This document shows, piece by piece, positions 1 to 64,000 of a DNA stretch of 64,000 nt. A program made the translations under genes and the position numbers. Source of the stretch: Acidobacteriota bacterium. GTDB taxonomy: Bacteria > Acidobacteriota > UBA6911. Numbering within the stretch: position 1 is the stretch's first letter; every line of letters starts with the position of its first letter. Under the pieces are notes generated by a model, which saw only the letters and a list, made by a program, of their open reading frames with translations, made no database searches and was not told where the DNA came from. Location of the stretch: assembly GCA_012719455.1 (NCBI GenBank), contig JAAYAJ010000056.1, forward strand, positions 1-64,000, given 5' to 3'.

Positions 1-294
1 CCCTCCGGGGCCGTGGTGGCCAGGGAGAGCGGGAACATCGTGTACGTGCAGCAAAAGGGCGAATTCGTGGAACGGCCGGTCGAGACCGGGCTCAGTTCGC
101 ACGGAGAGGCCGTCATCCTCGGGGGGGTCGAGGAGGGGGAGCTCATCGCCCTGGCCGATCCCAAGGGGGGACGCAAACTCTCCCTCCCCGATTTCAACAA
201 GGGGGGGCAGCAGGGCATGCCTCCGGGCATGCCTCCGGGTATGCCTCCGGGCGGCGGGATGCGGGGGGGGGGCCGCGGCGGGCCGCCGCGGTAG
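1..294 (+). CDS. C-terminal end of efflux RND/ABC periplasmic adaptor (HlyD/MacA family), partial
   Basis: Only the last 97 codons are in the window; the reading frame is open from base 1. The visible part has the beta-strand-rich pattern of the membrane-proximal domain of membrane fusion proteins (VVARESGNIVYVQQKGEF, then VETGLSSHGEAVILGGVEEGE). Family members bridge an inner-membrane pump to an outer-membrane channel. The C-terminus is a low-complexity Gly/Pro/Met/Arg tail with MPPG repeats. The next gene is a MacB-type permease, which supports a tripartite exporter. The ATPase is not seen between them and may lie upstream of the window. Confidence 0.72.
   Translation, partial: PSGAVVARESGNIVYVQQKGEFVERPVETGLSSHGEAVILGGVEEGELIALADPKGGRKLSLPDFNKGGQQGMPPGMPPGMPPGGGMRGGGRGGPPR
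217..252 (+). repeat. Three tandem 12-bp units encoding MPPG repeats
   Basis: Three consecutive 12-base units (ATGCCTCCGGG followed by C or T) begin at 217, 229 and 241 and stay in frame, giving Met-Pro-Pro-Gly three times in the adaptor tail. The exact multiple of three means copy-number change would alter tail length without a frameshift. Confidence 0.85.
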
Positions 295-374
295 CCGCTC
301 CCGGCCGGGTGTTGCGGCACACGGCGCGTTTGGCGGTGACTAGGTAAGCGCATTTTTGTACGAGGCTGGTTCCT

Positions 375-1610
375 ATGATATCGATGGAAACGATGATCGG
401 CGCCCTGGCGAGCCTGGGAAGGCACAAGTTGCGGTCCTTTTTGACCATGCTCGGCATGATTTTCGGAGTCGGCGCCGTGATCGCCATGCTCTCGATCGGC
501 GCGGGGGCGGAAGAGGAGAGCCTGCGCACCATCGCCAGCTTCGGCATCCGGAACATCATCATCCAGGCCAAGGAATTCAAGACGGAAGAGCTCCAGCAGA
601 TCCGGACCGAATCGCTCGGCGTCAGCATGCGCGACGTGGAGGCGCTCGAGTCCATCCTGAAGCCCAAGCCGCTGATCTCGGCCTCGAGGCTGGTGAAGAC
701 CTACCAGGTGAATTCGGAAAAGGCCCGCAGCGACAGCCGGGTGCTCGGCGTTTCGAGCACCTACCCCGTCATCCAGAACCTGAAGTTGCTGCAGGGGGCC
801 TTCTTCCTCCAGGCGGACGAGGAGGCCAACGCCCAGGTCTGCGTGCTTGGCATCGCCGCCAAGCAGAAGCTGTTCGGGTTCGGGGAGGTGCTCAACCAGA
901 AGATCAAGGTGAACGACATCTGGTTCACGGTGGTCGGGGTGCTGGGGGACGCCACGGTGGAAAAGCAGGAGTTCGAGGGGGTCAAGATCCAGAACCCCAA
1001 TAACGACATCTATATCCCGATTACCACCGCGATCCGCAAGTTCGACACCGAGAGCGTCGAAAACGAGCTGAACGAAATCGTCATCCGGATCGCCGACAAC
1101 GCCGATATCAAGGAACAGGCGTCGACGATCAACAACCTGATGTCGGTGATGCACCGCTACGTGGACGATTATTCCATCGTGGTCCCCGAAAAGCTGCTGG
1201 AACAGAACCAGCAGACCCAGGGGATTTTCAACGTGGTCATGGGCGCCATCGCCAGCATTTCGCTCCTGGTCGGCGGCATCGGCATCATGAACATCATGCT
1301 GGCCTCGGTCCTGGAACGAACCAACGAGATCGGGCTGCGTCGCGCCATCGGCGCCAGGAAGCGGGATATCCGGATGCAGTTCATGGCCGAAGCCATCGCC
1401 ATCAGCCTGGCAGGCGGCATCATCGGGGTGGGCCTGGGCTACGGCATATCGAGGGCGGTGGCCGCCTTTTCGGGGTGGAGCACCATCATCACGGCAGCAT
1501 CGGTGGGTCTTTCCTTCGGCGTCAGTTCGGTGATCGGGCTGGTCTTCGGCATTTACCCCGCGGTCCAGGCCTCGAACCTGGACCCGATCGAATGTCTCCG
1601 TTACGAATAG
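375..1610 (+). CDS. MacB/LolC-type ABC transporter permease (FtsX family)
   Basis: A 411-aa inner-membrane permease. There is one N-terminal transmembrane segment around residues 14-40 (SFLTMLGMIFGVGAVIAML), then a large periplasmic MacB_PCD domain to about residue 275, then three C-terminal membrane segments of the FtsX domain. The cytoplasmic signature ERTNEIGLRRAIGARK, around residue 315, is typical of MacB/LolC/LolE subunits. No ATPase domain is fused, so a separate ABC ATPase is needed. It follows the adaptor by 80 bases, consistent with a MacAB-like macrolide, peptide or lipoprotein exporter; the substrate cannot be read from sequence. The first ATG is used, although a second in-frame ATG lies three codons downstream. 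Confidence 0.85.
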   Translation: MISMETMIGALASLGRHKLRSFLTMLGMIFGVGAVIAMLSIGAGAEEESLRTIASFGIRNIIIQAKEFKTEELQQIRTESLGVSMRDVEALESILKPKPLISASRLVKTYQVNSEKARSDSRVLGVSSTYPVIQNLKLLQGAFFLQADEEANAQVCVLGIAAKQKLFGFGEVLNQKIKVNDIWFTVVGVLGDATVEKQEFEGVKIQNPNNDIYIPITTAIRKFDTESVENELNEIVIRIADNADIKEQASTINNLMSVMHRYVDDYSIVVPEKLLEQNQQTQGIFNVVMGAIASISLLVGGIGIMNIMLASVLERTNEIGLRRAIGARKRDIRMQFMAEAIAISLAGGIIGVGLGYGISRAVAAFSGWSTIITAASVGLSFGVSSVIGLVFGIYPAVQASNLDPIECLRYE

Positions 1611-1662
1611 GCTTGGGGGCGGCGCCCGAGATGGCATAGGATGGGGGGAAACGGAGGCTGAC

Positions 1663-2094
1663 TTGAGTACTGGATCCGGCCGGAAAAGCCTCAGGAAGTA
1701 CGAAGTCACCAATCTCCTGTTCTTCCTGGCGCTCATGGTCGCGCTCGGGGTTCTTGTGACGATGGTGTTCCGCCACTACGGGACCCGGAACCAGGTTCTC
1801 GACGAGGAGTCGGATCTGGGCGTCGTCTCCGAAGCCCTGGGCGACGAGTCCGATGTGGGCATCTTCTATCTCGGAACGAAGATTTCCGAAACCCAGCGCC
1901 AGTACCGGAGCCGCCTGGAAATACCGGTCACCGACGACGGCCTGCTCGCGGAGCTTTTCGACCTCCCGGGGGTGGAAGAGGTGACGCTCGACCAGCGCAT
2001 CCTTATCATCCGCAAGAGCGGGGCCGTACGCTGGGACGACATCCGGCCCGGGGTGCGGCGGATCGTGAGCAGGCACCTGCATATTCATTTCTGA
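1663..2094 (+). CDS. Membrane-anchored protein with Nfu/NifU N-terminal-like domain
   Basis: 143 aa. A TTG start is chosen because ACGGAGG lies five bases upstream. Residues about 17-36 form one transmembrane helix (NLLFFLALMVALGVLVTMVF). A linker rich in Asp and Glu follows. The C-terminal 45 residues (LLAELFDLPGVEEVTLD, then ILIIRKSGAVRWDDI, then RPGVRRIV) match the pattern of the Nfu_N scaffold domain, in which a phrase like 'lf.lpGV..v......i.v.k...v.W..i.p.v...i' recurs. The cysteine-bearing NifU C-terminal domain that binds Fe-S clusters is absent, and there is no cysteine at all. Function unknown; Fe-S delivery is unlikely for this protein alone. Confidence 0.6.
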   Translation: MSTGSGRKSLRKYEVTNLLFFLALMVALGVLVTMVFRHYGTRNQVLDEESDLGVVSEALGDESDVGIFYLGTKISETQRQYRSRLEIPVTDDGLLAELFDLPGVEEVTLDQRILIIRKSGAVRWDDIRPGVRRIVSRHLHIHF

Positions 2095-2139
2095 CCTCCT
2101 CCGCACCCTGGCCGCGTGGAGGCTCCCTCCGGAGGGTTT

Positions 2140-2166
2140 TGTAACAATCCGCCTCTCTTTCGTAAT
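2140..2166 (+). promoter_or_regulatory. Candidate ECF-type promoter, possibly autoregulatory
   Basis: TGTAAC at 2140-2145 and CGTAAT at 2161-2166, 15 bases apart, resemble the TGAAAC/CGTA boxes of ECF-dependent promoters (for example B. subtilis SigW and SigX). The -10-like box ends six bases before the GTG at 2173, so the transcript would begin at or next to the start codon. It lies directly before an ECF sigma gene, which often controls itself. Confidence 0.4.
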
Positions 2167-2172
2167 TGATGA

Positions 2173-2790
2173 GTGAGCATGATGGATCCCTCGGATTCCG
2201 AACTGATCGAAAGGACGCTCAAGGGGGATGAGGGGGCTTTTGCGGAGCTGGTGCGCCGCTACCAGTCCGCGGTCTGGGGAACCGTACACCGCGTCCTGGG
2301 ATATTCCTCCGAAAACGAGGATGCGGTCCAGGAGGTGTTCCTGCGGGCCTATGCCGCGCTCCGGAGATTCGACCACAGGTACCCCTTCGGGCCCTGGGTG
2401 ACGCGCATCGCCACCAATTACTGCATCGATCAGCTGCGGCGGAAAAGGAGCCGGAAGGTGCAACTCTGGTCCGAACTCAGGGAACACGAACAGGAGAGGC
2501 TGCTGCGCGACCTTTCCATGGAGAGGGGGTCGGCAGAGGGTGCATCGGGGACCGGGGATCCGGAAGGGTATGTCCGGGTGGCCCGGGCCCTGCTCGACGG
2601 GTTGAATCCAAAATACCGGGCGGCCTTCATTTTGCGGGAAGTGGACGACAAGGACTACAGCGAGGTGGCGGCCGCCTTGGGGACGAGCGAGGTGACCGCG
2701 CGGGTCAGGGTTTCCCGGGCCCGGGCGGAATTACAGCGAAAATTTCGCGCCTACCTTTCAAGTTGCGGCGCGGGGGAGCGGGAACGATGA
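2173..2790 (+). CDS. ECF-type RNA polymerase sigma factor
   Basis: 205 aa with sigma region 2 (residues about 25-90: FAELVRRYQSAVWGTVHRVL, EDAVQEVFLRAYAALRRF, then WVTRIATNYCIDQLRRK) and region 4 (about 135-195: LNPKYRAAFILREVDDKDYSEVAAALGTSEVTARVRVSRAR). No region 3, as expected for the ECF class. It directs RNA polymerase to a stress regulon. Start is GTG 2173 or ATG 2179; there is no clear ribosome site for either. The stop overlaps the next gene's ATG by ATGA, so sigma factor and anti-sigma factor are translationally coupled. Confidence 0.9.
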   Translation: MSMMDPSDSELIERTLKGDEGAFAELVRRYQSAVWGTVHRVLGYSSENEDAVQEVFLRAYAALRRFDHRYPFGPWVTRIATNYCIDQLRRKRSRKVQLWSELREHEQERLLRDLSMERGSAEGASGTGDPEGYVRVARALLDGLNPKYRAAFILREVDDKDYSEVAAALGTSEVTARVRVSRARAELQRKFRAYLSSCGAGERER

Positions 2791-3233
2791 AACGTGCCTG
2801 TGCTCTGTTGGATCGATATCGGGACGGGGAACTGGACGATGCCGGGCGGGAGAGCTTCGAGCGCCATCTTGCCGGCTGCGGGGAGTGCCGCGCCCGGCTG
2901 CGGCTGCTCGACAATCTCGTCCGGGCCCTGAAGATGGAACCCGTCCGGACGGTGGACCTGTCCGCGCGGATCGCCCGCAGGGCCTTCGCGCCCGCTCCGA
3001 CGTGGTACACGCTTGTCGCCTCCTGTTTCCCGCCCAGGCTGGCCCTGGCGGCCGCGGCGTTGGGGGTCCTGCTGTTCGTTTTTGCCTGGTTTTTACCCGG
3101 AAGCCGGACCGTGTCGGCCTATACTGAATATGAAAAACTTCTCAACGAGGCGGAAGCGAGCAACCTGGCCGGCAGGCTGCTGGTACAGAATGACAGCGAG
3201 CTGCTGTTGCAGCTGATTTCGCAGGAGGAGTAG
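2787..3233 (+). CDS. Zinc-finger (zf-HC2) anti-sigma factor, membrane-anchored
   Basis: 148 aa. The N-terminal cytoplasmic domain has the zinc-binding anti-sigma motif HLAGCGEC (His-x3-Cys-x2-Cys) at about residues 30-37, which holds the cognate sigma factor inactive. One transmembrane segment follows at about residues 85-107 (LALAAAALGVLLFVFAWFL), then a periplasmic tail of about 40 residues. Start is the ATG overlapping the sigma stop; an upstream in-frame TTG would lie inside the sigma gene. Context (sigma, anti-sigma, periplasmic Spy-like protein) indicates an envelope-stress or metal-stress circuit. Confidence 0.85.
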   Translation: MKRACALLDRYRDGELDDAGRESFERHLAGCGECRARLRLLDNLVRALKMEPVRTVDLSARIARRAFAPAPTWYTLVASCFPPRLALAAAALGVLLFVFAWFLPGSRTVSAYTEYEKLLNEAEASNLAGRLLVQNDSELLLQLISQEE

Positions 3234-3234
3234 G

Positions 3235-3711
3235 GTGAGAGACCGCGTGCGTGCATGGGTGATCCTGGTTGGCGTATTCCTGCTCGGTTCCCTGCTGGCG
3301 GCCGGGGGAGCGTACTTCTGGTTCAAGATGCATCCGGAGATTCGGGGCAGCCACCGGGATGGGGGGCCCCCGCCTCCGCGGGGACACCGGAGGTTGCCGG
3401 AAATGCTGGAGATGACGCCGGAGCAGGAGGCCCGTTTCGGGGAGATCATGAAGGAATCGCGTCGGCAGCTGGATGCCCTGCAGAAGGAGCAGCGCTCCAG
3501 GATCGAGAAAGTGCTCGAGGAGACCAACCGGAATGTTTCCTCCATTCTGGATGAGAGGCAGCGGGGCATGTTTGCGGAATATCTCGAGGATATCAGGCGC
3601 TGGAGATCCCCGGGCGGCCGCGAGCGCCGGTTCGGTTCCCCCCGCGGTCCCGACCGCCGCGTGCCCCCCATGCCGCCACCGCCTCCCGGCGGTGGAACCC
3701 CCGGCGCTTGA
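3235..3711 (+). CDS. Spy/CpxP/ZraP-like periplasmic stress protein
   Basis: 158 aa starting with GTG one base after the anti-sigma stop. An N-terminal membrane or signal segment (residues about 7-29) is followed by a Pro-rich stretch, then an all-helical domain with the family's LTPEQ-like motif (EMTPEQEARFGEIM) and a long amphipathic helix (SRRQLDALQKEQRSRIEKVL). This is the pattern of CnrR/ZraP/CpxP periplasmic sensors and chaperones. The C-terminus is Arg/Pro/Gly rich with a proline run. In a sigma/anti-sigma operon it probably acts as the periplasmic sensor or a chaperone output; which one is inference. Confidence 0.7.
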   Translation: MRDRVRAWVILVGVFLLGSLLAAGGAYFWFKMHPEIRGSHRDGGPPPPRGHRRLPEMLEMTPEQEARFGEIMKESRRQLDALQKEQRSRIEKVLEETNRNVSSILDERQRGMFAEYLEDIRRWRSPGGRERRFGSPRGPDRRVPPMPPPPPGGGTPGA

Positions 3712-3729
3712 AGGCTCCGGCCGAATCCT

Positions 3730-4032
3730 TCAGGCCTCCGGTGCTTTCCCTCTCTCAAGCGCCTTGAGGAAGAGCGAAGAGAGCACTTTTTCCCTTCCCT
3801 GGTCCCGGTCCACCCAGCGGCAACCCTCCTCCCGGATTTCCGCCTGGTCCGCTCCGCTCCGGAAGAGATGGATGGTGATGCGGTGATGGGTGATGCAGTG
3901 GCGGAAGCCTCGCCAGGGGAGGCTGCGCCGATTGTCACGGTACCAGCCGAGGAGCCGGCGGCGGAAGATCGATGCCGGTCGGGGGGGCAAAAGTTCGGCG
4001 TATGACGTTTCCGGAAGATATAAACGGTTCAT
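3730..4032 (-). pseudogene. mutY: mutY remnant: N- and C-terminal ends joined by a large internal deletion
   Basis: A 100-codon open frame. Residues about 22-41 (IFRRRLLGWYRDNRRSLPWR) match the first helix of adenine glycosylase MutY up to its conserved LPWR. The next residues (GFRHCITHHRITIHLF) match the start of the C-terminal NUDIX-like 8-oxoG recognition domain, and SSLFLKALE matches the last MutY helix. The joint falls near 3909-3913. About 230 residues are missing, including the HhH-GPD catalytic core with its Glu and Asp and the four-cysteine Fe-S loop, so it cannot act as a glycosylase. The frame is still open across the joint. It could instead be a rearranged small protein of unknown use. 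Confidence 0.75.
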
Positions 4033-4199
4033 ATGCCCGGTATTACTAAAGCTTACAAAACAGCCTAATCTTCAATCCGTGCAATTTTTAGACAGTTTAA
4101 TGCATTTGGTGATTGAAATACAGTTGCAAAAACGCTATGGTTAGCTAAGCAAATTCCTAGTAATAGGATTAGCTGATGAACTGTAAAGGAGCTACTGAA

Positions 4200-4490
4200 T
4201 TGCCAACAAAGATAAAGAAAAGCAAAGAGAGTACGGCCAAGGTGCGTCCGCGCTGGACCAAGGAAGAGGTCGCCTTGCTCAAACGCCTTTATCGCACCCA
4301 CAGCAATGCCGAGATCGCGAGCCTGCTTGGGCGCAAGGTGTCCTCCGTGGTGTTCAAAGGTCATCGCCTGGGATTGTCCAAAGGCCCCCGCAGGTTGAGG
4401 GAAATGGGGCGCGAGAATATCCGGAAGCGCTGGGATCCCCTGAAAAAGGAGGCTGCCAAGAAGACGGAGACTACCCGGAGCCGGAAATAG
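4200..4490 (+). CDS. Small SANT/Myb-like DNA-binding protein
   Basis: 96 aa from a TTG start with AAAGGAG eight bases upstream; an in-frame ATG at 4176 lacks a ribosome site. The core (PRWTKEEVALLKRLYRTHSN, then AEIASLLGRKVSSVVFKGHRLGLSK) is a SANT/Myb-like or homeodomain-like helix-turn-helix: WT-EEE-L, then a helix ending in the recognition element. The rest is Lys/Arg rich, consistent with DNA binding. It is preceded by an AT-rich stretch (about 4020-4175) unlike the surrounding GC-rich DNA. Targets unknown. Decayed mutY lies upstream, and nothing recognisable follows for 276 bases. Confidence 0.65.
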   Translation: MPTKIKKSKESTAKVRPRWTKEEVALLKRLYRTHSNAEIASLLGRKVSSVVFKGHRLGLSKGPRRLREMGRENIRKRWDPLKKEAAKKTETTRSRK

Positions 4491-4766
4491 CGGGGTGACG
4501 GCGGCGGTTCGCCTCCTGGAACAACTGATCGATCGAAATCGAACGGGTGGTGACGGATCCCGGATCCGGTACAGTGGCGCCTTCTGATCCAACAGCGGAC
4601 ACCTAAATCTCGAGGACTCCCTCCTTTCCAGCGCTTTTATTATCTCGGCCGGGTCGGGTTGGTCGTGTTCAATGCCGTTCCGGCGGTAAGGGACGGGTGC
4701 GCCCGCGCGGGTGCCCGGTTTCATGCAATGCGAAGGAGAGGTGTGCCTGCGGCCGGTTTAGATGAT
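4491..4766. other. Intergenic stretch with no recognisable gene
   Basis: This lies between the 3' ends of two convergent genes. Short open frames on both strands have no start with a ribosome site and no recognisable motif. I see no RNA gene or clear terminator hairpin here. Confidence 0.6.
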
Positions 4767-5234
4767 TTATGCGGTCGGCGCGGGTGGGGTGGGGGCGCCA
4801 CGCTTGGCGGTTGCACCCGCCAGGGCTTTTTTGAGTCGTCTTTCCAGCAGCAGGTAGAGCGCCGGGACCAGCAAGAGGCTGTCGCGGGCGATGGTCGCGG
4901 GAGAGATCGGGTCGTCAAAACTGAAACACCCACAGTTGGCCTGGATGCCGCGCAACCAAGTCACCGTCAGCAGGACCGTGAAAAAAAGGAGCAGCCCAGC
5001 GGTGGCGCCCGCCACGAGGCGCAGCCTCCATCCCGCAAGCAGCCCGATCCCAAGCACCACCTCCAGCCAGGGGAAGTACTGCGCGATCGGCCAGATCCAG
5101 GTTTCGGGCACCGCCTGGTAGCCGGCGACGGCGGCGGCGAACTGCAGCGGCTGAGCTATCTTGATATAACCGCTGTAGAGGAAGAGGGCGCCGAGCAGAA
5201 CGCGACAGGCCCAATGCAGAATGCGCCACGCCAT
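4767..5234 (-). CDS. MauE/DoxX-like redox membrane protein
   Basis: 155 aa with four predicted transmembrane helices (about residues 8-26, 50-68, 73-93 and 113-130), the MauE/DoxX fold. The CGC motif at Cys101-Cys103 (NCGCFSF) is the hallmark of MauE-type proteins, which handle electrons or disulfides across the membrane. It starts one base after the stop of the DsbA-like gene, so the two are translationally coupled. In methylamine utilisation MauE partners MauD to form disulfides in methylamine dehydrogenase, but no mau structural genes are here. A general role in recycling the periplasmic thiol oxidoreductase is the likely alternative. Confidence 0.75.
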   Translation of the reverse strand: MAWRILHWACRVLLGALFLYSGYIKIAQPLQFAAAVAGYQAVPETWIWPIAQYFPWLEVVLGIGLLAGWRLRLVAGATAGLLLFFTVLLTVTWLRGIQANCGCFSFDDPISPATIARDSLLLVPALYLLLERRLKKALAGATAKRGAPTPPAPTA

Positions 5235-5235
5235 G

Positions 5236-5883
5236 TTATTTCACGAACCTGCCGAGAAACTGCTTCATTACGGGATAGGGAATGTAGCCGCTGACCCTTT
5301 CTTCCTTCCCCTGGGCGCGGATGATCAACGTGGGGGTGGAATTGATCTTCCGCTGCAGGGCGTGCTGGGTGTGGCGGTTCACCGCGGCCCCGACACTCGG
5401 ATCCCGCATGATCTGCTGCAGCCGCGCGAATTCGGCCGGCGGCAGGGCCTTGGCCACGGAAGCCTCCAGGTTTCCTGTCCGGGCCCAGGTCGCCTGCTCA
5501 AGGAAAACCGATTCCATGACGGCCAGGAGACGCGGCAATCCCAGGCGCGATGCGGCCTCGCAGTAGTGGGCGGCCGTGAGCCCCAAAGTGTGGCCCGCGA
5601 TCGGGTATTCGTGGTATACGACGCAGACCTTGTCCCTGCCCGCGTACTCCTTGAGGATCGGTTTGATGGTGTTGAGGAAGAGTTCACGGCACGCGGCGCA
5701 CTGAAAATCGGAAAACACGTCGATTCTCACCGGGGAATTCGGGGATCCTCCCAGGACCCGTCCCGGCGCATCCTGGGCGGATGACGCCGTCGCGGCTCCG
5801 AGGAGGAGCAGGAGCGCGGGCAGGAGGATACGGCTGACCTTGATCAACGGATGGATCGGCATCCGGGAGCCCCAAAAACGCAT
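5236..5883 (-). CDS. Secreted DsbA/DsbG-like thioredoxin-fold oxidoreductase
   Basis: 215 aa. A signal peptide covers residues 1-36 (hydrophobic ILLPALLLLLGAATASSA). The mature protein has a thioredoxin_4 (DsbA-like) fold with active-site CAAC at Cys62-Cys65 (VFSDFQCAACRELF) and a cis-proline loop (NSTPTLIIRA) near residue 185. It would oxidise or isomerise periplasmic disulfides. It forms a two-gene operon with the MauE-like membrane protein. The ATG at 5883 sits seven bases behind a TATCCT box and has no Shine-Dalgarno sequence, suggesting a leaderless transcript. Confidence 0.85.
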   Translation of the reverse strand: MRFWGSRMPIHPLIKVSRILLPALLLLLGAATASSAQDAPGRVLGGSPNSPVRIDVFSDFQCAACRELFLNTIKPILKEYAGRDKVCVVYHEYPIAGHTLGLTAAHYCEAASRLGLPRLLAVMESVFLEQATWARTGNLEASVAKALPPAEFARLQQIMRDPSVGAAVNRHTQHALQRKINSTPTLIIRAQGKEERVSGYIPYPVMKQFLGRFVK

Positions 5884-5890
5884 GGGAGAA

Positions 5891-5919
5891 AGGATAGCAA
5901 GTTATCCGGGCCCTGCCAA
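5891..5919 (-). promoter_or_regulatory. Promoter of the dsbA-like/mauE-like operon (leaderless)
   Basis: On the minus strand TTGGCA (5914-5919) and TATCCT (5891-5896) are separated by exactly 17 bases, close to the housekeeping consensus. The -10 box ends seven bases before the ATG at 5883, so transcription would start at or within a base of the start codon. Confidence 0.65.
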
Positions 5920-5958
5920 AACTTTTTGTTTCCGCCGGGAGAGGGCGGGGCGGCCTGC

Positions 5959-6309
5959 CTAGCCGTCCGACTTTACCTGCTTTACCTGGCGCATGCGGAA
6001 TTGCGTCAGGTGTTCCGGTTTGAACCTCCGTCGGGACCAGCGGTACCCGTCTTCAAACTCCACCCCGAGCAGGTAGTTGACCTTGTCGAATTTGCAGTAC
6101 TTGATGCGCGCCTGGCACTGTTCGCTGGTGAACTGGAGCCGGACGAGGGTTTCCGGTTCGATCGGAACCTCGATTTCGAGGCAGGCGCCCGAGGCGGAAA
6201 TGTCGCTCAGGATGGCCCATTCGCTCCGGAGGGAGCCGGAATCGTTTTCCCACTGGATCTTGACCAGATCCGCGCACAGTTCCCGCTCTTCCTGCTTTTT
6301 TCGCCTCAT
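5959..6309 (-). CDS. PilZ-domain protein
   Basis: 116 aa, essentially one PilZ beta-barrel. The conserved DxSxxG loop is present (ILSDISASGACLEIEVPI), followed by the typical strands (LVRLQFTSEQCQARIKYCKF, then NYLLGVEFEDG). PilZ domains bind cyclic di-GMP, but the companion RxxxR motif is not clearly present in the Arg/Lys-rich N-terminus (MRRKKQEER), so binding is uncertain. It lies downstream of the tpx fragment on the same strand. It could tune motility, surface growth or polysaccharide output; the target is unknown. Confidence 0.8.
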   Translation of the reverse strand: MRRKKQEERELCADLVKIQWENDSGSLRSEWAILSDISASGACLEIEVPIEPETLVRLQFTSEQCQARIKYCKFDKVNYLLGVEFEDGYRWSRRRFKPEHLTQFRMRQVKQVKSDG

Positions 6310-6360
6310 GCTTATCCTATCGGCAAAACGGGGGGATTGATTAGCCCGTCCCCCGCCATC

Positions 6361-6465
6361 TCAGGATTTTGAGGTTGCCAGGGTGGAACCGGGGGCGTCG
6401 GAGCCCGTTGCGGGGAGGTCCCCGGCGGTGGGGGCCGGGTTCCCCTTGAACGTGATCTGCGCCAT
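6361..6465 (-). pseudogene. tpx: tpx remnant: first 34 codons of thiol peroxidase, then stop
   Basis: MAQITFKGNPAPTAGDLPAT then GSDAPGSTLATSKS is a clear match to the start of the 2-Cys peroxiredoxin Tpx (family pattern MA-ITFKGNP-HT-GELPAVGS-APDFTL). A GAGGAG ribosome site precedes the ATG. The frame ends with TGA after 34 codons, whereas Tpx proteins are about 165 residues. The peroxidatic and resolving cysteines lie in the missing part, so no activity is possible. No further tpx-like sequence follows before the PilZ gene. The fragment begins 55 bases after the ilvB stop. Confidence 0.75.
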
Positions 6466-6520
6466 GGCTCTACTCCTCGCGACAAAGCGTCGACGGCCTG
6501 TCGCCAAGTATAGCAGGCCC

Positions 6521-8383
6521 CTAGAACGAATCGGACGGCGGGGCTCCCATGGAAAGATCATCCACCGGGTTCCGGCCTACGATGAAATCGCCGGTGATCA
6601 TTTCCTTGTAGCCCATCCCGGGGCCGACCATCGGGTAGACGCAGGCCTCGGGGTCGATCATGACCTCCAGGAACGCCGGGCCGCCGAAGGCGATGAATTC
6701 CTCCAGCGTCTCCTCGAGCCGGGATTTGTCGGTGAGCCGGCGGGCGAACCTGAAGCCGTCGGCCTCGGCCGTCTTGACGAAATCCTTCTGTCGCAGGGAT
6801 TTGTCCGAGCCCGAGAACCGGTTGCCGAAATAGAGCTTCTGCCATTGGCGCACCATGCCGTCCCCGCGGTTGTTCAGCACGAGTACCTTGACGGGCAGGT
6901 TGTAGGTGGTGACCGTTTCCAGTTCTCCCAGGTTCATGCGCATGCTGCCGTCCCCGTCCACGTCGATCACCAGCCGGTCGGGAAAGGCCAGCTGGGCCCC
7001 GATCGCGGCGGGGAGCCCGAACCCCATGGTGGCCATCGACCCGCTGGTCAGCAGCGAGCGGGGATGCCGGATGTCCAGGTACTGGGCCGCCCACATCTGG
7101 TGCTGACCCACCCCGGTGGTGACGATGGCCTCCCCTTTCACGATCCCGCTAAGGCACTCGAGCACCTGGTGGGGCTGGATGGTGCTGGTTTCGCGGTTAT
7201 AGTTGCGTGCGTGCTGCCGCTTCAGGTCGCGCACATGCTCGAGCCACGCCGAGAAGTCCTTCCGGAACCCCTCCCCGTGCCGCATGAGGTCTTCCAGGGC
7301 CTCCCGGGCCGGGCCCACGTGGGACCATGTCACCGTCTTGACCTTGCCGATTTCGGCCGCGTCGATATCGATATGGGCCAGCATCTTCGCCTTGGGTGCA
7401 AACTCCTGCACCTTGCCGGCGACCCGGTCGTCGAAACGGGCGCCGAGGGTGATCAGGAAATCGCAGTCCATCACGGCATAGTTGGCGTAGGCCATGCCGT
7501 GCATGCCCAGCATGTGCAGCGACAGCTCGTCGGTCGTGTCCATGCTCCCGATCCCCATCAGCGTGGTCACCACCGGGATCTCGAACCTCTTCGCGAACTC
7601 GCTCAGCTGGCCGGCCGCGTCGCCCGAGATGATGCCGCCGCCGGCGCAGATCAGCGGGCGCTCGCTCCTGGCGAGGAGTTCGAAGAAGGCGCCGCAGGAC
7701 TCCTCCGACAGGCGGGAGCGGGAGAGCTCCAGCATCCGCTGCTCGTAGCCGCGGAAGTGCAGCTTCCCTTCGCCCCGGAACACCCCCTCCCAGTTCTGAA
7801 CGTCCTTGGGAACGTCGATGACAACGGGGCCGGGCCGTCCGCTGCGGGCGATCGCGAACGCGGTGCGCACCGTCGCTTCCAGTTCTTCCGGTTCCTCCAC
7901 CAGGAAGACGTGCTTGGCGCAGGGGCTCATGAAGTTGAATACCGGGGCTTCCTGGAACGCGTCGGTGCCGATGGCGGCGCGGGCGACCTGGCCGCAGATC
8001 AGCACGACCGGGACCGAATCGGCCATGCAGTCACGGATGGGGGTCAGGCTGTTGGTCGCGCCCGGCCCCGAGGTGACGATGAAGACCCCGACCTTGCCGC
8101 TGGCGCGGGCGTATCCCGCGGCCATGAACCCGGCTCCCTGCTCGTTGGCGGGAACGATGAGCTGGATCTGCTCGTGGCGGCGGTCCTGGCGATCGGCGTT
8201 GTAGAGGAAAATGGCGTCGTAGGTCGGCAGGATCGCCCCGCCGGTGTAGCCGAAAACCGTATCGACCCCTTCCTCGGCCAGTACCTGGATGATCATCTCC
8301 GCCCCGGTCATGCGCCTGCCGGCCAGCGGATGGGACTTCTGCTCCTGTGGTGCGGTCATCTCGTATTTCCTTTCCTGTTTCAT
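6521..8383 (-). CDS. ilvB: Acetolactate synthase, large catalytic subunit
   Basis: 620 aa, a thiamine-diphosphate enzyme making acetolactate or acetohydroxybutyrate, the first common step to Val, Leu and Ile. The N-terminal domain carries the glycine-rich site (VFGYTGGAILPTYDAI) and the catalytic glutamate context (NEQGAGFMAAGYARASG). The C-terminal domain has the ThDP/Mg motif GDGSMRMNLGELETVTTYNL. Its start overlaps the ilvN stop as TAATG; a second ATG nine codons in (8359) has a better AGGAAAGG site. The order ilvN then ilvB is the reverse of the usual one. Regulated by the attenuator upstream of ilvN. Confidence 0.95.
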   Translation of the reverse strand: MKQERKYEMTAPQEQKSHPLAGRRMTGAEMIIQVLAEEGVDTVFGYTGGAILPTYDAIFLYNADRQDRRHEQIQLIVPANEQGAGFMAAGYARASGKVGVFIVTSGPGATNSLTPIRDCMADSVPVVLICGQVARAAIGTDAFQEAPVFNFMSPCAKHVFLVEEPEELEATVRTAFAIARSGRPGPVVIDVPKDVQNWEGVFRGEGKLHFRGYEQRMLELSRSRLSEESCGAFFELLARSERPLICAGGGIISGDAAGQLSEFAKRFEIPVVTTLMGIGSMDTTDELSLHMLGMHGMAYANYAVMDCDFLITLGARFDDRVAGKVQEFAPKAKMLAHIDIDAAEIGKVKTVTWSHVGPAREALEDLMRHGEGFRKDFSAWLEHVRDLKRQHARNYNRETSTIQPHQVLECLSGIVKGEAIVTTGVGQHQMWAAQYLDIRHPRSLLTSGSMATMGFGLPAAIGAQLAFPDRLVIDVDGDGSMRMNLGELETVTTYNLPVKVLVLNNRGDGMVRQWQKLYFGNRFSGSDKSLRQKDFVKTAEADGFRFARRLTDKSRLEETLEEFIAFGGPAFLEVMIDPEACVYPMVGPGMGYKEMITGDFIVGRNPVDDLSMGAPPSDSF

Positions 8384-8937
8384 TAGGCCGGTTCCGTGTC
8401 CCCGTTTTTAGCCGAGAGATTTCTGTGCAGCGCCACCTTGCCGGTGCGCACCATTTCGTCGATGCCGTAGGGCCGTACGACATCGAGAAACGCTTCCACT
8501 TTTCCCGAGTCGCCGGTGACCTCGAACACGTAATTGTCGGGTGTCGCCGTGACGACGCGGGCCCGGAAGATCTCGGCCTCGGTCAGCAGGGTGGTCCGTT
8601 TCTCCTCCGGGGCTTTCACCCTGACCAGGACCAGTTCGCGCTCCACGCAGTTGGATTCGGTCAGGTCGACCGCTTCCACCGTGTCGGGCAGTTTTTCCAC
8701 CTGTCTCAGGATCTGCTGGGCCAGGAGCGGTTCACAGCGTACGACCATGGTGATTCTCGAAAGGCTGGGATCGGAGGTGCGCGCCACCGTGAGGCTCTCG
8801 ATGTTGTAGGCCCGGGCGCTGAAAAGCCCGGTGATCCGGGAAAGGACCCCGAACTTGTTTTCGACAAGAATGGAGAGCGTGCGGGTGTTTTGGGAATTCG
8901 ACTGCGAAGCGGGTGGGTTGATGGTGCTCATGGTCAC
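8383..8937 (-). CDS. ilvN: Acetolactate synthase, small regulatory subunit
   Basis: 184 aa. The N-terminal ACT domain (residues about 20-95: RTLSILVENKFGVLSRITGL, then FSARAYNIESLTVARTSD) binds the feedback inhibitor, usually valine. The C-terminal IlvN domain follows (ETVEAVDLTESNCVERELVL, then FLDVVRPYGIDEMVRTGKVA). It stimulates IlvB and makes it valine-sensitive. It is the first structural gene of the operon and lies directly behind the attenuator terminator. Confidence 0.95.
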   Translation of the reverse strand: MTMSTINPPASQSNSQNTRTLSILVENKFGVLSRITGLFSARAYNIESLTVARTSDPSLSRITMVVRCEPLLAQQILRQVEKLPDTVEAVDLTESNCVERELVLVRVKAPEEKRTTLLTEAEIFRARVVTATPDNYVFEVTGDSGKVEAFLDVVRPYGIDEMVRTGKVALHRNLSAKNGDTEPA

Positions 8938-8965
8938 TGTCTCCTGTGCTCGATATCAGGGTATG

Positions 8966-9004
8966 AAATAAAAAGGGCCGTCATCCCGGTTCGGATGACG
9001 GCCC
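8966..9004 (-). terminator. ilv attenuator: terminator hairpin plus U-tract
   Basis: A perfect 12-bp stem (8975-8986 with 8993-9004) has a six-base loop (8987-8992). On the minus strand it is followed directly by TTTTTATTT (8966-8974), a classic intrinsic terminator. It stands between the leader peptide and ilvN, so it would stop transcription before the structural genes. Its upstream arm and loop are shared with the antiterminator described separately. Confidence 0.9.
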
Positions 9005-9038
9005 TGGTGTCCCAGTTTTGGTGCCTTCATCCGAACCG
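8987..9038 (-). promoter_or_regulatory. ilv attenuator: antiterminator pairing
   Basis: On the minus strand CGGTTCGGATGA (9027-9038), spanning the last codons and stop of the leader peptide, is perfectly complementary over 12 bases to TCATCCGAACCG (8987-8998), which forms the loop and part of the 5' arm of the terminator. The two pairings are mutually exclusive. A third, weaker pairing (CCTTaCCG near 9046-9053 with CGGatgAAGG near 9024-9033) could sequester the first segment. Confidence 0.85.
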
Positions 9039-9146
9039 TAAAACTCCGGTAAGGACGTTATTGAAAATGAGTACGGTGCCTACAACGACGGACAGGGAGG
9101 TGCTTTGTGAAGTATCGATTCCAAGATGCAGGCTGAATGCTCCCAT
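9027..9146 (-). CDS. ilv leader peptide (attenuation)
   Basis: A 39-aa leader with GGAG six bases before its ATG. Residues 20-36 read VVVGTVLIFNNVLTGVL: six Val, three Leu and one Ile in 17 residues. Several codons are ones this GC-rich genome rarely uses (GTA, GTT, ATT, CTT, TTA). The TGA lies inside the antiterminator segment. Scarcity of charged Val, Leu or Ile tRNA should stall the ribosome and free that segment; full translation would cover it and let the terminator form. It acts in cis; the peptide itself has no expected function. Confidence 0.85.
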   Translation of the reverse strand: MGAFSLHLGIDTSQSTSLSVVVGTVLIFNNVLTGVLRFG

Positions 9147-9195
9147 ATTTGACTCCGTCCGCCGCCGTCCCCGATAGTGGGGAAAGCCGTTTGTT

Positions 9196-9225
9196 AGCGT
9201 ACCAAGGCGGATTCTCCGCTGTCAA
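9196..9225 (-). promoter_or_regulatory. Promoter of the ilv leader/ilvNB operon
   Basis: On the minus strand a perfect -35 box TTGACA (9220-9225) and a weaker -10 box TACGCT (9196-9201) are 18 bases apart. Transcription would start near 9189, about 43 bases before the leader peptide ATG, giving a leader RNA of roughly 220 bases up to the terminator. Confidence 0.6.
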
Positions 9226-9331
9226 CCGCGAAATCGGGGGAGCGGTGGATCGGTCGGGCCCCGTGCTATGATGGGATCATGGGCGCCCGAACGGAGAGGG
9301 TGGATAAGGAACGCATGAAGGGGCCGGATTG

Positions 9332-10210
9332 ATGACGGATGCGGACGGGACCTCGCAAAGACTGGCGGAAGCCTACCGGAGCCACGAGCGGCGGTGGCGG
9401 GACAACCTCCACGTCTACGGCGTCGTCTCCCGCAGGAGTCGCGGCCTCTCGATCGGGATCAACCTCAGCCCCGGCCGGGAATGCAACTTCAATTGCGCCT
9501 ACTGCCAGGTGGAGCGCCGCCTGGTTCCGCGCCGCCCCGCGGTCGATATCGCCGCGCTCGACCGGGAGCTGGAGGAGATCCTGCGGGCGGAGCGGGACGG
9601 GGTGCTTTACGCCGATCCTCCCTTCTCCCTGCTCGGCGCGGCCGAACGGGGTGTGCGCGATATTGCCTTCGCCGGGAACGGGGAGCCGACCCTGTACCCG
9701 CGGCTTGCCGAGGCGGTCCGCAGCGCCGCCGCCGCGCGCGCGCGCTTCGGGCTCGACGCCGCCCGGCTCGTGCTCCTGACCAACGCCGAATACCTTGACC
9801 GGCCGGCCGTGCGCCCGGCGCTCGCGGCGCTTTATGCTCACGGCGGCGAGATCTGGGCCAAGCTCGATGCGGGTTCCGAATCCTGGTTCCGGCGGGTGAA
9901 CCGGGCGCGCGCACCGCTCGAGCGCATCCTGGGCAACATCCTCGAGGCCGCCCGGAGCCGGCCGCTGGTGATCCAGTCGCTTTGGATGCGGCTGGGGGGC
10001 GAGGAGCCCCCGGTCGGGGAGATCGAGGCCTGGTGCGGGCGGTTGCGCGACATCGTCGCGGGAGGAGGGGAGATCCGGGCCGTTTACCTCTACACCGTCG
10101 CCCGTCGCCCTGCCGAGGACGCGGTCTCTCCGCTCGGCCCGCAGGGCCTGGAATCGATCGCGGCCGCCGCCAGGGCTTCGGTCCCCGTAGCCGTGGAGGT
10201 TTTTCCCTGA
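9332..10210 (+). CDS. Radical SAM protein (COG0731-like)
   Basis: 292 aa; ATG at 9332 preferred over the TTG one codon earlier. The cluster motif CNFNCAYC (Cys-x3-Cys-x2-Cys, about residues 51-58) binds the 4Fe-4S cluster that cleaves S-adenosylmethionine. FAGNGEPTLYPRL supplies the second SAM-binding motif, and IWAKLDAGS and LVIQSLWMRL are barrel strands. The layout resembles radical SAM proteins annotated as COG0731 or wyosine-like, but without the usual C-terminal extension. Substrate unknown. Its stop is three bases from the stop of the convergent lipoprotein gene. Confidence 0.75.
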   Translation: MTDADGTSQRLAEAYRSHERRWRDNLHVYGVVSRRSRGLSIGINLSPGRECNFNCAYCQVERRLVPRRPAVDIAALDRELEEILRAERDGVLYADPPFSLLGAAERGVRDIAFAGNGEPTLYPRLAEAVRSAAAARARFGLDAARLVLLTNAEYLDRPAVRPALAALYAHGGEIWAKLDAGSESWFRRVNRARAPLERILGNILEAARSRPLVIQSLWMRLGGEEPPVGEIEAWCGRLRDIVAGGGEIRAVYLYTVARRPAEDAVSPLGPQGLESIAAAARASVPVAVEVFP

Positions 10211-10213
10211 AGG

Positions 10214-10834
10214 TCAGGGGGTTGCGGACAACGAATCCAGGAAGTCCTCGAAGCCCGGCTGCCAGCGGGCGACCGTCGGGGCGGGGCCGGTCAGTTTGAC
10301 GAACCAGAGGCCATCCCCGGTTTCGGCGATGGCGCCCAGCATCCGGAATCCTGGCTTGGAATCGGCCGCCCCCTGCATGGCCATTATGGAACCCGTGTAG
10401 GAGCCGCTCACGTCGACCACCGTGACGGGAATGCCATTGATGGTGCGGTTCGCGATCCTGGCCGTGTCCGACGCCGGGGAGCCGTCCGGTTTTCGGAACT
10501 GGCCGATCCAGCGTTCGATGTTCGCCTGGGGAGTGCCTCCTCCCCCTTCGAAATGATAGACGACGGCCTCGGCGTCCTCCGGGTCGCCGGGAACCCGCGC
10601 CAGGGAATACTGCGCCTGGCGGTTCGGGGACGATGGGGTCTCCTCTTTCCACCCGTCCGGGGCCGAAAACCGCAGCGCGCCGCCGGTCGGGGGCGCCTGC
10701 AGGGCGGGTGCGTGGGCCGGTTCGATTCCCGGGTCCCCCGGCATAGCCGCCCCGGGCGCGGGTGTTTTTTCCCCGCATCCCGCCGCCGTCAGGGCGCCGG
10801 CCAGCGGCAAGATCATCAGAAGGCGCGTGCGCAT
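10214..10834 (-). CDS. Putative lipoprotein of unknown function
   Basis: 206 aa. A lipoprotein signal peptide ends in the lipobox LTAAGC (cysteine at about residue 20), so the mature protein is lipid-anchored. An Ala/Pro-rich linker follows, then a folded domain with LRFSAPDGWKEETPSSPN, INGIPVTVVDVSGSYTGSI and GLWFVKLTGPAPTVARWQ. The layout resembles small secreted proteins with a PsbP/Mog1-like fold, but I do not recognise a family firmly. It lies directly downstream of leuS on the same strand, 16 bases from its stop, so it is probably cotranscribed. Confidence 0.7.
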   Translation of the reverse strand: MRTRLLMILPLAGALTAAGCGEKTPAPGAAMPGDPGIEPAHAPALQAPPTGGALRFSAPDGWKEETPSSPNRQAQYSLARVPGDPEDAEAVVYHFEGGGGTPQANIERWIGQFRKPDGSPASDTARIANRTINGIPVTVVDVSGSYTGSIMAMQGAADSKPGFRMLGAIAETGDGLWFVKLTGPAPTVARWQPGFEDFLDSLSATP

Positions 10835-10850
10835 TCAGGTCCCTCCGCCG

Positions 10851-13679
10851 TCAGCCGGCCACGATGTTGACGAGTTTGCCGGGGATGGCGATCACCTTGC
10901 GCACCGTCGTCCCCTCGAGGTGTTTCCGGATCCTGGGATCGCCCAGGGCCGCCTGTTCCATCTGCTCCCTCGTGGCTTGGGCGTCGACCTGGATCCGCCC
11001 GCGGACCTTTCCGTTGACCTGTACCGGCACGTCCACGACGCTTTCCTCCGTGTACTTCGGCTCGAAGGAGGGCCAGGGGGCATAAGCCAGCGACTGCTCG
11101 TGCCCCAGCGCCCGCCACATTTCCTCGGCGATGTGGGGGGCCATGGGGGCGAGCATGAGCACGAAGCTCTCCATGCACTCCAGGGGCCGCTCTTTCCGGC
11201 CCGTGAAGAAGTTGACGAATTCCATCAGCCGGCTGATCGCCGTGTTGAAGCTCAGGCTTTCCATGTCCTGCGTCACGGCCTGGATCGTCTTGTGCAGCAC
11301 GCGCAGTTCCTCCCTGTCCGGCGCGGCACCGGGGCGTACGCGTTCGTTCAGCCGGAGCGCGTCGGATTCCTCGTCGACGATCATGCGCCAGGAACGGTTG
11401 AGGAAGCGGCTGACCCCCTCCACCCCCTGCATGCTCCACGGTTTGGTCGACTCGAGCGGCCCCATGAACATCTCGTACAGGCGGGTGGTGTCGCTGCCGT
11501 ACCGCTGAATCGGCACGTCCACGGGGATGACGTTGCCGCGGGACTTCGACATCTTCTCGGTCTCCCCGGTGAGTTCCGCGCCGGTTTCGGCGTCGAACGC
11601 CTTCCCTTCCTCGAAGCGGATCTGGCGATAGGGGACGATCCTCCCCTCGGAGTTGCGGTAGGTCACCGAAAGGATCATGCCCTGGTTTACCAGCTTCTTG
11701 AACGGCTCCATCGTGGACACGTGCCCGCGGTCGAACAGCACCTTGTGCCAGAAGCGGGAATAGAGCAGGTGCAGCACCGCGTGCTCGGCCCCCCCCACGT
11801 ACAGGTCCACCGGCATCCAGTAGCGTTCCTTTTCCGGGTCCCAGGGCCGTTCGCTGTTACGGGGATCGCAGAAGCGGAGGTAGTACCAGCAGGAGCCGGC
11901 CCACTGCGGCATGGTGTTGGTTTCCCTCAGGTACTCCTTGCCGTCGCGGGTCACGCGGATCCACGCGACCGCCTTTTCCAAGGGCCCCCCCGGCTTTCCG
12001 GTGGGCTTGAAATCCTCCATTTCGGGGAGGAGGACCGGGAGCTCTTCCAGCCCGACCGCCCGGATCAGGCCGTTGGGATTTCCCGCGGAGTCCAGTTCGT
12101 GGAGGATGGGGATCGGTTCCCCCCAGTAGCGTTGCCGGCTGAAGAGCCAGTCGCGCAGCCTGGTCTTCGCCGCGGCGCGCCCGAGGCCCCCCCGGGCCAG
12201 CCAGGCGGTGATGGCCGGCTTCGCCTCGGCGGTGGGCACGCCGTCGAGCGAGATTTCATCATTGGCCGACTGCATGCCGGGGCCCTCTCCCGCGTAGGCC
12301 TCGGGCAGTTCCCCCACCCTCTCCGGGTAGGTGTCCGCGGTCAGGGCGGCGCCTCCCTTGCCTTGGGCGAGCTTCAGCCAATCGGCCGGGGGCGTCACCA
12401 CGGCGCGGACGGGGAGGCCGAACCTGCGGGCGAATTCGAGGTCGCGCTGGTCGTGCGCCGGGACCGCCATGATGGCGCCGGTCCCGTAGCTGGAGAGGAC
12501 GTAGTCGGCGATCCACACCGGGATGCGGTTACCGTTGACGGGATTGGTGGCGTAGCCGCCGGTGAAGACGCCGGTCTTCTCGCCGCGTCCCGCGACGCGG
12601 TCCTCTTCGCTCATCGCCGCGGTCCTGGCGCGGTACTCGGCGATCTCCGCGCGCCGCTCTTCCGCGGTCACGCGGTCAACCAGCGGATGTTCCGGGGCCA
12701 GGACCATGTAGGTGGCTCCGAAGAGGGTGTCGGGCCGGGTGGTGTAGACGCGGAGGGTGTCCGGCCCCGGCGCTTCCGGAAATCCCGAGCGCGCCCGGGA
12801 TCGACGCCAGCGGTCGAAATCATCCTCCGCCCCGATGTGGAAGTCGACTTCCGCCCCCTCGCTGCGCCCCACCCAGTTCTTTTGCATTTCCTTGATGGCG
12901 GCGGGCCAATCGAGTGTTTCCAGGTCTTCCACCAGCCGGTCCGCGTAGGCGGTGATGCGCAGATTCCACTGGCGCAGCAACACGCGCTCCACGGGATGGT
13001 TCCCCCGTTCCGATCTCCCGTTGATGACCTCCTCGTCGGCGAGCACAGTGCCCAGGGCGGAGCACCAGTTCACGGGGGATTCGGCCTGGTAGGCCAGGCG
13101 GAACGAGTCTCGGTACCGGCGCACCTCATCTTCCCCCCGGGCCGCCACCGGTGCGGGGATCGGCAGCTCCGCGATGGGACGCCCCTTCCCGCGCCGGCGC
13201 CTGCCCGCGGGGTCCGTCCACTCGCAATCGGGGTCGAACCAGGTGTCGAACAACAGGAGGAAGATCCACTGGGTCCAGCGCACGTATTCGGCGTCGGTCG
13301 TACTGAATTCGCGGTCCCAGTCATAGCTGAAACCGAGCTGCTTGATCTGCCGGCGGATATTAGAGATGTTCTTCTCGGTCGTGACCGCGGGGTGGGTCCC
13401 CGTCTCGATGGCGTACTGTTCGGCGGGGAGGCCGAAGGCGTCGTAGCCCATCGGGTGCAGCACGTTGCGTCCCCTCATCCGCTGGTAGCGGCAGTACATG
13501 TCGGTAGCGCTGTACCCCTCGGGATGCCCCACGTGGAGCCCCTCCCCGGAAGGGTAGGGGAACATGTCGAGCACGTAGATCTTCGGTTTGGCGCTGTCTT
13601 CGGTGGCGCGGAAGGTCCTGTTTTCCTCCCAGTACCGCTGCCACCGGGACTCTATCTCATGAGGGTCGTAAGCCGGCAT
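10851..13679 (-). CDS. leuS: Leucyl-tRNA synthetase
   Basis: 942 aa class I synthetase charging tRNA-Leu. The HIGH motif appears as HVGH in [20 protein letters not shown] (about residues 42-60), and the KMSKS loop as [12 protein letters not shown] in the second half. An editing (CP1) domain sits between them, and the C-terminal anticodon-binding domain ends in [14 protein letters not shown]. An insertion around residues 165-185 (Arg/Gly-rich RRRRGKGR) is unusual but in frame. A strong GGAGGTG site precedes the ATG. No T-box leader is seen upstream, only about 80 bases separating it from the anti-sigma gene on the same strand. Confidence 0.96.
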
Positions 13680-13759
13680 CTGGATTCACCTCCATCAAAC
13701 GAGAGAGGATATCCGCCTTTGGGCCGTATTTCAAATGGAAGCGGGGCGTCGTGGGAGGG

Positions 13760-14611
13760 TCAGTGAAATTGCCCGGTGGCGCAGAAGGGGCCTTGGGGTG
13801 CGGCCGATCCCGGGGCCGGTTCCAGGGTGACGATGGCCGCCAGGACCCGCTCGAGCCCTGCGGGAGTCGGGAGCTGGGCGTGCACGCGCCCGTGGGCGTC
13901 CGCCTCCAGCACGCCGACCGGCACCCTGGTCCCGGGGCTCGAAAACCAGAGCTGGTAGACCCCTCCCGGGGGAGCCGGGAGGAGGGAGGCTATGACAAGG
14001 CACTGCCGGCGGTCGGCGTCCCAGAGGATCATGCCTGAGTTGGTCGGGGTCGCGGGCTGGCCGACGAGGCGCGCGCTCTGCAGCCCCTGTCTGCCCGCCA
14101 TTTCCAGGATCCGGTCGAGTTGGGTCGATCGCGATGCCAGGGCGCCCAGCTCGTCCCGGGTCTTGGCGTTCACCGCCCGGGCCTCCGAGAGTTCCGCCCG
14201 CAGCCGGCCGGCTTCGGTGCGGGCCGATGTCCAGGTGAAGATCCACCCGAGCGCGAGGGCGGCGCCGACGGCCGTGCACAGCCAGGGGAGGACGCGGGCG
14301 AAGCCGCGCCGGCCGGCCGCGGGCGGTGCGGGGTCCACCGTTGGTTCGGACCCTTCGTCCGCCGGGACCTGGGTTTCCCGCCCGATGCGCTCGAGGAGAA
14401 TGTCCCGGAGGTAGTCCGGACAGGGGTGTTCTTCGAACGCCAGCCCCAGGATGGCCGTGGCCCTGGAGAACCTGCGCCGTTCCGCGGCGCACACGTCGCA
14501 CCCCTCCGCGAGATGGATCTCGAATGCGCGCGCCTCGTGCTGGCTCAGGGCGCCGAGGGCATAGAGCGCCGCCGTTTCCCGGGTCTCTTCGGTCGCGCGA
14601 TCATGTCTCAT
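13760..14611 (-). CDS. RskA-type anti-sigma factor
   Basis: 283 aa. The N-terminal anti-sigma domain has ALYALGALSQHEARAFEIHL with a nearby HLAEGCDVC zinc-type motif, in which His and Cys residues are spaced as in zf-HC2/RskA proteins. One transmembrane helix is at about residues 108-128 (VLPWLCTAVGAALALGWIF). The periplasmic RskA domain has the family phrases GVYQLWFSSPGTRVPVGVLE and IVTLEPAPGSAAPQGPF. It is coupled to the sigma gene by an ATGA overlap. It would hold the sigma factor at the membrane until regulated proteolysis. Confidence 0.88.
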   Translation of the reverse strand: MRHDRATEETRETAALYALGALSQHEARAFEIHLAEGCDVCAAERRRFSRATAILGLAFEEHPCPDYLRDILLERIGRETQVPADEGSEPTVDPAPPAAGRRGFARVLPWLCTAVGAALALGWIFTWTSARTEAGRLRAELSEARAVNAKTRDELGALASRSTQLDRILEMAGRQGLQSARLVGQPATPTNSGMILWDADRRQCLVIASLLPAPPGGVYQLWFSSPGTRVPVGVLEADAHGRVHAQLPTPAGLERVLAAIVTLEPAPGSAAPQGPFCATGQFH

Positions 14612-15192
14612 GCCCGGCCCTCACCGGCGGTTTCGGCCATCCGGTTCATGCCGAGCCGGAGGAGGGTTTTTACCGCCCCCAGCGGCTTGCCGAGCCGGGT
14701 GGCGATTTCGTCGCAACTGGACGCCCCGCCGTAGGCCTGGATCAGGACTTCGCGCTGGGCTTCGGGAAGCGCGGAGAGCGCTGCGCGGGCACGCTCCTGC
14801 TCCGCGGGGGCCGCCGTCGCGGGCGTTTCCCCGCCCGGCTTCAGCCACGGCACGCCGGGCCGCCCGGCCTGCGCGCCCTCCGCCGGTCCCGGGCGCCGCA
14901 CCCCCAGGAGCGCCCGTTCGCGGGCGGTCGCCACCAGCCACCGGAGGGGGGGGAGGGCGGGATCGTACGCCGCGGCCTCTTTCCAGATGATGGTATAGAC
15001 GTCGAGCACGGCTTCTTCCGCGCGGGCCCTGTCTCCCGTTATCCCCAGGGCAAGCCCGAAAACGAGCGGTCCGGTCCGGTCGTAAAACTCCGCCAGGGCC
15101 GCACGGTCACCTTGCGCGATTTTGAGGAGAAGCGCCGGGAGGACCCGGTCGTCCGAGGGGGTTCTTCCGCCGGAACTGCCTGTCTGCTGCAC
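14608..15192 (-). CDS. ECF sigma factor (SigK/ECF19-like)
   Basis: 194 aa from a GTG start with GGAGGAGG just upstream. The frame is open much further upstream, but that part opposes the EF-hand gene and has no protein-like signal. Region 2 is LAEFYDRTGPLVFGLALGIT then AEEAVLDVYTIIWKEAAAYD. Region 4 is LSALPEAQREVLIQAYGGASS then CDEIATRLGKPLGAVKTLLR. Pairing with an RskA-type anti-sigma factor fits the SigK group. In the linker the protein is Ala/Pro/Gly rich. Confidence 0.85.
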   Translation of the reverse strand: MQQTGSSGGRTPSDDRVLPALLLKIAQGDRAALAEFYDRTGPLVFGLALGITGDRARAEEAVLDVYTIIWKEAAAYDPALPPLRWLVATARERALLGVRRPGPAEGAQAGRPGVPWLKPGGETPATAAPAEQERARAALSALPEAQREVLIQAYGGASSCDEIATRLGKPLGAVKTLLRLGMNRMAETAGEGRA

Positions 15193-15366
15193 GCTTCCTC
15201 CTCCCGGGCACCGGAAACGCCGGCCGCGTCCCCATATTACACCAAGGGCAAATGCAACCAAGCCTTGAAACCGATTTTTTGGTACACTGAACGGGCGCGG
15301 GGCGCACCCCCCAACGCGTCCGGGGGCGCGGGCGCAAAACCAAAACCTGTTCGGAGGCAAACGGCC

Positions 15367-15843
15367 ATGAAATACCGCGGCTTTGCAAGTCTGGTTCTCG
15401 CCCTGCTGCCGGTGCTGTTCCTGTCGCGAGGGTCGGAACTGTATTCCGCCGACGAGGCCCGGGCGGAAGTCGCCGCCGGGGAGGTTGGGGCGGCCGGGGA
15501 CGGTGGCGGGGACGTGCAGGGGATGGATGAACTCACGCGCGCGCGTGCGGCCTCCTTCGACGCTCTCGACGGAGACCGGAGCGGCGTGCTGGAGCGCATG
15601 GAGTGGCCCGGACGGAACCAGGGTTTTCGTTTCCTGGATACGAACCGCGATGGTGTTTTGAGCCGGACCGAATTCCTGTCCCGGAAAGCCCTGTGGTGGA
15701 ACCGGGTGTTCGAGGACCTCGATTTCGACGCCAACCGCCTGATCGACCGTTCGGAGTGGCTGGACGCGGAGGAGGGGTTCGAGCGTCTCGACCGGAACCG
15801 GGACGGTCAGATCGAGAGAGGGGAATTCTACTATCTCCGCTAG
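15367..15843 (+). CDS. Secreted EF-hand calcium-binding protein
   Basis: 158 aa with a signal peptide (residues about 1-28) and an acidic Gly/Ala linker. Four EF-hand loops follow: residues 68-79 (DGDRSGVLERME preceded by L), 91-102 (DTNRDGVLSRTE), 119-130 (DFDANRLIDRSE) and 142-153 (DRNRDGQIERGE). Loops 1, 2 and 4 have canonical Asp/Asn at positions 1, 3 and 5, Gly at 6 and Glu at 12. Loop 3 has Arg in place of Gly 6. It probably binds calcium outside the cytoplasm. The start is the ATG after GGAGGCAAACGGCC. It is divergent from the SigK-like gene, so it may be a target of that regulator (inference). Confidence 0.85.
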   Translation: MKYRGFASLVLALLPVLFLSRGSELYSADEARAEVAAGEVGAAGDGGGDVQGMDELTRARAASFDALDGDRSGVLERMEWPGRNQGFRFLDTNRDGVLSRTEFLSRKALWWNRVFEDLDFDANRLIDRSEWLDAEEGFERLDRNRDGQIERGEFYYLR

Positions 15844-15895
15844 ACCGTCCTGCATGCCCCATCATCCCGGGGAGTGAGATCGCCGGCGGGAGTGT

Positions 15896-17038
15896 ATGAG
15901 ACCTGTTCGCTTTATCCATACGTCCGACATTCACTTGGATACCAGCTTTTCCGGCTCGGGCATCCCTTCACGGCTCGGTGACCGGAAAAGGGAGGCGATC
16001 CGCGCCGCCTTCCGCGGGATCCTCGAGGACGCGCGCCGGTGCGAAGCCGGGCTCGTCCTCATCGCCGGGGACCTGTTCGAGTCGGACCGGGTCACGCCCG
16101 ATACCTGCGAATTCCTCAAGCAACAGTTCGAGAAGGCGGCCGGCATCCGCATCTTCATAGCCCCGGGGAACCACGATCCCTTCGCCAAGGGCTCCCCATA
16201 CCGGGAGGAAGCATGGCCGGACAACGTCCACATTTTCGACGCGGAGGAATTCCGGTCGGTGGAACTGCCCGAACTGGGGGTGCGGGTGACCGGATTCGGA
16301 TTCCTTCACAACTTCCTGGAGGAGCGCCTCTTCCTGAAACTCCCGGTCCTCCCGGACGATGGGTGCAACATCGTCATGGCGCATGCTTCCGACCTCGGCG
16401 GGCCGATGGGCAAATCGAAACATGGACCGTTCACGGCCGCGGACATCGCCGGCAAGAACGTGCAGTACTGCGCCCTGGGGCACTACCACGAGCAGCGCCG
16501 CGTGGAAAACCCGGGCGACGGCGCCCAGATCTGGTACTCGGGCATCCCCGAGGGGCGGGGGTGGGATGAAGCGGGGCCCCGCGGCTACCTGGTCGGGGAG
16601 ATCGATGACGGCGGCGTTCGGGTCGAGGGCCGCGTGTCGAGCAGGTTCGACTGGAACACCCTCGAAATAGCCTGCGACGATTTCTCCACCAGGGAGCAGG
16701 TCCTGGATGCCGTCACGCAACACCGGGGCGTGGAGTACGACGCCGAGACCCTGCTCCGGGTCCGGCTCGTCGGCGCGCTCGATCCCAAACTGGACCTGTC
16801 CCTGCAGGAACTCGGGGAGAGACTCGCGGACGAGTGCCTGCTGCTGCAATGGGACGACGCCACGCACCCGGCCATCGATTTCGACGAGGTCGCCGGGGAA
16901 AAGACGCTGCGCGGCCGCTTCGTGCGGCTGATGAACGAGCGCATCGCCTCATCCGACGGGCGGGAGCGGGAAACGCTCGAACGCGCCCGCCTCTACGGGG
17001 TCGACGCCCTCAGCGGGCGGGAGGTGAGGCTCCGGTGA
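15896..17038 (+). CDS. SbcD/YhaO-type DNA repair exonuclease
   Basis: 380 aa metallophosphoesterase. The phosphodiesterase motifs are ordered as expected: HTSDIHLD (residues about 8-15), GDLFESDRV, GNHDPFAKGS, MAHASDL and LGHYHEQRRV. These coordinate two metal ions (usually Mn). The length and C-terminal capping region resemble YhaO rather than the shorter SbcD. Its TGA overlaps the GTG of the next gene, a YhaN-like ATPase, so the two form a coupled Mre11-Rad50-like pair acting on DNA ends. Confidence 0.9.
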   Translation: MRPVRFIHTSDIHLDTSFSGSGIPSRLGDRKREAIRAAFRGILEDARRCEAGLVLIAGDLFESDRVTPDTCEFLKQQFEKAAGIRIFIAPGNHDPFAKGSPYREEAWPDNVHIFDAEEFRSVELPELGVRVTGFGFLHNFLEERLFLKLPVLPDDGCNIVMAHASDLGGPMGKSKHGPFTAADIAGKNVQYCALGHYHEQRRVENPGDGAQIWYSGIPEGRGWDEAGPRGYLVGEIDDGGVRVEGRVSSRFDWNTLEIACDDFSTREQVLDAVTQHRGVEYDAETLLRVRLVGALDPKLDLSLQELGERLADECLLLQWDDATHPAIDFDEVAGEKTLRGRFVRLMNERIASSDGRERETLERARLYGVDALSGREVRLR

Positions 17039-19860
17039 TCCTCCTGCGCTGCCACGTTCTCGGATTTGGAAAGTTGTCCGACCGTCGCTTCGAATTCGAC
17101 CCCGGGCTCAACGTCGTCTACGCGCCCAACGAGGGGGGCAAGTCCACCCTGCAGCGCGTTCTGGTAGGGCTCCTGTACGGGCAGTTGCGCGCCGACCTAA
17201 GGGTGCAGCGCCGGATGGATCCCTGGGTCGAGGCGTTTCGTCCCTGGGGTGGGGCGGAATACGGTGGGGTGCTCTGGGTACGGCTCGGGGACGGGCGGGA
17301 GGTGGAGATCCGCCGCGCCTTCGGCCGGGAAGAGACCCGGATCGAGATCCGCGCCGCGAGCGGGGAGGAGATCACGCGGCATTACGACCAGCAGCGCAAC
17401 GGGGAGGTGCTGTTCGCCCAGACACACCTTGGCATTCCCAAGGGGCTGTTCGAATCGGTGGCCATCGTCCGGGAAAACCAGGTGACGGGGATCAGCGGCT
17501 ACGAGGCCATCCGCGACCGGATCGCGAACCTGGCGCAGTCGGGGGACGAAGAGCTCTCGACCCGCGGCAGCCTGGCGAAGATCCAGGATCGGCTCGATGC
17601 CCTCGGGTCGGATCGGGCGCCGACGAAACCTTATCGGCAGGCGCAGGACCTGGTCGCCGCGCTGGCGGCCGAGCGGCAGGAGGCGCTTTCCCGCCGGAAG
17701 CAGTTCGAGGGGTGGCTCGAGGACCGGGACCGGATTTCGGGGGAGATCCGGGACCTGGAGCGGGAACTGGCCCGGGCCGGGACCGCGGTCCTTGCCGCCC
17801 GCAGGAGGGAGATGATCGTCAGGGTCCGCTCGCTCAAGGAGCTCGATCAGGACCTGGGGGCGATCGGGGCCGAACTGGAGGGGCTCGGGGGACGGGCCGA
17901 TTTTCCGGTGGAGGGGCTGGAAGAGCTCGACCGGTTGACGGGAGCGCGTGAAAGCCTCGCCCGCCGCCTCCAGGAGGTGGGGACGACCAGGAGCGCAGCC
18001 GAGTCGGCCCTTGCTCATGCCGCGTCGGCGCGGAGCGAACTGCTCCCCTACGCCGACTTGGCCGCCGGCAGCGAAGCGGACCGGATCACGGAATGGTTCG
18101 TCACCTACCTCGGCCTTTCGCTCCAGAAGGACGGCGTGCAGAAAACGAGGCAGCGCCTCGCGGCCGAGGCGGCGGCGGTGAAGGAGCGCCTGGCCGGGCG
18201 GAGCCCGGCGGCGGCGGATGGGACCGATTGGCAACGCCTGGCGCGCGAGGCGGTTGAAGATGAGCAGGAGGCTGACCGTCAGGGGGCCCTGCTGGCCGGG
18301 ACGATCGCGGGGGAAAAGGTGCGTCGAGGGGAGGCGGGGCGCATCGTGCGACGGTGGAGACTCCTGGCCGCGGGGTGCGGGGCGTTGGCCGTCGTGCCAT
18401 CGGCATGGGGGCTGGCGGACGGGTTCGGGCGGATTCCTCTCCCGTACGCGGTCGGAATCGGGGCGGTACTGGCCGCCGTCGCGGTTCTCTTCTTCGTGCT
18501 CGCGCGCAGGGGGAGCGTCGCGGCGCTCGACCTGGAGCGGTCGATCCGCGCCCTGGAGGCCGAAATGACCGCTGTCAGGGAAAAAGGGGGGGGCAAGCGG
18601 AAAGAACTGGATGCGGTCCTGGCCGCGTCGGGTTTCCGGAAGCTCGAGGATTTCCTCGCCGCCGCCCGGCAGTGCGAACTGGATCGGGAGCGGCTCTCCG
18701 GAATCGAGGCGCGGCTGGCCGAAACGGATGCCCAGGCCGGGCGCCTCGATTCCGAATCGGAGGAGTGCTACCGCCTGTTGAAGGAAAGCCTGGGGAAGGT
18801 GGGGTTGCCCTGCTCCCCGGGAAGCCTGAAATTCCAAGTGGATACCGCGCGGGCCAACCTGCGCCGCTTCCGGGAGCTGGACGCGCGCCACGGCGGCTGC
18901 GCCGTCAAGGTGCGCGACCTGGCGGCGGAGCACGAATCCCTGGAGCGGGAGTACCGGGCGACCTGCGCCCGCGTCGAGGCCATGCTCACCGACGCGGGAG
19001 TGGCCTCGGCGGAGGAGTTCCGCCAGGAGTGCGCCCGGCGCCGGCGGCTCGAGGAGCTTACGGAGCGGCAGGCGTCACGGGCCCGGGAATTCCAGAGGCT
19101 GGCGGAAGGCCTCAGCCTGGAGGAGTGGGAGGGGAAACTGGAGGAACTGAGCGGGAAGGTCGGGCCGGAGGAGGCCGTGCCGGCCCCGGACGCCGGGCCG
19201 GCGCGCTTCCTGCCCTACCTGCCCTCGATCGCGGAAGCTGAGGCTGAAGCGGCGCGGACGGCCGAACGGCTCGCCGCCGCCCGGGAGGAACATGCCGCCG
19301 CGGTCGAGCGCGTCCGGCACGCCTTTCACAACGTTCGGCCCGTTTCCGAGATCGAGGAGGACCTGGCCCTGGCGGAGGAGCGGTTGAACGGGCTGGAGAT
19401 GAACCGGAATGCGCTCTCGATCGCCTGCGAGGCGATCGAGACCATCTCGCGGCAGCAGCAGGAGGTCCTGGCGCCGCAGCTGAACGGCGAGGTGGAGCGG
19501 CGCTTCCTGCGCCTTTCCCGAGGCCGCTACCAAGAGGTCAAGGTGGATCCCGATTTCCAGATCTGGGTGCGGGAGTCGGAGACGGGCGAGTTACGCCTGG
19601 CGGAGCACCTGAGCCGCGGGACCCAGGACCAGATCTACTTCGCCACCCGCTTCGCGATCCTGGACATGATCTCCTCGGAAACCGACCGCTGCCCCAGCCT
19701 CCTCGACGAACCGTTCGCCGCCTACGACCGGCCCAGGCTTGGTGAGGCGTTCGAGGTCCTGGTCTCGGAGGCCGCGCGGCGCCAGCTGATCGTGTTTACC
19801 TGCAGGGAGGAACTGCCGGAGATGGCGCTCGGGCGTGGGGCGAAGGTCATCAGGCTGTAA
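17035..19860 (+). CDS. YhaN/SbcC-like SMC-type AAA ATPase
   Basis: 941 aa from a GTG overlapping the previous stop. The Walker A motif is APNEGGKST (residues 30-38). The C-terminus has an ABC-type signature region (HLSRGTQDQIYFATRFAI) and Walker B PSLLDEPFAAYD. In between are long coiled coils broken by two hydrophobic segments (about residues 440-490: LLAAGCGALAVVPSAWGL, then YAVGIGAVLAAVAVLFFVLA), a feature of YhaN-type proteins that suggests membrane attachment. It partners the YhaO-like nuclease. The frame extends upstream into yhaO, but the start is set by the overlap. Confidence 0.88.
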   Translation: MILLRCHVLGFGKLSDRRFEFDPGLNVVYAPNEGGKSTLQRVLVGLLYGQLRADLRVQRRMDPWVEAFRPWGGAEYGGVLWVRLGDGREVEIRRAFGREETRIEIRAASGEEITRHYDQQRNGEVLFAQTHLGIPKGLFESVAIVRENQVTGISGYEAIRDRIANLAQSGDEELSTRGSLAKIQDRLDALGSDRAPTKPYRQAQDLVAALAAERQEALSRRKQFEGWLEDRDRISGEIRDLERELARAGTAVLAARRREMIVRVRSLKELDQDLGAIGAELEGLGGRADFPVEGLEELDRLTGARESLARRLQEVGTTRSAAESALAHAASARSELLPYADLAAGSEADRITEWFVTYLGLSLQKDGVQKTRQRLAAEAAAVKERLAGRSPAAADGTDWQRLAREAVEDEQEADRQGALLAGTIAGEKVRRGEAGRIVRRWRLLAAGCGALAVVPSAWGLADGFGRIPLPYAVGIGAVLAAVAVLFFVLARRGSVAALDLERSIRALEAEMTAVREKGGGKRKELDAVLAASGFRKLEDFLAAARQCELDRERLSGIEARLAETDAQAGRLDSESEECYRLLKESLGKVGLPCSPGSLKFQVDTARANLRRFRELDARHGGCAVKVRDLAAEHESLEREYRATCARVEAMLTDAGVASAEEFRQECARRRRLEELTERQASRAREFQRLAEGLSLEEWEGKLEELSGKVGPEEAVPAPDAGPARFLPYLPSIAEAEAEAARTAERLAAAREEHAAAVERVRHAFHNVRPVSEIEEDLALAEERLNGLEMNRNALSIACEAIETISRQQQEVLAPQLNGEVERRFLRLSRGRYQEVKVDPDFQIWVRESETGELRLAEHLSRGTQDQIYFATRFAILDMISSETDRCPSLLDEPFAAYDRPRLGEAFEVLVSEAARRQLIVFTCREELPEMALGRGAKVIRL

Positions 19861-19871
19861 CGGAGGGGGGA

Positions 19872-21797
19872 ATGCCGCGGCATGGGAACATCGTCCCTGG
19901 ACGTCGTCCTGCGGGGCATGCTGTGCCTGCCATGGAGCTTCGCCGGGTGACGATTCCGATCCTCCTGCTGGCGGCGCTGCTCGGCCTCACTTCGGCGTGG
20001 ATGCCGGGTGGGGTCGTTTCGAGCTACGACAAGCGCGAGGTCCTGATTCCGATGCGGGACGGCCGGAAACTGTTCACGGCCGTCTACACCCCCCGGGACG
20101 CCTCCCGCCCCTACCCCATCCTGCTCCAGCGCACCCCATACGGCGTGGCCCCCTACGGGGCCGACGCCTACCCCCGGCACCTGGGGCCTTCGGAGGAGTT
20201 GGCCCGGGACGGCTTCATCTTCGTCTACCAGGATGTGCGCGGGAGCAGGATGTCCGAGGGCGAATTCGTCCACATGCGCCCCCACCTGCCGGAGAAGAAG
20301 AGGGGTGACATCGACGAGTCCACCGACGCCTGGGACACGATCGACTGGCTCGTCCGCAACATTCCGAACAACAACGGCCGGGTGGGGATGTGGGGCATTT
20401 CCTACCCGGGATATTACGCGGCCGCCGGGATGATCGACGCGCACCCCGCCCTCAGGGCCGTCTCACCCCAGGCGCCGATCGCCGACTGGTTCGTGGGGGA
20501 TGACTTCCATCACAACGGAGCTTTCTTCCTGGCGCACTCCTTCGGTTTCCTGGCAAGCTACGGGTATCCCCGCCCGGCGCCCACCACGGAGGGGCCGAAG
20601 CCCTTCCCTTGGCCGGTCCCCGACGCCTACGACTTCTTCCTCGATCTGGGCCCGCTCCGGGAGGTGAACCGGAAGATCTTCCGAAACAGGGTTCCTTTCT
20701 GGAACGAGCTGATGCGTCACGGGAATTACGACGAATTCTGGAAGGTGCGCGCCCTCCGCCCGCATCTGAAGAATATCCGGCCCGCCGTCATGACCGTGGG
20801 GGGGTGGTTCGACGCGGAGGACCTGTACGGGACCCTTGCCGTCTACCAGGCGGTGGAGGCGTCCAGCCCAGAAACCTACAATATCCTGGTCATGGGCCCC
20901 TGGGATCACGGGGGTTGGGCGAATTCGGACGGGGACTTCCTCGGTGCGGTCCGGTTCGGGGCGGAAACGGCCGTCCGGTACCGCCGCGAGATTGAATTCC
21001 CCTTTTTCCGGCACTTCCTGAAGGGGCAAGGCGAGCTCGATCTTCCCGAGGCCTCGGTGTTCCTGACCGGCAGGAACGAATGGGTGCGGCAGGAGCACTG
21101 GCCGCCGCGGGAGGGCCGCCCGATGAACCTCTACCTGCGGGAGGGGGGGATGCTGGGGGGCGAACCGGCCCCCATCGGCGCCGCCGACGCTTTCGACCAG
21201 TACACGAGCGACCCGCGCCGCCCGGTCCCCTACATCGACCGGCAGGCCACCGGGATGGCGCGGGATTACATGGTCGGAGACCAGCGTTTCGCCGCCGCGC
21301 GCGCGGACGTGCTGACTTATGCCACCGCCGCGCTTGCGGAGGACATTACCGTCGCCGGACCGGTGATCGTGAGCCTGAGGGTTTCCACCAGCGGGACCGA
21401 TTCCGATTTTATCGTGAAACTCGTCGACGCCTACCCCGAGGAACCCACGGGGGACGGGACCGGGGCGCGGGACGGGTCGATGGGGGGGTACCAGCAATTG
21501 GTGCGGGGGGAGCCCTTCCGCGGAAAATACCGCAACAGCTTTTCCCGTCCGGAGCCCTTCGTGCCGGGGCGGATCACCGCGGTGGAGTTTTCGATGCCCG
21601 ATGTCTACCACACCTTCCGCCGGGGCCACCGCATCATGGTCCAGGTGCAGAGCAGCTGGTTTCCGCTCGTCGACGTCAATCCGCAGAGTTTCGTCGACAT
21701 CTACAGCGCCGACGAGAAGGATTTCCGGCCGGCGACCCAGCGGGTCTACCGTTCCCGGAGCGCGGCGTCTTCCGTCACCCTGGTCCGGCTGGAATAG
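19872..21797 (+). CDS. CocE/NonD-family alpha/beta hydrolase (X-Pro dipeptidyl-peptidase-like), secreted
   Basis: 641 aa. A GGAGGGGGG site lies just before ATG 19872; a second ATG at 19932 would start right at the signal peptide (MELRRVTIPILLLAALLGL). The catalytic serine is in WGISYPGYYA, the aspartate in GGWFDAEDLY and the histidine in MGPWDHGGW, the CocE/PepX triad. The C-terminal jelly-roll domain (PepX_C: ITVAGPVIVSLRVSTSGTDS, then PDVYHTFRRGHRIMVQVQSS) is complete. Members cleave acyl esters, glutaryl amides or X-Pro peptides; the substrate is not predictable. It follows yhaN by 11 bases, perhaps by chance. Confidence 0.88.
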   Translation: MPRHGNIVPGRRPAGHAVPAMELRRVTIPILLLAALLGLTSAWMPGGVVSSYDKREVLIPMRDGRKLFTAVYTPRDASRPYPILLQRTPYGVAPYGADAYPRHLGPSEELARDGFIFVYQDVRGSRMSEGEFVHMRPHLPEKKRGDIDESTDAWDTIDWLVRNIPNNNGRVGMWGISYPGYYAAAGMIDAHPALRAVSPQAPIADWFVGDDFHHNGAFFLAHSFGFLASYGYPRPAPTTEGPKPFPWPVPDAYDFFLDLGPLREVNRKIFRNRVPFWNELMRHGNYDEFWKVRALRPHLKNIRPAVMTVGGWFDAEDLYGTLAVYQAVEASSPETYNILVMGPWDHGGWANSDGDFLGAVRFGAETAVRYRREIEFPFFRHFLKGQGELDLPEASVFLTGRNEWVRQEHWPPREGRPMNLYLREGGMLGGEPAPIGAADAFDQYTSDPRRPVPYIDRQATGMARDYMVGDQRFAAARADVLTYATAALAEDITVAGPVIVSLRVSTSGTDSDFIVKLVDAYPEEPTGDGTGARDGSMGGYQQLVRGEPFRGKYRNSFSRPEPFVPGRITAVEFSMPDVYHTFRRGHRIMVQVQSSWFPLVDVNPQSFVDIYSADEKDFRPATQRVYRSRSAASSVTLVRLE

Positions 21798-21825
21798 CCG
21801 GGGGATTCCCGGGGCCGCGTACGGC

Positions 21826-22839
21826 TCAGCGTATCATGGCGCCGATGGTGCGGAGCATGCCTGACGGGGAGCCGAAGGTGTCGTTGACGGCGCTGGCCTC
21901 GAAGCCGCTGTGGACCATGCAGTTGATGCACTTGGGGTTGCCCGATCGCGGTCCGTACCTGTCCCACTCGGTGTGTTCGAGCAGTTCCGCAAAGGTCTTG
22001 CAGTGGCCCTCCTCGAGCAGGTAACAGGGTTTCTGCCAGCCGAACAGGCTGTATCCCGGCATCCCCCAGGGGGTGCAGTCGTAGTCCCTCGCCCCGGTCA
22101 AAAATTCGAGGAAGAGCGGGCTCTGGTTGAATTTCCAGTGTTTTTTGCGCCCGCGCAGCACCGCGGCGAACAACCGCCGGGTTTCCTCCTTCCGGAGAAA
22201 GTGCCGCCGGTCGGCCGCTTTCTCGTAAGGGTAGCCGGCGGACAGCGTCATCCCCTCCACCCCGAGGGCCATTGTCTCGTCGAAGAACGCGCGCACGCTT
22301 TCGGGATCGGCGTCGTTGAAAAGGGTGGTGTTGGTGGTGACGCGGAACCCGCGGCGAACGGCTTCCCTGATCGCCTCCGTCGCGATGCGGTGCACCCCCG
22401 CGCGCCCCACCGACCGGTCGTGGAACTGTTCGAGACCGTCGAGATGGACGTTGATGGTGAAGTACTTGTTGGGGCGGAAGTCGCCCAGCTTGTCCTTCAG
22501 GAGCAGGGCGTTCGTGCAGAGGTAGACATACTTCCCGCGCGCGATCAGCCCCTCCACGATCCCGGCGATCTGCGGGTGCAGCAGGGGCTCCCCCCCGGGG
22601 ATGCTGACCATGGGGGCGCCGCACTCCTCCGCGGCCTCGAAACACTGTTCCGGGGAGAGCTGTCGCCGCAGGATTTCCGGCGGATACTGGATCTTGCCGC
22701 ACCCGGAGCAGGCGAGGTTGCAGCGGAAGAGGGGTTCCAGCATGAGGACCAGCGGATAACGGGCCGTCCTGGAGACCTTGCGCCCGACGATGTACCTGGC
22801 GACCGCCAGCATTTGCGATATGGGGACTCCCATGGTCAC
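21826..22839 (-). CDS. hpnH: Adenosyl-hopene transferase, radical SAM
   Basis: 337 aa. HpnH adds adenosine from S-adenosylmethionine to diploptene, the first step of extended hopanoid side chains. The N-terminal signature YPLVLMLEPLFRCNLACSGC, followed by GKIQYPPEILRRQLSPEQ, is characteristic and contains the Cys-x3-Cys-x2-Cys cluster motif. SIPGGEPLLHPQI is the SAM-binding GGE motif. The C-terminal auxiliary region has CINCMVHSGFEASAVNDTFG. No other hopanoid gene is nearby, so squalene-hopene cyclase must lie elsewhere. The start could also be the ATG two codons later. Confidence 0.9.
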   Translation of the reverse strand: MTMGVPISQMLAVARYIVGRKVSRTARYPLVLMLEPLFRCNLACSGCGKIQYPPEILRRQLSPEQCFEAAEECGAPMVSIPGGEPLLHPQIAGIVEGLIARGKYVYLCTNALLLKDKLGDFRPNKYFTINVHLDGLEQFHDRSVGRAGVHRIATEAIREAVRRGFRVTTNTTLFNDADPESVRAFFDETMALGVEGMTLSAGYPYEKAADRRHFLRKEETRRLFAAVLRGRKKHWKFNQSPLFLEFLTGARDYDCTPWGMPGYSLFGWQKPCYLLEEGHCKTFAELLEHTEWDRYGPRSGNPKCINCMVHSGFEASAVNDTFGSPSGMLRTIGAMIR

Positions 22840-23017
22840 GCTCCCGACCAGTGATCGTAACCTATCGCTGCGGGCGCCGCAATCCCCTCCTGGTCACGGG
22901 TTGAGCCCGGCGGGAATGCAAGAAAGGGACAAGCAATCATCCCGCGTGGTCATGGGGCGGGCGCCCGGACAGGCGGCGGTGGACGACCGGATCCTTCCGT
23001 GATAGCCTTTCCGCATT

Positions 23018-25411
23018 ATGAAAGCACCCGTATTCGGTTCCGGCGCACTCGATCTCATTGGCAACACTCCTCTTGTCCGGCTCCGGCGCCTGTGTCCCAA
23101 CCCGGAGGTCGAAATCTGGGCCAAGCTCGAAAGCGTCAATCCCGGGGGATCGATCAAGGACCGGGTCGCCCGGTCGATGATCGAGGCCGCGGAGGCCGCG
23201 GGCGAACTGAGCCGGGACAAGATCATCCTGGAGGCGACCAGCGGGAACACCGGAATCGGGCTCGCCCTGGTGGGCGGGGTGAAGGGGTACAAGGTCCTGC
23301 TGGCGATGAGCGAAGGGGTCAGCGAGGAGCGCTGCCGGATCCTGTCGGCGCTGGGCGCCGGGTTTCTCAAGACCCCGGCCCGGCTCGGCACGGACGGTGC
23401 CATCGAGGCGGTCTATCGTCTGAACCGCCAGGAGCCCGGCAGGTATTTCATCCCCGACCAGTACAACAACCCGGCCAACCCTCTGGCCCACTACCACGGC
23501 ACGGCGGTGGAGATTTGGGAGCAGACCGGGGGGAGAATCACTCACCTGGTCGCCACCATGGGGACCTCGGGCACCCTCATGGGAACAGGCCGCCGGCTCA
23601 GGGAGTACAATCCCGCGATCCGCATCATAGGCGTGGAGCCCTACCTGGGGCACAAGATCCAGGGCCTGAAGAACATGAAGGAGGCCTACCGACCGGGGAT
23701 CTTCGACCGGAAACGGCTCGACTCCAAGGTCAACATTAAGGATGACGACGCCTTTGCGACCGCCCGGCTGTTGGCGCGGGAGGAGGGGCTGTTCGTGGGG
23801 ATGAGCGCCGGGGCCGCCTGCCACGTGGCCCTTGAGACGGCCAGAGGACTCACGGGCGGCGTCATCGTCGTCATCCTTCCGGACGGGGGGGACCGTTATC
23901 TCAGCACGTCCCTCTTCCAATCCTCCGTCCCCGTTGCGCGCCGGGAGCCCCAACTGGAGCTGTACGACACGCTCTCGCGTACCCAGCGGAGATTCCAGCC
24001 GCTCGAGCCCGGGAAGGTTTCGGTCTATTCCTGCGGACCCACGGTGAACGCCCCCCCCACCCTGGGCCTGCTGCGCCGCGTGGTGGTGGCCGACCTGCTG
24101 CGGCGTGTCCTGGAATACTGCGGATTCGAGGTTCGTCACGTGATGAATATCACCGACCTGGATGACAACACGATCCAGGAATCGATCCGGCAGGGGATAG
24201 GGCTCCGGGAACTGACAGACCGCTACACGGGCGAATTCATGAATTGCCTGGACCGGCTGGGGGTCAAGCACGCCTGGAAATACCCGCGGACCTCGGAACA
24301 TGTCGACGACATGGTCGGCTTCGCGCGTGAGTTGGTGGGCGCGGGGTACGCCTACGAGAGGCTGCGCAGCGTCTATTTCGACATCAGCAGGTTCCCGAAG
24401 TACGGTGCGCTGAGCGGGCTCGATTTCTCCAAGATCAGGGTCGGTGCCACCGTGGACCTGGATGAATACGACAAGGAGAACCCCAGGGACTTCACCCTGT
24501 TCAAGCGGTCCACCCTGGCCGAAATGGCGCACGACATCTTTTACGAGACCGAATGGGGCAACGTCCGCCCCAGCTGGCACGTCCAGTGCGCGGCCATGAG
24601 CAAGCGCTACTTGGGAGAGGAGTTCGACATCCACACCGGCGGCAGCGATATCCTATTCCCCCACCACGAAAACGAAATCGCCCAGTGTGAGGCGCTCCAT
24701 GGCAAAGGGCCGGCGCGCTACTGGGTGCACTCGGGGCTGGTGCTGGCCGGGGGGAAGAAGATGTCCCGTTCGGCCGGAAACGCGGTGACGCTCGAGGACC
24801 TGCTGGGCGCGGGGTTTACCGCGCGGGAGGTCCGCTACCTGCTCCTGTCGGTCCACTACCGCCAGCCGCTCACCTATTCCCGGGAGGCCCTCCAGGCGGC
24901 CCGTGCCGCGCTCGGGCGGATCGACACCTTCGTTGCCCGGCTCAGGCTGTGCTCCGGCAAAGGATCGGGCGATTCCATCCAGGGCGCCGTCGATGAAATG
25001 ACGGCCTCCTTCGAATCCGCCCTGGAAGCCGACCTCAACGTCCCCAAGGCCTTGGGGGCCCTGTTTCTCCTGATCCGGCAGGTGAACCCGCTGCTGGCGG
25101 GCCAGGGGGTGTCGCGCAAGGATGCTGACCTGGCGCTCGCGGCTCTGGACAGGATCAACTCGGTGCTGGGATTTGTCGACCTCGACCCGGCGGAAGCCGC
25201 ACCGGCGGATCCCGAGGTGGAGGCCCTGATCGCCCGGCGCGAGGAGGCGCGGGAAAGGAAGGATTACGCCGAAGCGGACCGTATCCGCGCGGAACTGGGA
25301 AAGCGCCACATCGTCCTGGAGGACACGCCCTACGGGACGATCCATTGGACGGCCTCTCCGCCGGCCGAAGGCCCGACCGGGACCTCCTCCCCCTCTTCAT
25401 CCTCCCAATGA
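23018..25411 (+). CDS. Fusion: CysM-type cysteine synthase + cysteinyl-tRNA synthetase-like domain with degenerate HIGH
   Basis: 797 aa. Residues 1-310 are a PLP cysteine synthase: Lys47 in NPGGSIKDR, TSGNTGIGLALVGG, the GTSGTLMGTGR phosphate loop and the CysM-like end ILPDGGDRYLST. Residues from about 315 are a class I CysRS: SCGPTV (Cys339), NITDLDDNTI, WHVQCAAMSKRYLG (Cys524), GGSDILFPHHENEIAQ and KKMSRSAGN (581-585, the KMSKS loop), then a helical anticodon region and a tail ending in a Ser run. The zinc ligands are present, but HIGH is TLGL (348-351), so both histidines that help bind ATP are gone. It may still charge tRNA, or may have another cysteine-related role. Confidence 0.9.
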   Translation: MKAPVFGSGALDLIGNTPLVRLRRLCPNPEVEIWAKLESVNPGGSIKDRVARSMIEAAEAAGELSRDKIILEATSGNTGIGLALVGGVKGYKVLLAMSEGVSEERCRILSALGAGFLKTPARLGTDGAIEAVYRLNRQEPGRYFIPDQYNNPANPLAHYHGTAVEIWEQTGGRITHLVATMGTSGTLMGTGRRLREYNPAIRIIGVEPYLGHKIQGLKNMKEAYRPGIFDRKRLDSKVNIKDDDAFATARLLAREEGLFVGMSAGAACHVALETARGLTGGVIVVILPDGGDRYLSTSLFQSSVPVARREPQLELYDTLSRTQRRFQPLEPGKVSVYSCGPTVNAPPTLGLLRRVVVADLLRRVLEYCGFEVRHVMNITDLDDNTIQESIRQGIGLRELTDRYTGEFMNCLDRLGVKHAWKYPRTSEHVDDMVGFARELVGAGYAYERLRSVYFDISRFPKYGALSGLDFSKIRVGATVDLDEYDKENPRDFTLFKRSTLAEMAHDIFYETEWGNVRPSWHVQCAAMSKRYLGEEFDIHTGGSDILFPHHENEIAQCEALHGKGPARYWVHSGLVLAGGKKMSRSAGNAVTLEDLLGAGFTAREVRYLLLSVHYRQPLTYSREALQAARAALGRIDTFVARLRLCSGKGSGDSIQGAVDEMTASFESALEADLNVPKALGALFLLIRQVNPLLAGQGVSRKDADLALAALDRINSVLGFVDLDPAEAAPADPEVEALIARREEARERKDYAEADRIRAELGKRHIVLEDTPYGTIHWTASPPAEGPTGTSSPSSSSQ

Positions 25412-25468
25412 TGACCCAATGATGACCAACGATGAGGCCGGGCTCACGGCCCGAAACTAACCGATTCT

Positions 25469-25654
25469 TCACCCTCCGCTCGGGGCGCAATTCGCGGCGC
25501 CGCCTGCCGAGACCGAAGCGAAACTGGAGACCTGCTCCTCCAGCCGGCCGCTCCCGCATTCGGGGCAGCGGACCTCTTCCGCCTCCCCGGCCCGGAGCAC
25601 CAGTTTTTCGAATTCCGCCCCGCATTCGAGGCACATGTATTCGTAGAGCGGCAT
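25469..25654 (-). CDS. FmdB-family zinc-ribbon protein
   Basis: 61 aa with the typical FmdB start MPLYEYMCLECGAEFEKLV and a second CxxC (VRCPECGSGRLEEQ), forming a zinc ribbon. A Ser/Ala/Gly-rich tail follows. FmdB proteins are widespread and often called regulatory, but the function is not established. AGGAGG lies at good distance from the ATG. It stands alone between the cysteine-synthase fusion (convergent) and rho. Confidence 0.9.
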   Translation of the reverse strand: MPLYEYMCLECGAEFEKLVLRAGEAEEVRCPECGSGRLEEQVSSFASVSAGGAANCAPSGG

Positions 25655-25766
25655 CGTGTCGTTTCCTCCTGTTCACTGAATAGGATCCCGCACGGGCCGG
25701 GGCAAATCCGGCCGCCGCTTTTTCCGCAAATCGCCGGTGCCGGAGGTCGGGCAGGACCTCCGCGGG

Positions 25767-27104
25767 TTAACCCTTGTTCAGTGAGGCGAGGAACTCCGCG
25801 TTGCTGTCGGACTTGTGGAGCTTGTCGAGCAACAGGTCCATCGCTTCGTCGATGGACAGGGGGTTCAGCACCTTGCGCAGGATCCAGATCTTGGTGAGGT
25901 CGTTTGCCTCCACCAGCAGTTCTTCCTTCCGGGTGCCGGACCGGTTGATGTCGATCGCCGGGAAGATGCGCTTGTCCACGAGCTTGCGGTCCAGGATGAT
26001 CTCCATGTTGCCGGTGCCCTTGAATTCCTCGAAAATTACGTCGTCCATGCGGCTCCCGGTGTCGATTAGGGCCGTGGCCATGATCGTGAGGCTCCCCCCC
26101 TCCTCGATCTTCCGGGCGGCCCCGAAAAAGCGCTTCGGTTTCTCCAGGGCGTTGGCGTCGACGCCGCCGGAAAGCACCTTGCCGCTCGAGGGGATGACGG
26201 TGTTGTAGGCGCGCGCCAGGCGCGTGATGCTGTCGAGCAGGATGACGACGTCCTTCCTATGTTCCACCAGGCGCTTGGCCTTTTCCATGACGATTTCAGC
26301 GACCTGGACATGGCGCGAGGCGGGTTCGTCGAACGTGGAGCTGATCACCTCTCCCTTGACGGAGCGTTCCATGTCGGTGACTTCTTCCGGGCGTTCGTCA
26401 ATCAAGAGGACGATGAGGTAGACCTCCGGGTGGTTGGTGCTGATCGAGTTGGCGATGTTCTGCAGCAGCATGGTTTTGCCCGTCCTGGGGGGCGACACGA
26501 TCAGTCCGCGCTGTCCCTTGCCGATGGGAGTGAAGATGTCCATCACCCGGGCGGAAAGGTTTTCGCGCACCGTTTCCAGCTGGATCCGCTCCTGCGGGTA
26601 GAGGGGGGTGAGGTTGTCGTAGAAGATCCGGTGGCGCGCCTCCTCGGGCGGCTCGAAGTTCACGGCGTCCACTTTCACCAGGGCGAGGTAGCGCTCCCCC
26701 TCGTTCGGCATGCGGATCTGCCCGGAGACGATGTCGCCGGTGCGGAGATCGAATTTCCGGATCTGGGAAGGCGAAATGTAGATGTCGTCGGGGCCGGGTA
26801 GATAGCTGTAATCGGGGGAGCGGAGGAAGCCGTAACCTTCCGGGAGCACCTCAAGCACCCCTTCCGAAAAGATGAGCCCGTGATTCTCCGCCTGGGCCTG
26901 CAGGACGGCGAAGATGAGGTCCTGCTTACTCAGCTTGCCCGCCTCGGCGATCTTGTATTTCTTGGCGATCTTCGCCAAGTCCTTGATATTCAGGGCCTGC
27001 AGCTCGCTGATGTGCAGCTGCTCCCCCTCTTTGTCCAGCGCCTCCTGGATCGGGAGCTTCTGGTTGCCGGCGACGTCCTTGGAACGGGTATCCTTTTCTG
27101 CCAT
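25767..27104 (-). CDS. rho: Transcription termination factor Rho
   Basis: 445 aa from the ATG at 27104; an upstream in-frame ATG at 27143 adds 13 unlikely residues. The N-terminal helical domain ([20 protein letters not shown]) precedes the RNA-binding cold-shock-like domain ([20 protein letters not shown]). The ATPase domain has Walker A in [14 protein letters not shown], Walker B in [16 protein letters not shown] and the Q/R loops. It is a ring helicase that terminates transcription. The gene is intact and standard in length (419 in E. coli, with a slightly longer N-terminus here). Confidence 0.96.
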
Positions 27105-27239
27105 ATCACACCTGTTTTGTTGATGATAGCTTGGCTGGTGCAAGTATCTATGTGGAACTCTGATGACCGCGGCCCTAAAGTGTAGAATGGTTTCCTGAAA
27201 ATCTCCAGAAAATTCCGGGCGGATGGGCGGGAGCGACCG

Positions 27240-27278
27240 CCCCCCGGAGCCGCGGCCCGGGGGAGCGGCTCCGGGGGG
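27240..27278 (-). terminator. GC-rich 13-bp hairpin behind the TPR gene
   Basis: A perfect 13-bp stem (27240-27252 with 27266-27278) encloses a 13-base loop and starts 17 bases past the stop of the TPR gene. No U-tract follows, so it is either a Rho-independent terminator of the non-canonical GC type or an mRNA-stabilising hairpin. Confidence 0.55.
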
Positions 27279-27295
27279 ACGTTGTCGTGTTCGGG

Positions 27296-28363
27296 TCAGA
27301 TCCCGAGATCGGTCTTGGCCTTGGCTAGAACTTCTTCGATTCCGTCGAGCGAGCCCGAGTGGCTCCCCTGGTAGATCTGCTCAAGGTACTGCTTGGCCCT
27401 GGGGGCCATGGACTTTTCGAGTACCACGCACTTCGCGAATGGTTCCATGGCCGCGTTCTGCCCCTCGGTCTGCCACTTGCTCATCCCGATGTAGTACCAG
27501 GCGTCGTCCCGCTTGGGGTCGAACCGGACCACCTTCTGGTAGGTTTCGAGCGCCGCGGGGTAATCCTTCTTCTGGTAGGCTTCCGCTCCCATCAGGCCGA
27601 AGGCGATGGCGCGGGTGGCGTTCCACTGGGCCTCCTGCATGTTGGGCGGCACCTTGTCGCCGTAGACGGCCATGATTTTGGCGAAGAGCGCGGTCGCGGC
27701 CGGGACGTCCTGTTTGCGCAGCTGCACGTCGGCCATCTGCAGCGCCGTCGTGTAGCCCAGGGGCTGGTCGATCGGCGCATCCGCCAGGATCTTCTGGCCG
27801 CACTCCAGGTACTTGTCGTAGTTCTCCATGGCGAGGTAGATGGCGGCCATTGTCTGGAGCATGGCGGCGTCCGGGGCGGCGGCGTAGATCGTCTCCGCCA
27901 TTTCCGCGGCCTTGGGCAGGTCCCCGGCCCCGTAATGGGCGGCCATCTTTGTCCGCTGCATCAGCAGGACCGACGGGGAAAGCTGGTCCTTGAGGAACTC
28001 AGCCTCTCCCACGGGGATCTCCTCCGCCTTGACCTTTTCCACGGTGGGCAGGAGCTCCAGGAGTGCGTCGGCCATGGAGATCACCTTGGCCCAGTCCTTC
28101 TTTTCGAGTTGTGGGTTGATGGCCGCCTGGTAATCGGTGGCCACGTAAAGCAGGATTCTGGAAATCGGGTGCTCCTTGACGAAGCCGATCAGCAGGTCGG
28201 CCCGCTTGGCGACGTCCGCCTCTTTCTTGATCTCCTCGTACTGAGCGTAATCTTTCTTGTACTGGTAGTCGGAAAGAGGCGAGATTTTGTCCTGCAGGGC
28301 GAAGCCGCTGGCTCCACACAGCAATAGAATGGCTATTATCGAGCCGACAAGTCTTCGGGTCAT
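27296..28363 (-). CDS. Secreted tetratricopeptide-repeat protein (paralogue A)
   Basis: 355 aa starting at the ATG eight bases behind GGAG; two earlier in-frame ATGs are less well placed. A signal peptide covers about residues 1-25 ([20 protein letters not shown]). The mature protein is helical with TPR-like pairs; the clearest runs from [20 protein letters not shown] to [20 protein letters not shown]. It ends [21 protein letters not shown] second protein in this window (42464-43465) shares the same start pattern, repeat layout and near-identical ending (YLEKLWKSSHRGSLTGVENV). It probably acts as a periplasmic scaffold; partner unknown. Confidence 0.75.
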
Positions 28364-28548
28364 AGTCATCACTCCTGAGAAAAAGCTCGTTTTATCGATG
28401 CAACACCGCAATCCATAAAGGCGCGGGGAGCCCCGGAACCTGGGTTGCGGGAGCTGGACTCCCCCTTTCCCGTTGAGTTCAGGTTCTTATGGACCGGCCC
28501 TTCCTGTCAAGGCAAAATACGCCCCCGCATGGTGCACGGCCCCGGCCT

Positions 28549-28953
28549 TCATGGCTCTATCCTGCTGAACATCCATTGATTCCCGGGATACCAACGCATC
28601 CGCCGCAACCGGTACGTCCCGGTCATTTTCGATCCCGCAAACCGCAGCTTCAGCTCCGCGGCCGCCTCCGGCCCGATTTCCACTTCCCCCTCGTCCCAGG
28701 CGATGACGGGTCCGCGGCCGAAAGCCTCTTCCTCGAAGACGGGGCTCGAAGCCGCCTCGACCGGGAAGCTCTCCCGCTCGATGGCCAGCCGCCTCTCTCC
28801 CACCCGCCGCGGCGGCTCCTTCAGCAGGGACCAGGAGCGCAGCCTGCGGTCCATGACCACCCTGAGGTCGTAATGGGGCCTCGCGGTTTTGTGGTAATGA
28901 ATGACAAATCGCGAAATCAGCGGTTCGATCAGACGCTTGCTCCAGGCGCTCAA
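28549..28953 (-). CDS. Orphan LigD-type 3'-phosphoesterase-like protein
   Basis: 134 aa. RFVIHYHKTARPHYDLRVVM, then RRLRSWSLLKEPPRRVGERR, matches the phosphoesterase (PE) domain of bacterial NHEJ ligase D, which trims 3'-phosphate or ribonucleotide ends. The histidines, Asp and Arg of the core (His21, His27, Asp29, Arg31) are present. The later catalytic histidine of the 'DHP' motif is not: that stretch reads ERESFPVEA. There is no ligase or polymerase domain, and no Ku gene in the window. The start appears to be TTG without a ribosome site, so it is uncertain. It is divergent from the STAS gene, 28 bases away. Confidence 0.7.
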   Translation of the reverse strand: MSAWSKRLIEPLISRFVIHYHKTARPHYDLRVVMDRRLRSWSLLKEPPRRVGERRLAIERESFPVEAASSPVFEEEAFGRGPVIAWDEGEVEIGPEAAAELKLRFAGSKMTGTYRLRRMRWYPGNQWMFSRIEP

Positions 28954-28981
28954 ATATGCCAGTATTTTTGCCTAAACACTC

Positions 28982-29305
28982 ATGGATATCCAAGTCGAAA
29001 CTAACGGGGAAGGTCGAATCATCCGGATCGAAGGCAGGCTCACCTTGGAGCACTGCCCGGAAATCGCGCGCCGCATCGACGAGGTGCTTGCCGGGCGGCC
29101 GCGCAAAATCGTGCTCGATCTTGAGGCGGTCCCCTTCGTGGACAGCTCGGGAGTGGGGGAGATCCTGAGACTGTTCAAGAGGATGAGGGAGGTGGAGGGT
29201 GAACTCGTCCTGTTCCGTCCGAACCGGAAACTGCGGAGCCTTTTCGCGATGTACCGTTTCGATCGCTTCCTGACCATCCGGGAACCCGGGGGCGGCGATG
29301 AATAG
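28982..29305 (+). CDS. STAS-domain anti-sigma factor antagonist
   Basis: 107 aa, a single STAS domain. VLDLEAVPFVDSSGVGEILR carries the DSSG motif (Ser55/Ser56), one of which is phosphorylated in the SpoIIAA family to control binding to an anti-sigma kinase. No kinase or phosphatase partner is adjacent. It overlaps the next gene by eight bases (ATGAATAG), so they are translated together. It may regulate a sigma factor or act in another partner-switching system. Confidence 0.85.
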   Translation: MDIQVETNGEGRIIRIEGRLTLEHCPEIARRIDEVLAGRPRKIVLDLEAVPFVDSSGVGEILRLFKRMREVEGELVLFRPNRKLRSLFAMYRFDRFLTIREPGGGDE

Positions 29306-29789
29306 GCCGGGACCCGTACGCGCCGGGGGGGTCCTTTTCTGTCTTGCCCTGCTGGCGCCGGTCCCCGCCGCCGGGGCGCAGCCGCGGCAGCGCCTCCCTG
29401 AAAACCCCCAGAACGCGGCGCAGGCGCAGAAACCCGTTCTGCTGAGCATCGCGCTGGCCGACGGCGCGGTGACGGCGGATATCGCCGACTGCCCGCTGCA
29501 TGACGTGCTGGTGGAGCTGGCCGCGCGGACCGGCGTCATCTTCGAGGTCCGCAGCGAGCCCAATCCCCTGGTTTCCGTCCACCTCCGCGCGGTCCCGCTC
29601 CCGGAGGCGGTTGGGCGCATCGTCCCGGAAGGCAACATCGTGTTTATTCATGATGAGGCCGACCCGGGCCGTATCGCGCTGGTCCGCATCCTCCCTCGCG
29701 ACGGCGCGGCGGTGCAGCCCGGCCTTCTCTATTTCGGAACCGGCAGGGTCACCGCCTCCGGCCGGTCAACCGGGGCCCCGGCCCCGTAA
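29298..29789 (+). CDS. Secreted protein with secretin/TonB short N-terminal-like (STN) domain
   Basis: 163 aa. A signal peptide (residues about 1-27) ends near AAGA, followed by a Gln/Pro-rich linker. The core DCPLHDVLVELAARTGVIFE, then VRSEPNPLVSVHLRAVPLPE and AVGRIV, is the pattern of secretin-type N-terminal domains (L..vL..la..tg..f.v... v.v.l..v.l.eAl..il). There is no secretin barrel. It is coupled to the STAS gene by overlap and followed 16 bases later by another secreted protein. A role in envelope assembly is possible but not established. Confidence 0.6.
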   Translation: MNRPGPVRAGGVLFCLALLAPVPAAGAQPRQRLPENPQNAAQAQKPVLLSIALADGAVTADIADCPLHDVLVELAARTGVIFEVRSEPNPLVSVHLRAVPLPEAVGRIVPEGNIVFIHDEADPGRIALVRILPRDGAAVQPGLLYFGTGRVTASGRSTGAPAP

Positions 29790-29805
29790 CGTTCAGGAAA
29801 AACCT

Positions 29806-30495
29806 ATGCCCTCCTTTGTGAAGCTGTCATTGTCGAGCCTCCTCCTCCTTGCCGGTCTCACCGGCGCCGCCTTCGGACAGGGTTCCCGGGAGGAGGTCCG
29901 GGCCGCGGTCGACGCGGTGGTCGGCGAGGCGTACCGGGCGGCCGCCGCCGAATTTCCCTGCAAAACCAAGACGCGGGGGAAAGGGAAGATCATACGCTGG
30001 CAGGACGTGGAAAAGTGCGTGAACTACGCCCATGACCGGGTCGACTGGGAGGGGCTCTCGGAGCGCATCCGGACCATCGGGCAGCAAGCGGGCCTCGAGA
30101 GGGCCGCGCTTGCGGCCGAGATCGAAGCCTCCCTGACCGCGCAGGCGATCCCCTTCAGTGCGATCTACGTGGTCAAGGACGCCGGGGCGCGGCTGCCGCT
30201 GTCGAACTCGTTCCTGAAATTCCTCCCGCCCGACTCCCTGCTCGATCTCCCTGTCTACAACCAGAAAGGGGACCTGCTGGGCAGTTTTTCGGGAGCGTAC
30301 TTTTTCGAACGGAGCGGGGGGCTTTCGACGGCCACGGGCTACCGGAGGCCTAATTTCCAATACAAGGACCTGAACGGGGAGATGCAGGCGCCGTCGGAGA
30401 CGTTCCTGATCGACCGGTACGGGGTCCCCTGGAAGGATGCCGAATCCCAGCCCGGGTTCCGGTTGCCGGCCGACAAGCTGGTTCCCAAGCGCTGA
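29806..30495 (+). CDS. Secreted protein of unknown function
   Basis: 229 aa from the ATG behind AGGAAA. A signal peptide is clear (SLSSLLLLAGLTGAAFGQG). The mature protein contains a conserved-looking segment IIRWQDVEKCVNYAHDRVDW and a C-terminal part with two strands (LPVYNQKGDLLGSFSGAYFF) and FLIDRYGVPWKDAESQPGF. It has two cysteines (PCKTK and EKCVN). I do not recognise a family. It is the third gene of the STAS-STN run and is followed by a convergent trmJ three bases later. Confidence 0.6.
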   Translation: MPSFVKLSLSSLLLLAGLTGAAFGQGSREEVRAAVDAVVGEAYRAAAAEFPCKTKTRGKGKIIRWQDVEKCVNYAHDRVDWEGLSERIRTIGQQAGLERAALAAEIEASLTAQAIPFSAIYVVKDAGARLPLSNSFLKFLPPDSLLDLPVYNQKGDLLGSFSGAYFFERSGGLSTATGYRRPNFQYKDLNGEMQAPSETFLIDRYGVPWKDAESQPGFRLPADKLVPKR

Positions 30496-30498
30496 CTC

Positions 30499-31230
30499 TC
30501 AGTCCCCGGCGGGGTCCTGCGTCGTGGCGTACCAGGAGATCTGGCGTGCGATCCCCCTCAGGGTCCCGACGTCGGCCGATTCCAGCCCCGCCCTGCCGAA
30601 GATCCGGCGCAGGGTGAACATCATGTGTTGCGCGTTCTGGGTGTGCAGGAAGCCGATCTCCAGCAGGGCCTTTTCCAATTGCGCATACATGGCCTCCGTC
30701 TGTTCCAGGGACGCCGTCCTGATCGCCCGCGCCGGGGTATGGCCGAGGCTGCCGAGGAAGAGCTCGTAGGCGACCACCATGACAGCCTGGGCCAGGTTGA
30801 TGCTGCTCGCCCGGCGATGGGTCGGGATGCGCATCAGGAGCTGGCAGAGGCGTAGGTCGTCGTCGACGAGCCCGGTGTCCTCGGGGCCGAAGAGGATGCC
30901 CACCCGCTGCCGCGCGGCGTGGTCGAGGATCCGGGGGACGATGGCGCGGGGCGGGGCGGCGGGGGAGCGGTAGCCGCCGCTTTTCCCCGTGGTCCCGACC
31001 AGCAGGCGGACTCCCCGGAGGGCGCCCGCGAGCGAGCGGCAGACCCTGGCCGATTCCAGGATAGGCCCCCCGGCCTTGGCCAGCCGGTAGGATTCATCGG
31101 TGATCCGGCACCGGGGCGCCGCGAGCACGAGCCGCCCGAGGCCCATGTTGGCCATGGCGCGCGCGACCGACCCGATATTGCCCGGGTGTTTCGTGCCCGC
31201 GAGGATGATGACCACATTTTCCAGTGACAT
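30499..31230 (-). CDS. trmJ: SpoU-family tRNA/rRNA 2'-O-methyltransferase (TrmJ-like)
   Basis: 243 aa SPOUT methyltransferase. Motif 1 is ILAGTKHPGNIGSVARAMAN (conserved Asn and Arg), motif 2 is VGILFGPEDTGLVDDDLRLC and motif 3 is IPTHRRASSINLAQAVMVVA. These form the trefoil-knot SAM site. The length and the C-terminal helical extension fit TrmJ, which methylates the 2'-O of residue 32 in tRNAs. A different RNA target within the SpoU family cannot be excluded. It is monocistronic between convergent and divergent neighbours. Confidence 0.88.
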   Translation of the reverse strand: MSLENVVIILAGTKHPGNIGSVARAMANMGLGRLVLAAPRCRITDESYRLAKAGGPILESARVCRSLAGALRGVRLLVGTTGKSGGYRSPAAPPRAIVPRILDHAARQRVGILFGPEDTGLVDDDLRLCQLLMRIPTHRRASSINLAQAVMVVAYELFLGSLGHTPARAIRTASLEQTEAMYAQLEKALLEIGFLHTQNAQHMMFTLRRIFGRAGLESADVGTLRGIARQISWYATTQDPAGD

Positions 31231-31338
31231 GGCGACCTACTCTAACATTATGCGCCCTGCCGGACACGCATTCCCCGGTTTTTTCCGGCAGGATGTGAGA
31301 AAATTGGACCTGGACCTGTCTTGGAACGGGAGGAAACG

Positions 31339-32139
31339 ATGCGCTACGCCGGAATTCTCGTGTTTGCCGTCATCACGCTTTTTGGATGGGGCTTTCTGCC
31401 CGCCGCCCAGGAGTCGCCTGCAATCCCGGGAGCCGCCGAGGCCTCCCAGGCGGGGAAGAGCCCGTCTCCCGAAGAGATCATCCGCAGGTTCACCGCCAAG
31501 GAGACGGAGTCCTACGCGGCCTGGATGCAATACTCCTACACGCAGATTGCGGTGATCAAGGTGGTCTCGCTCAACGGCGCACCGCGCAACGAGTCGATGA
31601 CGATCGTGTCCGAGGTTGTTTTCAACGACGACGGCACGCGCGAGGTGCGGCCGCTGCGTCGCAGCGGCCGGCTCCGCTCGGTCAGGCTCACACCCGAGGA
31701 CGAGGACGTGATGCTCAACATCAATCCCTTCGCTTTGACTGAATCTGAACTGCCCTTGTACAACCTCAAGTACGAGGGGAAGGAGAAGGTGGACGAGCTG
31801 GTGTGCTACGTTTTCTCCGTGCGCCCCAAAAACACCCGGGGGGACCGCTTTTATTTCAAGGGGAAGATCTACGTGGACGACCGGGACCTGCAGATCGTGA
31901 AAACGGTCGGCAGGCCGGTGCCGGAGCGCCGGGGGAACCTTTTCCCGGAATTCGAGACGCTGCGCCTGGTCATCGACGGGGAGTATTGGTTCCCGGTCTG
32001 GACCCACGCCGATGAAAAGCTCCACTTCGCCCAGGACACCGTGGGGATCGAGCAGACCCTGACCTACGAGAACTACAAGAGGTTCGGTTCCAAGGCGACC
32101 ATCCGGTTCGGCGCTCCCGAGGTGGAAACGGGGGAGTGA
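31339..32139 (+). CDS. Outer-membrane lipoprotein-sorting-like secreted protein (LolA/LppX fold)
   Basis: 266 aa from the ATG behind GGGAGGAA. An N-terminal signal peptide (residues about 1-22: YAGILVFAVITLFGWGF) is followed by a region like LolA-type half-barrels: YSYTQIAVIKVVSLNGAPRN, then YNLKYEGKEKVDELVCYVFS, VRPKNTRGDRFYFKGKIYVD and RDLQIVKTVGRP. The phrases F-G-IYVD, D-QIVK and W-P-TH-D recur in DUF-type proteins of this superfamily. It probably binds a lipid or lipoprotein in the periplasm. It is divergent from trmJ and convergent with the sigma-32-like gene, four bases apart. Confidence 0.6.
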   Translation: MRYAGILVFAVITLFGWGFLPAAQESPAIPGAAEASQAGKSPSPEEIIRRFTAKETESYAAWMQYSYTQIAVIKVVSLNGAPRNESMTIVSEVVFNDDGTREVRPLRRSGRLRSVRLTPEDEDVMLNINPFALTESELPLYNLKYEGKEKVDELVCYVFSVRPKNTRGDRFYFKGKIYVDDRDLQIVKTVGRPVPERRGNLFPEFETLRLVIDGEYWFPVWTHADEKLHFAQDTVGIEQTLTYENYKRFGSKATIRFGAPEVETGE

Positions 32140-32142
32140 GCG

Positions 32143-33108
32143 TCACCCGGCAAGGTGAAACTCGATTTCGTGCACGTCGCCGAACGAGTCGATCATGTAC
32201 TGCTTCAACTTGGCGATCAGTTTCTTTTCCGCCACGCGGATCGCCTCGCGCGAGATGCCGTAGCGGTCGGCGATCTGCTGCAGCGTTTCCGGTTCCTCGG
32301 CTATCAGCCGCCGGGTGAGGATATCCCGTTCGCGCTTGGAGAGGGATTCGGAAAAATCGGCGAATTTCTTCTCCAGCAGCTCCCGGAACTGTTCCTGGGC
32401 GATCTTCTCGTCCATGCTCTGCTCCATCGTGTGGAGCGTGTCGACGTAGCGGACGTTCCCGTCGGAGTTGCCCAGGGGCGCGTCGAGCGGCAGGTCCCCC
32501 CCGGTCATCCCCTGTTCCACCTCCCGCAGCTCCTGTTCGTCCACCCTCAGGTTTTTGGCGAGCAGGCGGGAGGTGGGGACGATGCCCCGGGCCTCCAGTT
32601 CCCGCTTTTCCCGGTTGAGGTTCATCAGGATCCTGCGCCGCGTGTTGGTCGTCCCGATCCTGACCATCCGCTTGTTGTCGAGCAGGAATTTGAAGATGTA
32701 GGCCTTGATCCACCAGGCGGCGTAGGTGGAGAGCCGCGTCCCGCGCTCGGGGTCGAACCGCTGCACCGCCTGGAGCAGGCCGAGGTTCCCCTCCTGGATG
32801 AGGTCCAGGATGTTGCGGTAGACCTTGCGGTAGATCATGGCGATCTTGACCACGAGCCTGAGGTTCGAGGTCACCAGCCGGTAAGCGATTTCCCGGTCTC
32901 CGGTTTTGTGGTACTGCCGGGCGAGCGCCTGCTCCTCCTCCCGGCTGAGCGGGGCGAATTTCCTGATCTCCGCCAGGTAGGCACGCAGGGGGTCGTAGCG
33001 CGCGATCCCTTGGGGCGCGGCGCCGTCGAACTTGCGCTCTTCGTTCCCCGCGTTTCCCGCCGGTTCCGCAATCTCCCCGCCGCCGGCGGTCTCATCGAAT
33101 TCCGTCAT
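32143..33108 (-). CDS. Alternative sigma factor, RpoH/sigma-32-like
   Basis: 321 aa. Region 1.2 is DPLRAYLAEIRKFAPLSREE. Region 2 is VTSNLRLVVKIAMIYRKVYR then NILDLIQEGNLGLLQAVQRF and the -10 recognition segment STYAAWWIKAYIFKFLLDNK. Region 4 is LSKRERDILTRRLIAEEPET then QQIADRYGISREAIRVAEKK. There is no large region 1.1 or non-conserved insert, as in heat-shock type factors. The start is ATG 33108, seven bases behind TATAAT; the preceding ATG overlaps that box. RpoS-like or RpoD-like assignment is possible, but the size and region 2 favour the sigma-32 group. Confidence 0.85.
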   Translation of the reverse strand: MTEFDETAGGGEIAEPAGNAGNEERKFDGAAPQGIARYDPLRAYLAEIRKFAPLSREEEQALARQYHKTGDREIAYRLVTSNLRLVVKIAMIYRKVYRNILDLIQEGNLGLLQAVQRFDPERGTRLSTYAAWWIKAYIFKFLLDNKRMVRIGTTNTRRRILMNLNREKRELEARGIVPTSRLLAKNLRVDEQELREVEQGMTGGDLPLDAPLGNSDGNVRYVDTLHTMEQSMDEKIAQEQFRELLEKKFADFSESLSKRERDILTRRLIAEEPETLQQIADRYGISREAIRVAEKKLIAKLKQYMIDSFGDVHEIEFHLAG

Positions 33109-33115
33109 GGAATTC

Positions 33116-33121
33116 ATTATA
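33116..33121 (-). promoter_or_regulatory. -10 box of the sigma-32-like gene (leaderless)
   Basis: A perfect TATAAT on the minus strand ends seven bases before the ATG at 33108. The -35 region is weak (TGGACC at 17-base spacing). No ribosome site lies between box and start. Confidence 0.5.
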
Positions 33122-33252
33122 GGCAACGGGCCGTTCGAGGTCCATAACCGTACGCGCGTGGGGCAATCTCCGCTTGTGCTCCCCGGGCGATTTGCCCTAT
33201 AAGTAATTCCGGGCCCGGGCCACGGGCCCATTGCGAAGGGAGCGTTCCATCC

Positions 33253-34131
33253 ATGAAGCGCGAGACCAGCGGGCGGATCCGTTTTTTCAAGATGACCGGG
33301 ACCGGCAACGATTTCATCCTGATCGACAACCGTCAACGGCTGATCGACGCCGACGCTTGCGGGGATTTCGTCCGCAGTGCCTGCCGGCGCAAACGCTCCA
33401 TCGGCGCCGACGGGGTGATCCTGATCGAAAAGGACCCCGAGGTCGATTTTCGCTGGCGTTTCTTCAACGCCGACGGCAGCGAGGCGGAAATGTGCGGGAA
33501 CGGCGCCCGCTGCGCTGCGCGCTTCGCATTCCTCACGGGCATCGTCGATACTCCGCGGATGGCCTTCCGCACCCTCGCCGGCGTCGTCGGTGCGGAACTC
33601 CTGGACATCGAGGTAAAGGTGCAGATGCCCCTTCCGCACGGCCAGAGGATGGACTTGGGGGTGGAGGCCGAAGGGCGCCGCTTCTCCCTCGATTTCATCA
33701 ACACGGGGGTTCCGCACGCGGTCTGCTTCATGGCATCGGAGGAGGAATTCGGCTCCATGGAGGTCGAGCGCTGGGGCCGGGCGATCCGGTATCACCCCGA
33801 ATTCCTCCCCGCCGGGACCAACGTCGATTTTGCCCTGGTCCGTGACCCCCGCCGCATCGCCGTCCGCACCTACGAGCGCGGGGTCGAGGAGGAGACTCTC
33901 GCCTGCGGCACCGGGTGCATCGCCGCGGTCCTCGCGGCCGCCTCGCGCGGCCGGGCGTCGTCGCCGGTGGAGGTGGAGGTGCGGAGCGGCGAGATCCTGA
34001 CGGTCCATTTCCGGGAGGCGGTCGAAGGGGGCGACACCGGCGGCAGGTTCGCGGAGGTCCTGCTCTCCGGGGAGGCGCGCGTGGTTTACGAGGCCGACCT
34101 CTGGCCCGAGACCATCCTCAACGGTGCGTGA
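33253..34131 (+). CDS. dapF: Diaminopimelate epimerase
   Basis: 292 aa. DapF converts LL- to meso-diaminopimelate for peptidoglycan and lysine. Both catalytic cysteines are present: one in EMCGNGARCAARF (about residue 80) and one in LACGTGCIAAVLA (about residue 218). The N-terminal KMTGTGNDFILIDNR and the C-terminal half TNVDFALVRDPRRIAVRTYE, ending YERGVEEETLACGTG, are typical. GAAGGGAG precedes the ATG. It is monocistronic and divergent from the sigma-32-like gene. Confidence 0.95.
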   Translation: MKRETSGRIRFFKMTGTGNDFILIDNRQRLIDADACGDFVRSACRRKRSIGADGVILIEKDPEVDFRWRFFNADGSEAEMCGNGARCAARFAFLTGIVDTPRMAFRTLAGVVGAELLDIEVKVQMPLPHGQRMDLGVEAEGRRFSLDFINTGVPHAVCFMASEEEFGSMEVERWGRAIRYHPEFLPAGTNVDFALVRDPRRIAVRTYERGVEEETLACGTGCIAAVLAAASRGRASSPVEVEVRSGEILTVHFREAVEGGDTGGRFAEVLLSGEARVVYEADLWPETILNGA

Positions 34132-34139
34132 CCGGGCTC

Positions 34140-34565
34140 CTATCCCAGGCGGGGATCCAGGCGCTCCCGCAGGGCGCTCTTCGACAGGGCGCCGATCACG
34201 GTTTCGACCGGCTGCCCGTCCCTGAACAGGATCAGGGTCGGGATACTCCGCACGTTGAACTGCCCTGCCGTCGCCGGGTTCCGGTCCACGTTCATCCGGA
34301 TCAACTTGAGCCGCCCCGCCTGCTCGCCGGCGTATTCCTCCAGCACCGGCGCCGTCATACGACACGGGGCGCACCAATCGGCCCAGAAGTCGACCAGGAC
34401 CGGGACCGGGGCTTCCAGCTCGCGGCGGAAGCTGATGTCGGTGCCGTCGACGATCCAGGGGAGGGGGGAGCGGCATTTGCCGCAGGCGGGTGACCGGCTC
34501 CCGCTCTCGGGCTTCAGCCGGTTTTTTGCGCCGCACCGGGGGCAGCTGACGACAGTGTCTTGCAT
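34140..34565 (-). CDS. trxC: Thioredoxin 2 (zinc-ribbon thioredoxin)
   Basis: 141 aa from the ATG behind AAGGAGG; a longer open frame upstream has no protein signal. An N-terminal zinc ribbon (SCPRCGAKNR, then PACGKCRSPLPW) precedes a thioredoxin fold with active site FWADWCAPCRMTAPVLEEYA and cis-Pro RSIPTLILFRDG. TrxC-type proteins reduce disulfides in the cytoplasm, especially under oxidative stress. It is divergent from the Lon N-domain gene and convergent with dapF. Confidence 0.92.
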   Translation of the reverse strand: MQDTVVSCPRCGAKNRLKPESGSRSPACGKCRSPLPWIVDGTDISFRRELEAPVPVLVDFWADWCAPCRMTAPVLEEYAGEQAGRLKLIRMNVDRNPATAGQFNVRSIPTLILFRDGQPVETVIGALSKSALRERLDPRLG

Positions 34566-34724
34566 GGGACCTCCTTGTCCTTGAACAGATTGCGCACGGT
34601 GAAACCCGCGTTGGCGGGGCGTTCGGCGGGACGGCGCATGAAATAGGAATGCCGCTGTCTCCACCTGCGGATCCCGTCTCTATTTTACCACCGGGGAGCG
34701 CCGGTGGGGCCACCGATCTATCTG

Positions 34725-34753
34725 TTGACTGCGTTGGCCCGGCCGACTATGAT
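34725..34753 (+). promoter_or_regulatory. Promoter of the Lon N-domain gene
   Basis: TTGACT (34725-34730) and TATGAT (34748-34753) lie 17 bases apart, near consensus. The predicted start of transcription, about 34760, is three bases before the ATG at 34763, and no Shine-Dalgarno sequence is visible. Confidence 0.65.
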
Positions 34754-34762
34754 CGTGGCGAA

Positions 34763-35419
34763 ATGATCGTGCCCCTCTTCCCCTTGCCCAATGTGGTGCT
34801 GTTCCCCAAAACCCCGGTGCCGCTCTATATCTTCGAGGAGAGGTACCGGGTCATGATCCGGGAGGCGATAGCGGGAAACCGGGAGATCGTCATCGCCCTC
34901 CTGAGGCCGGGGGGGGAGACGGGCCCCGGGGGGATGCCCGAAGTACACGACATCGCCTGCCTGGGCCGGATCGAGAGCTACGAGGAACTGGAGGACGGCA
35001 AGTACAACATCGTGGTGGTGGGGGTTGACCGGGTGCGCATCCTCCGGGAGGTCCGGCATTCGCCCTACCAGCAGGTCGAAGTGGAGCGGATCGAGCCCGC
35101 ATTGCCGGGCTGGACGGCGGAGGAAATAGCCGGCCGCCAGAGCCGGATCGGGGAGCTGTTCGCCCGGTTCACAGAACTGGCGACCGGGACGCCCCAGCAG
35201 GTGAACGAACTCATGCCCCAACTCGATTTCGACGCCTTGGTCAACATGGTCGCCATGACCCTCAACCTCGCCATCGATCAGAAGCAGGCACTGCTGGAGC
35301 TCGACGACGCTTCGGAGCGCTGCGACGCCCTGATCCCTGTGCTCGAACAGCAACTGGAGACGCTCGTGCTGGTGCGCAGGTTCGAGCACATCAAGCCCGA
35401 GAACCCGCATTTCAATTAG
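34763..35419 (+). CDS. Stand-alone Lon N-terminal (substrate-binding) domain protein
   Basis: 218 aa. PLFPLPNVVLFPKTPVPLYI, then FEERYRVMIREAIAGNREIV, is the LON substrate-binding domain seen at the start of Lon protease. The C-terminal helical part (ELMPQLDFDALVNMVAMTLN, LAIDQKQALLELDDASERC) matches Lon-N extensions. There is no AAA ATPase or Ser-Lys protease domain, so it is not a protease. Such proteins are widespread; the function is unproven, with adaptor or chaperone roles suggested. Confidence 0.9.
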   Translation: MIVPLFPLPNVVLFPKTPVPLYIFEERYRVMIREAIAGNREIVIALLRPGGETGPGGMPEVHDIACLGRIESYEELEDGKYNIVVVGVDRVRILREVRHSPYQQVEVERIEPALPGWTAEEIAGRQSRIGELFARFTELATGTPQQVNELMPQLDFDALVNMVAMTLNLAIDQKQALLELDDASERCDALIPVLEQQLETLVLVRRFEHIKPENPHFN

Positions 35420-35456
35420 CGGTTGAAGGAGGAACGGGCGGAAAGGGGGCGGCAGA

Positions 35457-36206
35457 ATGGGGGATCGATCCGGGAATCGCCGCGCGGCGCTCATCGCGGG
35501 GGGGGTGCGGGGCATCGGCCGTGCGCTGGCGCTTGCCCTGGCTGCGGAAGGGTGGAGCGTCGCCGTCTGCTACCGCCAAAGCGAGAGGGAAGCGGCCTCC
35601 CTGCGCGCCGAACTCGAGGCCCTGGGCCCCGGGCACGCCTGCGTGCGCGCCGACGTCTCCGACCCCGGCACGGCGGCCGAACTCGTCCGGCGGGTCGAAC
35701 ATGCCCACGGGCGCCTGGATGCCCTGATCAACAGCGTCGGCGCCTACCATCGGGTGCCGCTCCTCGAGGAGAGCGTCGAGGGGTGGCACGCCATGTTCGA
35801 CGCCAACCTCCACCCGGTCTTCTACCTCGCGCGCGCCGCGGCCCCGGGGATGATGCGGCGCCGGTGGGGACGCATCGTCAACTTCAGCATTGTGAACGCG
35901 GACCAGCAGGTGGGGCAGCCCTTCATCACGGCCCACTACATCGCCAAGATCGGGGTGCTGGTGCTGACCCGTTCCCTGGCGCGGATACTCGCCCCGCACG
36001 GCATCACCGCCAACACCGTCTCCCCCGGCTTCATCGATACCGGGGGCGTGCCGGAGGAGGACCTGGCGCAGTCGTTCTCGGCCATCCCCGCGGGCTGCCT
36101 GGGAACCCCCGGCGACGCCGTCGCCGCCGTCCGCTACCTCCTCTCGGACGAGGCGCGCTACGTCAACGGGACCAACATCCACGTGAGCGGCGGCTGGGGG
36201 ATTTGA
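35457..36206 (+). CDS. Short-chain dehydrogenase/reductase
   Basis: 249 aa classical SDR. The cofactor motif is AGGVRGIGRALALAL (a variant of TGxxxGxG) with an NSVGAYHRV loop. The catalytic Ser is in VNFSIVNAD and Tyr-Lys in HYIAKIGV. NTVSPGFIDTGGV is the usual post-catalytic segment, and GTNIHVSGGWGI ends the protein as in FabG-like members. It may be a 3-oxoacyl-ACP or pteridine reductase-like enzyme; the substrate is not fixed by sequence. It follows the Lon N-domain gene by 37 bases on the same strand. Confidence 0.88.
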   Translation: MGDRSGNRRAALIAGGVRGIGRALALALAAEGWSVAVCYRQSEREAASLRAELEALGPGHACVRADVSDPGTAAELVRRVEHAHGRLDALINSVGAYHRVPLLEESVEGWHAMFDANLHPVFYLARAAAPGMMRRRWGRIVNFSIVNADQQVGQPFITAHYIAKIGVLVLTRSLARILAPHGITANTVSPGFIDTGGVPEEDLAQSFSAIPAGCLGTPGDAVAAVRYLLSDEARYVNGTNIHVSGGWGI

Positions 36207-36218
36207 TTCCCGGACAGG

Positions 36219-37253
36219 CTAGCGCAGCAGGGAAACGAGGTCGGCGAAGAGGGCGTAGGCCGTCTGGTCCACCGACGGGTTGTTTTCCACGATCGCCAGT
36301 TCGCGCATGGTGTCGGTGTTGACGACGAGGATGTTGCTCAGGCCCCGGATGGCCGCCAGCGGGTCGAAGACTTCGAGTTCCTGCAGTTCCACCTTCCCGA
36401 TGACCTTCCCGCCCTGGCGGTACGCCCGGGCGACCAGGCGCAGGCGCCGGTCGCGGCGCAGGGCGGCCCGCACGGCGCGGCCGATATCGCTCGAGATGGC
36501 GCTGCGGTCGATGTCCTTCGGCTTCACGTGTCCGCCCATGACGGCCTGGATCAGCACCGACAGCTTGACGGCGGAATCCCAGCCGTCGAGATCGAGGCTG
36601 GGGTCGGCCTCGGACACGCCGGTGGTCTTCGCGTATTCGAGCGCGGCCTCGAACGTGGTTCCCTGTTCCATCTGGGTCAGGATGTAGTTCGTGGTGCTGT
36701 TGAAGATCCCCCGCAGGGAGAGGATGCGCGTCCCCGGCAGGGAATTGCGGAGCAGGTTGAACACGGGCACACCGTCCATGACCGTCCCCTCGTAGAGGAA
36801 CTGGACGTCGCGCAACCGGGCCAGGCGCGTCAGCTGCGTGTAATGCGTCGCCACCGGGCCCTTGTTCGAGGTGATCACGTTCAATCCCGCCCCGAGGGCC
36901 TCCCGGATGTGGGTGGCGGCCGGTTCCCCGCTGAGGTCGAGCAAGCTCATCTCGAAGAGCACGTCGGCGCCGCACTGCCGGATGAAATCGAGTTGCGACG
37001 CGCACTCCGGCCCGTTGTGAAACCGGTCCAGCGCGGGGCCGCGCTTGCCGGAGCCGAGGATCTTCCTGATGGGGAGACCGCCGTGGTCGATCGCCATCCC
37101 ATGCTCCTTCGTCGCGATCCCCGTGATCTTCAACTCGACGGCGTGCGTCCGGAGCAGCCATTTTTCCCGCTCGACCAGCAGGCGTGCCAAAGCCCGGCCG
37201 ACCCGGCCGAATCCGATGAAGGCGCAATTGATCTGTCGAATTTCTTGTTCCAT
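36219..37253 (-). CDS. hom: Homoserine dehydrogenase
   Basis: 344 aa from the ATG behind an AGGGGGG site; an earlier in-frame ATG at 37334 is less likely. The Rossmann motif is FIGFGRVGRALARLL. The catalytic core follows: NVITSNKGPVATHY, YEGTVMDGVPVFNLLRNSLP and LRGIFNSTTNYILTQMEQG, with the ADPSLDLDGWDSAVKLSVLI motif holding the catalytic Lys and Asp. It reduces aspartate semialdehyde to homoserine for Thr, Met and Ile. There is no C-terminal ACT domain, so it is probably insensitive to threonine. It is not fused to an aspartokinase. Confidence 0.92.
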   Translation of the reverse strand: MEQEIRQINCAFIGFGRVGRALARLLVEREKWLLRTHAVELKITGIATKEHGMAIDHGGLPIRKILGSGKRGPALDRFHNGPECASQLDFIRQCGADVLFEMSLLDLSGEPAATHIREALGAGLNVITSNKGPVATHYTQLTRLARLRDVQFLYEGTVMDGVPVFNLLRNSLPGTRILSLRGIFNSTTNYILTQMEQGTTFEAALEYAKTTGVSEADPSLDLDGWDSAVKLSVLIQAVMGGHVKPKDIDRSAISSDIGRAVRAALRRDRRLRLVARAYRQGGKVIGKVELQELEVFDPLAAIRGLSNILVVNTDTMRELAIVENNPSVDQTAYALFADLVSLLR

Positions 37254-37406
37254 GGCCCCCCTGCCGGCCGGACCTGTCGCCATAAACGACCGGCCGTTCT
37301 GCACGATATTACTCCCTGATATGTCTTGGTGCAAGCGAGGGTTCGACGGCCCTGGCGCCCGCTGCGGGCGGCGGCCGGCGGGGGGCGCCGCGCCTCCTCT
37401 TCCCGC

Positions 37407-37435
37407 TTGATTTTCACCAAATCTTCACCTATTTT
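37407..37435 (+). promoter_or_regulatory. Promoter of the imuB-dnaE2 cassette (leaderless)
   Basis: TTGATT (37407-37412) and TATTTT (37430-37435) are 17 bases apart. The predicted transcription start, seven bases after the -10 box, is the A of the ATG at 37442. The sequence before the ATG has no ribosome site. I see no palindrome of the common LexA types here. Confidence 0.6.
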
Positions 37436-37441
37436 GTAGTC

Positions 37442-38611
37442 ATGATCCTGGACCGTGAAATCATCTACCTGGCCGTCAGGTCTTTCCCCGTGGCCGTGGA
37501 ACGGGTGGTGCATCCCGAATTGCGCCGCCGCCCCGTGGTGGTCGCTCCCCGCTCCGCGGCGCGTTCCGTCGTGACGGCCCTGTCCCCGGAGGCCTGGAGG
37601 GCGGGGGTCCGCAAGGGGATGCCGCTGGCCCGGGCGCTGCGCTGCTGCCGGGACACGATCGTGCTGCCGCCGAACGAACCTCTCTACCTCCGGGCCTCCC
37701 GCGCGATATGCGGAGTCCTGGCGGCCTACTCCCCGGTGCTCGAACCCTCGGGTTACGGTCACGCCTACCTGGATGTCACGGGAACCGGCCGGCTCTGGGG
37801 CCCGCCGCGGGACGCCGCCTGGAAGGCGCGGCGGGAAATCCGGCGGCGACTGGGCCTCGAGGCCGCGCTCGGGATCGCCTCCAATAAAATGGTCAGCCGG
37901 ATCGCGTCGGAGGTGACGCGGACGGCGGGGTTGCAGGACGTGCCGCACGGGGACGAAGCTTCCTTTCTCTCCCCTTTGCCGGTGGGGCTGCTCCCGGGCG
38001 TCGGGCCCCGGACCGGGGAACGGTTCCGGGAACTGAACCTGAGCGTCATCCGTGATGTCGCCGCCATGCGGCCGGAACATCTCGCCCTGGCGTTCGGTCG
38101 TTTCGGTTTCCTGCTCCGCGAGCGGGCCCTGGGGATCGACCGCACCCCGGTGGTTCCGGCACGATCGGTTCCGGCGCTGGAACTGGAAAAGGCGCTGGGC
38201 GAAGACTCGAACGATTACGGTTTGCTTGCAAGGGAACTCGCGGGGCTCTGCGCCCGGGCGGGGGAGCGGCTGCGCGCGGAAGGGCGGCGCGCCGGGCGGG
38301 TGGAGGTGAGGGTGCGCTACGCCGACTACGGGGAGGGGGTGGGGAGGGCGGGTATGGCCGTGCCGCTCGAGTCATCGGCCGCCCTGTACGGCGCGGCCCT
38401 TCCCCTGCTCCGCCGGGCTCTCGGCCGGCGCACGCGCGTGCGGAGCATGCGCCTGCGGCTCGAGGCGCTCTCCGCGGGGCCGGTCCAAATGGACCTGTTC
38501 GCCGACCCGGGGGCCGCGCGCCGCCTGAAACTCGAACAGGCGCTCGACGCGCTCGGCCGCCGCTACGGCCGTCCCGTCCTCCTCCCCGCGTCGTTGTCCG
38601 CCGGGGCGTGA
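37442..38611 (+). CDS. imuB: ImuB-like inactive Y-family polymerase
   Basis: 389 aa. The Y-family fold is plain (YLAVRSFPVAVERVVHPEL, GIASNKMVSRIASEVTRTAG, LLPGVGPRTGERFRELNL), but the catalytic carboxylates are gone. The first motif, normally xxDMDxFYAxVE, has no Asp. The second, normally SxDExYLDVT, reads GYGHAYLDVTG. Such loss defines ImuB, which acts as an adaptor in the ImuA-ImuB-DnaE2 mutasome. A clamp-binding motif QMDLF lies near residue 353 (SAGPVQMDLFADPG), as ImuB requires. Its TGA overlaps the GTG of dnaE2. It is shorter than many ImuB proteins, lacking the long C-terminal tail. Confidence 0.85.
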   Translation: MILDREIIYLAVRSFPVAVERVVHPELRRRPVVVAPRSAARSVVTALSPEAWRAGVRKGMPLARALRCCRDTIVLPPNEPLYLRASRAICGVLAAYSPVLEPSGYGHAYLDVTGTGRLWGPPRDAAWKARREIRRRLGLEAALGIASNKMVSRIASEVTRTAGLQDVPHGDEASFLSPLPVGLLPGVGPRTGERFRELNLSVIRDVAAMRPEHLALAFGRFGFLLRERALGIDRTPVVPARSVPALELEKALGEDSNDYGLLARELAGLCARAGERLRAEGRRAGRVEVRVRYADYGEGVGRAGMAVPLESSAALYGAALPLLRRALGRRTRVRSMRLRLEALSAGPVQMDLFADPGAARRLKLEQALDALGRRYGRPVLLPASLSAGA

Positions 38612-41595
38612 AAGGGACCATGTTCGTCCACCTGCACGTTCATTCCCACTACTCCTTCTGCCGCGGCGCCAGCAGCATCGAAGCGCTGGTGGACGCGGCC
38701 CTGGAGCGGGGGATGACGGAGCTCGCGCTGACCGACATCAACGGTGTCTACGGGTTGGTCCGGTTCCTTCAATACTCCGCCGAGCGGGGGGTGCGCCCCA
38801 TCGTCGGGGCGGAACTGCGGGTGGAAGGGGAGCGGGCGATCCTGCTGGCGCGCAACCGTGAAGGGTACTCCCTGCTCTGCCGCATCGTCTCCGGGCTCCG
38901 GGCGCCCGGCTTCCGCCTCTCCCGCGCCCTCATGGAAGAGCGGGAAAACCTGGTGGTGCTCAGCGACCAGGTCCCGTTGCTGGAGGCGCTCGCCCGCCAG
39001 AACGGGACCTCGGGCCTCTACGTTGCGCTCGACGATCCCCGGACGGAAGCGGGTCTCGTCGCTTTTTCCCGGGCCTCGGCCGTTCCCCCCGTGGCGACCA
39101 ACGACGTCCATTTCGCGCACCCGTCCGATTACGCGCTCCACCGGTTGTTGCGCGCCATCGGCCTGAACACCTCCCTGTCCCGGATCCCGCCGGGGGAACT
39201 GGCGGGGGAGGACCGGTGGCTGAAGCCGGAGGAGGCGATGGCGCGGCGCTACCCGCACCTCGACCGCGCCCTGCAAAACGCCGCCCGCATCGCCGATGAA
39301 TGCCGGGCCGAACTGGATATGGGCAAGCCGGTGTTCCCGGGCTGCGACCTTCCCGAAGGCGCCGACGCTTTCGGGTATCTGCGGGAGGAGTGTTTCCGGG
39401 GGGCCGCGCGCCGCTACGGGGGGCTTCCCGGTGCGGTGTCGAAGCGTCTGGACCACGAACTGGGCATCATCGAGTCGAAGGGGTTCGCCCCCTATTTCCT
39501 GGTGGTGCGGGACATCGTCCGTCGCTCGGCACGCACCTGCGGCCGGGGGTCGGCCGCGGCCAGCCTCGTCTCCTACTGCCTGGGGATCACCCACGTGGAT
39601 CCGATCGCCCACGACCTTTTTTTCGAGCGCTTCCTCAACGAGGGGCGCAACGATCCGCCCGACATCGACATCGATTTTCCGTGGGACGAGCGGGACGGCG
39701 TCCTCGAGGACGTGTTCCGGAAATACGGCTCCGGGCGGGTGGCCATGATCGCCAACCACGTGGGGTTCGGCGCCCGCGCGGCCGTCCGGGAAGTGGCCAG
39801 GGTGTACGGCATCCCCGAGGTCGAGATCCAGGCGGTCACCCGGCGCATAGGTTATTACTGGGCGCTTGCCCATCTCGAAGACGCCGTGCGCCATCACCCC
39901 GTTTTCAAGGACATGGATCTGGGCGATCCCTGGCCCGAGATCATCCGCATGGCCGTGCGGCTCGACGGCTGTCCCCGGCACCTGTCCGTTCATTGCGGCG
40001 GCGTCGTCATCGTGCCCGACCGCATCGACCGTTACGTGCCCGTGGAGACGGCGCCTAAAGGGGTCCCGATCATCCAGTGGGAGAAGGACCAGGCGGAAGA
40101 CGCGGGCCTGATCAAGATCGACCTCCTGGGCAACCGCTCGCTGGCGGTTATCCGGGATGCGCTCGCGGCCGTCCGGGAGCACTGCGGGGTGGATATCGAC
40201 TACGAACGCTGGAACCCCACCGACGACGCCCGGACGCAGGACCTCATCCGCAGGGGGGACACGCTGGGGGTTTTTTACGTGGAATCCCCCTCCATGCGGC
40301 AGCTGCTGCAGAAGTGCGGCACCGGTGATTTCGACCACCTGGTGATTCACAGCTCCATCATCCGTCCTGCCGCCAACCGGTATATCCGCGAGTACGTCCG
40401 GCGGTTGCGGGGCGGCGCCTGGAAGTCGCTCCACCCCGTCCTGGACGAAGTCCTCCGCGAGACGTACGGGATCATGGTCTACCAGGAGGACGTTTCGCGT
40501 ATCGCGATGGCGCTCGCGGGGTTCGGCGAGGCCGATGCCGACATGCTCCGAAAGGTGCTTTCCAGGAAACGGGCGGGCAAAGAGCTCGAGGATTTCCGGG
40601 AGAGGTTCTATGCCGGCGCGGCCGGCGGCGGCGTTCCCCGGGTGACGGTGGACGAGGTCTGGGAGATGATCCTGAGTTTTTCCGGGTACTCGTTCTGCAA
40701 ACCGCACTCGGCCTCCTATGCCCTGGTTTCCTACAAGTCCTGCTACCTGCGGGCGCATTACCCGGCAGAGTTCATGGCCGCGGTCCTCACCAACGGGGGA
40801 GGGTACTATTCGGCCTTCGCCTACGTGTCCGAAGCCCGCAGGATGGGACTCGAGGTGCGGCTCCCGGACGTCAACGAAAGCGGACGGGAGTACCGGGGCC
40901 GGGGGAAGACGCTGCGCGTCGGGTTGATGCAGCTCAAGGGGCTCGGCCGGTCGGCGCTCGAGGCGATCCTGGCGGCGCGCCGCGACGGGCCGTTCCGGTC
41001 GCCGGACGATTTCCTGCGCCGCGTCCCCATCGACGTGGCGGACGTGAAGACCCTCGTCAAGGCCGGCGCCATGGACGGGATCTCCGGCGGCGCCACCCGG
41101 CCGGAAATGATCTGGAAGGCGCTCCAGCAGCGGGAAACCCGCGGCGGGCGCCGGCCGGAAACCCGTTCGCTTTTCGAGGACCTGCCTCCGGTGGAGATCC
41201 CCCGGGTGCCGCAGTACTCCCCGCACACCATCCTGGAGCATGAACTGGAGACGCTCGGTTTCCTCCTCAGCCGCCACCCGCTCGCGCTCTACGCGCGGGC
41301 GTTGGCGCAACGGAAATGCGTCCGGGGCGCCGACCTGCCCGGATATGTGGGGAAACGCGTGACCACGGTGGGCTGGTGGGTGACGGGCAAGCTCATCACG
41401 ACCCGGGACGACGAGCCGATGGAGTTCATCAGTTTCGAGGATACCAGCGCCCTGTACGAAACCGTCTTTTTCCCGGAAGCCTACGCCCGTTTCTGCCACA
41501 TGCTGAATCGTTCCCGCCCCTACCTGCTCGGCGGCACGGTCCTGGAGGAGTTCGGCGCGATTACACTCGCCGTCGACTCGGTGCGCTTTCTTTAG
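38608..41595 (+). CDS. dnaE2: Error-prone DNA polymerase III alpha, DnaE2/ImuC type
   Basis: 995 aa. An N-terminal PHP domain (VHLHVHSHYSFCRGASSIEA) is followed by the C-family palm. The catalytic aspartates are in PPDIDIDFPWDERD, and a third is in LIKIDLLGNRS. The fingers and the CKPHSASYALVSYKSCYLRA segment are complete, with a helix-hairpin-helix (LKGLGRSALEAILAARRDGP). A C-terminal OB domain follows (KRVTTVGWWVTGKLITTRDD). The size and the lack of a tau-binding tail fit DnaE2, the mutasome polymerase used in damage-induced mutagenesis. It is translationally coupled to imuB. ImuA is not in the window. Confidence 0.92.
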   Translation: MKGTMFVHLHVHSHYSFCRGASSIEALVDAALERGMTELALTDINGVYGLVRFLQYSAERGVRPIVGAELRVEGERAILLARNREGYSLLCRIVSGLRAPGFRLSRALMEERENLVVLSDQVPLLEALARQNGTSGLYVALDDPRTEAGLVAFSRASAVPPVATNDVHFAHPSDYALHRLLRAIGLNTSLSRIPPGELAGEDRWLKPEEAMARRYPHLDRALQNAARIADECRAELDMGKPVFPGCDLPEGADAFGYLREECFRGAARRYGGLPGAVSKRLDHELGIIESKGFAPYFLVVRDIVRRSARTCGRGSAAASLVSYCLGITHVDPIAHDLFFERFLNEGRNDPPDIDIDFPWDERDGVLEDVFRKYGSGRVAMIANHVGFGARAAVREVARVYGIPEVEIQAVTRRIGYYWALAHLEDAVRHHPVFKDMDLGDPWPEIIRMAVRLDGCPRHLSVHCGGVVIVPDRIDRYVPVETAPKGVPIIQWEKDQAEDAGLIKIDLLGNRSLAVIRDALAAVREHCGVDIDYERWNPTDDARTQDLIRRGDTLGVFYVESPSMRQLLQKCGTGDFDHLVIHSSIIRPAANRYIREYVRRLRGGAWKSLHPVLDEVLRETYGIMVYQEDVSRIAMALAGFGEADADMLRKVLSRKRAGKELEDFRERFYAGAAGGGVPRVTVDEVWEMILSFSGYSFCKPHSASYALVSYKSCYLRAHYPAEFMAAVLTNGGGYYSAFAYVSEARRMGLEVRLPDVNESGREYRGRGKTLRVGLMQLKGLGRSALEAILAARRDGPFRSPDDFLRRVPIDVADVKTLVKAGAMDGISGGATRPEMIWKALQQRETRGGRRPETRSLFEDLPPVEIPRVPQYSPHTILEHELETLGFLLSRHPLALYARALAQRKCVRGADLPGYVGKRVTTVGWWVTGKLITTRDDEPMEFISFEDTSALYETVFFPEAYARFCHMLNRSRPYLLGGTVLEEFGAITLAVDSVRFL

Positions 41596-41636
41596 CCCGG
41601 CCCGCGGTTGAAAGTCCGGGATCGGCCGGGTCCGGG

Positions 41637-41642
41637 TATAAT
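41637..41642 (+). promoter_or_regulatory. -10 box of the metallo-hydrolase gene
   Basis: A perfect TATAAT precedes the ATG at 41669 by 26 bases, with GGAGG in the leader. The matching -35 element is not evident at normal spacing. Confidence 0.4.
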
Positions 41643-41668
41643 GGGGAAAACGCAATTCTGGAGGACGG

Positions 41669-42406
41669 ATGATGAACGGAACTTGGATGATGCGGGGCCT
41701 GGCGTTTGTCGCTCTTGCCGGGCTGCTTGCGCCGGCGACCGCGCCGGCGCAGAAAGATTTCGCCGAGGACTCCTTCGAGACCTCGGGCGGAGAACTGAAA
41801 ATCACGTTCATCGGGCACGGGACGCTGATGCTGACCTATGCGGGGAAGGTGATTCACGTCGACCCCGTGTCGATGTATGCCGATTACACGACGATGCCGA
41901 AGGCGGACCTGGTCCTGGTCACGCACGAGCACGGCGACCACCTGGACGCGAAGGCAATCGCGGCCGTCAGCACCTCGCGCACCGTCGTGGCCGCCAACGG
42001 AAAATCGGCGGCGGCGCTCGCCGGTGCGCTCGTGATGAAAAACGGGGATGCGCGCACCCTGGCAGGCATTCCCGTCGAGGCGGTTCCCGCCTACAATCAC
42101 GAAAAGGCGTTCCATCCCCGGGGCAATGGCAACGGCTACGTGCTCACCTTCGGGAACCGGCGTGTATATATCGCCGGGGATACGGAGAACGTCCCCGAAA
42201 TCAAGAAGCTCGAGGGGATCGACATCGCCTTCCTGCCGATGAACCAGCCCTTTACGATGACGCCCGAACAGGTCGCCGACGTAGCCCGGGCTTTGCGTCC
42301 CCGGGTGCTGTACCCCTATCATTTCGGGGACACCGATACGTCACGGCTGGTGGATCTGTTGAAGGACGAAGCGGGGATCGAAGTCCGGATCCGGGCGCTG
42401 CAGTAA
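41669..42406 (+). CDS. Secreted UlaG-like metallo-beta-lactamase-fold hydrolase
   Basis: 245 aa with a signal peptide (GLAFVALAGLLAPATAPA). The metal site is complete: THEHGDHLD (His-x-His-x-Asp-His), GRGIPVEAVPAYNH-like spacing with the actual AVPAYNHEKAF, and IAGDTENVPEIK. The last His lies in YPYHFGDTD. The layout matches the YfiQ/UlaG group. Members hydrolyse lactones or phosphodiesters; the substrate here is unknown. GGAGGACGG is the ribosome site. It converges with the TPR paralogue B across a hairpin. Confidence 0.85.
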   Translation: MMNGTWMMRGLAFVALAGLLAPATAPAQKDFAEDSFETSGGELKITFIGHGTLMLTYAGKVIHVDPVSMYADYTTMPKADLVLVTHEHGDHLDAKAIAAVSTSRTVVAANGKSAAALAGALVMKNGDARTLAGIPVEAVPAYNHEKAFHPRGNGNGYVLTFGNRRVYIAGDTENVPEIKKLEGIDIAFLPMNQPFTMTPEQVADVARALRPRVLYPYHFGDTDTSRLVDLLKDEAGIEVRIRALQ

Positions 42407-42425
42407 ACGCGGGGGAAGAAGTGTG

Positions 42426-42456
42426 CCCGGGACCGCCCGCGCGGGGCGGTCCCGGG
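42426..42456. terminator. Bidirectional 13-bp hairpin between convergent genes
   Basis: A perfect 13-bp stem (42426-42438 with 42444-42456) has a five-base loop. It lies between the stops of the metallo-hydrolase (+) and TPR paralogue B (-), seven bases from the latter. Flanking U-tracts are weak, but the position and strength indicate transcription stop for both sides. Confidence 0.7.
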
Positions 42457-42463
42457 GGCGGAA

Positions 42464-43465
42464 CTACTTAAGTTCCTCTTCGGCTTTCTTGATGACGTTT
42501 TCGACGCCGGTCAGCGAACCGCGGTGGCTGCTCTTCCAGAGCTTTTCCAGGTACTGCCGCGCCGCAGTCGACGCCGATCCCTTGAGCACGTAGGCCTTGG
42601 CGAAGTTCAGCATGGCCGGGGCCGACTTGCCCGACTGCCAGTGGGCCAGCCCCAGGTGGTAGTAGGCGGTATCGTTTCTCTTGTAATACCCCACCGATTT
42701 CTCCAGGTTGGTGATCGCCGAGGTGTAACTCTGGTTCTGGTAGGCTGATATCCCGATCGTGTAGTAGGCGGTAGCGTAATAGCTGTCGGTGGCCTTCTTC
42801 CAGTCGGCGGCGCTTACCGTCGCCGGCTTTTCCGCCTTGGGAAGGGCGGCGACCGTCATCTTGGCGTACTTGTTCGCCTTGGCCGTGTCCTGGGCGCTCA
42901 GGTAGTAGCGGGTCAGTCCGTCCGTGATGTCGTAAAGACCGGAATCCTTGGCCAGGGCACGCTCCCCCCACTGGGCGAACTTGGCCTGGTTGCCCAGCTG
43001 TTGGTAGGCCCCGGCGAGGGCGTGAGCCAACTGGCCGCTCGGATTGGCCGCATAAGCCTTTTCGCCGAACGCGGCGAAGCCCTTGGTGTTGTTGGTTTTC
43101 GAATAGGCCTCGGCCATGGCGGCGAAGGTGAAGTCGTCGTCGGGCACGGCCGCCAGGAATTTTTCACCCAGGGTGATGATCTGCGCGTAGTTGTTCTGCT
43201 GTCCCAGGTTCACGATGACGGTATGGTATTCGGACAGCACGTGTTCGCGCAGGCTCGTCTTGGGGTTTTCCTTCAGGAACCGCGCGGCCTTGTCCACCTT
43301 GGCCGCGGTATCGGTCGTGGCCTTGATCTCCTCGTAGAGCTTGTATTGCTCTTCGGTAAAATCCTGGGCCTGCTGCGCCCGGGCCGCTACCGGCATGGCG
43401 GCCAGGCAGAAAAACAGAAGGCCGGCGAGGGTTCGGGCAACTCTGGAAGTCGTGGGGGAAGTCAT
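42464..43465 (-). CDS. Secreted tetratricopeptide-repeat protein (paralogue B)
   Basis: 333 aa. AAGGAGG precedes the ATG. The signal peptide is clear (TLAGLLFFCLAAMPVAARAQ). The mature protein is helical with TPR-like pairs (TIGISAYQNQSYTSAITNLE, then KSVGYYKRNDTAYYHLGLAH). Its ending YLEKLWKSSHRGSLTGVENV parallels paralogue A (27296-28363), and both begin the mature part with YE-EIK followed by a helix (EEIKATTDTAAKVDKAARFL here). Function unknown; TPR proteins scaffold protein complexes. Single gene between convergent and divergent neighbours. Confidence 0.75.
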   Translation of the reverse strand: MTSPTTSRVARTLAGLLFFCLAAMPVAARAQQAQDFTEEQYKLYEEIKATTDTAAKVDKAARFLKENPKTSLREHVLSEYHTVIVNLGQQNNYAQIITLGEKFLAAVPDDDFTFAAMAEAYSKTNNTKGFAAFGEKAYAANPSGQLAHALAGAYQQLGNQAKFAQWGERALAKDSGLYDITDGLTRYYLSAQDTAKANKYAKMTVAALPKAEKPATVSAADWKKATDSYYATAYYTIGISAYQNQSYTSAITNLEKSVGYYKRNDTAYYHLGLAHWQSGKSAPAMLNFAKAYVLKGSASTAARQYLEKLWKSSHRGSLTGVENVIKKAEEELK

Positions 43466-43584
43466 GGTGTCGCCTCCTTGTTACGTGCCGGAAAACCGGT
43501 CCTGGGACCGCCCCGGCGCTTTGCGGTTTTATATCAAAAGCCTTCTGCAAACACAACTTGAAACGAGCGCCGCCCGGCATCGGC

Positions 43585-43614
43585 TTGTGAACCCGCGCAG
43601 GGTTCCGATATGCT
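43585..43614 (+). promoter_or_regulatory. Promoter of the ParB-like/SPL-like operon (leaderless)
   Basis: TTGTGA (43585-43590) and TATGCT (43609-43614) are 18 bases apart. The -10 box ends six bases before the ATG at 43621, so transcription would start on the start codon. No ribosome site is visible. Confidence 0.55.
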
Positions 43615-43620
43615 TGGGCC

Positions 43621-44583
43621 ATGAACATCACCGACATGCCCATCCGGGACATCGATACTGCAAACGAAGAGTGCAGGATCAGCGGGGAATTGGAGGCGCC
43701 GGCGCTCGTGCGGTCCCTCCGGGACATCGGGCAGTTGAACCCGGTGGTCCTGCTCGAGCGTGGCGGGCGAAGGATCATCGTCTGCGGGTTCCGCAGGATC
43801 CATGCCGCCCGGACCCTGGGCCGGGAATCGGTCCCGGCGCGGGTGCTCGGCCCGGCCGACTTTTCCCCCCTGCATCCGCTGGAATTCGCGTTGCGGGACA
43901 ACCTCGCCTTCCGGCCGCTGGAGCCGCTCGAGCGGGCCCGCGCGCTCGACAAGCTCGAGGAGGCCGGCCTGCTCCCCGAAACGATCGTTCGCGTCTATCT
44001 CCCGCTCCTGGGCCTGCCCCCGCGCGCCGACATCCTCGAGTCCCAGCTCCTGGTCGCCCGGGCCCGCCCCGGGTTGCACCACTGCCTGGCCGGGGGAATC
44101 CTGACGCAGCAGAGCGTGGAAGCGCTGGCGCGGATGCCCCCGGAGAGTCAGGATCGTTTCGCCCTCCTGATGGAGCGCATCCGGCTCAGCGCCAGTTTGC
44201 AGCGCCAGGTCCTCGGGTTGCTCCGGGACCTGGCCGCCGGGGACGGCGCCTCCTGGGGCGCCCCCCTGGACGGAGAAGAGGTGGGGGCGATCCTGGACGA
44301 CCCCTCGCTCTCCCCCGCCGCGAAGGGGGAAGGGCTGCACGAGGCGCTCTATCGCCGGCGGCACCCCCGGTTGACGCGGGCCCGGGCCCGGTTCCGGGAG
44401 CGGGAACGGGCGCTCGGTCTCCCCGGGGCGATCCGCCTGGCCGCCCACCCCTATTTCGAGACGGCCGATATTCGCGTTGAGTTCTCGGCCCCGGACGCGG
44501 CGCGGTTCCGGTTCCTGGCGGGGGAACTCGAGCGGGCGGCCCGAGGGGCGGACCTGGAAACACTGTTCGAGGTCGATGAATAG
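43621..44583 (+). CDS. ParB N-terminal domain protein (ParB/sulfiredoxin fold)
   Basis: 320 aa. The start MPIRDIDTANEECRISGELE then APALVRSLRDIGQLNPVVLL, and the GxRRxxA box VCGFRRIHAARTLG, are the ParB/Srx nuclease or CTPase fold. The middle has a helical DNA-binding-like region (LEFALRDNLAFRPLEPLERA, then GGILTQQSVEALARM). The rest is Arg-rich and not recognised. There is no ParA nearby, so chromosome partition is unlikely. It is followed nine bases later by a spore photoproduct lyase-like protein, suggesting a joint function. The transcript appears leaderless. Confidence 0.78.
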   Translation: MNITDMPIRDIDTANEECRISGELEAPALVRSLRDIGQLNPVVLLERGGRRIIVCGFRRIHAARTLGRESVPARVLGPADFSPLHPLEFALRDNLAFRPLEPLERARALDKLEEAGLLPETIVRVYLPLLGLPPRADILESQLLVARARPGLHHCLAGGILTQQSVEALARMPPESQDRFALLMERIRLSASLQRQVLGLLRDLAAGDGASWGAPLDGEEVGAILDDPSLSPAAKGEGLHEALYRRRHPRLTRARARFRERERALGLPGAIRLAAHPYFETADIRVEFSAPDAARFRFLAGELERAARGADLETLFEVDE

Positions 44584-44592
44584 GGAGCGCCC

Positions 44593-45663
44593 ATGATCGC
44601 CTATCGCCCCAGGGAAGTGATAATCGAAGCGGAATCGTGGAAAGATCCCGCCACCGCCGGGATCCTCCGGAATCTCCCGGGGATTCCGCGCCGGACGGTG
44701 GCGGACGCCGGCAGGATCTCGGCGTCCCGCGATACGCTGATCCTCGCGCGCTACCGCGGGAAGTTCCTGAAACAGTGCCAGGGGTCGGGGGCGGAGATGT
44801 GCTGCAATTACTTCACCGCCAGCTACGCCTGGAATTGCCACTTCGAGTGCACCTACTGCGTGCTGCAGTCCTATCTCAGCGGGAGCGCCATCGTCATCTG
44901 CACCAATATCGAGGACTTCCTGGAAGAGATCGGCCGGACGCTGGGGCGGAACCCCGACCGTTTCTTCCGGATCGGCACCGGCGAACTGGCGGATTCGCTC
45001 GCCCTGGACCCCATCACCGGTTATTCCCGGCGGGTGGTTCCGTTTTTCGCCTCCCTGCCGAACGGCATCCTCGAACTCAAGACCAAATCGGACCAGGTCG
45101 CGAACCTCGAGGGGCTCGGGCACGGGGGACGCACGGTGGTCTCCTGGTCGATGAATTCGCGCCGGATCCGCCGCTCGGAGGAAGGGGGCTCATCGACACT
45201 CGAGGAGCGGCTGGCCGCCGCCGACCGCTGCCGCCGCTGGGGCTACCGGCTCGGTTTCCACTTCGACCCGATCGTGCACTACGACGGCTGGGAGGAGGAG
45301 TACCGCGACGTGGTCCGGCAGATCTTCTCCGTCGTCGACCCCGGCGACGTGGCCTGGATCAGCCTGGGCGCGCTGCGCTTTACGCCCCACCTGCGCGAGC
45401 GCCTCATCGAGCGCCATCCTGGTTCGCGCCTCCCCTGGGGCGAGTTCGTCCCCGGTCATCACGGGAAACTGCGCTATTTCCGGCTGGTCCGGGAGGAGAT
45501 CTACCGGAAGATGAACGCCTGGATCAGCGATTGCGCCCCCGGGGTCGAGGTGTACCTCTGCATGGAGAGCCGGCTCGTCTGGGAACGGAGCCTGGGCGTC
45601 GCCGTGCGCGACGCCGGACACCTGTCCGATCGTCTCGACGCGGCGGCGACGGGAGGGGCCTGA
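44593..45663 (+). CDS. Spore photoproduct lyase-like radical SAM protein
   Basis: 356 aa. The cluster motif CHFECTYC (about residues 88-95) lies in [20 protein letters not shown], close to the SplB pattern. [20 protein letters not shown] and [13 protein letters not shown] follow as in the SPL family. [19 protein letters not shown] and [20 protein letters not shown] complete the barrel. A late cysteine ([16 protein letters not shown]) matches the position of the H-atom donor in SPL. No sporulation genes are here. SPL-like proteins in non-sporulating bacteria have unknown substrates, possibly damaged nucleic acid. It is in an operon with the ParB-like gene. Confidence 0.82.
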
Positions 45664-45679
45664 AAGCGGACGAATGGGC

Positions 45680-45685
45680 TATAAT
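45680..45685 (+). promoter_or_regulatory. -10 box before the copper ATPase gene
   Basis: A perfect TATAAT lies 36 bases before the ATG at 45722, with GGAGAA as ribosome site. The -35 region is poor at 17-base spacing, which is common where an activator such as CueR is needed, but no operator palindrome was recognised. Confidence 0.4.
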
Positions 45686-45721
45686 ATGGCGCCGGGGACG
45701 GTTTCTGATGGAGAACGGTCA

Positions 45722-47785
45722 ATGGACGCGAAGGTAGAGGATCCCGCCTGCGGCATGGCCCTGGAGCCGCTCGCCCCCGGGCTGGACGAAGCGGACAATC
45801 CTGAAATGGGCGCGATGAAGCGCCGGTTCTTCGTCTGCCTGGCCCTGACCCTCCCCCTGCTGCTGGTCGTCATGGGGGGAAGGACCCTGGGAATCCACGG
45901 CTCGGTCGGAGTTTGGGCCCAGTTCGCGCTCTCCACCCCCGTGGTGCTGTGGGGGGGGTGGCCCTTTTTCCGGCGGGCCTGGAGTTCGATCGTCAGCCGG
46001 AGCCTCAACATGTACACCCTGGTTGCGCTCGGCGCCGGCGCCGCCTACCTCTACAGCGTAGTCGCCCTCCTGTTCCCCGGGCTGCTCCCCCGATCCTTCC
46101 TCGGCCATGGCGGCATCCCCGAGGTCTACTTCGAGTCTTCGGCCGTGATCATCACCCTGGTTCTCCTCGGCCAGGTCCTGGAATTGCGGGCGCGCAGCCG
46201 GACCGGGAAAGCCGTCCGGGAACTGCTCCGGCTGGCTCCCCGAACCGCGCGTGTCATTCGGGACGACGGTGTGGAAATGGACCTCCCCCTCGACCGGGTG
46301 GTTGCGGGGGACCTGCTGCGGGTGCGCCCGGGGGAAAAGATCCCGGTGGACGGCCGGGTAGTGGAAGGGGCAAGCGCGGTTGACGAGGCGATGGTGACGG
46401 GTGAGGCGATGCCGGTGGAAAAATCGGCGGGCAGCCAGGTCACGGGGGGGACCCTGAACGGGGCCGGCGGTTTCATTATGAAGGCGGAAAAGGTGGGAAC
46501 CGACACGCTCCTGGCCCGGATCGTGCAAATGGTGAGCGAGGCGCAGCGGAGCCGGGCGCCCATCCAGCGCCTGGTGGACCGGGTCGCTTCCTGGTTCGTC
46601 CCGGCGGTGATCGCCGTGGCGCTGGCCGCCTTCGTCGCCTGGAGCCTGGTTGGGCCCGAACCGCGGAGCGTCTACGCGCTGGCGGCCGCGATCGCGGTCC
46701 TCATCATCGCCTGCCCGTGCGCCCTGGGCCTGGCGACGCCGATGTCGATCATGGTGGGGATGGGGCGCGGGGCCCGCGCGGGGGTGCTGATCCGCAACGC
46801 CGAGGCGCTCGAGCGGCTCGAAAAGGTGGATACCCTGGTGGTCGACAAGACCGGCACCCTGACCGAGGGGAAGCCGGTGCTTACGGCCGTTCAGTCCTTC
46901 GGGGAGTGGACCGGGTCGGAAATGCTCCGGCTGGCGGCGAGCCTGGAGCAGGGGAGCGGGCACGCGCTGGCGTCCGCCGTGGTCGCCGAGGCCCTGGACC
47001 GCGGGCTGGTGCTGTCCCGGGCGGCCGATTTCCGGTCGGTGCCCGGGAAGGGGGTCACGGGCGTCGTCGACGGGCACCGGGTGGCCGTGGGCGGCAGCGG
47101 GCTGCTGGGGGAGGCGGAGAGGAGTTCGGATGACCTGCTCGCGGAGGCGGCGCACGAGTTGAGGCGGGCGGGGAGGAGCGTGATGCTCGTGTCGATCGAC
47201 GGCGCCCCGGCCGGGATCCTCGGCGTGGAGGACCCGATCCGGGACTCCGCCCGCATGGCGGTGGCGGAGCTTCACCGGCAGGGAATCCGCGTGATCATGT
47301 TGACCGGGGACAATCGGACCACGGCCGCGATCGTGGCGAACCAGCTGGGGATCGACGCCGTGGAGGCGGAGGTGTCCCCCGAGAGCAAGGGCGATTTCAT
47401 CGGGCGCTTGCGGCGCGAGGGGAAAGTCGTGGCGATGACGGGGGACGGCGTCAACGACGCCCCCGCCCTGGCCCGGGCGGACGTGGGGATCGCGATGGGG
47501 ACGGGGACCGACATTGCGATCCAGAGCGCGGGGGTCACCCTCATCGGCGGGGACCTGCGCGGCGTGGTGCGGGCGATCAAGCTCGGCCGGCACACGATGC
47601 GGAACATCCGCCAGAACCTCTTTTTTGCCTTCGTCTACAATACCCTCGGGGTGCCCATCGCCGCGGGGGTGCTCTACCCGGGCCTGGGGCTGCTGCTCAA
47701 CCCCATGATCGCGAGCGCGGCCATGACATTCAGTTCGGTTTCGGTGATCGCCAACGCGCTGCGCCTGCGCAAGGTGGATCTGTAA
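45722..47785 (+). CDS. Copper-type P1B ATPase
   Basis: 687 aa. A short N-terminal YHS-like motif ([13 protein letters not shown]) replaces the usual HMA domain. Transmembrane segments start at about residue 37. The actuator domain has [14 protein letters not shown]. The ion channel motif is [13 protein letters not shown], the phosphorylated Asp lies in [11 protein letters not shown] and the hinge motif is [14 protein letters not shown]7-8 contain [17 protein letters not shown] and [17 protein letters not shown], which fit Cu+ pumps. The nucleotide-domain HP motif reads SGHALASA, with Ala for Pro. It exports copper from the cytoplasm or loads cuproproteins. It follows the SPL-like gene but has its own -10 box. 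Confidence 0.9.
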
Positions 47786-47815
47786 CCATACGGGCCCGGG
47801 CGACGGCCGCGGTGC

Positions 47816-48886
47816 TCATTCCTTTCCGGCGGACCGGCTCCGGGAGAGCGCCTGTTCCCATTTCCACGCGGAACGCATCATGTCGTCCAGACCCTTTTCC
47901 GCCTTCCACCCGAGTTCCCGGTTCGCCAGCGAGGTGTCGGCCCACACCTGCTCCACGTCCCCGCTCCGGCGGCCGACCGTCCGCACATTGAGCCGGACGC
48001 CGGAGACCCTTTCGAAGGCGTCGATAACCTCGCGCACGCTGTACCCCTTGCCCGTCCCCAGGTTGAAGACCTCCAGGTCGGACCGGGTTTTCCCCCCGAT
48101 CATGCGCGCCACCGCGGTCACGTGGGCGCGGGCCAGGTCGACGACGTGGATGTAGTCGCGCACCGCGGTGCCGTCCGGCGTGCCGTAGTCGGTGCCGAAG
48201 ACCTCCAGGCAATCGTGCAGCCCGGCCGCCGTCTGGGTGATGAAAGGGACGAGGTTGTTGGGGACCCCCAGGGGGAGTTCGCCGATCAGGGCCGATTCGT
48301 GCGCCCCCACGGGGTTGAAATACCTCAGGGCGATGGCACGCAGCCCGTACGCCGCAACCGAAAACCGGAGGATCTCCTCTGCCATCTGCTTGGTGCTCCC
48401 GTAGGGGGACCAGGCTTCCTGGACGGGGGAGGTTTCCCGGACCGGCAGCTCGTCCGGCTGGCCGTAGACTGTTGCGGAGGAAGAGAACACCAGGTTTTGT
48501 GTACCGTGGCGGCGCATACCCTCGAGCACCCGCAGGAGCGATTCCAGGTTGTTGCGGTAGTAGGCGAGCGGATCGCGCACGCTCTCCCCGACCGCCTTGA
48601 AGGCGGCGAAATGGATGACGGCGTCCAGGTCCGAGGCGGAGGCGAAGAACGCCTCGGTTTTTGCGCGGTCGGTCAGGTCGAATTCGTGGAATTCGGGACG
48701 CACGCCGGTGATCTTGGCGATCCGGTCCACTACGTCGGCCCGTGAGTTGGAGAGATTGTCCACGATGACGACGGAGTATCCGCACTGCTGCAGCTCCACC
48801 ACCGTGTGGGAGCCGATAAAGCCCGCCCCCCCGGTCACCAGAATCCTCGATTGCCTCCGCCTTGTGTCCATCTTCGCGATCCCCAT
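47816..48886 (-). CDS. galE: UDP-glucose 4-epimerase
   Basis: 356 aa extended SDR. The NAD motif is VTGGAGFIGSHTVVEL, then VDNLSNSRADVVDRIAKITG. The catalytic Ser-Tyr-Lys is in FSSSATVYGQ and SPYGSTKQMAEEI. The substrate region is ALRYFNPVGAHESALIGELP, then GTPDGTAVRDYIHVVDLARA, and EVFNLGTGKGYSVREVIDAF. It interconverts UDP-glucose and UDP-galactose for surface polysaccharide. AGGGGA is the ribosome site; a second ATG five codons later is possible. Divergent from dinB. Confidence 0.94.
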   Translation of the reverse strand: MGIAKMDTRRRQSRILVTGGAGFIGSHTVVELQQCGYSVVIVDNLSNSRADVVDRIAKITGVRPEFHEFDLTDRAKTEAFFASASDLDAVIHFAAFKAVGESVRDPLAYYRNNLESLLRVLEGMRRHGTQNLVFSSSATVYGQPDELPVRETSPVQEAWSPYGSTKQMAEEILRFSVAAYGLRAIALRYFNPVGAHESALIGELPLGVPNNLVPFITQTAAGLHDCLEVFGTDYGTPDGTAVRDYIHVVDLARAHVTAVARMIGGKTRSDLEVFNLGTGKGYSVREVIDAFERVSGVRLNVRTVGRRSGDVEQVWADTSLANRELGWKAEKGLDDMMRSAWKWEQALSRSRSAGKE

Positions 48887-49008
48887 GGTTTCCCCTGTTT
48901 TCCGCAGCGGGGGATATCATACACCAGGTTACGGCCGATTCCCCTGCAGGGCAGATCGGCATTCTGGAGGCAATACGTCAGGTTTTTGCGCCGCCGGCGC
49001 CGGAGAAC

Positions 49009-49038
49009 CTGTGAAGGCGGCTCGTTCTGTGGTTTACT
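49009..49038 (+). promoter_or_regulatory. Promoter of dinB (leaderless)
   Basis: CTGTGA (49009-49014) and TTTACT (49033-49038) are 18 bases apart, the same spacing and a near-identical -35 to the ParB-like promoter. The -10-like box ends six bases before the ATG at 49045. The boxes are weak matches, so this is tentative. Confidence 0.4.
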
Positions 49039-49044
49039 TGACCC

Positions 49045-50223
49045 ATGGAGCGGACGATCCTGCACGTCGACATGGACGCCTTCTACGCGGCGGTCGAGCA
49101 GCGCGACCACCCCGAGTACCGCGGCCGGCCCGTCATCGTGGGGGCGGACCCCAGGGGAGGGCGCGGGCGGGGGATCGTGGCGACCTGTTCGTACGAGGCC
49201 CGCAGGTTCGGGGTCCGTTCCGCCCAGCCGATTTCGGAGGCGTGGAGGCTGTGCCCCGGAGGGGTTTATCTCCGCCCCGACATGCGCAAGTATTCCCGGG
49301 TTTCAGGCCTCGTCATGGGAATCCTGTCCGGGTTCACCGATCTCGTGGAGCCGGTGAGCGTCGACGAGGCCTTCCTGGATGTCACCGGGTGCCGCCGGTT
49401 GTTCGGGCCGGGAGAGGTCATCGCCCGGAAGCTCAGGGAACGGATCAGTCGGGAACTCGATCTCACGGCCTCCGTGGGGGTCGCGACGAACAAGTTCGTG
49501 GCCAAGGTGGCCTCCGACCTGGACAAACCGGACGGGCTCGTCGTCGTCGAGCCGGGGCGCGAACGGGAATTCCTGGCCCCCCTGGCCATCGGCAGGCTCT
49601 GGGGGATCGGGCCGAAGACGGAGGCGCGGCTCAAGGCGCTGGGAGTCGGGACCGTGGGGCAACTGGCCGCCCTGGGCGCCGGGGCGGCCGCCCGCCTGCT
49701 GGGGGACCATGGAGAGAGGCTCTGGCTCCTGGCCTGCGGGATCGACGACCGGCCGGTATCGGCGGGGACGGGGTGCAGGAGCATCGGCCACGAAGTCACC
49801 TTCGAACGCGACACCGCCGACCGGCTGCGGCTCCGGAACACGCTCCTCGACCTTTCGGAAAAGGTGGCGCGGCGGTTGAGGGCCGAGGGGGTCCGCGCCC
49901 GCACTGTCACCCTCAAGTTCCGCCGGTCCGATTTCACCACCTCGACCCGGCGCCGATCGCTCGCGGAGGCGGTGGATACGGCCGAAGCGGTCTTCCCGGT
50001 GGCCCTGGACCTGTTCGAGGGGTTGTTCCGCGACGGGATGGAGGTGCGGCTCCTCGGAGTCACCGCTTCCGGCCTGGAGCCGGGCGGGGGACAGCGGGAG
50101 CTTTTCCCCCCCGCCCCGGCGCGGGACCGGAAACTGGCCGAGGCGGCCGACGACATCGTGCGGCGCTTCGGCGCGCGGGCGATCACGCGCGGGTCGCTCC
50201 TCGGCGGAAAAGAGGGCGCCTGA
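49045..50223 (+). CDS. dinB: DNA polymerase IV (Y family), catalytically intact
   Basis: 392 aa. The first catalytic motif is LHVDMDAFYAAVEQRDHPEY, with the metal-binding Asp. The second is VEPVSVDEAFLDVTGCRRLF, with Asp-Glu. ASVGVATNKFVAKVASDLDK then LWGIGPKTEARLKALGV are the palm and helix-hairpin-helix. The little-finger domain follows, and a clamp motif QRELF (GGGQRELFPPAPA) lies near the end. It performs translesion synthesis. It contrasts with the inactive ImuB-like protein at 37442. It is divergent from galE. Confidence 0.95.
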   Translation: MERTILHVDMDAFYAAVEQRDHPEYRGRPVIVGADPRGGRGRGIVATCSYEARRFGVRSAQPISEAWRLCPGGVYLRPDMRKYSRVSGLVMGILSGFTDLVEPVSVDEAFLDVTGCRRLFGPGEVIARKLRERISRELDLTASVGVATNKFVAKVASDLDKPDGLVVVEPGREREFLAPLAIGRLWGIGPKTEARLKALGVGTVGQLAALGAGAAARLLGDHGERLWLLACGIDDRPVSAGTGCRSIGHEVTFERDTADRLRLRNTLLDLSEKVARRLRAEGVRARTVTLKFRRSDFTTSTRRRSLAEAVDTAEAVFPVALDLFEGLFRDGMEVRLLGVTASGLEPGGGQRELFPPAPARDRKLAEAADDIVRRFGARAITRGSLLGGKEGA

Positions 50224-50303
50224 TCCCCGTATCGGACAGGCTCCCCAGCTTTTCCGCCCATCCCCCCGGACTTGATGCTATGATCCATTCTTTGGAGCGG
50301 GGA

Positions 50304-51662
50304 ATGTTGCGGATTGCGGCGGCCGGGTTTCTTATCCTCGGGGGGGTGCTGGGAGGCATCGCCGACGGGGCGCGGGCCGAAGCGGACCGACCCGACGGAT
50401 CCCCCTTCGCCCTCCGGCGCGCGGGGGTTATGAAGCGGATCGGGGGCTCGGTGGCCGTGCTTGCCGGGGCGGGGGACCCCCGGGCCTACGTCCCGTTTCG
50501 CCAGGACAACAATTTTTACTATCTGACCGGCACTGAGGTCCCCGGCGCGCTGCTGCTCATCGACGGCGCCCGCCGGGAGAGCGTCCTGTTCCTGCCGCCG
50601 CGCGACCGGGACCGGGAGGGATGGGAAGGGGAGCGCCTGTACCCCGGGCCGGAGGCGCAGCGCGCGACCGGGATGGACGCGGTGCTCGACGCGGCCCGGT
50701 TCGGAGCGGAACTGGATCGACGGGCGGGCGCGGCGGAAATCATTTATCTGCCCCGTTCCCCGCGGGAAACGGCGGCAGTCAGTCGCGACCGGGCCCTCGC
50801 CGCCGCCGGTGCCCGTCGTTTCGACCCGTGGGACGGCCGGGAAACGGGGGAGGCTGCTTTCGAGCGCAACCTGCGGGACCGTCTCGGCCCGTCGGTGGAG
50901 ATCCGGGACCTCGCGCCCGTCCTCGACGAGATGAGGCGGGTCAAGGATGCATGGGAGATCGCCCTGCTCCGGGAGGCCGGCCGGATCGGGGCGCTCGGCA
51001 TCAGGGCGGCCATGCAAATGGCGGCTCCCGGGGAGTATGAATACCGGCTGGCGGCGCGGGCGCATTACGGGTTTTTGAGCCGGGGCGCGGCGGGGTACGC
51101 CTTTTTCCCCATCGTCGCTTCCGGGCCGAACTCGTGCATTTTGCATTATGGGCACAATCGGCGCAAAATGATGGCCGGGGAGATGGTGGTCATGGATTTC
51201 GGTCCCGACTACGGCTATTACACGGCCGACGTCACCCGCTCGTTCCCGGTCTCGGGAAGATTCAGCGCCGAGCAGGCGGAGGTCTACCGGGCGGTGCTCG
51301 CGGCGCAGCAGGCGGCACTCGAGAAGGTCCGCCCCGGCGCCACGTTCAGGGAAGTGGAGGAGGCCGCCCGGGCGGCGCTCGAGCTGCACGGGTACGGCGG
51401 ACCTTTTCCCCACCGGTTCGTGCATTATGTCGGCATGGCTGTGCACGACGTCGGGGAAGGGGCGCCGCTGGAGCCCGGGGTTGTGATCGCCGTCGAACCG
51501 GGGGTGTACCTGAAGGAGAAGAACCTGGGGATCCGCATCGAAGACACGGTGCTGGTGACCGCCGACGGTCATGAAGTGTTGACTTCCGAGGCGCCCAGGG
51601 AGATCGCCGGGATCGAAGCCCTGATGTCCGAGCCGGCTATAGTGGAACCTATGCAGGATTGA
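50304..51662 (+). CDS. Secreted M24 Xaa-Pro aminopeptidase-like metallopeptidase
   Basis: 452 aa from the ATG behind GGAGCGGGGA; an in-frame ATG 24 bases upstream is possible. A signal peptide (LRIAAAGFLILGGVLGGIAD) precedes an AMP_N domain (AVLAGAGDPRAYVPFRQDNN, FYYLTGTEVPGALLLIDGA). The M24 catalytic domain has all five metal ligands: VMDFGPDYGYYTADVTRSFP (two Asp), YVGMAVHDVGEG (His), AVEPGVYLKEKN (Glu) and RIEDTVLVTADG (Glu). It would remove N-terminal residues before proline. The stop lies 41 bases before hisD, so they may be cotranscribed. Confidence 0.9.
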   Translation: MLRIAAAGFLILGGVLGGIADGARAEADRPDGSPFALRRAGVMKRIGGSVAVLAGAGDPRAYVPFRQDNNFYYLTGTEVPGALLLIDGARRESVLFLPPRDRDREGWEGERLYPGPEAQRATGMDAVLDAARFGAELDRRAGAAEIIYLPRSPRETAAVSRDRALAAAGARRFDPWDGRETGEAAFERNLRDRLGPSVEIRDLAPVLDEMRRVKDAWEIALLREAGRIGALGIRAAMQMAAPGEYEYRLAARAHYGFLSRGAAGYAFFPIVASGPNSCILHYGHNRRKMMAGEMVVMDFGPDYGYYTADVTRSFPVSGRFSAEQAEVYRAVLAAQQAALEKVRPGATFREVEEAARAALELHGYGGPFPHRFVHYVGMAVHDVGEGAPLEPGVVIAVEPGVYLKEKNLGIRIEDTVLVTADGHEVLTSEAPREIAGIEALMSEPAIVEPMQD

Positions 51663-51703
51663 GGCTGCCGCCGATTCCTGATACCTCACACGGAAAGGTG
51701 TTT

Positions 51704-53014
51704 ATGGTCCGCATCTATCAAGCCAAAGACAAGGCCAAGCTCTATGCCCGCCTGGAAAGCCGGAAGATCCTGGCGACGAGTGAGATTTCCGCCTCGGTGC
51801 GGCAGATCATTTCCCAGGTCCGGAAGGAGGGGGACCGCGCCCTGGTGCGCTTCACGGAGCAGTTTGACAAGGTCAAGCTCCAGGAACGCCAGCTACGGGT
51901 CCGCCCCCAGACGCTGCGGGCGGCGGCCAAAAAGGCCGATCCCTCCCTGCTCCGCGACCTGGAAAAGGCCATCTTCAACATCCATGCCTACCACAAGCGG
52001 CAGGTGCAGAAATCGTGGGAGTACCGCAAGCCGGGGGCGATCCTGGGGCAGCGGGTGCTGCCGATCGACAGCGTGGGCGTCTACGTCCCCGGGGGGAGCG
52101 CGGCCTACCCCTCGTCGGTCCTGATGAACGTCATTCCCGCGAAGATCGCGGGGGTCCCGAGGATCGTGGTCGTGACCCCGCCCGGCACTTTCCAGCAGCA
52201 TCCCATCGTCGCGGCCGCCCTCCACAAGCTCAACATGACGGAGATCTACCTGGTCGGGGGCGCCCAGGCGGTGGCGGCGCTCGCCTACGGCACGGAGACG
52301 GTCCCGCGCGTGGACAAGATCGTCGGTCCCGGCAACGCCTACGTCAGCGCCGCCAAGCGGGAGGTTTTCGGGCAGGTCGACATCGACATGATCGCGGGCC
52401 CGAGCGAGGTCGTCATCATGGCGACGGCGGAGTCCAACCCGCGCTTCATTGCCGCGGACATGCTCTCGCAGGCCGAACACGACGAGTTCGCCTGCTCGAT
52501 CTGTTTCACTGACTCCATGCCCCATGCGGTGCTGGTGCAGCGGGAACTGGAGCTGCAGCTCGAGTCGCTTGACCGGAAGGAGATCGCCCGGAAGTCGCTC
52601 GAAAATTACGGCGCCATTGTCATCATGGACAGCTACCACGACTACCCGGAGTGGATCAACGAGATCGCCCCGGAGCACCTCGAGATCTTCTCCAGCATCC
52701 CCAGCTCGGCGATCCAGGCGGTGCGTAACGCGGGATCGATTTTCTACGGGGACTACACCCCCGAGGCGGTGGGGGACTATTTCGCGGGGAGCAACCACGT
52801 GCTGCCCACCGCGGGCACGGCGCGTTTCTTTTCGCCGCTCGGAGTGTACCATTTCCAGCGCAAGACCAGCATCATCCGCTACACGAAGCAGAAACTGGCC
52901 CGTACATGGAAATCGATCGACGCGCTGGCCCGCGCCGAAGGTCTCGATGCGCACGCCCGGAGCGTGTCCATCCGTCAGGAGTCCCCGAAAACCCTCAAGC
53001 GCAAGGACAAGTGA
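51704..53014 (+). CDS. hisD: Histidinol dehydrogenase
   Basis: 436 aa from the ATG behind GGAAAGG. HisD performs the last two oxidations to histidine with NAD and zinc. Motifs: VGVYVPGGSAAYPSSVLMNV, GGAQAVAALAYGTETVPRVD, the catalytic Glu-His pair in LSQAEHDEFACS, and EIAPEHLEIFSSIPSSAIQA then GDYTPEAVGDYFAGSNHVLP. First gene of the his run (hisD-hisC-hisB-[hisH fragment]-hisA-[hisF fragment]-hisI). No hisG is seen upstream. Confidence 0.95.
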   Translation: MVRIYQAKDKAKLYARLESRKILATSEISASVRQIISQVRKEGDRALVRFTEQFDKVKLQERQLRVRPQTLRAAAKKADPSLLRDLEKAIFNIHAYHKRQVQKSWEYRKPGAILGQRVLPIDSVGVYVPGGSAAYPSSVLMNVIPAKIAGVPRIVVVTPPGTFQQHPIVAAALHKLNMTEIYLVGGAQAVAALAYGTETVPRVDKIVGPGNAYVSAAKREVFGQVDIDMIAGPSEVVIMATAESNPRFIAADMLSQAEHDEFACSICFTDSMPHAVLVQRELELQLESLDRKEIARKSLENYGAIVIMDSYHDYPEWINEIAPEHLEIFSSIPSSAIQAVRNAGSIFYGDYTPEAVGDYFAGSNHVLPTAGTARFFSPLGVYHFQRKTSIIRYTKQKLARTWKSIDALARAEGLDAHARSVSIRQESPKTLKRKDK

Positions 53015-53016
53015 CC

Positions 53017-54132
53017 GTGAAGAAGACGTCGCCCCTCCGCGGGGTAAAGCCGCGGGTCTTGAAAGTGCCGGCCTATACGCTCCACGCGTACGAGGCCGGG
53101 GTCAAGCTCAACCAGAACGAGAACCCGTTCGATTTTCCAGCGGATCTCAAGGAGGAGGCGTTCCGGCGCTTCCGCGCGCGGCAGTGGTCGCGTTACCCCG
53201 ATTTCATCCCCGACCGGCTGCACGCGAAGCTGGCGGAGTTCGTCGGCTGGCCCAAGGAGGGGATCCTGGCCGGCAACGGCTCCAACGAACTGCTGCAGGC
53301 AACGCTGATGGTGTTGGTGGGGGCGCGCACGCGGGTGGCCATCCCGGTTCCCACGTTTACCGTCTACCGGCTGATCGCCGCCATCCTTGGGGCCGACGTG
53401 GTCGACATCCCGCTCGGCGCCGATATGAGCTACGACGTCGACGCCCTGATCTCCCGGTCGCGGGAAGCAGGCGCCCGCGTGCTCGTCGTCAATAACCCCA
53501 ACAACCCCACCGGCTGCGCGATCCGGGAAGGGGAGATCCGCCGCATCCTGGACGAATTCGAGGGCTTCGTGCTGCTCGACGAGGCCTACTACGAATTCTG
53601 CGGCCACACCGGGTTCGGGCTGCTCGAGCGCTACCCGCGCCTGGTCATCACGCGGACCTTTTCCAAGGCGATGGGGATGGCGGGGCTGCGGCTGGGTTAC
53701 CTCATGGCGCACCCGGACCTCGTCGCCCAGATTTCCAAGGCGAAGCTCCCCTACAATATCAACCAGTTCAGCCTCACCGCGGCCGAGGTCGCGCTGGACT
53801 ACATCGACCGCTTCCGGCCGGCGATCGAGACGATGCTGTCCGAAAAGAAGCGCCTGGAGCGCGAACTCCGGGAGATCCCGGGGGTCAGGGTCTACCCGTC
53901 GCAAGCCAACTTTTTCCTGATCGAGACCCCGGTCCCCCCGCGGGAACTCTTCGAGGACCTCTACCGGCGGGGCGTCCTGGTGCGGGACGTTAGTTCGTAC
54001 CCCACCCTCGGGAGCTGCCTGCGCGTGAGCGTGGGCGCGCCGGAGGAGAACACTCAACTATTGACAGCGCTACGCGACGGCCTGGATTCCTTCGGGGCGG
54101 CCGGCGCCGCGCGCCCAACGGGGAACCCATGA
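53017..54132 (+). CDS. hisC: Histidinol-phosphate aminotransferase
   Basis: 371 aa from a GTG with AGGA nine bases upstream; an earlier GTG overlaps the hisD stop. PLP class I/II fold: KLNQNENPFDFP at the start, GNGSNELLQATLMVLVGART, VVNNPNNPTGCAI, LLDEAYYEFCG and the PLP lysine in RTFSKAMGMAGLRLGYLMA. The arginine at SCLRVSVGAPEENTQLL binds substrate phosphate. It converts imidazole acetol phosphate to histidinol phosphate. Its stop overlaps the hisB ATG (ATGA). Confidence 0.94.
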   Translation: MKKTSPLRGVKPRVLKVPAYTLHAYEAGVKLNQNENPFDFPADLKEEAFRRFRARQWSRYPDFIPDRLHAKLAEFVGWPKEGILAGNGSNELLQATLMVLVGARTRVAIPVPTFTVYRLIAAILGADVVDIPLGADMSYDVDALISRSREAGARVLVVNNPNNPTGCAIREGEIRRILDEFEGFVLLDEAYYEFCGHTGFGLLERYPRLVITRTFSKAMGMAGLRLGYLMAHPDLVAQISKAKLPYNINQFSLTAAEVALDYIDRFRPAIETMLSEKKRLERELREIPGVRVYPSQANFFLIETPVPPRELFEDLYRRGVLVRDVSSYPTLGSCLRVSVGAPEENTQLLTALRDGLDSFGAAGAARPTGNP

Positions 54133-54719
54133 ACGGACGACAAGCGGCGATCCGCCGGACCACCAAGGAAACCGATATCACACTGACGCTCAACCTGGAC
54201 GGCGGCGGCAACGGCGGCATCGATACGGGGGTGCAGTTTTTCGACCACATGCTCGGGATTTTCGCCAGGCACGGGCTTTTCGACCTCGATGTTGCCTGCC
54301 GGGGGGACCTGGGGGTCGATGCGCACCATTCGGTCGAGGACATCGGTATCTGCCTGGGGATGGCGCTGGACGAGGCCCTGGGGGACAAGAGCGGCCTGGT
54401 GCGCTTTGCCCATGCCTACTTCCCCATGGACGAAGCGCTGGCCCGAGTCGTTGTCGATCTCTCGGGGCGGCCGTTCCTCCATTACGATGTCGAGGTGCAG
54501 CGGGAACGGGTCGGGGAACTCGACTCCGAGCTCGTGGAGGAATTCTGGCGCGCCGTGTCGATACACGGCCGGCTCAACCTGCACATCGAACTACTCCATG
54601 GCCGCAACGCGCACCATATCTTCGAGGCGGTGTTCAAGGCGGCGGCGCGCGCCCTCTCCGGGGCGACGCGCACCGACCCGCGCGTCCAGGGAGTGCCGTC
54701 CACCAAGGGGGTGCTCTAG
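54129..54719 (+). CDS. hisB: Imidazoleglycerol-phosphate dehydratase
   Basis: 196 aa, single-domain HisB without the phosphatase domain. FFDHMLGIFARHGLFDLDVA, then VDAHHSVEDIGICLGMALDE and the second metal-binding repeat HIELLHGRNAHHIFEAVFKA, hold the manganese-binding His and Glu residues. It ends VQGVPSTKGVL as usual. It acts on the product of HisH/HisF, the two subunits that are missing around it, so its substrate can only form if that activity is encoded elsewhere. Confidence 0.95.
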   Translation: MNGRQAAIRRTTKETDITLTLNLDGGGNGGIDTGVQFFDHMLGIFARHGLFDLDVACRGDLGVDAHHSVEDIGICLGMALDEALGDKSGLVRFAHAYFPMDEALARVVVDLSGRPFLHYDVEVQRERVGELDSELVEEFWRAVSIHGRLNLHIELLHGRNAHHIFEAVFKAAARALSGATRTDPRVQGVPSTKGVL

Positions 54720-54743
54720 CTCGGCCGACGGAACGGAAACCCT

Positions 54744-54804
54744 CATCCCTGAGAAGAGCCAAGACGTCGGGAGGCGGCTGCTGGAGAACTTTCTCGCGAT
54801 TTGA
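54744..54804 (+). pseudogene. hisH: hisH remnant: last codons only
   Basis: EKSQDVGRRLLENFLAI followed by TGA is the extreme C-terminus of the HisH glutaminase subunit (family pattern HPEKSQ-LG-RLLENFL). It sits exactly where hisH belongs, between hisB and hisA. The catalytic His-Pro codons (CAT CCC at 54744-54749) are present but separated from GAG AAG AGC by one extra base (T54750), a frameshift. Nothing resembling the rest of HisH (about 200 residues, including the nucleophile cysteine) lies in the 24 bases after hisB. Confidence 0.75.
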
Positions 54805-54817
54805 CAGGGGAATGTAG

Positions 54818-55552
54818 ATGCTTGAACTGATACCGGCGGTGGATATGAAGGGGGGGAAATGCGTCCGGCTCCAGGAAGGGGTCGCCTCCCGGGTGACGGA
54901 ATATGGCGACGACCCCCTGGCCATGGCGCTCCACTGGGAGACCGAGGGAGCGACGCGGCTCCACCTGGTCGATCTCGACGGCGCCTTCAGCGGGCGCTCG
55001 GCGCACCTGGACATCGCACGCTCCATCTTCCGCTCCCTGAAGATCCCGGTCGAATTCGGGGGCGGGCTGCGAACGCTCGACCAGATCGAGGCCGTTTTCG
55101 ACCTGGGCGCTGACCGCGTCATCCTGGGAACCGTGGCGGTGGACAATCCCGCCGTCGTCGCCGAAGCGGTGCGGCGCCACCCGGGCTCCGTGTTGGCCGG
55201 CATCGACGCGCGGCAGGGAAAGGTGGCCCTGCGCGGGTGGGTGGAACAGACGCCCGTGGCGGCTGTGGACCTGGCCCGCGACATGAAGGCGCTCGGGGTT
55301 GAACGCATCGTCTATACCGACGTGGCGCGCGATGGGATGCTCACCGGGGTCAACGTCGAGGAAACAGAGAAGGTCGCCCGGGAATCAGGGCTCCGAGTCA
55401 TCGCCAGCGGCGGCGTCGCCTCCGAGGCGGATGTCCGGGCGCTCTGGCTGAGGCGCGATGCCGGGATCGAGGGGGTCATCCTCGGCCGGGCGCTTTACGA
55501 CGGCAAGATTGATTTCAGGAGTTTGAGGGCCCGGATGACGTCGTGGCAGTGA
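54818..55552 (+). CDS. hisA: ProFAR isomerase (HisA)
   Basis: 244 aa (beta-alpha)8 barrel. Catalytic Asp8 is in LIPAVDMKGGKCVRL and the second catalytic Asp in VLAGIDARQGKVALRGW. The phosphate-binding loops EFGGGLRT and IASGGVASEADV are complete. RIVYTDVARDGMLTGVNVEE is typical. It converts ProFAR to PRFAR, the substrate of HisF. It is intact, whereas the flanking hisH and hisF are fragments. No sign of frameshift or odd codon use. Confidence 0.95.
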   Translation: MLELIPAVDMKGGKCVRLQEGVASRVTEYGDDPLAMALHWETEGATRLHLVDLDGAFSGRSAHLDIARSIFRSLKIPVEFGGGLRTLDQIEAVFDLGADRVILGTVAVDNPAVVAEAVRRHPGSVLAGIDARQGKVALRGWVEQTPVAAVDLARDMKALGVERIVYTDVARDGMLTGVNVEETEKVARESGLRVIASGGVASEADVRALWLRRDAGIEGVILGRALYDGKIDFRSLRARMTSWQ

Positions 55553-55585
55553 CGGGCCGGGGAATAAGCGGAAGATTTTAGGTGC

Positions 55586-55702
55586 ATGCCGGCAAAGAGG
55601 ATGATTCCCTGCCCGGGCGTTTAGGACGGGCGCGTGCGCGTGGTCAAGGGGGAGACCCGCTTCGCCCATGCGCGCGGGATTCCGGTACGCTCGGCAGAAT
55701 AA
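55586..55702 (+). pseudogene. hisF: hisF remnant: first ~38 codons with in-frame stop
   Basis: Reading from ATG 55586 gives MPAKRMIPCPGV, a TAG stop at 55622, then DGRVRVVKGETRFAHARGIP, ending TAA at 55700. This parallels the HisF N-terminus ([29 protein letters not shown]), including the catalytic-Asp region, here replaced by Gly (PCPGV for PCLDV). About 215 residues are missing. It lies directly behind hisA, the normal place for hisF. The position, the order of conserved words and the stop make it a decayed copy rather than chance. Confidence 0.72.
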
Positions 55703-55731
55703 TATGGACAACAGCGGACAAGAGAGCGAAT

Positions 55732-56070
55732 ATGAAGAAAAGAATCGAAGATCTTAAATGGGGCGCAAGTGGGCTCATCCCCGCGGTCGTCCAGGACGCC
55801 GCCACGGGCGAGGTGCTCACGGTAGCGTATGTGAGCCGTGAAAGCCTTCGGAAGACGCAGGAGCTGGGTGAAACGGTTTTTTTCAGCCGGAGCCGCCAAT
55901 GTCTCTGGCACAAGGGGGAGACCTCGGGTAACACGCAGGAGGTTGTCAGTGTCGTAGCCGATTGCGACCTGGACGCCTTGGTCATCCGGGTCCGCCCGAA
56001 GGGGCCCGCGTGTCATACGGGGGCGCGTTCCTGCTTTTACGAAGCGGTGGAAGGTTTCGCGGCCGGGTAG
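55732..56070 (+). CDS. hisI: Phosphoribosyl-AMP cyclohydrolase
   Basis: 112 aa, HisI without the fused HisE domain. Signature SRSRQCLWHKGETSGNTQEV, then the metal site VVADCDLDALVIRVR and GPACHTGARSCFYEAVEG. Zinc-binding Cys residues and the Asp cluster are all present. It opens the adenine ring in step three. GAGAG near 55722 serves as ribosome site. It is the last his gene here; hisE and hisG are not in the window. Confidence 0.93.
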   Translation: MKKRIEDLKWGASGLIPAVVQDAATGEVLTVAYVSRESLRKTQELGETVFFSRSRQCLWHKGETSGNTQEVVSVVADCDLDALVIRVRPKGPACHTGARSCFYEAVEGFAAG

Positions 56071-56112
56071 AACACGCCCGCGGACGCGGGCCGGAACCTT
56101 CGGAGTGCGGGT

Positions 56113-57369
56113 ATGAAAGACATCATAGGAGTGATTCTGGGGGGCGGAGAGGGGCAGCGCCTGTATCCCCTGACCAAGGAGCGGAGCAAACCGGCCGTGC
56201 CCCTGGGCGGCAAATACCGTCTCATCGACATCCCGATCAGCAACTGCCTGAACTCTCACATCAACCGGGTGTTCGTGCTGACGCAGTTCAACTCGGCCTC
56301 CCTCAACAAGCACATCGTCCAGACCTACAAGTTCGACATGTTCAACGGCGGCTTCGTCGATATCCTGGCCGCCGAACAGACGCCCGAAAGTTCGAGCTGG
56401 TTCCAGGGGACGGCGGACGCCGTGCGCCGCAGCCTCAAGCACCTGATCCCGTACGAGGACGCGAAGTACATCATCGTGTTGTCCGGGGACCAGCTGTACC
56501 AGATGGACCTGCGCCGGATCGTCGACTACCACGTCCAGAACGGCGCCGAGATCACCGTGGCGGCGATCCCGGTCTCCGCCGCAGACGCCCCGGACCTGGG
56601 CATCATGAAGACGGCGCCGGGGGGAGAGGTGGTCGGCTTCAGAGAGAAACCCAGGCCGGAGGAGCTGCCGGACCTGGTCTCGGAGGACCGGCCCGACGGC
56701 CGGAACTACTTGGCCAGCATGGGGATCTACGTGTTCGAAAAGCAGTTCCTGGTGGACCTGCTCACCGGTACGACGGCGACCGATTTCGGCAAGGAAGTGA
56801 TCCCCCAGGCGGTCGGGGTCCATCGCGTGTGGGCCTTCCCCTTCGACGGGTACTGGGAAGATGTCGGGACCATTCGGGCGTTCTATGAAGCCAACCTCGC
56901 CCTGGCCGATGTTTCCCCGCGGTTCAACTTCTACGACGTCACGCGCCCCATCTACACCCACCCGCGCAACCTGCCCGGGTCGAAGTTCAACAACTGCAAC
57001 GTGCACCAGTCCATCGTCTCCACCGGCTGCATCCTCACGGGCGCCGACATCAAGCACTCCATCATCGGCGTCCGCAGCCGCATAGGGAGCGGAACGACAA
57101 TCAAGCACTCCATCGTCATGGGCGCCGACCACTACGAAACCGCGGAGCAGTTGCTGGAAAACGCGGAGAAAAAGCAACCGCACATCGGCATCGGGAACCA
57201 CTGCACGATCATCAACGCCATCATTGACAAGAACGTGCGGATCGGCGACAACGTCTCCATCATCAACGCCCACAATCTCCAGGAGAAAGACGACGAGAAC
57301 TATTGCATCCGGGACGGGATCATCGTAGTGCCCAAGGGGGCCTGGATCCGCAGCGGAACGGTCATCTGA
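56113..57369 (+). CDS. glgC: Glucose-1-phosphate adenylyltransferase
   Basis: 418 aa. VILGGGEGQRLYPLTKERSK is the nucleotide-binding start, followed by GGKYRLIDIPISNCLNS. The catalytic Asp is in LSGDQLYQMD, the substrate Lys in FREKP and YLASMGIYVF follows. The C-terminal left-handed beta-helix holds hexapeptide repeats (GCILTGADIKHSIIGVRSRI). It makes ADP-glucose for glycogen or starch-like storage. The sequence pattern (QFNSASLNKHI, FVDILAAEQTPESSSWFQGT) is of the cyanobacterial/plant-like GlgC type. No glycogen synthase is adjacent. Confidence 0.93.
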   Translation: MKDIIGVILGGGEGQRLYPLTKERSKPAVPLGGKYRLIDIPISNCLNSHINRVFVLTQFNSASLNKHIVQTYKFDMFNGGFVDILAAEQTPESSSWFQGTADAVRRSLKHLIPYEDAKYIIVLSGDQLYQMDLRRIVDYHVQNGAEITVAAIPVSAADAPDLGIMKTAPGGEVVGFREKPRPEELPDLVSEDRPDGRNYLASMGIYVFEKQFLVDLLTGTTATDFGKEVIPQAVGVHRVWAFPFDGYWEDVGTIRAFYEANLALADVSPRFNFYDVTRPIYTHPRNLPGSKFNNCNVHQSIVSTGCILTGADIKHSIIGVRSRIGSGTTIKHSIVMGADHYETAEQLLENAEKKQPHIGIGNHCTIINAIIDKNVRIGDNVSIINAHNLQEKDDENYCIRDGIIVVPKGAWIRSGTVI

Positions 57370-57395
57370 GACCCGCACCGCTTGAAGGGGGACCG

Positions 57396-58946
57396 ATGAC
57401 GGTCGGGACGATCCGGACCCTCGGCCTGATGTTGCTCTTCGCCGCTGTTCTAAGGGTTCCCTACCTGTTCCACACCCTGCAGGACATGGATGAAGGGTGC
57501 TACGCCGGGGCCGCCGCGGTGTTGATGGACGGGGGGCTGCCCTACCGGGACGCCGTCGAGAACAAGCCGCCGGGGATCTTCTACATCTACCGGGCCGCCT
57601 TCGAACTATTCGGCAAATACAATATGCGGGCGGTCCACGGATTGACCTTCGCCTGGACTGTGCTCACGGCCGCGGTGCTCGGCCTGCTCGCCCTCGGGCT
57701 GGAGGGGCGGCGCGCGGCCCCCTGCGCCTTCTTTTTCTATCTCGTTTTCACCGCCTCGCTCTACCCGAAGATGATCGCGGCCAACAGCGAGATTTTCATG
57801 GCCCTCCCCTACGCCCTCGGGGCGCTCCTCCTCTTCCATGCCCTCACCCGGGCCAGCCGGCCGCTCTACTTCGCCGCGGGGCTGGCTTTCGGGTTCGCTC
57901 CCCTGTTCAAGCAGGTGGGCGCCGTCGGGGGCGCCGCGGTCCTCGTCTTCCTCCTCGTCCTCCCGTTTTTCGAGCGCGGGATTCGGACCGGGTTCACCAT
58001 CGGCTCCACCCTCCTTTTCGGGGCGGGGTTCGCCCTGCCCACCGGCGTGGTCGCGCTCCTCTTTCGCCGGGCGGGGATTCTCGACGACTGGGTGTTCTGG
58101 AACCTCACCTACCCGTTCCGGTACATCCAGTCGGGGAACGAGGCGCTCCGGTTTTTCCCGCAGCTCCTGGCCGAGTTCCTCCCCTTCGTCGTGTCGACCG
58201 TCCTCCTGTGGGTGCTCGCCGCCCTCTGGGTGCGCCGGGAGTCGGGCCGGTGGCGCCCGGGCGGCGGGGGAGGGTTTTCCGCCTTCCTCCTGCTCTGGCT
58301 TGCGGCCAGCATGGGCGCGACCCTGATCGGCAGCCGGATGTTCGGGCACTACTTCATCCAGATCCTTCCCCCCCTCTGCGTCGTGGCTGCGCTGTGCGCC
58401 GGGCGCTGCCTCGCGGAGGGATCCCCGGGGCGCAGGCGCGCCTGGAAGGGGGCCATCCTCGCGCTGACGCTGATCCCCGGGGCCGTTTTCGCGGGGATGG
58501 GCATCTTCTTCGAGGCTTCCACCGACACCTGGTGGCGGCCCGAGCCCGATTTCCGCCCCGCGGCCGAGTACATCAGGAACCATACGGAACCCGACGACAC
58601 GGTGTTCGTCTGGGGGTGGTTTACGCCCGTCTACGTCTACGCGGAACGGACCCCCGCCACCCGGTTCATGAACACGCACCTCCTCACGGGATACCGGAAG
58701 GGGAACGACCCCGACGAGCGGGACCGCGCCGACATCGCATGGCGCGCCGTCCCCGAGGCGTGGCCGATGCTGGAGGAGGACCTCCGCAACAACCGCGTGG
58801 ACCTCGTCGTGGATACCTCCCCCGGCGACTACCACGATTTCGGTCGTTATCCGATCATGGACTACGCTCCCCTGGCCGGCTACCTCGACGACGCCTGCCG
58901 CCTTGAAAAACAGATCGCCGGCATGGATATTTATCGCTGTAGGTGA
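57396..58946 (+). CDS. GT39/GT83-type membrane glycosyltransferase
   Basis: 516 aa with about ten membrane helices. The N-terminal periplasmic loop MDEGCYAGAAAVLMDGGLPY, then RDAVENKPPGIFYIYRAAF, is the DE-containing PMT_2/ArnT-like catalytic motif, followed by MIAANSEIFMALPYALGALL. A C-terminal soluble domain (PDFRPAAEYIRNHTEPDDTV) is periplasmic. It would transfer a sugar from a polyprenyl phosphate donor to protein or lipid; the acceptor is unknown. AAGGGGGA precedes the ATG. The stop is 14 bases before recQ. Confidence 0.8.
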   Translation: MTVGTIRTLGLMLLFAAVLRVPYLFHTLQDMDEGCYAGAAAVLMDGGLPYRDAVENKPPGIFYIYRAAFELFGKYNMRAVHGLTFAWTVLTAAVLGLLALGLEGRRAAPCAFFFYLVFTASLYPKMIAANSEIFMALPYALGALLLFHALTRASRPLYFAAGLAFGFAPLFKQVGAVGGAAVLVFLLVLPFFERGIRTGFTIGSTLLFGAGFALPTGVVALLFRRAGILDDWVFWNLTYPFRYIQSGNEALRFFPQLLAEFLPFVVSTVLLWVLAALWVRRESGRWRPGGGGGFSAFLLLWLAASMGATLIGSRMFGHYFIQILPPLCVVAALCAGRCLAEGSPGRRRAWKGAILALTLIPGAVFAGMGIFFEASTDTWWRPEPDFRPAAEYIRNHTEPDDTVFVWGWFTPVYVYAERTPATRFMNTHLLTGYRKGNDPDERDRADIAWRAVPEAWPMLEEDLRNNRVDLVVDTSPGDYHDFGRYPIMDYAPLAGYLDDACRLEKQIAGMDIYRCR

Positions 58947-58960
58947 GGACCGGAGAAACC

Positions 58961-60781
58961 GTGACAGATAGGATTTCGGAGGCATTGAAGCGGTACTGGG
59001 GGTATGACCGGCTCCGTCCGCTGCAGCGCGAGGCGATGGAGTGCGTCCTTCGGGGGCGGGACTCGATCGTGGTGCTCCCGACCGGCGGGGGGAAGAGCCT
59101 CTGTTACCAGGCGCCCGCCCTGCTCCTTCCCGGGCTGACCTTGGTGATTTCCCCCCTGATTTCCCTGATGAAGGACCAGATCGACGCCCTGGTCGGGTGC
59201 GGCATCCCCGCCGGACGGCTCGACAGTTCCCTGTCCGCGGGTGAGCGGAGCCGGGTGTCCCGGGAGCTGGGCGCGGGGGGGCTCCGCCTTCTCTACGTGT
59301 CGCCCGAGCGGCTGATCGCCCCCGGGTTCATCGATTTTCTCCGGGGCCTGGGGGTGTCCTCCGTCGCCATCGACGAGGCCCACTGTGTCAGCATGTGGGG
59401 GCATGATTTCCGCCCCGAATACCGCCGTCTCGGCCTCCTGCGCGAGGCTTTCCCTGAAATCCCCATCGGCGCCTATACGGCTACGGCCACCGAACAGGTG
59501 CGGCGGGATATCGCCGTTCAACTGCGGCTCCGCGCGCCCGAGATCCTGGTCGGCAGCTTCGACCGTCCCAACCTGGTCTACCGCGTGCGGAGGCGCGGCG
59601 AAGGGGTGCGGCAGATCCGCGCCGCCATCGACCGGCACGCGGGGGAATCGGGCATCGTCTACTGCCTCCGTCGTTCCGACGTCGACCGGCTGACCGCAAC
59701 CCTCCGCCGTCATGGCTACCGTGCGGTTTCCTATCACGCCGGTATGTCGGACGAGGAGCGGCACCGGAGCCAGAACGCGTTCATTGGGGAAGAGGCCGAC
59801 CTGATCGTCGCCACGGTCGCCTTCGGCATGGGGATCGACAAATCGAACGTCCGCTACGTGATCCACGCCGCCATGCCCAAGTCGCTCGAGCACTACCAGC
59901 AGGAAAGCGGCCGGGCGGGGCGTGACGGGCTCGAGGCCGAATGCCTCCTCCTCTATTCGGGCGCCGACTACCTCACCTGGAAGCGCATCATCCAGGAATC
60001 GGAACCTCAGACCGTGGAAAACGGCCTCGAGAAACTGGGACAGATGTCGCGTTACTGCCGGGGGGTATCCTGCCGGCACCGGGCGATCCTCGCCTATTTC
60101 GGCCAGCCGCCGGGGGCGGAGCCGTGCGGCGCCTGCGACATCTGCCTGGGGGAGGTGGGAGGGGTCGCCGATTCCCTCGTCGTGGCACAAAAGATTCTTT
60201 CGAGCGTGCTGCGGCAGGGGGAACGCTTCGGGGCCAATTACACCGCCGGCGTCCTCTACGGCTCCAGGGAAGACCGGATCGTGGCCAACGGCCATGACCG
60301 GCTCTCCACCCACGGGATTCTCAAGACGGAATCGCGGTCGGCGGTGCGGGACTGGATCGAGCAACTGGTGGAGCAGGAGTGCCTCGCGCGCGTGGGCGAT
60401 TACGGGGTGCTGAAGCTCACCGGGCGGGGGCGCCGGGTGCTCGCGGGGGAGGAGCGCCCACTCCTGCTCGAGGCGCCCAAGACTGGGCGGGCGCCCAAGG
60501 CGGCGGTTGAAAAGGACTCCTGGGACGGCGTGGACCGGGGGTTGTTCGAGCGGCTGCGCGGGTTGCGCCGTGCCCTGGCCGCCGAGGCCGGGGTCCCCGC
60601 CTACGTCGTCTTCGGCGACGCGACGCTGCGCGACTTGGCCCGGAAGAAGCCGGCGAACCCCGGGGCGCTGCTCGCGGTCTTCGGCATCGGCGCAAAGAAG
60701 CTTGAACTGTACGGCCCCCGGGTGCTCGCCGAGATCCGGGCGTATGCCCAGCTCCCGCCCGGGCCGGAGGGGGGGCGATGA
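58961..60781 (+). CDS. recQ: ATP-dependent DNA helicase RecQ
   Basis: 606 aa from the GTG behind GGAG; an earlier GTG overlaps the preceding stop. Helicase motifs: Walker A LPTGGGKSLCYQAP, DEAH box AIDEAHCVSMWGHDFRPEY, TATATEQVRRDI, and motif VI HYQQESGRAGRDGLEAECLL. The zinc domain CRGVSCRHRAILAYFG, then GACDICLG, and a winged helix follow. The HRDC domain ends the protein (ERLRGLRRALAAEAGVPAYV). It unwinds DNA in recombination repair. The TGA overlaps the nfo ATG. Confidence 0.95.
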   Translation: MTDRISEALKRYWGYDRLRPLQREAMECVLRGRDSIVVLPTGGGKSLCYQAPALLLPGLTLVISPLISLMKDQIDALVGCGIPAGRLDSSLSAGERSRVSRELGAGGLRLLYVSPERLIAPGFIDFLRGLGVSSVAIDEAHCVSMWGHDFRPEYRRLGLLREAFPEIPIGAYTATATEQVRRDIAVQLRLRAPEILVGSFDRPNLVYRVRRRGEGVRQIRAAIDRHAGESGIVYCLRRSDVDRLTATLRRHGYRAVSYHAGMSDEERHRSQNAFIGEEADLIVATVAFGMGIDKSNVRYVIHAAMPKSLEHYQQESGRAGRDGLEAECLLLYSGADYLTWKRIIQESEPQTVENGLEKLGQMSRYCRGVSCRHRAILAYFGQPPGAEPCGACDICLGEVGGVADSLVVAQKILSSVLRQGERFGANYTAGVLYGSREDRIVANGHDRLSTHGILKTESRSAVRDWIEQLVEQECLARVGDYGVLKLTGRGRRVLAGEERPLLLEAPKTGRAPKAAVEKDSWDGVDRGLFERLRGLRRALAAEAGVPAYVVFGDATLRDLARKKPANPGALLAVFGIGAKKLELYGPRVLAEIRAYAQLPPGPEGGR

Positions 60782-61653
60782 AACCGCCGCTGATCGGGGC
60801 GCACATGTCGATCGCCGGGGGGATCCACAAGGCCTTCGAGCGCGGGGGGAACGTCGGCTGCCGCACGCTGCAGATCTTCCTCAAGAACAGCAACCGGTGG
60901 GACGCCCGCCCGCTCTCGGACGAGGACCGGGAGCTGTTTGCCGCGGCCCGGGCCCGGACCGGCATCGGTCCGGTGGTGGCCCATGACAGCTACCTGATCA
61001 ACCTCGCCTCCCCCGACGCGGCGCTTCACGAAAAATCGGTCCGCGCCTTCATGGAAGAGATGAAGCGGGCCAATTACCTGGGGGTCCCCTACCTGGTGCT
61101 GCATCCCGGTGCACACATGGGGACGGGGGAGCGGGAAGGGTGCGCGCGCGTGGTGGCGGCGCTCGACCGGGCGCTCGGGGAGGTCGGGCCTCCCGTCGTC
61201 CTGCTCCTGGAAAACACCGCGGGGCAGGGGAGCGCCCTCGGGCGCAGCTTCGAGGAACTGGCCTCCATCCTGGACCGGGTCGAGGCCGGCGACCGGGTGG
61301 GCGTCTGCTTCGATACCGCCCATGCTTTCGCCGCGGGCTACGACCTGCGGACGAAAAGGGGGTACGACGCGGTGATGTGCGAATTCGACCGCCTGGTCGG
61401 GATCGGGCGGATCCGCGTCTTTCACGTCAACGACAGCAAGAAGGGGCTGGGGAGCCGCGTGGACCGCCATTGTGGCATCGGCAAGGGGCACCTCGGACTC
61501 GACTCCTTCGGTTTTCTCTTGAACGACCGTCGATTCCTCGCGATCCCCAAGATCCTGGAAACCCCGAAGGGGCCCGAACTGGAGGAAGACCGCATCAACC
61601 TGGCCGTGCTCGAATCGCTCTATCGGGGACGGAAAGCGGCTACAGGGCCTTGA
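60778..61653 (+). CDS. nfo: Endonuclease IV (AP endonuclease)
   Basis: 291 aa TIM barrel. Zinc ligands: GAHMSIAGGIHKAFERG, VAHDSYLINLASPD, VLHPGAHMGTGEREGCARV, LLENTAGQGSALG, VCFDTAHAFAAGYDL, RIRVFHVNDSKKGLGSRVD and RHCGIGKGHLG. It cleaves abasic sites and some oxidised 3' ends. Translationally coupled to recQ. Its last 14 bases overlap the 3' end of the convergent pcrA. With mutY decayed, this remains as the base-excision function in the window. Confidence 0.95.
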   Translation: MKPPLIGAHMSIAGGIHKAFERGGNVGCRTLQIFLKNSNRWDARPLSDEDRELFAAARARTGIGPVVAHDSYLINLASPDAALHEKSVRAFMEEMKRANYLGVPYLVLHPGAHMGTGEREGCARVVAALDRALGEVGPPVVLLLENTAGQGSALGRSFEELASILDRVEAGDRVGVCFDTAHAFAAGYDLRTKRGYDAVMCEFDRLVGIGRIRVFHVNDSKKGLGSRVDRHCGIGKGHLGLDSFGFLLNDRRFLAIPKILETPKGPELEEDRINLAVLESLYRGRKAATGP

Positions 61654-63961
61654 GCTTGGCGAATCTTTCCACCAGCGACTTGCGGCCGACGCGGCTGAAG
61701 GTGATCACCAGCTTGAAGTCGTTCCCCATCCGCTCGCGGCTGAGGATGATGCCGTCGCCGAACTGCTCGTGCCGGACCCGCATTCCGCTCCGCAGCCCGG
61801 TCGCGCCCGTGCCGGCGGGGGCGGAGGACGTGGCGACGGAGGACGTCCCTTTCGTTTGTGCGGCCAGGTACTCCTTCAATTCTGCGATCGATTTTGGTTG
61901 CGGCAGCGGTTTGGAACGGTTCCCGGCGGCTCCCTTGCGGGGCGATTGCGCCTCCCCGCGTGCGAACATGGTGCGGCGTGCGGCGGGATGTTCGGAGAAG
62001 CGCCCCCATGGCTGCTGATCATCAGCGGCCGCATCGAGCTCGTCCAGCCCCTCCACCAGCTCCGCGGGCATCTCCTTGAGGAAACGGGACGGCTGCGCGG
62101 GAAAGCCCGCTTCCGGCCCGTAGGTCTTGCGGAAGGGGGTCCAAGTGACGAAGAGCTTTTTCCGGGCGCGCGTGATCCCGACGTAGCACAGCCTCCGCTC
62201 CTCCTCCAGGTCGGCTTCCGACCCGCTCGACTGGGAGTGGGGGAAGAGGCCCTCTTCCATCCCCGCCAGGAACACCACGTCAAACTCGAGCCCCTTGGCG
62301 CTGTGAAGCGTCATCAGGGACACGCGGGCGTTGGGGTTGAGGTGATCCAGTTCCGAGGAGAGGGAGGCGCGGTCAAGGAACTCGGCGATGGTTTCCCCCC
62401 GCTCCTCCGATTCGGCGGCGGCGGCGATCAGTTCGTCGATGTTCCCGGCGCGGTTTTCGGCTTCGAGCGCCGTCTCGCGCCGCTCGAGCATCTGCCGGTA
62501 CCCGGTGTCGGCGAGGATGGCCTCCAGCATCGCGGTCAACGTGCTCGTTTCCCGCATTTCCGCCCACTTGTCGACCAACGCCAGGAAGAGCTCGAGCGCC
62601 CGGGTCGCCCGGGGCGGGAATTGCGGATCCCGCACTTTCTCCCGCAGCGCCTCCAGCACCGGGATCCCCCGCTCGATGGCGAAGGTGGTCAGGGCGTCGA
62701 CCGTCGTCGCGCCGATCCCCCGGGGTGGGGTGTTGAGCACCCGCAGCAGCGCGATGTCGTCCACGGGATTGAAGACGATGCGCAGGTAGGCCAGCAGGTC
62801 CCTGATCTCCATCCGGCTGAAGAAGGCGGTGCTGCCGACGACGGCGTAGGGGATCCCTTCCTCGGTCAGGACGTCCTCGAAGTTGCGCGAGAGGAAATTC
62901 GCGCGGTAGAGGACGGCGAGGCGCCATTCGGGGTTTTCGCGCAGGATCTGCTTGATGTGCCCCGTGATCAGCCGGGCTTCCTCCCGCGGCGATTCGGCCG
63001 AGCGGCAGCTGATCAGGTCGCCGCCGTCGTTTTCGGTCCAGAGCGTCTTCCCCTTCCGCTCCCGGTTGTTCCCCACCACGGCGCCGGCGGCCCGGAGGAT
63101 GTTGCCGGTCGAGCGGTAGTTCTGTTCCAGCTTGATGACCCGGGCGCCGGGGAAATCCTTCTCGAATTTCAAGATGTTCTGGATGTCGGCTCCCCGGAAC
63201 TTGTAGATCGACTGGTCCTCGTCCCCCACCACGAAGAGGTTCCGGTGCGCCGTCGTCAGCAGCCGGAGCAGGTTATACTGGGGGCGGTTGGTGTCCTGGT
63301 ACTCGTCGACGAGGATGTAACGGTACCAGTCGCTGTAGAATTTCCCCAGTTCGGGGTTCTTTTCCAGCACCGCCACCGATTTCAGGAGCAGGTCGTCGAA
63401 GTCGAGCGAGTTGGTGTTCCTGAGGCGGGTGTTGTACTTGTCGTATATGTACGCGAGGTCCTCGGCCTTGTCGGAGGGGAAGCGGGCGGCGAAACGTTCC
63501 GGCGTCACCCCGTGGCTCTTGGCGTAGCTGATCCGGCTGATGATCTCCCGCGGAGAGAGCTCCAGGTCGGGTTTGTGCATCTCCTCGAGCGTCTGCTTGA
63601 TCAACCGCTTCTGGTCGTCGGTGTCGTAGATGGAAAAGTCCCTCTGGTATCCCAGGTGGTGGATCTCCCGCCTGAGCAGCCGCACGCAGAAGGAATGGAA
63701 GGTCGAAATCAGCGGCTCCGCGCTCCGCCCGCTCCCCAGGAGCTTCTGCACCCGCTCGCGCATCTCCTTGGCCGCCTTGTTGGTGAAGGTAACCGCGAGA
63801 ATGTTTTCCGGGCGCACGGCCCCGTTCCGCACCAGGTACGCGATTCGGTAGGCGATGACGCGCGTCTTTCCGCTCCCCGCCCCGGCCAGCACCAGCGCCG
63901 GGCCGGAACCGTGCTCCACCGCCAGCCGTTGCTCCCTGTTCAGCTTTGCCAGAATATCCAT
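61640..63961 (-). CDS. pcrA: UvrD/PcrA-type DNA helicase
   Basis: 773 aa SF1A helicase. NREQRLAVEHGSGPALVLAG then Walker A AGSGKTRVIAYRIAYL; motif II ILVDEYQDTNRPQYN; motif III VVGDEDQSIYKFRGAD; motif IV KLEQNYRSTGNILRAA; motif V VSLMTLHSAKGLEFDVVFLA; motif VI EERRLCYVGITRARKKLF. The C-terminal tail ends in a Tudor-like domain (RHEQFGDGIILSRERM, then LVITFSRVGRKSLVERFAKL), typical of PcrA. It acts in nucleotide-excision and replication repair. The ATG sits six bases behind TAGCAT, so the transcript is probably leaderless. Confidence 0.95.
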   Translation of the reverse strand: MDILAKLNREQRLAVEHGSGPALVLAGAGSGKTRVIAYRIAYLVRNGAVRPENILAVTFTNKAAKEMRERVQKLLGSGRSAEPLISTFHSFCVRLLRREIHHLGYQRDFSIYDTDDQKRLIKQTLEEMHKPDLELSPREIISRISYAKSHGVTPERFAARFPSDKAEDLAYIYDKYNTRLRNTNSLDFDDLLLKSVAVLEKNPELGKFYSDWYRYILVDEYQDTNRPQYNLLRLLTTAHRNLFVVGDEDQSIYKFRGADIQNILKFEKDFPGARVIKLEQNYRSTGNILRAAGAVVGNNRERKGKTLWTENDGGDLISCRSAESPREEARLITGHIKQILRENPEWRLAVLYRANFLSRNFEDVLTEEGIPYAVVGSTAFFSRMEIRDLLAYLRIVFNPVDDIALLRVLNTPPRGIGATTVDALTTFAIERGIPVLEALREKVRDPQFPPRATRALELFLALVDKWAEMRETSTLTAMLEAILADTGYRQMLERRETALEAENRAGNIDELIAAAAESEERGETIAEFLDRASLSSELDHLNPNARVSLMTLHSAKGLEFDVVFLAGMEEGLFPHSQSSGSEADLEEERRLCYVGITRARKKLFVTWTPFRKTYGPEAGFPAQPSRFLKEMPAELVEGLDELDAAADDQQPWGRFSEHPAARRTMFARGEAQSPRKGAAGNRSKPLPQPKSIAELKEYLAAQTKGTSSVATSSAPAGTGATGLRSGMRVRHEQFGDGIILSRERMGNDFKLVITFSRVGRKSLVERFAKLKAL

Positions 63962-63967
63962 CCGGCA

Positions 63968-63996
63968 ATGCTATCAAGCGCGCGCCGAATAGACAA
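63968..63996 (-). promoter_or_regulatory. Promoter of pcrA (leaderless)
   Basis: On the minus strand TTGTCT (63991-63996) and TAGCAT (63968-63973) are 17 bases apart. The -10 box ends six bases before the ATG at 63961. No ribosome site is visible. Confidence 0.5.
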
Positions 63997-64000
63997 ACCC

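Follow-up and report, generated by a model that had tools for sequence, protein, structure and literature searches.

The window analysed here comprises 64,000 nt (positions 1 to 64,000 of contig JAAYAJ010000056.1, assembly GCA_012719455.1) from an Acidobacteriota bacterium. On its minus strand it carries ilvN (8383-8931), which encodes an acetolactate synthase small subunit of 182 aa (TIGR00119 and NF008864 above cut-off), and ilvB (6521-8383), which encodes the large subunit of 620 aa (TIGR00118 above cut-off). The region of interest is flanked by these two genes and by a divergent radical-SAM gene (9329-10210, plus strand). All its features lie on the minus strand. A promoter was read directly from the sequence at 9196-9225, with TTGACA at 9225-9220, an 18-nt spacer and TACGCT at 9201-9196 preceded by a TG-type extended −10; transcription is expected to start near 9190-9188. 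It was overlooked by the promoter and terminator scan, by whose rule TACGCT is a poor −10 element, and was retained as a feature because it is conserved: TTGACA and TA(C/G/A)GCT, with TG preceding the −10, are kept in relatives.

Between this promoter and ilvN lies a short open reading frame (9027-9146) with its own ribosome site. The Shine-Dalgarno sequence GGAG (9153-9156) is located 6 nt upstream of the ATG at 9146, and GGAGGA, GAGGA or GGGG is found close to the same position in relatives. The encoded leader peptide of 39 aa, MGAFSLHLGIDTSQSTSLSVVVGTVLIFNNVLTGVLRFG, becomes rich in Val, Leu and Ile towards its C-terminus (10 among the last 21 residues) and ends at a TGA codon at 9029-9027. 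Both the promoter and the 39-aa leader with its ribosome site had been named in a preliminary description of this DNA, and both were borne out. The fold also contained a hairpin at 9166-9088 that would sequester the Shine-Dalgarno sequence, and some relatives have similar pairings; as it was not more stable than shuffles (z 0.3), we rejected it.

Three mutually exclusive helices were predicted downstream of the leader start. The protector helix (1:2) is formed by segment 1 (9047-9057), inside the leader ORF, and segment 2 (9027-9038); CGTCC-ACCG at 9057-9047 pairs with CGGT-GGATG at 9038-9028 (−13.3 kcal/mol). In the antiterminator (2:3), segment 2, CGGTTCGGATGA (9038-9027), pairs at 12 of 12 positions with segment 3, TCATCCGAACCG (8998-8987), which overlaps the 5' arm and loop of the terminator. 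The TGA stop codon of the leader is located within the 5' arm of the antiterminator. This helix is extended by GGC (9025-9023) paired with GCC (9002-9000), which enclose a small hairpin of the CTGG/CCAG type; extension and internal hairpin included, its energy is −32.3 kcal/mol. The third helix (3:4) is an intrinsic terminator (8966-9005) with a 13-bp stem and a 6-nt loop, in which the hairpin at 9005-8974 (−28 kcal/mol, z −7) is followed by the U tract TTTTTATTT. The 225-nt leader RNA was much more stable than dinucleotide shuffles (z −4.2), and its minimum-energy form contained 1:2 and 3:4. Together these two helices amount to about −42 kcal/mol, compared with about −32 for 2:3, and they are predicted to be favoured over 2:3 unless segment 1 is covered. 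The same topology of alternating hairpins occurs in the E. coli trp leader. The folding thus agrees with the preliminary description in the perfect 12-nt antiterminator and in its stop codon. The terminator and U tract reported there are also present, with a stem of 13 bp instead of 12. That account had presented its elements as the complete set for classical attenuation; those listed are real, but the conserved protector helix was overlooked.

To follow the element in relatives, IlvN was searched in 60 genomes, and orthologues were found in the genus of the window (g1) and in G011, a member of another genus of the same family. Their IlvB proteins are 73-91% identical. All eight other g1 genomes in which the sequence upstream of ilvN could be read, and G011 as well, carry the attenuator, and all nine keep a branched-chain leader, an antiterminator with the stop codon in its arm and a terminator. 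The comparison with relatives proposed in the preliminary description thus supports its reading. G002, in which ilvN runs off the contig, stood outside the comparison, and in G006 a contig ends inside the leader and truncates the element. The gene order in G011 is leader-ilvN-ilvC-ilvB. The 16S gene of this genome begins with GATCCTGGCTCAGAATC, which is identical to Acid31, a primer for Acidobacteria (PMC4461295). A search for 16S in the genome of the window found none, and its phylum is assigned through this family member.

Among the ten sequences the mean column identity of the region was 62%, whereas segment 2 and the GGC that follows it were invariant, as was the GCC of the extension. The orthologous leaders end in RFG before the stop codon, mostly as (V/I)LTG..RFG, and their last 21 codons include 7-13 for Val, Leu or Ile in every case. 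The three alternative helices folded in 9 of the 9 genomes examined (−12 to −16, −26 to −36 and −19 to −28 kcal/mol). Covariation was seen in the terminator, where two basal pairs had changed on both sides and 93.8% of cells were paired; its score was reached by 2 of 500 shuffles and lay above that of every slid register. In the protector helix 97.8% of cells were paired across the ten genomes, and in G011 the helix is re-registered with its pairing preserved. The antiterminator arms hardly vary and so display conservation rather than covariation. That covariation is modest can be explained by the three duties of segment 2, which takes part in two pairings and holds the stop codon.

When 38 genomes of the class were searched with a covariance model of the attenuator core (R1), high scores were confined to these genomes of the two genera, which indicates that the ilvN element is young or fast-changing. 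Two weak matches (L124 in G004 and L127 in G006) were tRNA genes followed by terminators and were discarded as false positives. An identical 94-nt attenuator core was seen twice in G006, at a contig end (G006:C30:1-94, L123) and near a contig start (G006:C70), probably through assembly overlap rather than as a second copy.

Codon choice in the leaders departs strongly from that of the genome. In 17 genes of the window Val is encoded by GTA in 2.4% of cases and Leu by CTT in 4.5%; the ten leaders use GTA for 24 of their 52 Val codons and CTT for 11 of their 18 Leu codons, an enrichment whose significance is overstated by binomial values because the leader sequences are related. GTA and CTT are the best-conserved rare codons and are retained against a strong genomic bias. 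Besides GTA, the preliminary description had proposed TTA and ATT as rare regulatory codons. TTA is indeed used for about 0% of Leu in the window genes, but this codon (Leu36) is kept in just 3 of the 10 leaders and lies on the wrong side of the switch; ATT (9.5% of Ile) is only mildly rare.

The codons able to act on the switch were estimated by footprint arithmetic, in which the leading edge of the ribosome lies about 12-14 nt beyond the start of the A site. With the A site at Ile27, Val31 or Leu32 the leading edge would fall at about 9056-9039, so that the stalled ribosome covers segment 1 and ends just short of segment 2, which begins at 9038. A ribosome at the stop codon would mask segment 2, since the stop sits within it. 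Stalling at Val35 or Leu36 (TTA) would also cover segment 2 and cause termination. We therefore predict that the effective control codons lie at about residues 25-32, with Val25 (GTA), Leu26, Ile27, Val31 and Leu32 (CTT) at 9051-9074 as candidates from the footprint together with the conservation of GTA and CTT. The regulatory stretch had been placed earlier at residues 20-36; the richness in Val, Leu and Ile was confirmed, but by this reckoning only the part from about 25 to 32 can act. The Val codons at 20-22 are too distant from segment 1 for masking by a simple footprint, which counts against the stalling model.

Weak R1 matches also pointed to a second attenuator, before cimA. The best NCBIfam match of the cimA product was TIGR00977 (citramalate synthase), below the full-length cut-off for the partial protein that was scanned. 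In the genome of the window the cimA leader (L213/L147, G000:C43, about 8758, plus strand) reads MHPDRGIDTRIAITGITGGTPGG. Comparable Ile-rich leaders were found before cimA in G003, G004, G005, G006, G008, G010, G011 and G013 (cimA leader loci L143-L146, L148, L153, L224 and L227); wherever the layout was examined, the stop codon again falls within the antiterminator arm. Citramalate synthase feeds isoleucine only, and leaders rich in Ile alone therefore fit the pathway. The ilv and cimA attenuators have a common core, CGGAT-stop-GGC ... GCC-TCATCCG, in which the antiterminator arm holds the stop codon. A sequence of the form TTGCAAAC...TGTGGCA is conserved some 30-60 nt before the start codons of the cimA leaders (L143-L148 and L153); it may be an unusual promoter or else a site for a regulator.

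A third attenuator was located before trpE. Its leader in the same genome (L158, G000:C90) reads MTGTVFLPFCMWCWRRRAKAAWVGWSPVP and is accompanied by a terminator and an antiterminator, and similar Trp-rich trpE leaders occur in members of the genus and the family. In another family of the class (f8), leaders of unrelated sequence are found: Trp leaders precede trpE (MEVNSSLWHWWY, MKVNSSLWHWWY and one ending in LWRWWYS), and leaders rich in Val, Leu and Ile precede ilvD operons (G023, MNSLLLLNINLLLVLIVLIIGLRGWPMLGAQIETIT, L202; G026, MDFTPVIKSLLIIVIVIGIIALSGGRMMGAQALKQA, L205). The f8 ilvD leaders have terminators and antiterminators. The Trp-rich trpE leaders with terminators, those of f8 included, are L158, L159, L161 and L164, and L251, L258, L262 and L263. 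The scan found no attenuator before leuA, ilvC or ilvD in the genome of the window. Each time the composition of the leader follows the pathway, with Val, Leu and Ile for ilv, Ile for cimA and Trp for trpE, and no other indirect evidence speaks as strongly for amino-acid sensing. Part of the Acidobacteriota may use leader-peptide attenuation as a regular means of control (ilvN-ilvB, ilvD, cimA and trpE), and the attenuators of ilv and cimA may, in addition, both derive from a single ancestral module that moved between operons, its leader codons changing from Val/Leu/Ile to Ile in the process; we offer this combined proposal tentatively, as somewhat doubtful.

The element upstream of ilvN-ilvB is very probably a transcription attenuator of the classical ribosome-mediated kind, which controls these two genes in response to the supply of charged tRNA for Val, Leu and Ile. 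Classical attenuation was already the reading of the preliminary description and is supported here by comparison across relatives. The analysis shows the sequence, the alternative helices in predicted folds, the conservation and the codon choice, from which translation of the ilvN leader, stalling, termination and the response to amino acids are inferred. According to this model, transcription would start near 9190 and a ribosome would load onto the leader. With branched-chain amino acids in good supply, the ribosome would reach the stop codon in segment 2 and cover this arm, 3:4 would form and transcription would end near 8970. When charged tRNA is short, a ribosome held at Ile27, Val31 or Leu32 would cover segment 1 but not segment 2, allowing the 2:3 antiterminator to form and polymerase to continue into ilvN-ilvB. 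Should no ribosome be present, the default would be off, because 1:2 plus 3:4 outcompetes 2:3 in predicted energy.

The leader ORF and the terminator could be real and yet regulate independently of codon stalling, either as a constitutive terminator or because leader translation as such sets read-through. There is a precedent in Streptomyces coelicolor, in which the regulatory codons of a similar-looking ilvB leader could be mutated without effect (PMC1262725). The retention of GTA and CTT against genomic bias, the position of the stop codon within the antiterminator arm in all ten sequences and the shift of leader composition to Ile for cimA and Trp for trpE all argue against such an arrangement, which we regard as improbable. 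It is less probable still, and by some way, that the RNA binds a ligand, whether as a T-box that senses tRNA or otherwise, and that its ORF is incidental. The same genes are under T-box or riboswitch control in other phyla (PMC5794164; PMC10272879); here, no Rfam family, T-box included, matched the window at gathering score and none of relevance matched 8900-9300 at E up to 5, and what is conserved is the ORF, the stop codon in the arm and three helices, with no aptamer-like core. Hairpins form easily in high-GC sequence, but a short ORF that arose at random and merely happens to precede an ordinary terminator hardly merits belief: 60 dinucleotide-shuffled windows, both strands scanned, gave six short ORFs rich in Val, Leu and Ile before a terminator and none with a comparable antiterminator, against exactly one complete leader, terminator and antiterminator in the real window, and this reading is already refuted by the conservation of the element, covariation included, across two genera (nine further genomes).

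The IlvB tree placed the enzymes of g1 and G011 with a mostly gammaproteobacterial clade, apart from the large subunits of the remaining members of the class. IlvB of the window is 61-68% identical to these mostly gammaproteobacterial enzymes and about 36-46% identical to others; IlvN is of the ordinary type. The ilvB gene was thus likely acquired by horizontal transfer. We considered whether the attenuator had been transferred along with it and rejected this, as no leader with a terminator was found in the 500 nt preceding the related ilvB genes of gammaproteobacteria. The attenuator therefore probably did not arrive together with ilvB.

Leader-peptide attenuation has long been documented mainly in Proteobacteria and Actinobacteria. 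The ilvL/ilvGMEDA and trpL systems of enterobacteria use the logic of 1:2, 2:3 and 3:4 helices, an intrinsic terminator and leader codons for the end products, all of which recur in the ilvN attenuator, but there is no detectable sequence relationship. Neither an Rfam match nor a leader beside the related ilvB genes was found that would point to common descent with the enterobacterial ilv leader.

The nearest functional parallel is ilvBNC of Corynebacterium (ilvB-II motif), in which a leader rich in branched-chain residues precedes a terminator, antiterminator and anti-antiterminator before the acetolactate synthase operon (PMC11857589, PMC10272879). Its proposed control codons, CUU and GUA (PMC11857589), are the two rare codons conserved here. 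However, its leader of 15 aa, MTIIRLVVVTARRLP, begins beside the transcription start and its operon order is ilvBNC, whereas the leader in the window has 39 aa, a Shine-Dalgarno sequence, an unrelated sequence and an ilvN-ilvB order, in an Acidobacteriota host. The ilvB-OMG and Leptospira ilvB motifs are likewise RNA motifs found before ilvB outside the classical phyla, and have been reinterpreted as upstream ORFs rich in branched-chain codons that likely act by attenuation (PMC10272879); the window matches no Rfam family. In Staphylococcus aureus an Ile/Leu-rich leader peptide and a terminator precede branched-chain genes at ilvD (PMC5794164), but this is a Firmicutes system in which the proposed antiterminator captures the poly-U tail and CodY adds control.

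Attenuation of ilvB genes by upstream ORFs has been argued to be common (PMC10272879), and in 2010 almost no predicted attenuators of Acidobacteria had an associated function (PMC2965389). The literature searched, from which the 2010 comparative survey by Lopatovskaya et al. (cited in PMC10272879) was absent, contained no paper that treats leader peptides, attenuation and the biosynthesis of amino acids together for Acidobacteria. The mechanism, classical ribosome-mediated attenuation, is already known; the Acidobacteriota host and the use across pathways there are new. One genome holds a complete, conserved example along with related elements for Ile and for Trp, and the same pathways are served by unrelated leaders in another family of the class, so that a deep phylum becomes available for testing whether attenuators originate by inheritance, transfer or repeated invention. 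Ready predictions on starvation-sensitive codons follow from the conserved leaders and their rare GTA and CTT codons. These leaders also account for untranslated regions skipped by standard annotation and point to control by amino acids in bacteria of which little more than the sequence is known.

Other genes of the window, all on the plus strand, were noted in passing. A single reading frame of 797 aa (23018-25411) joins a PALP domain of the cysteine synthase type to a complete cysteinyl-tRNA synthetase and is apparently a natural fusion. At 37442-41595 a Y-family polymerase gene overlaps a DNA polymerase III alpha-like gene in an ImuB-DnaE2-like arrangement, and a second Y-family polymerase is encoded at 49045-50223.
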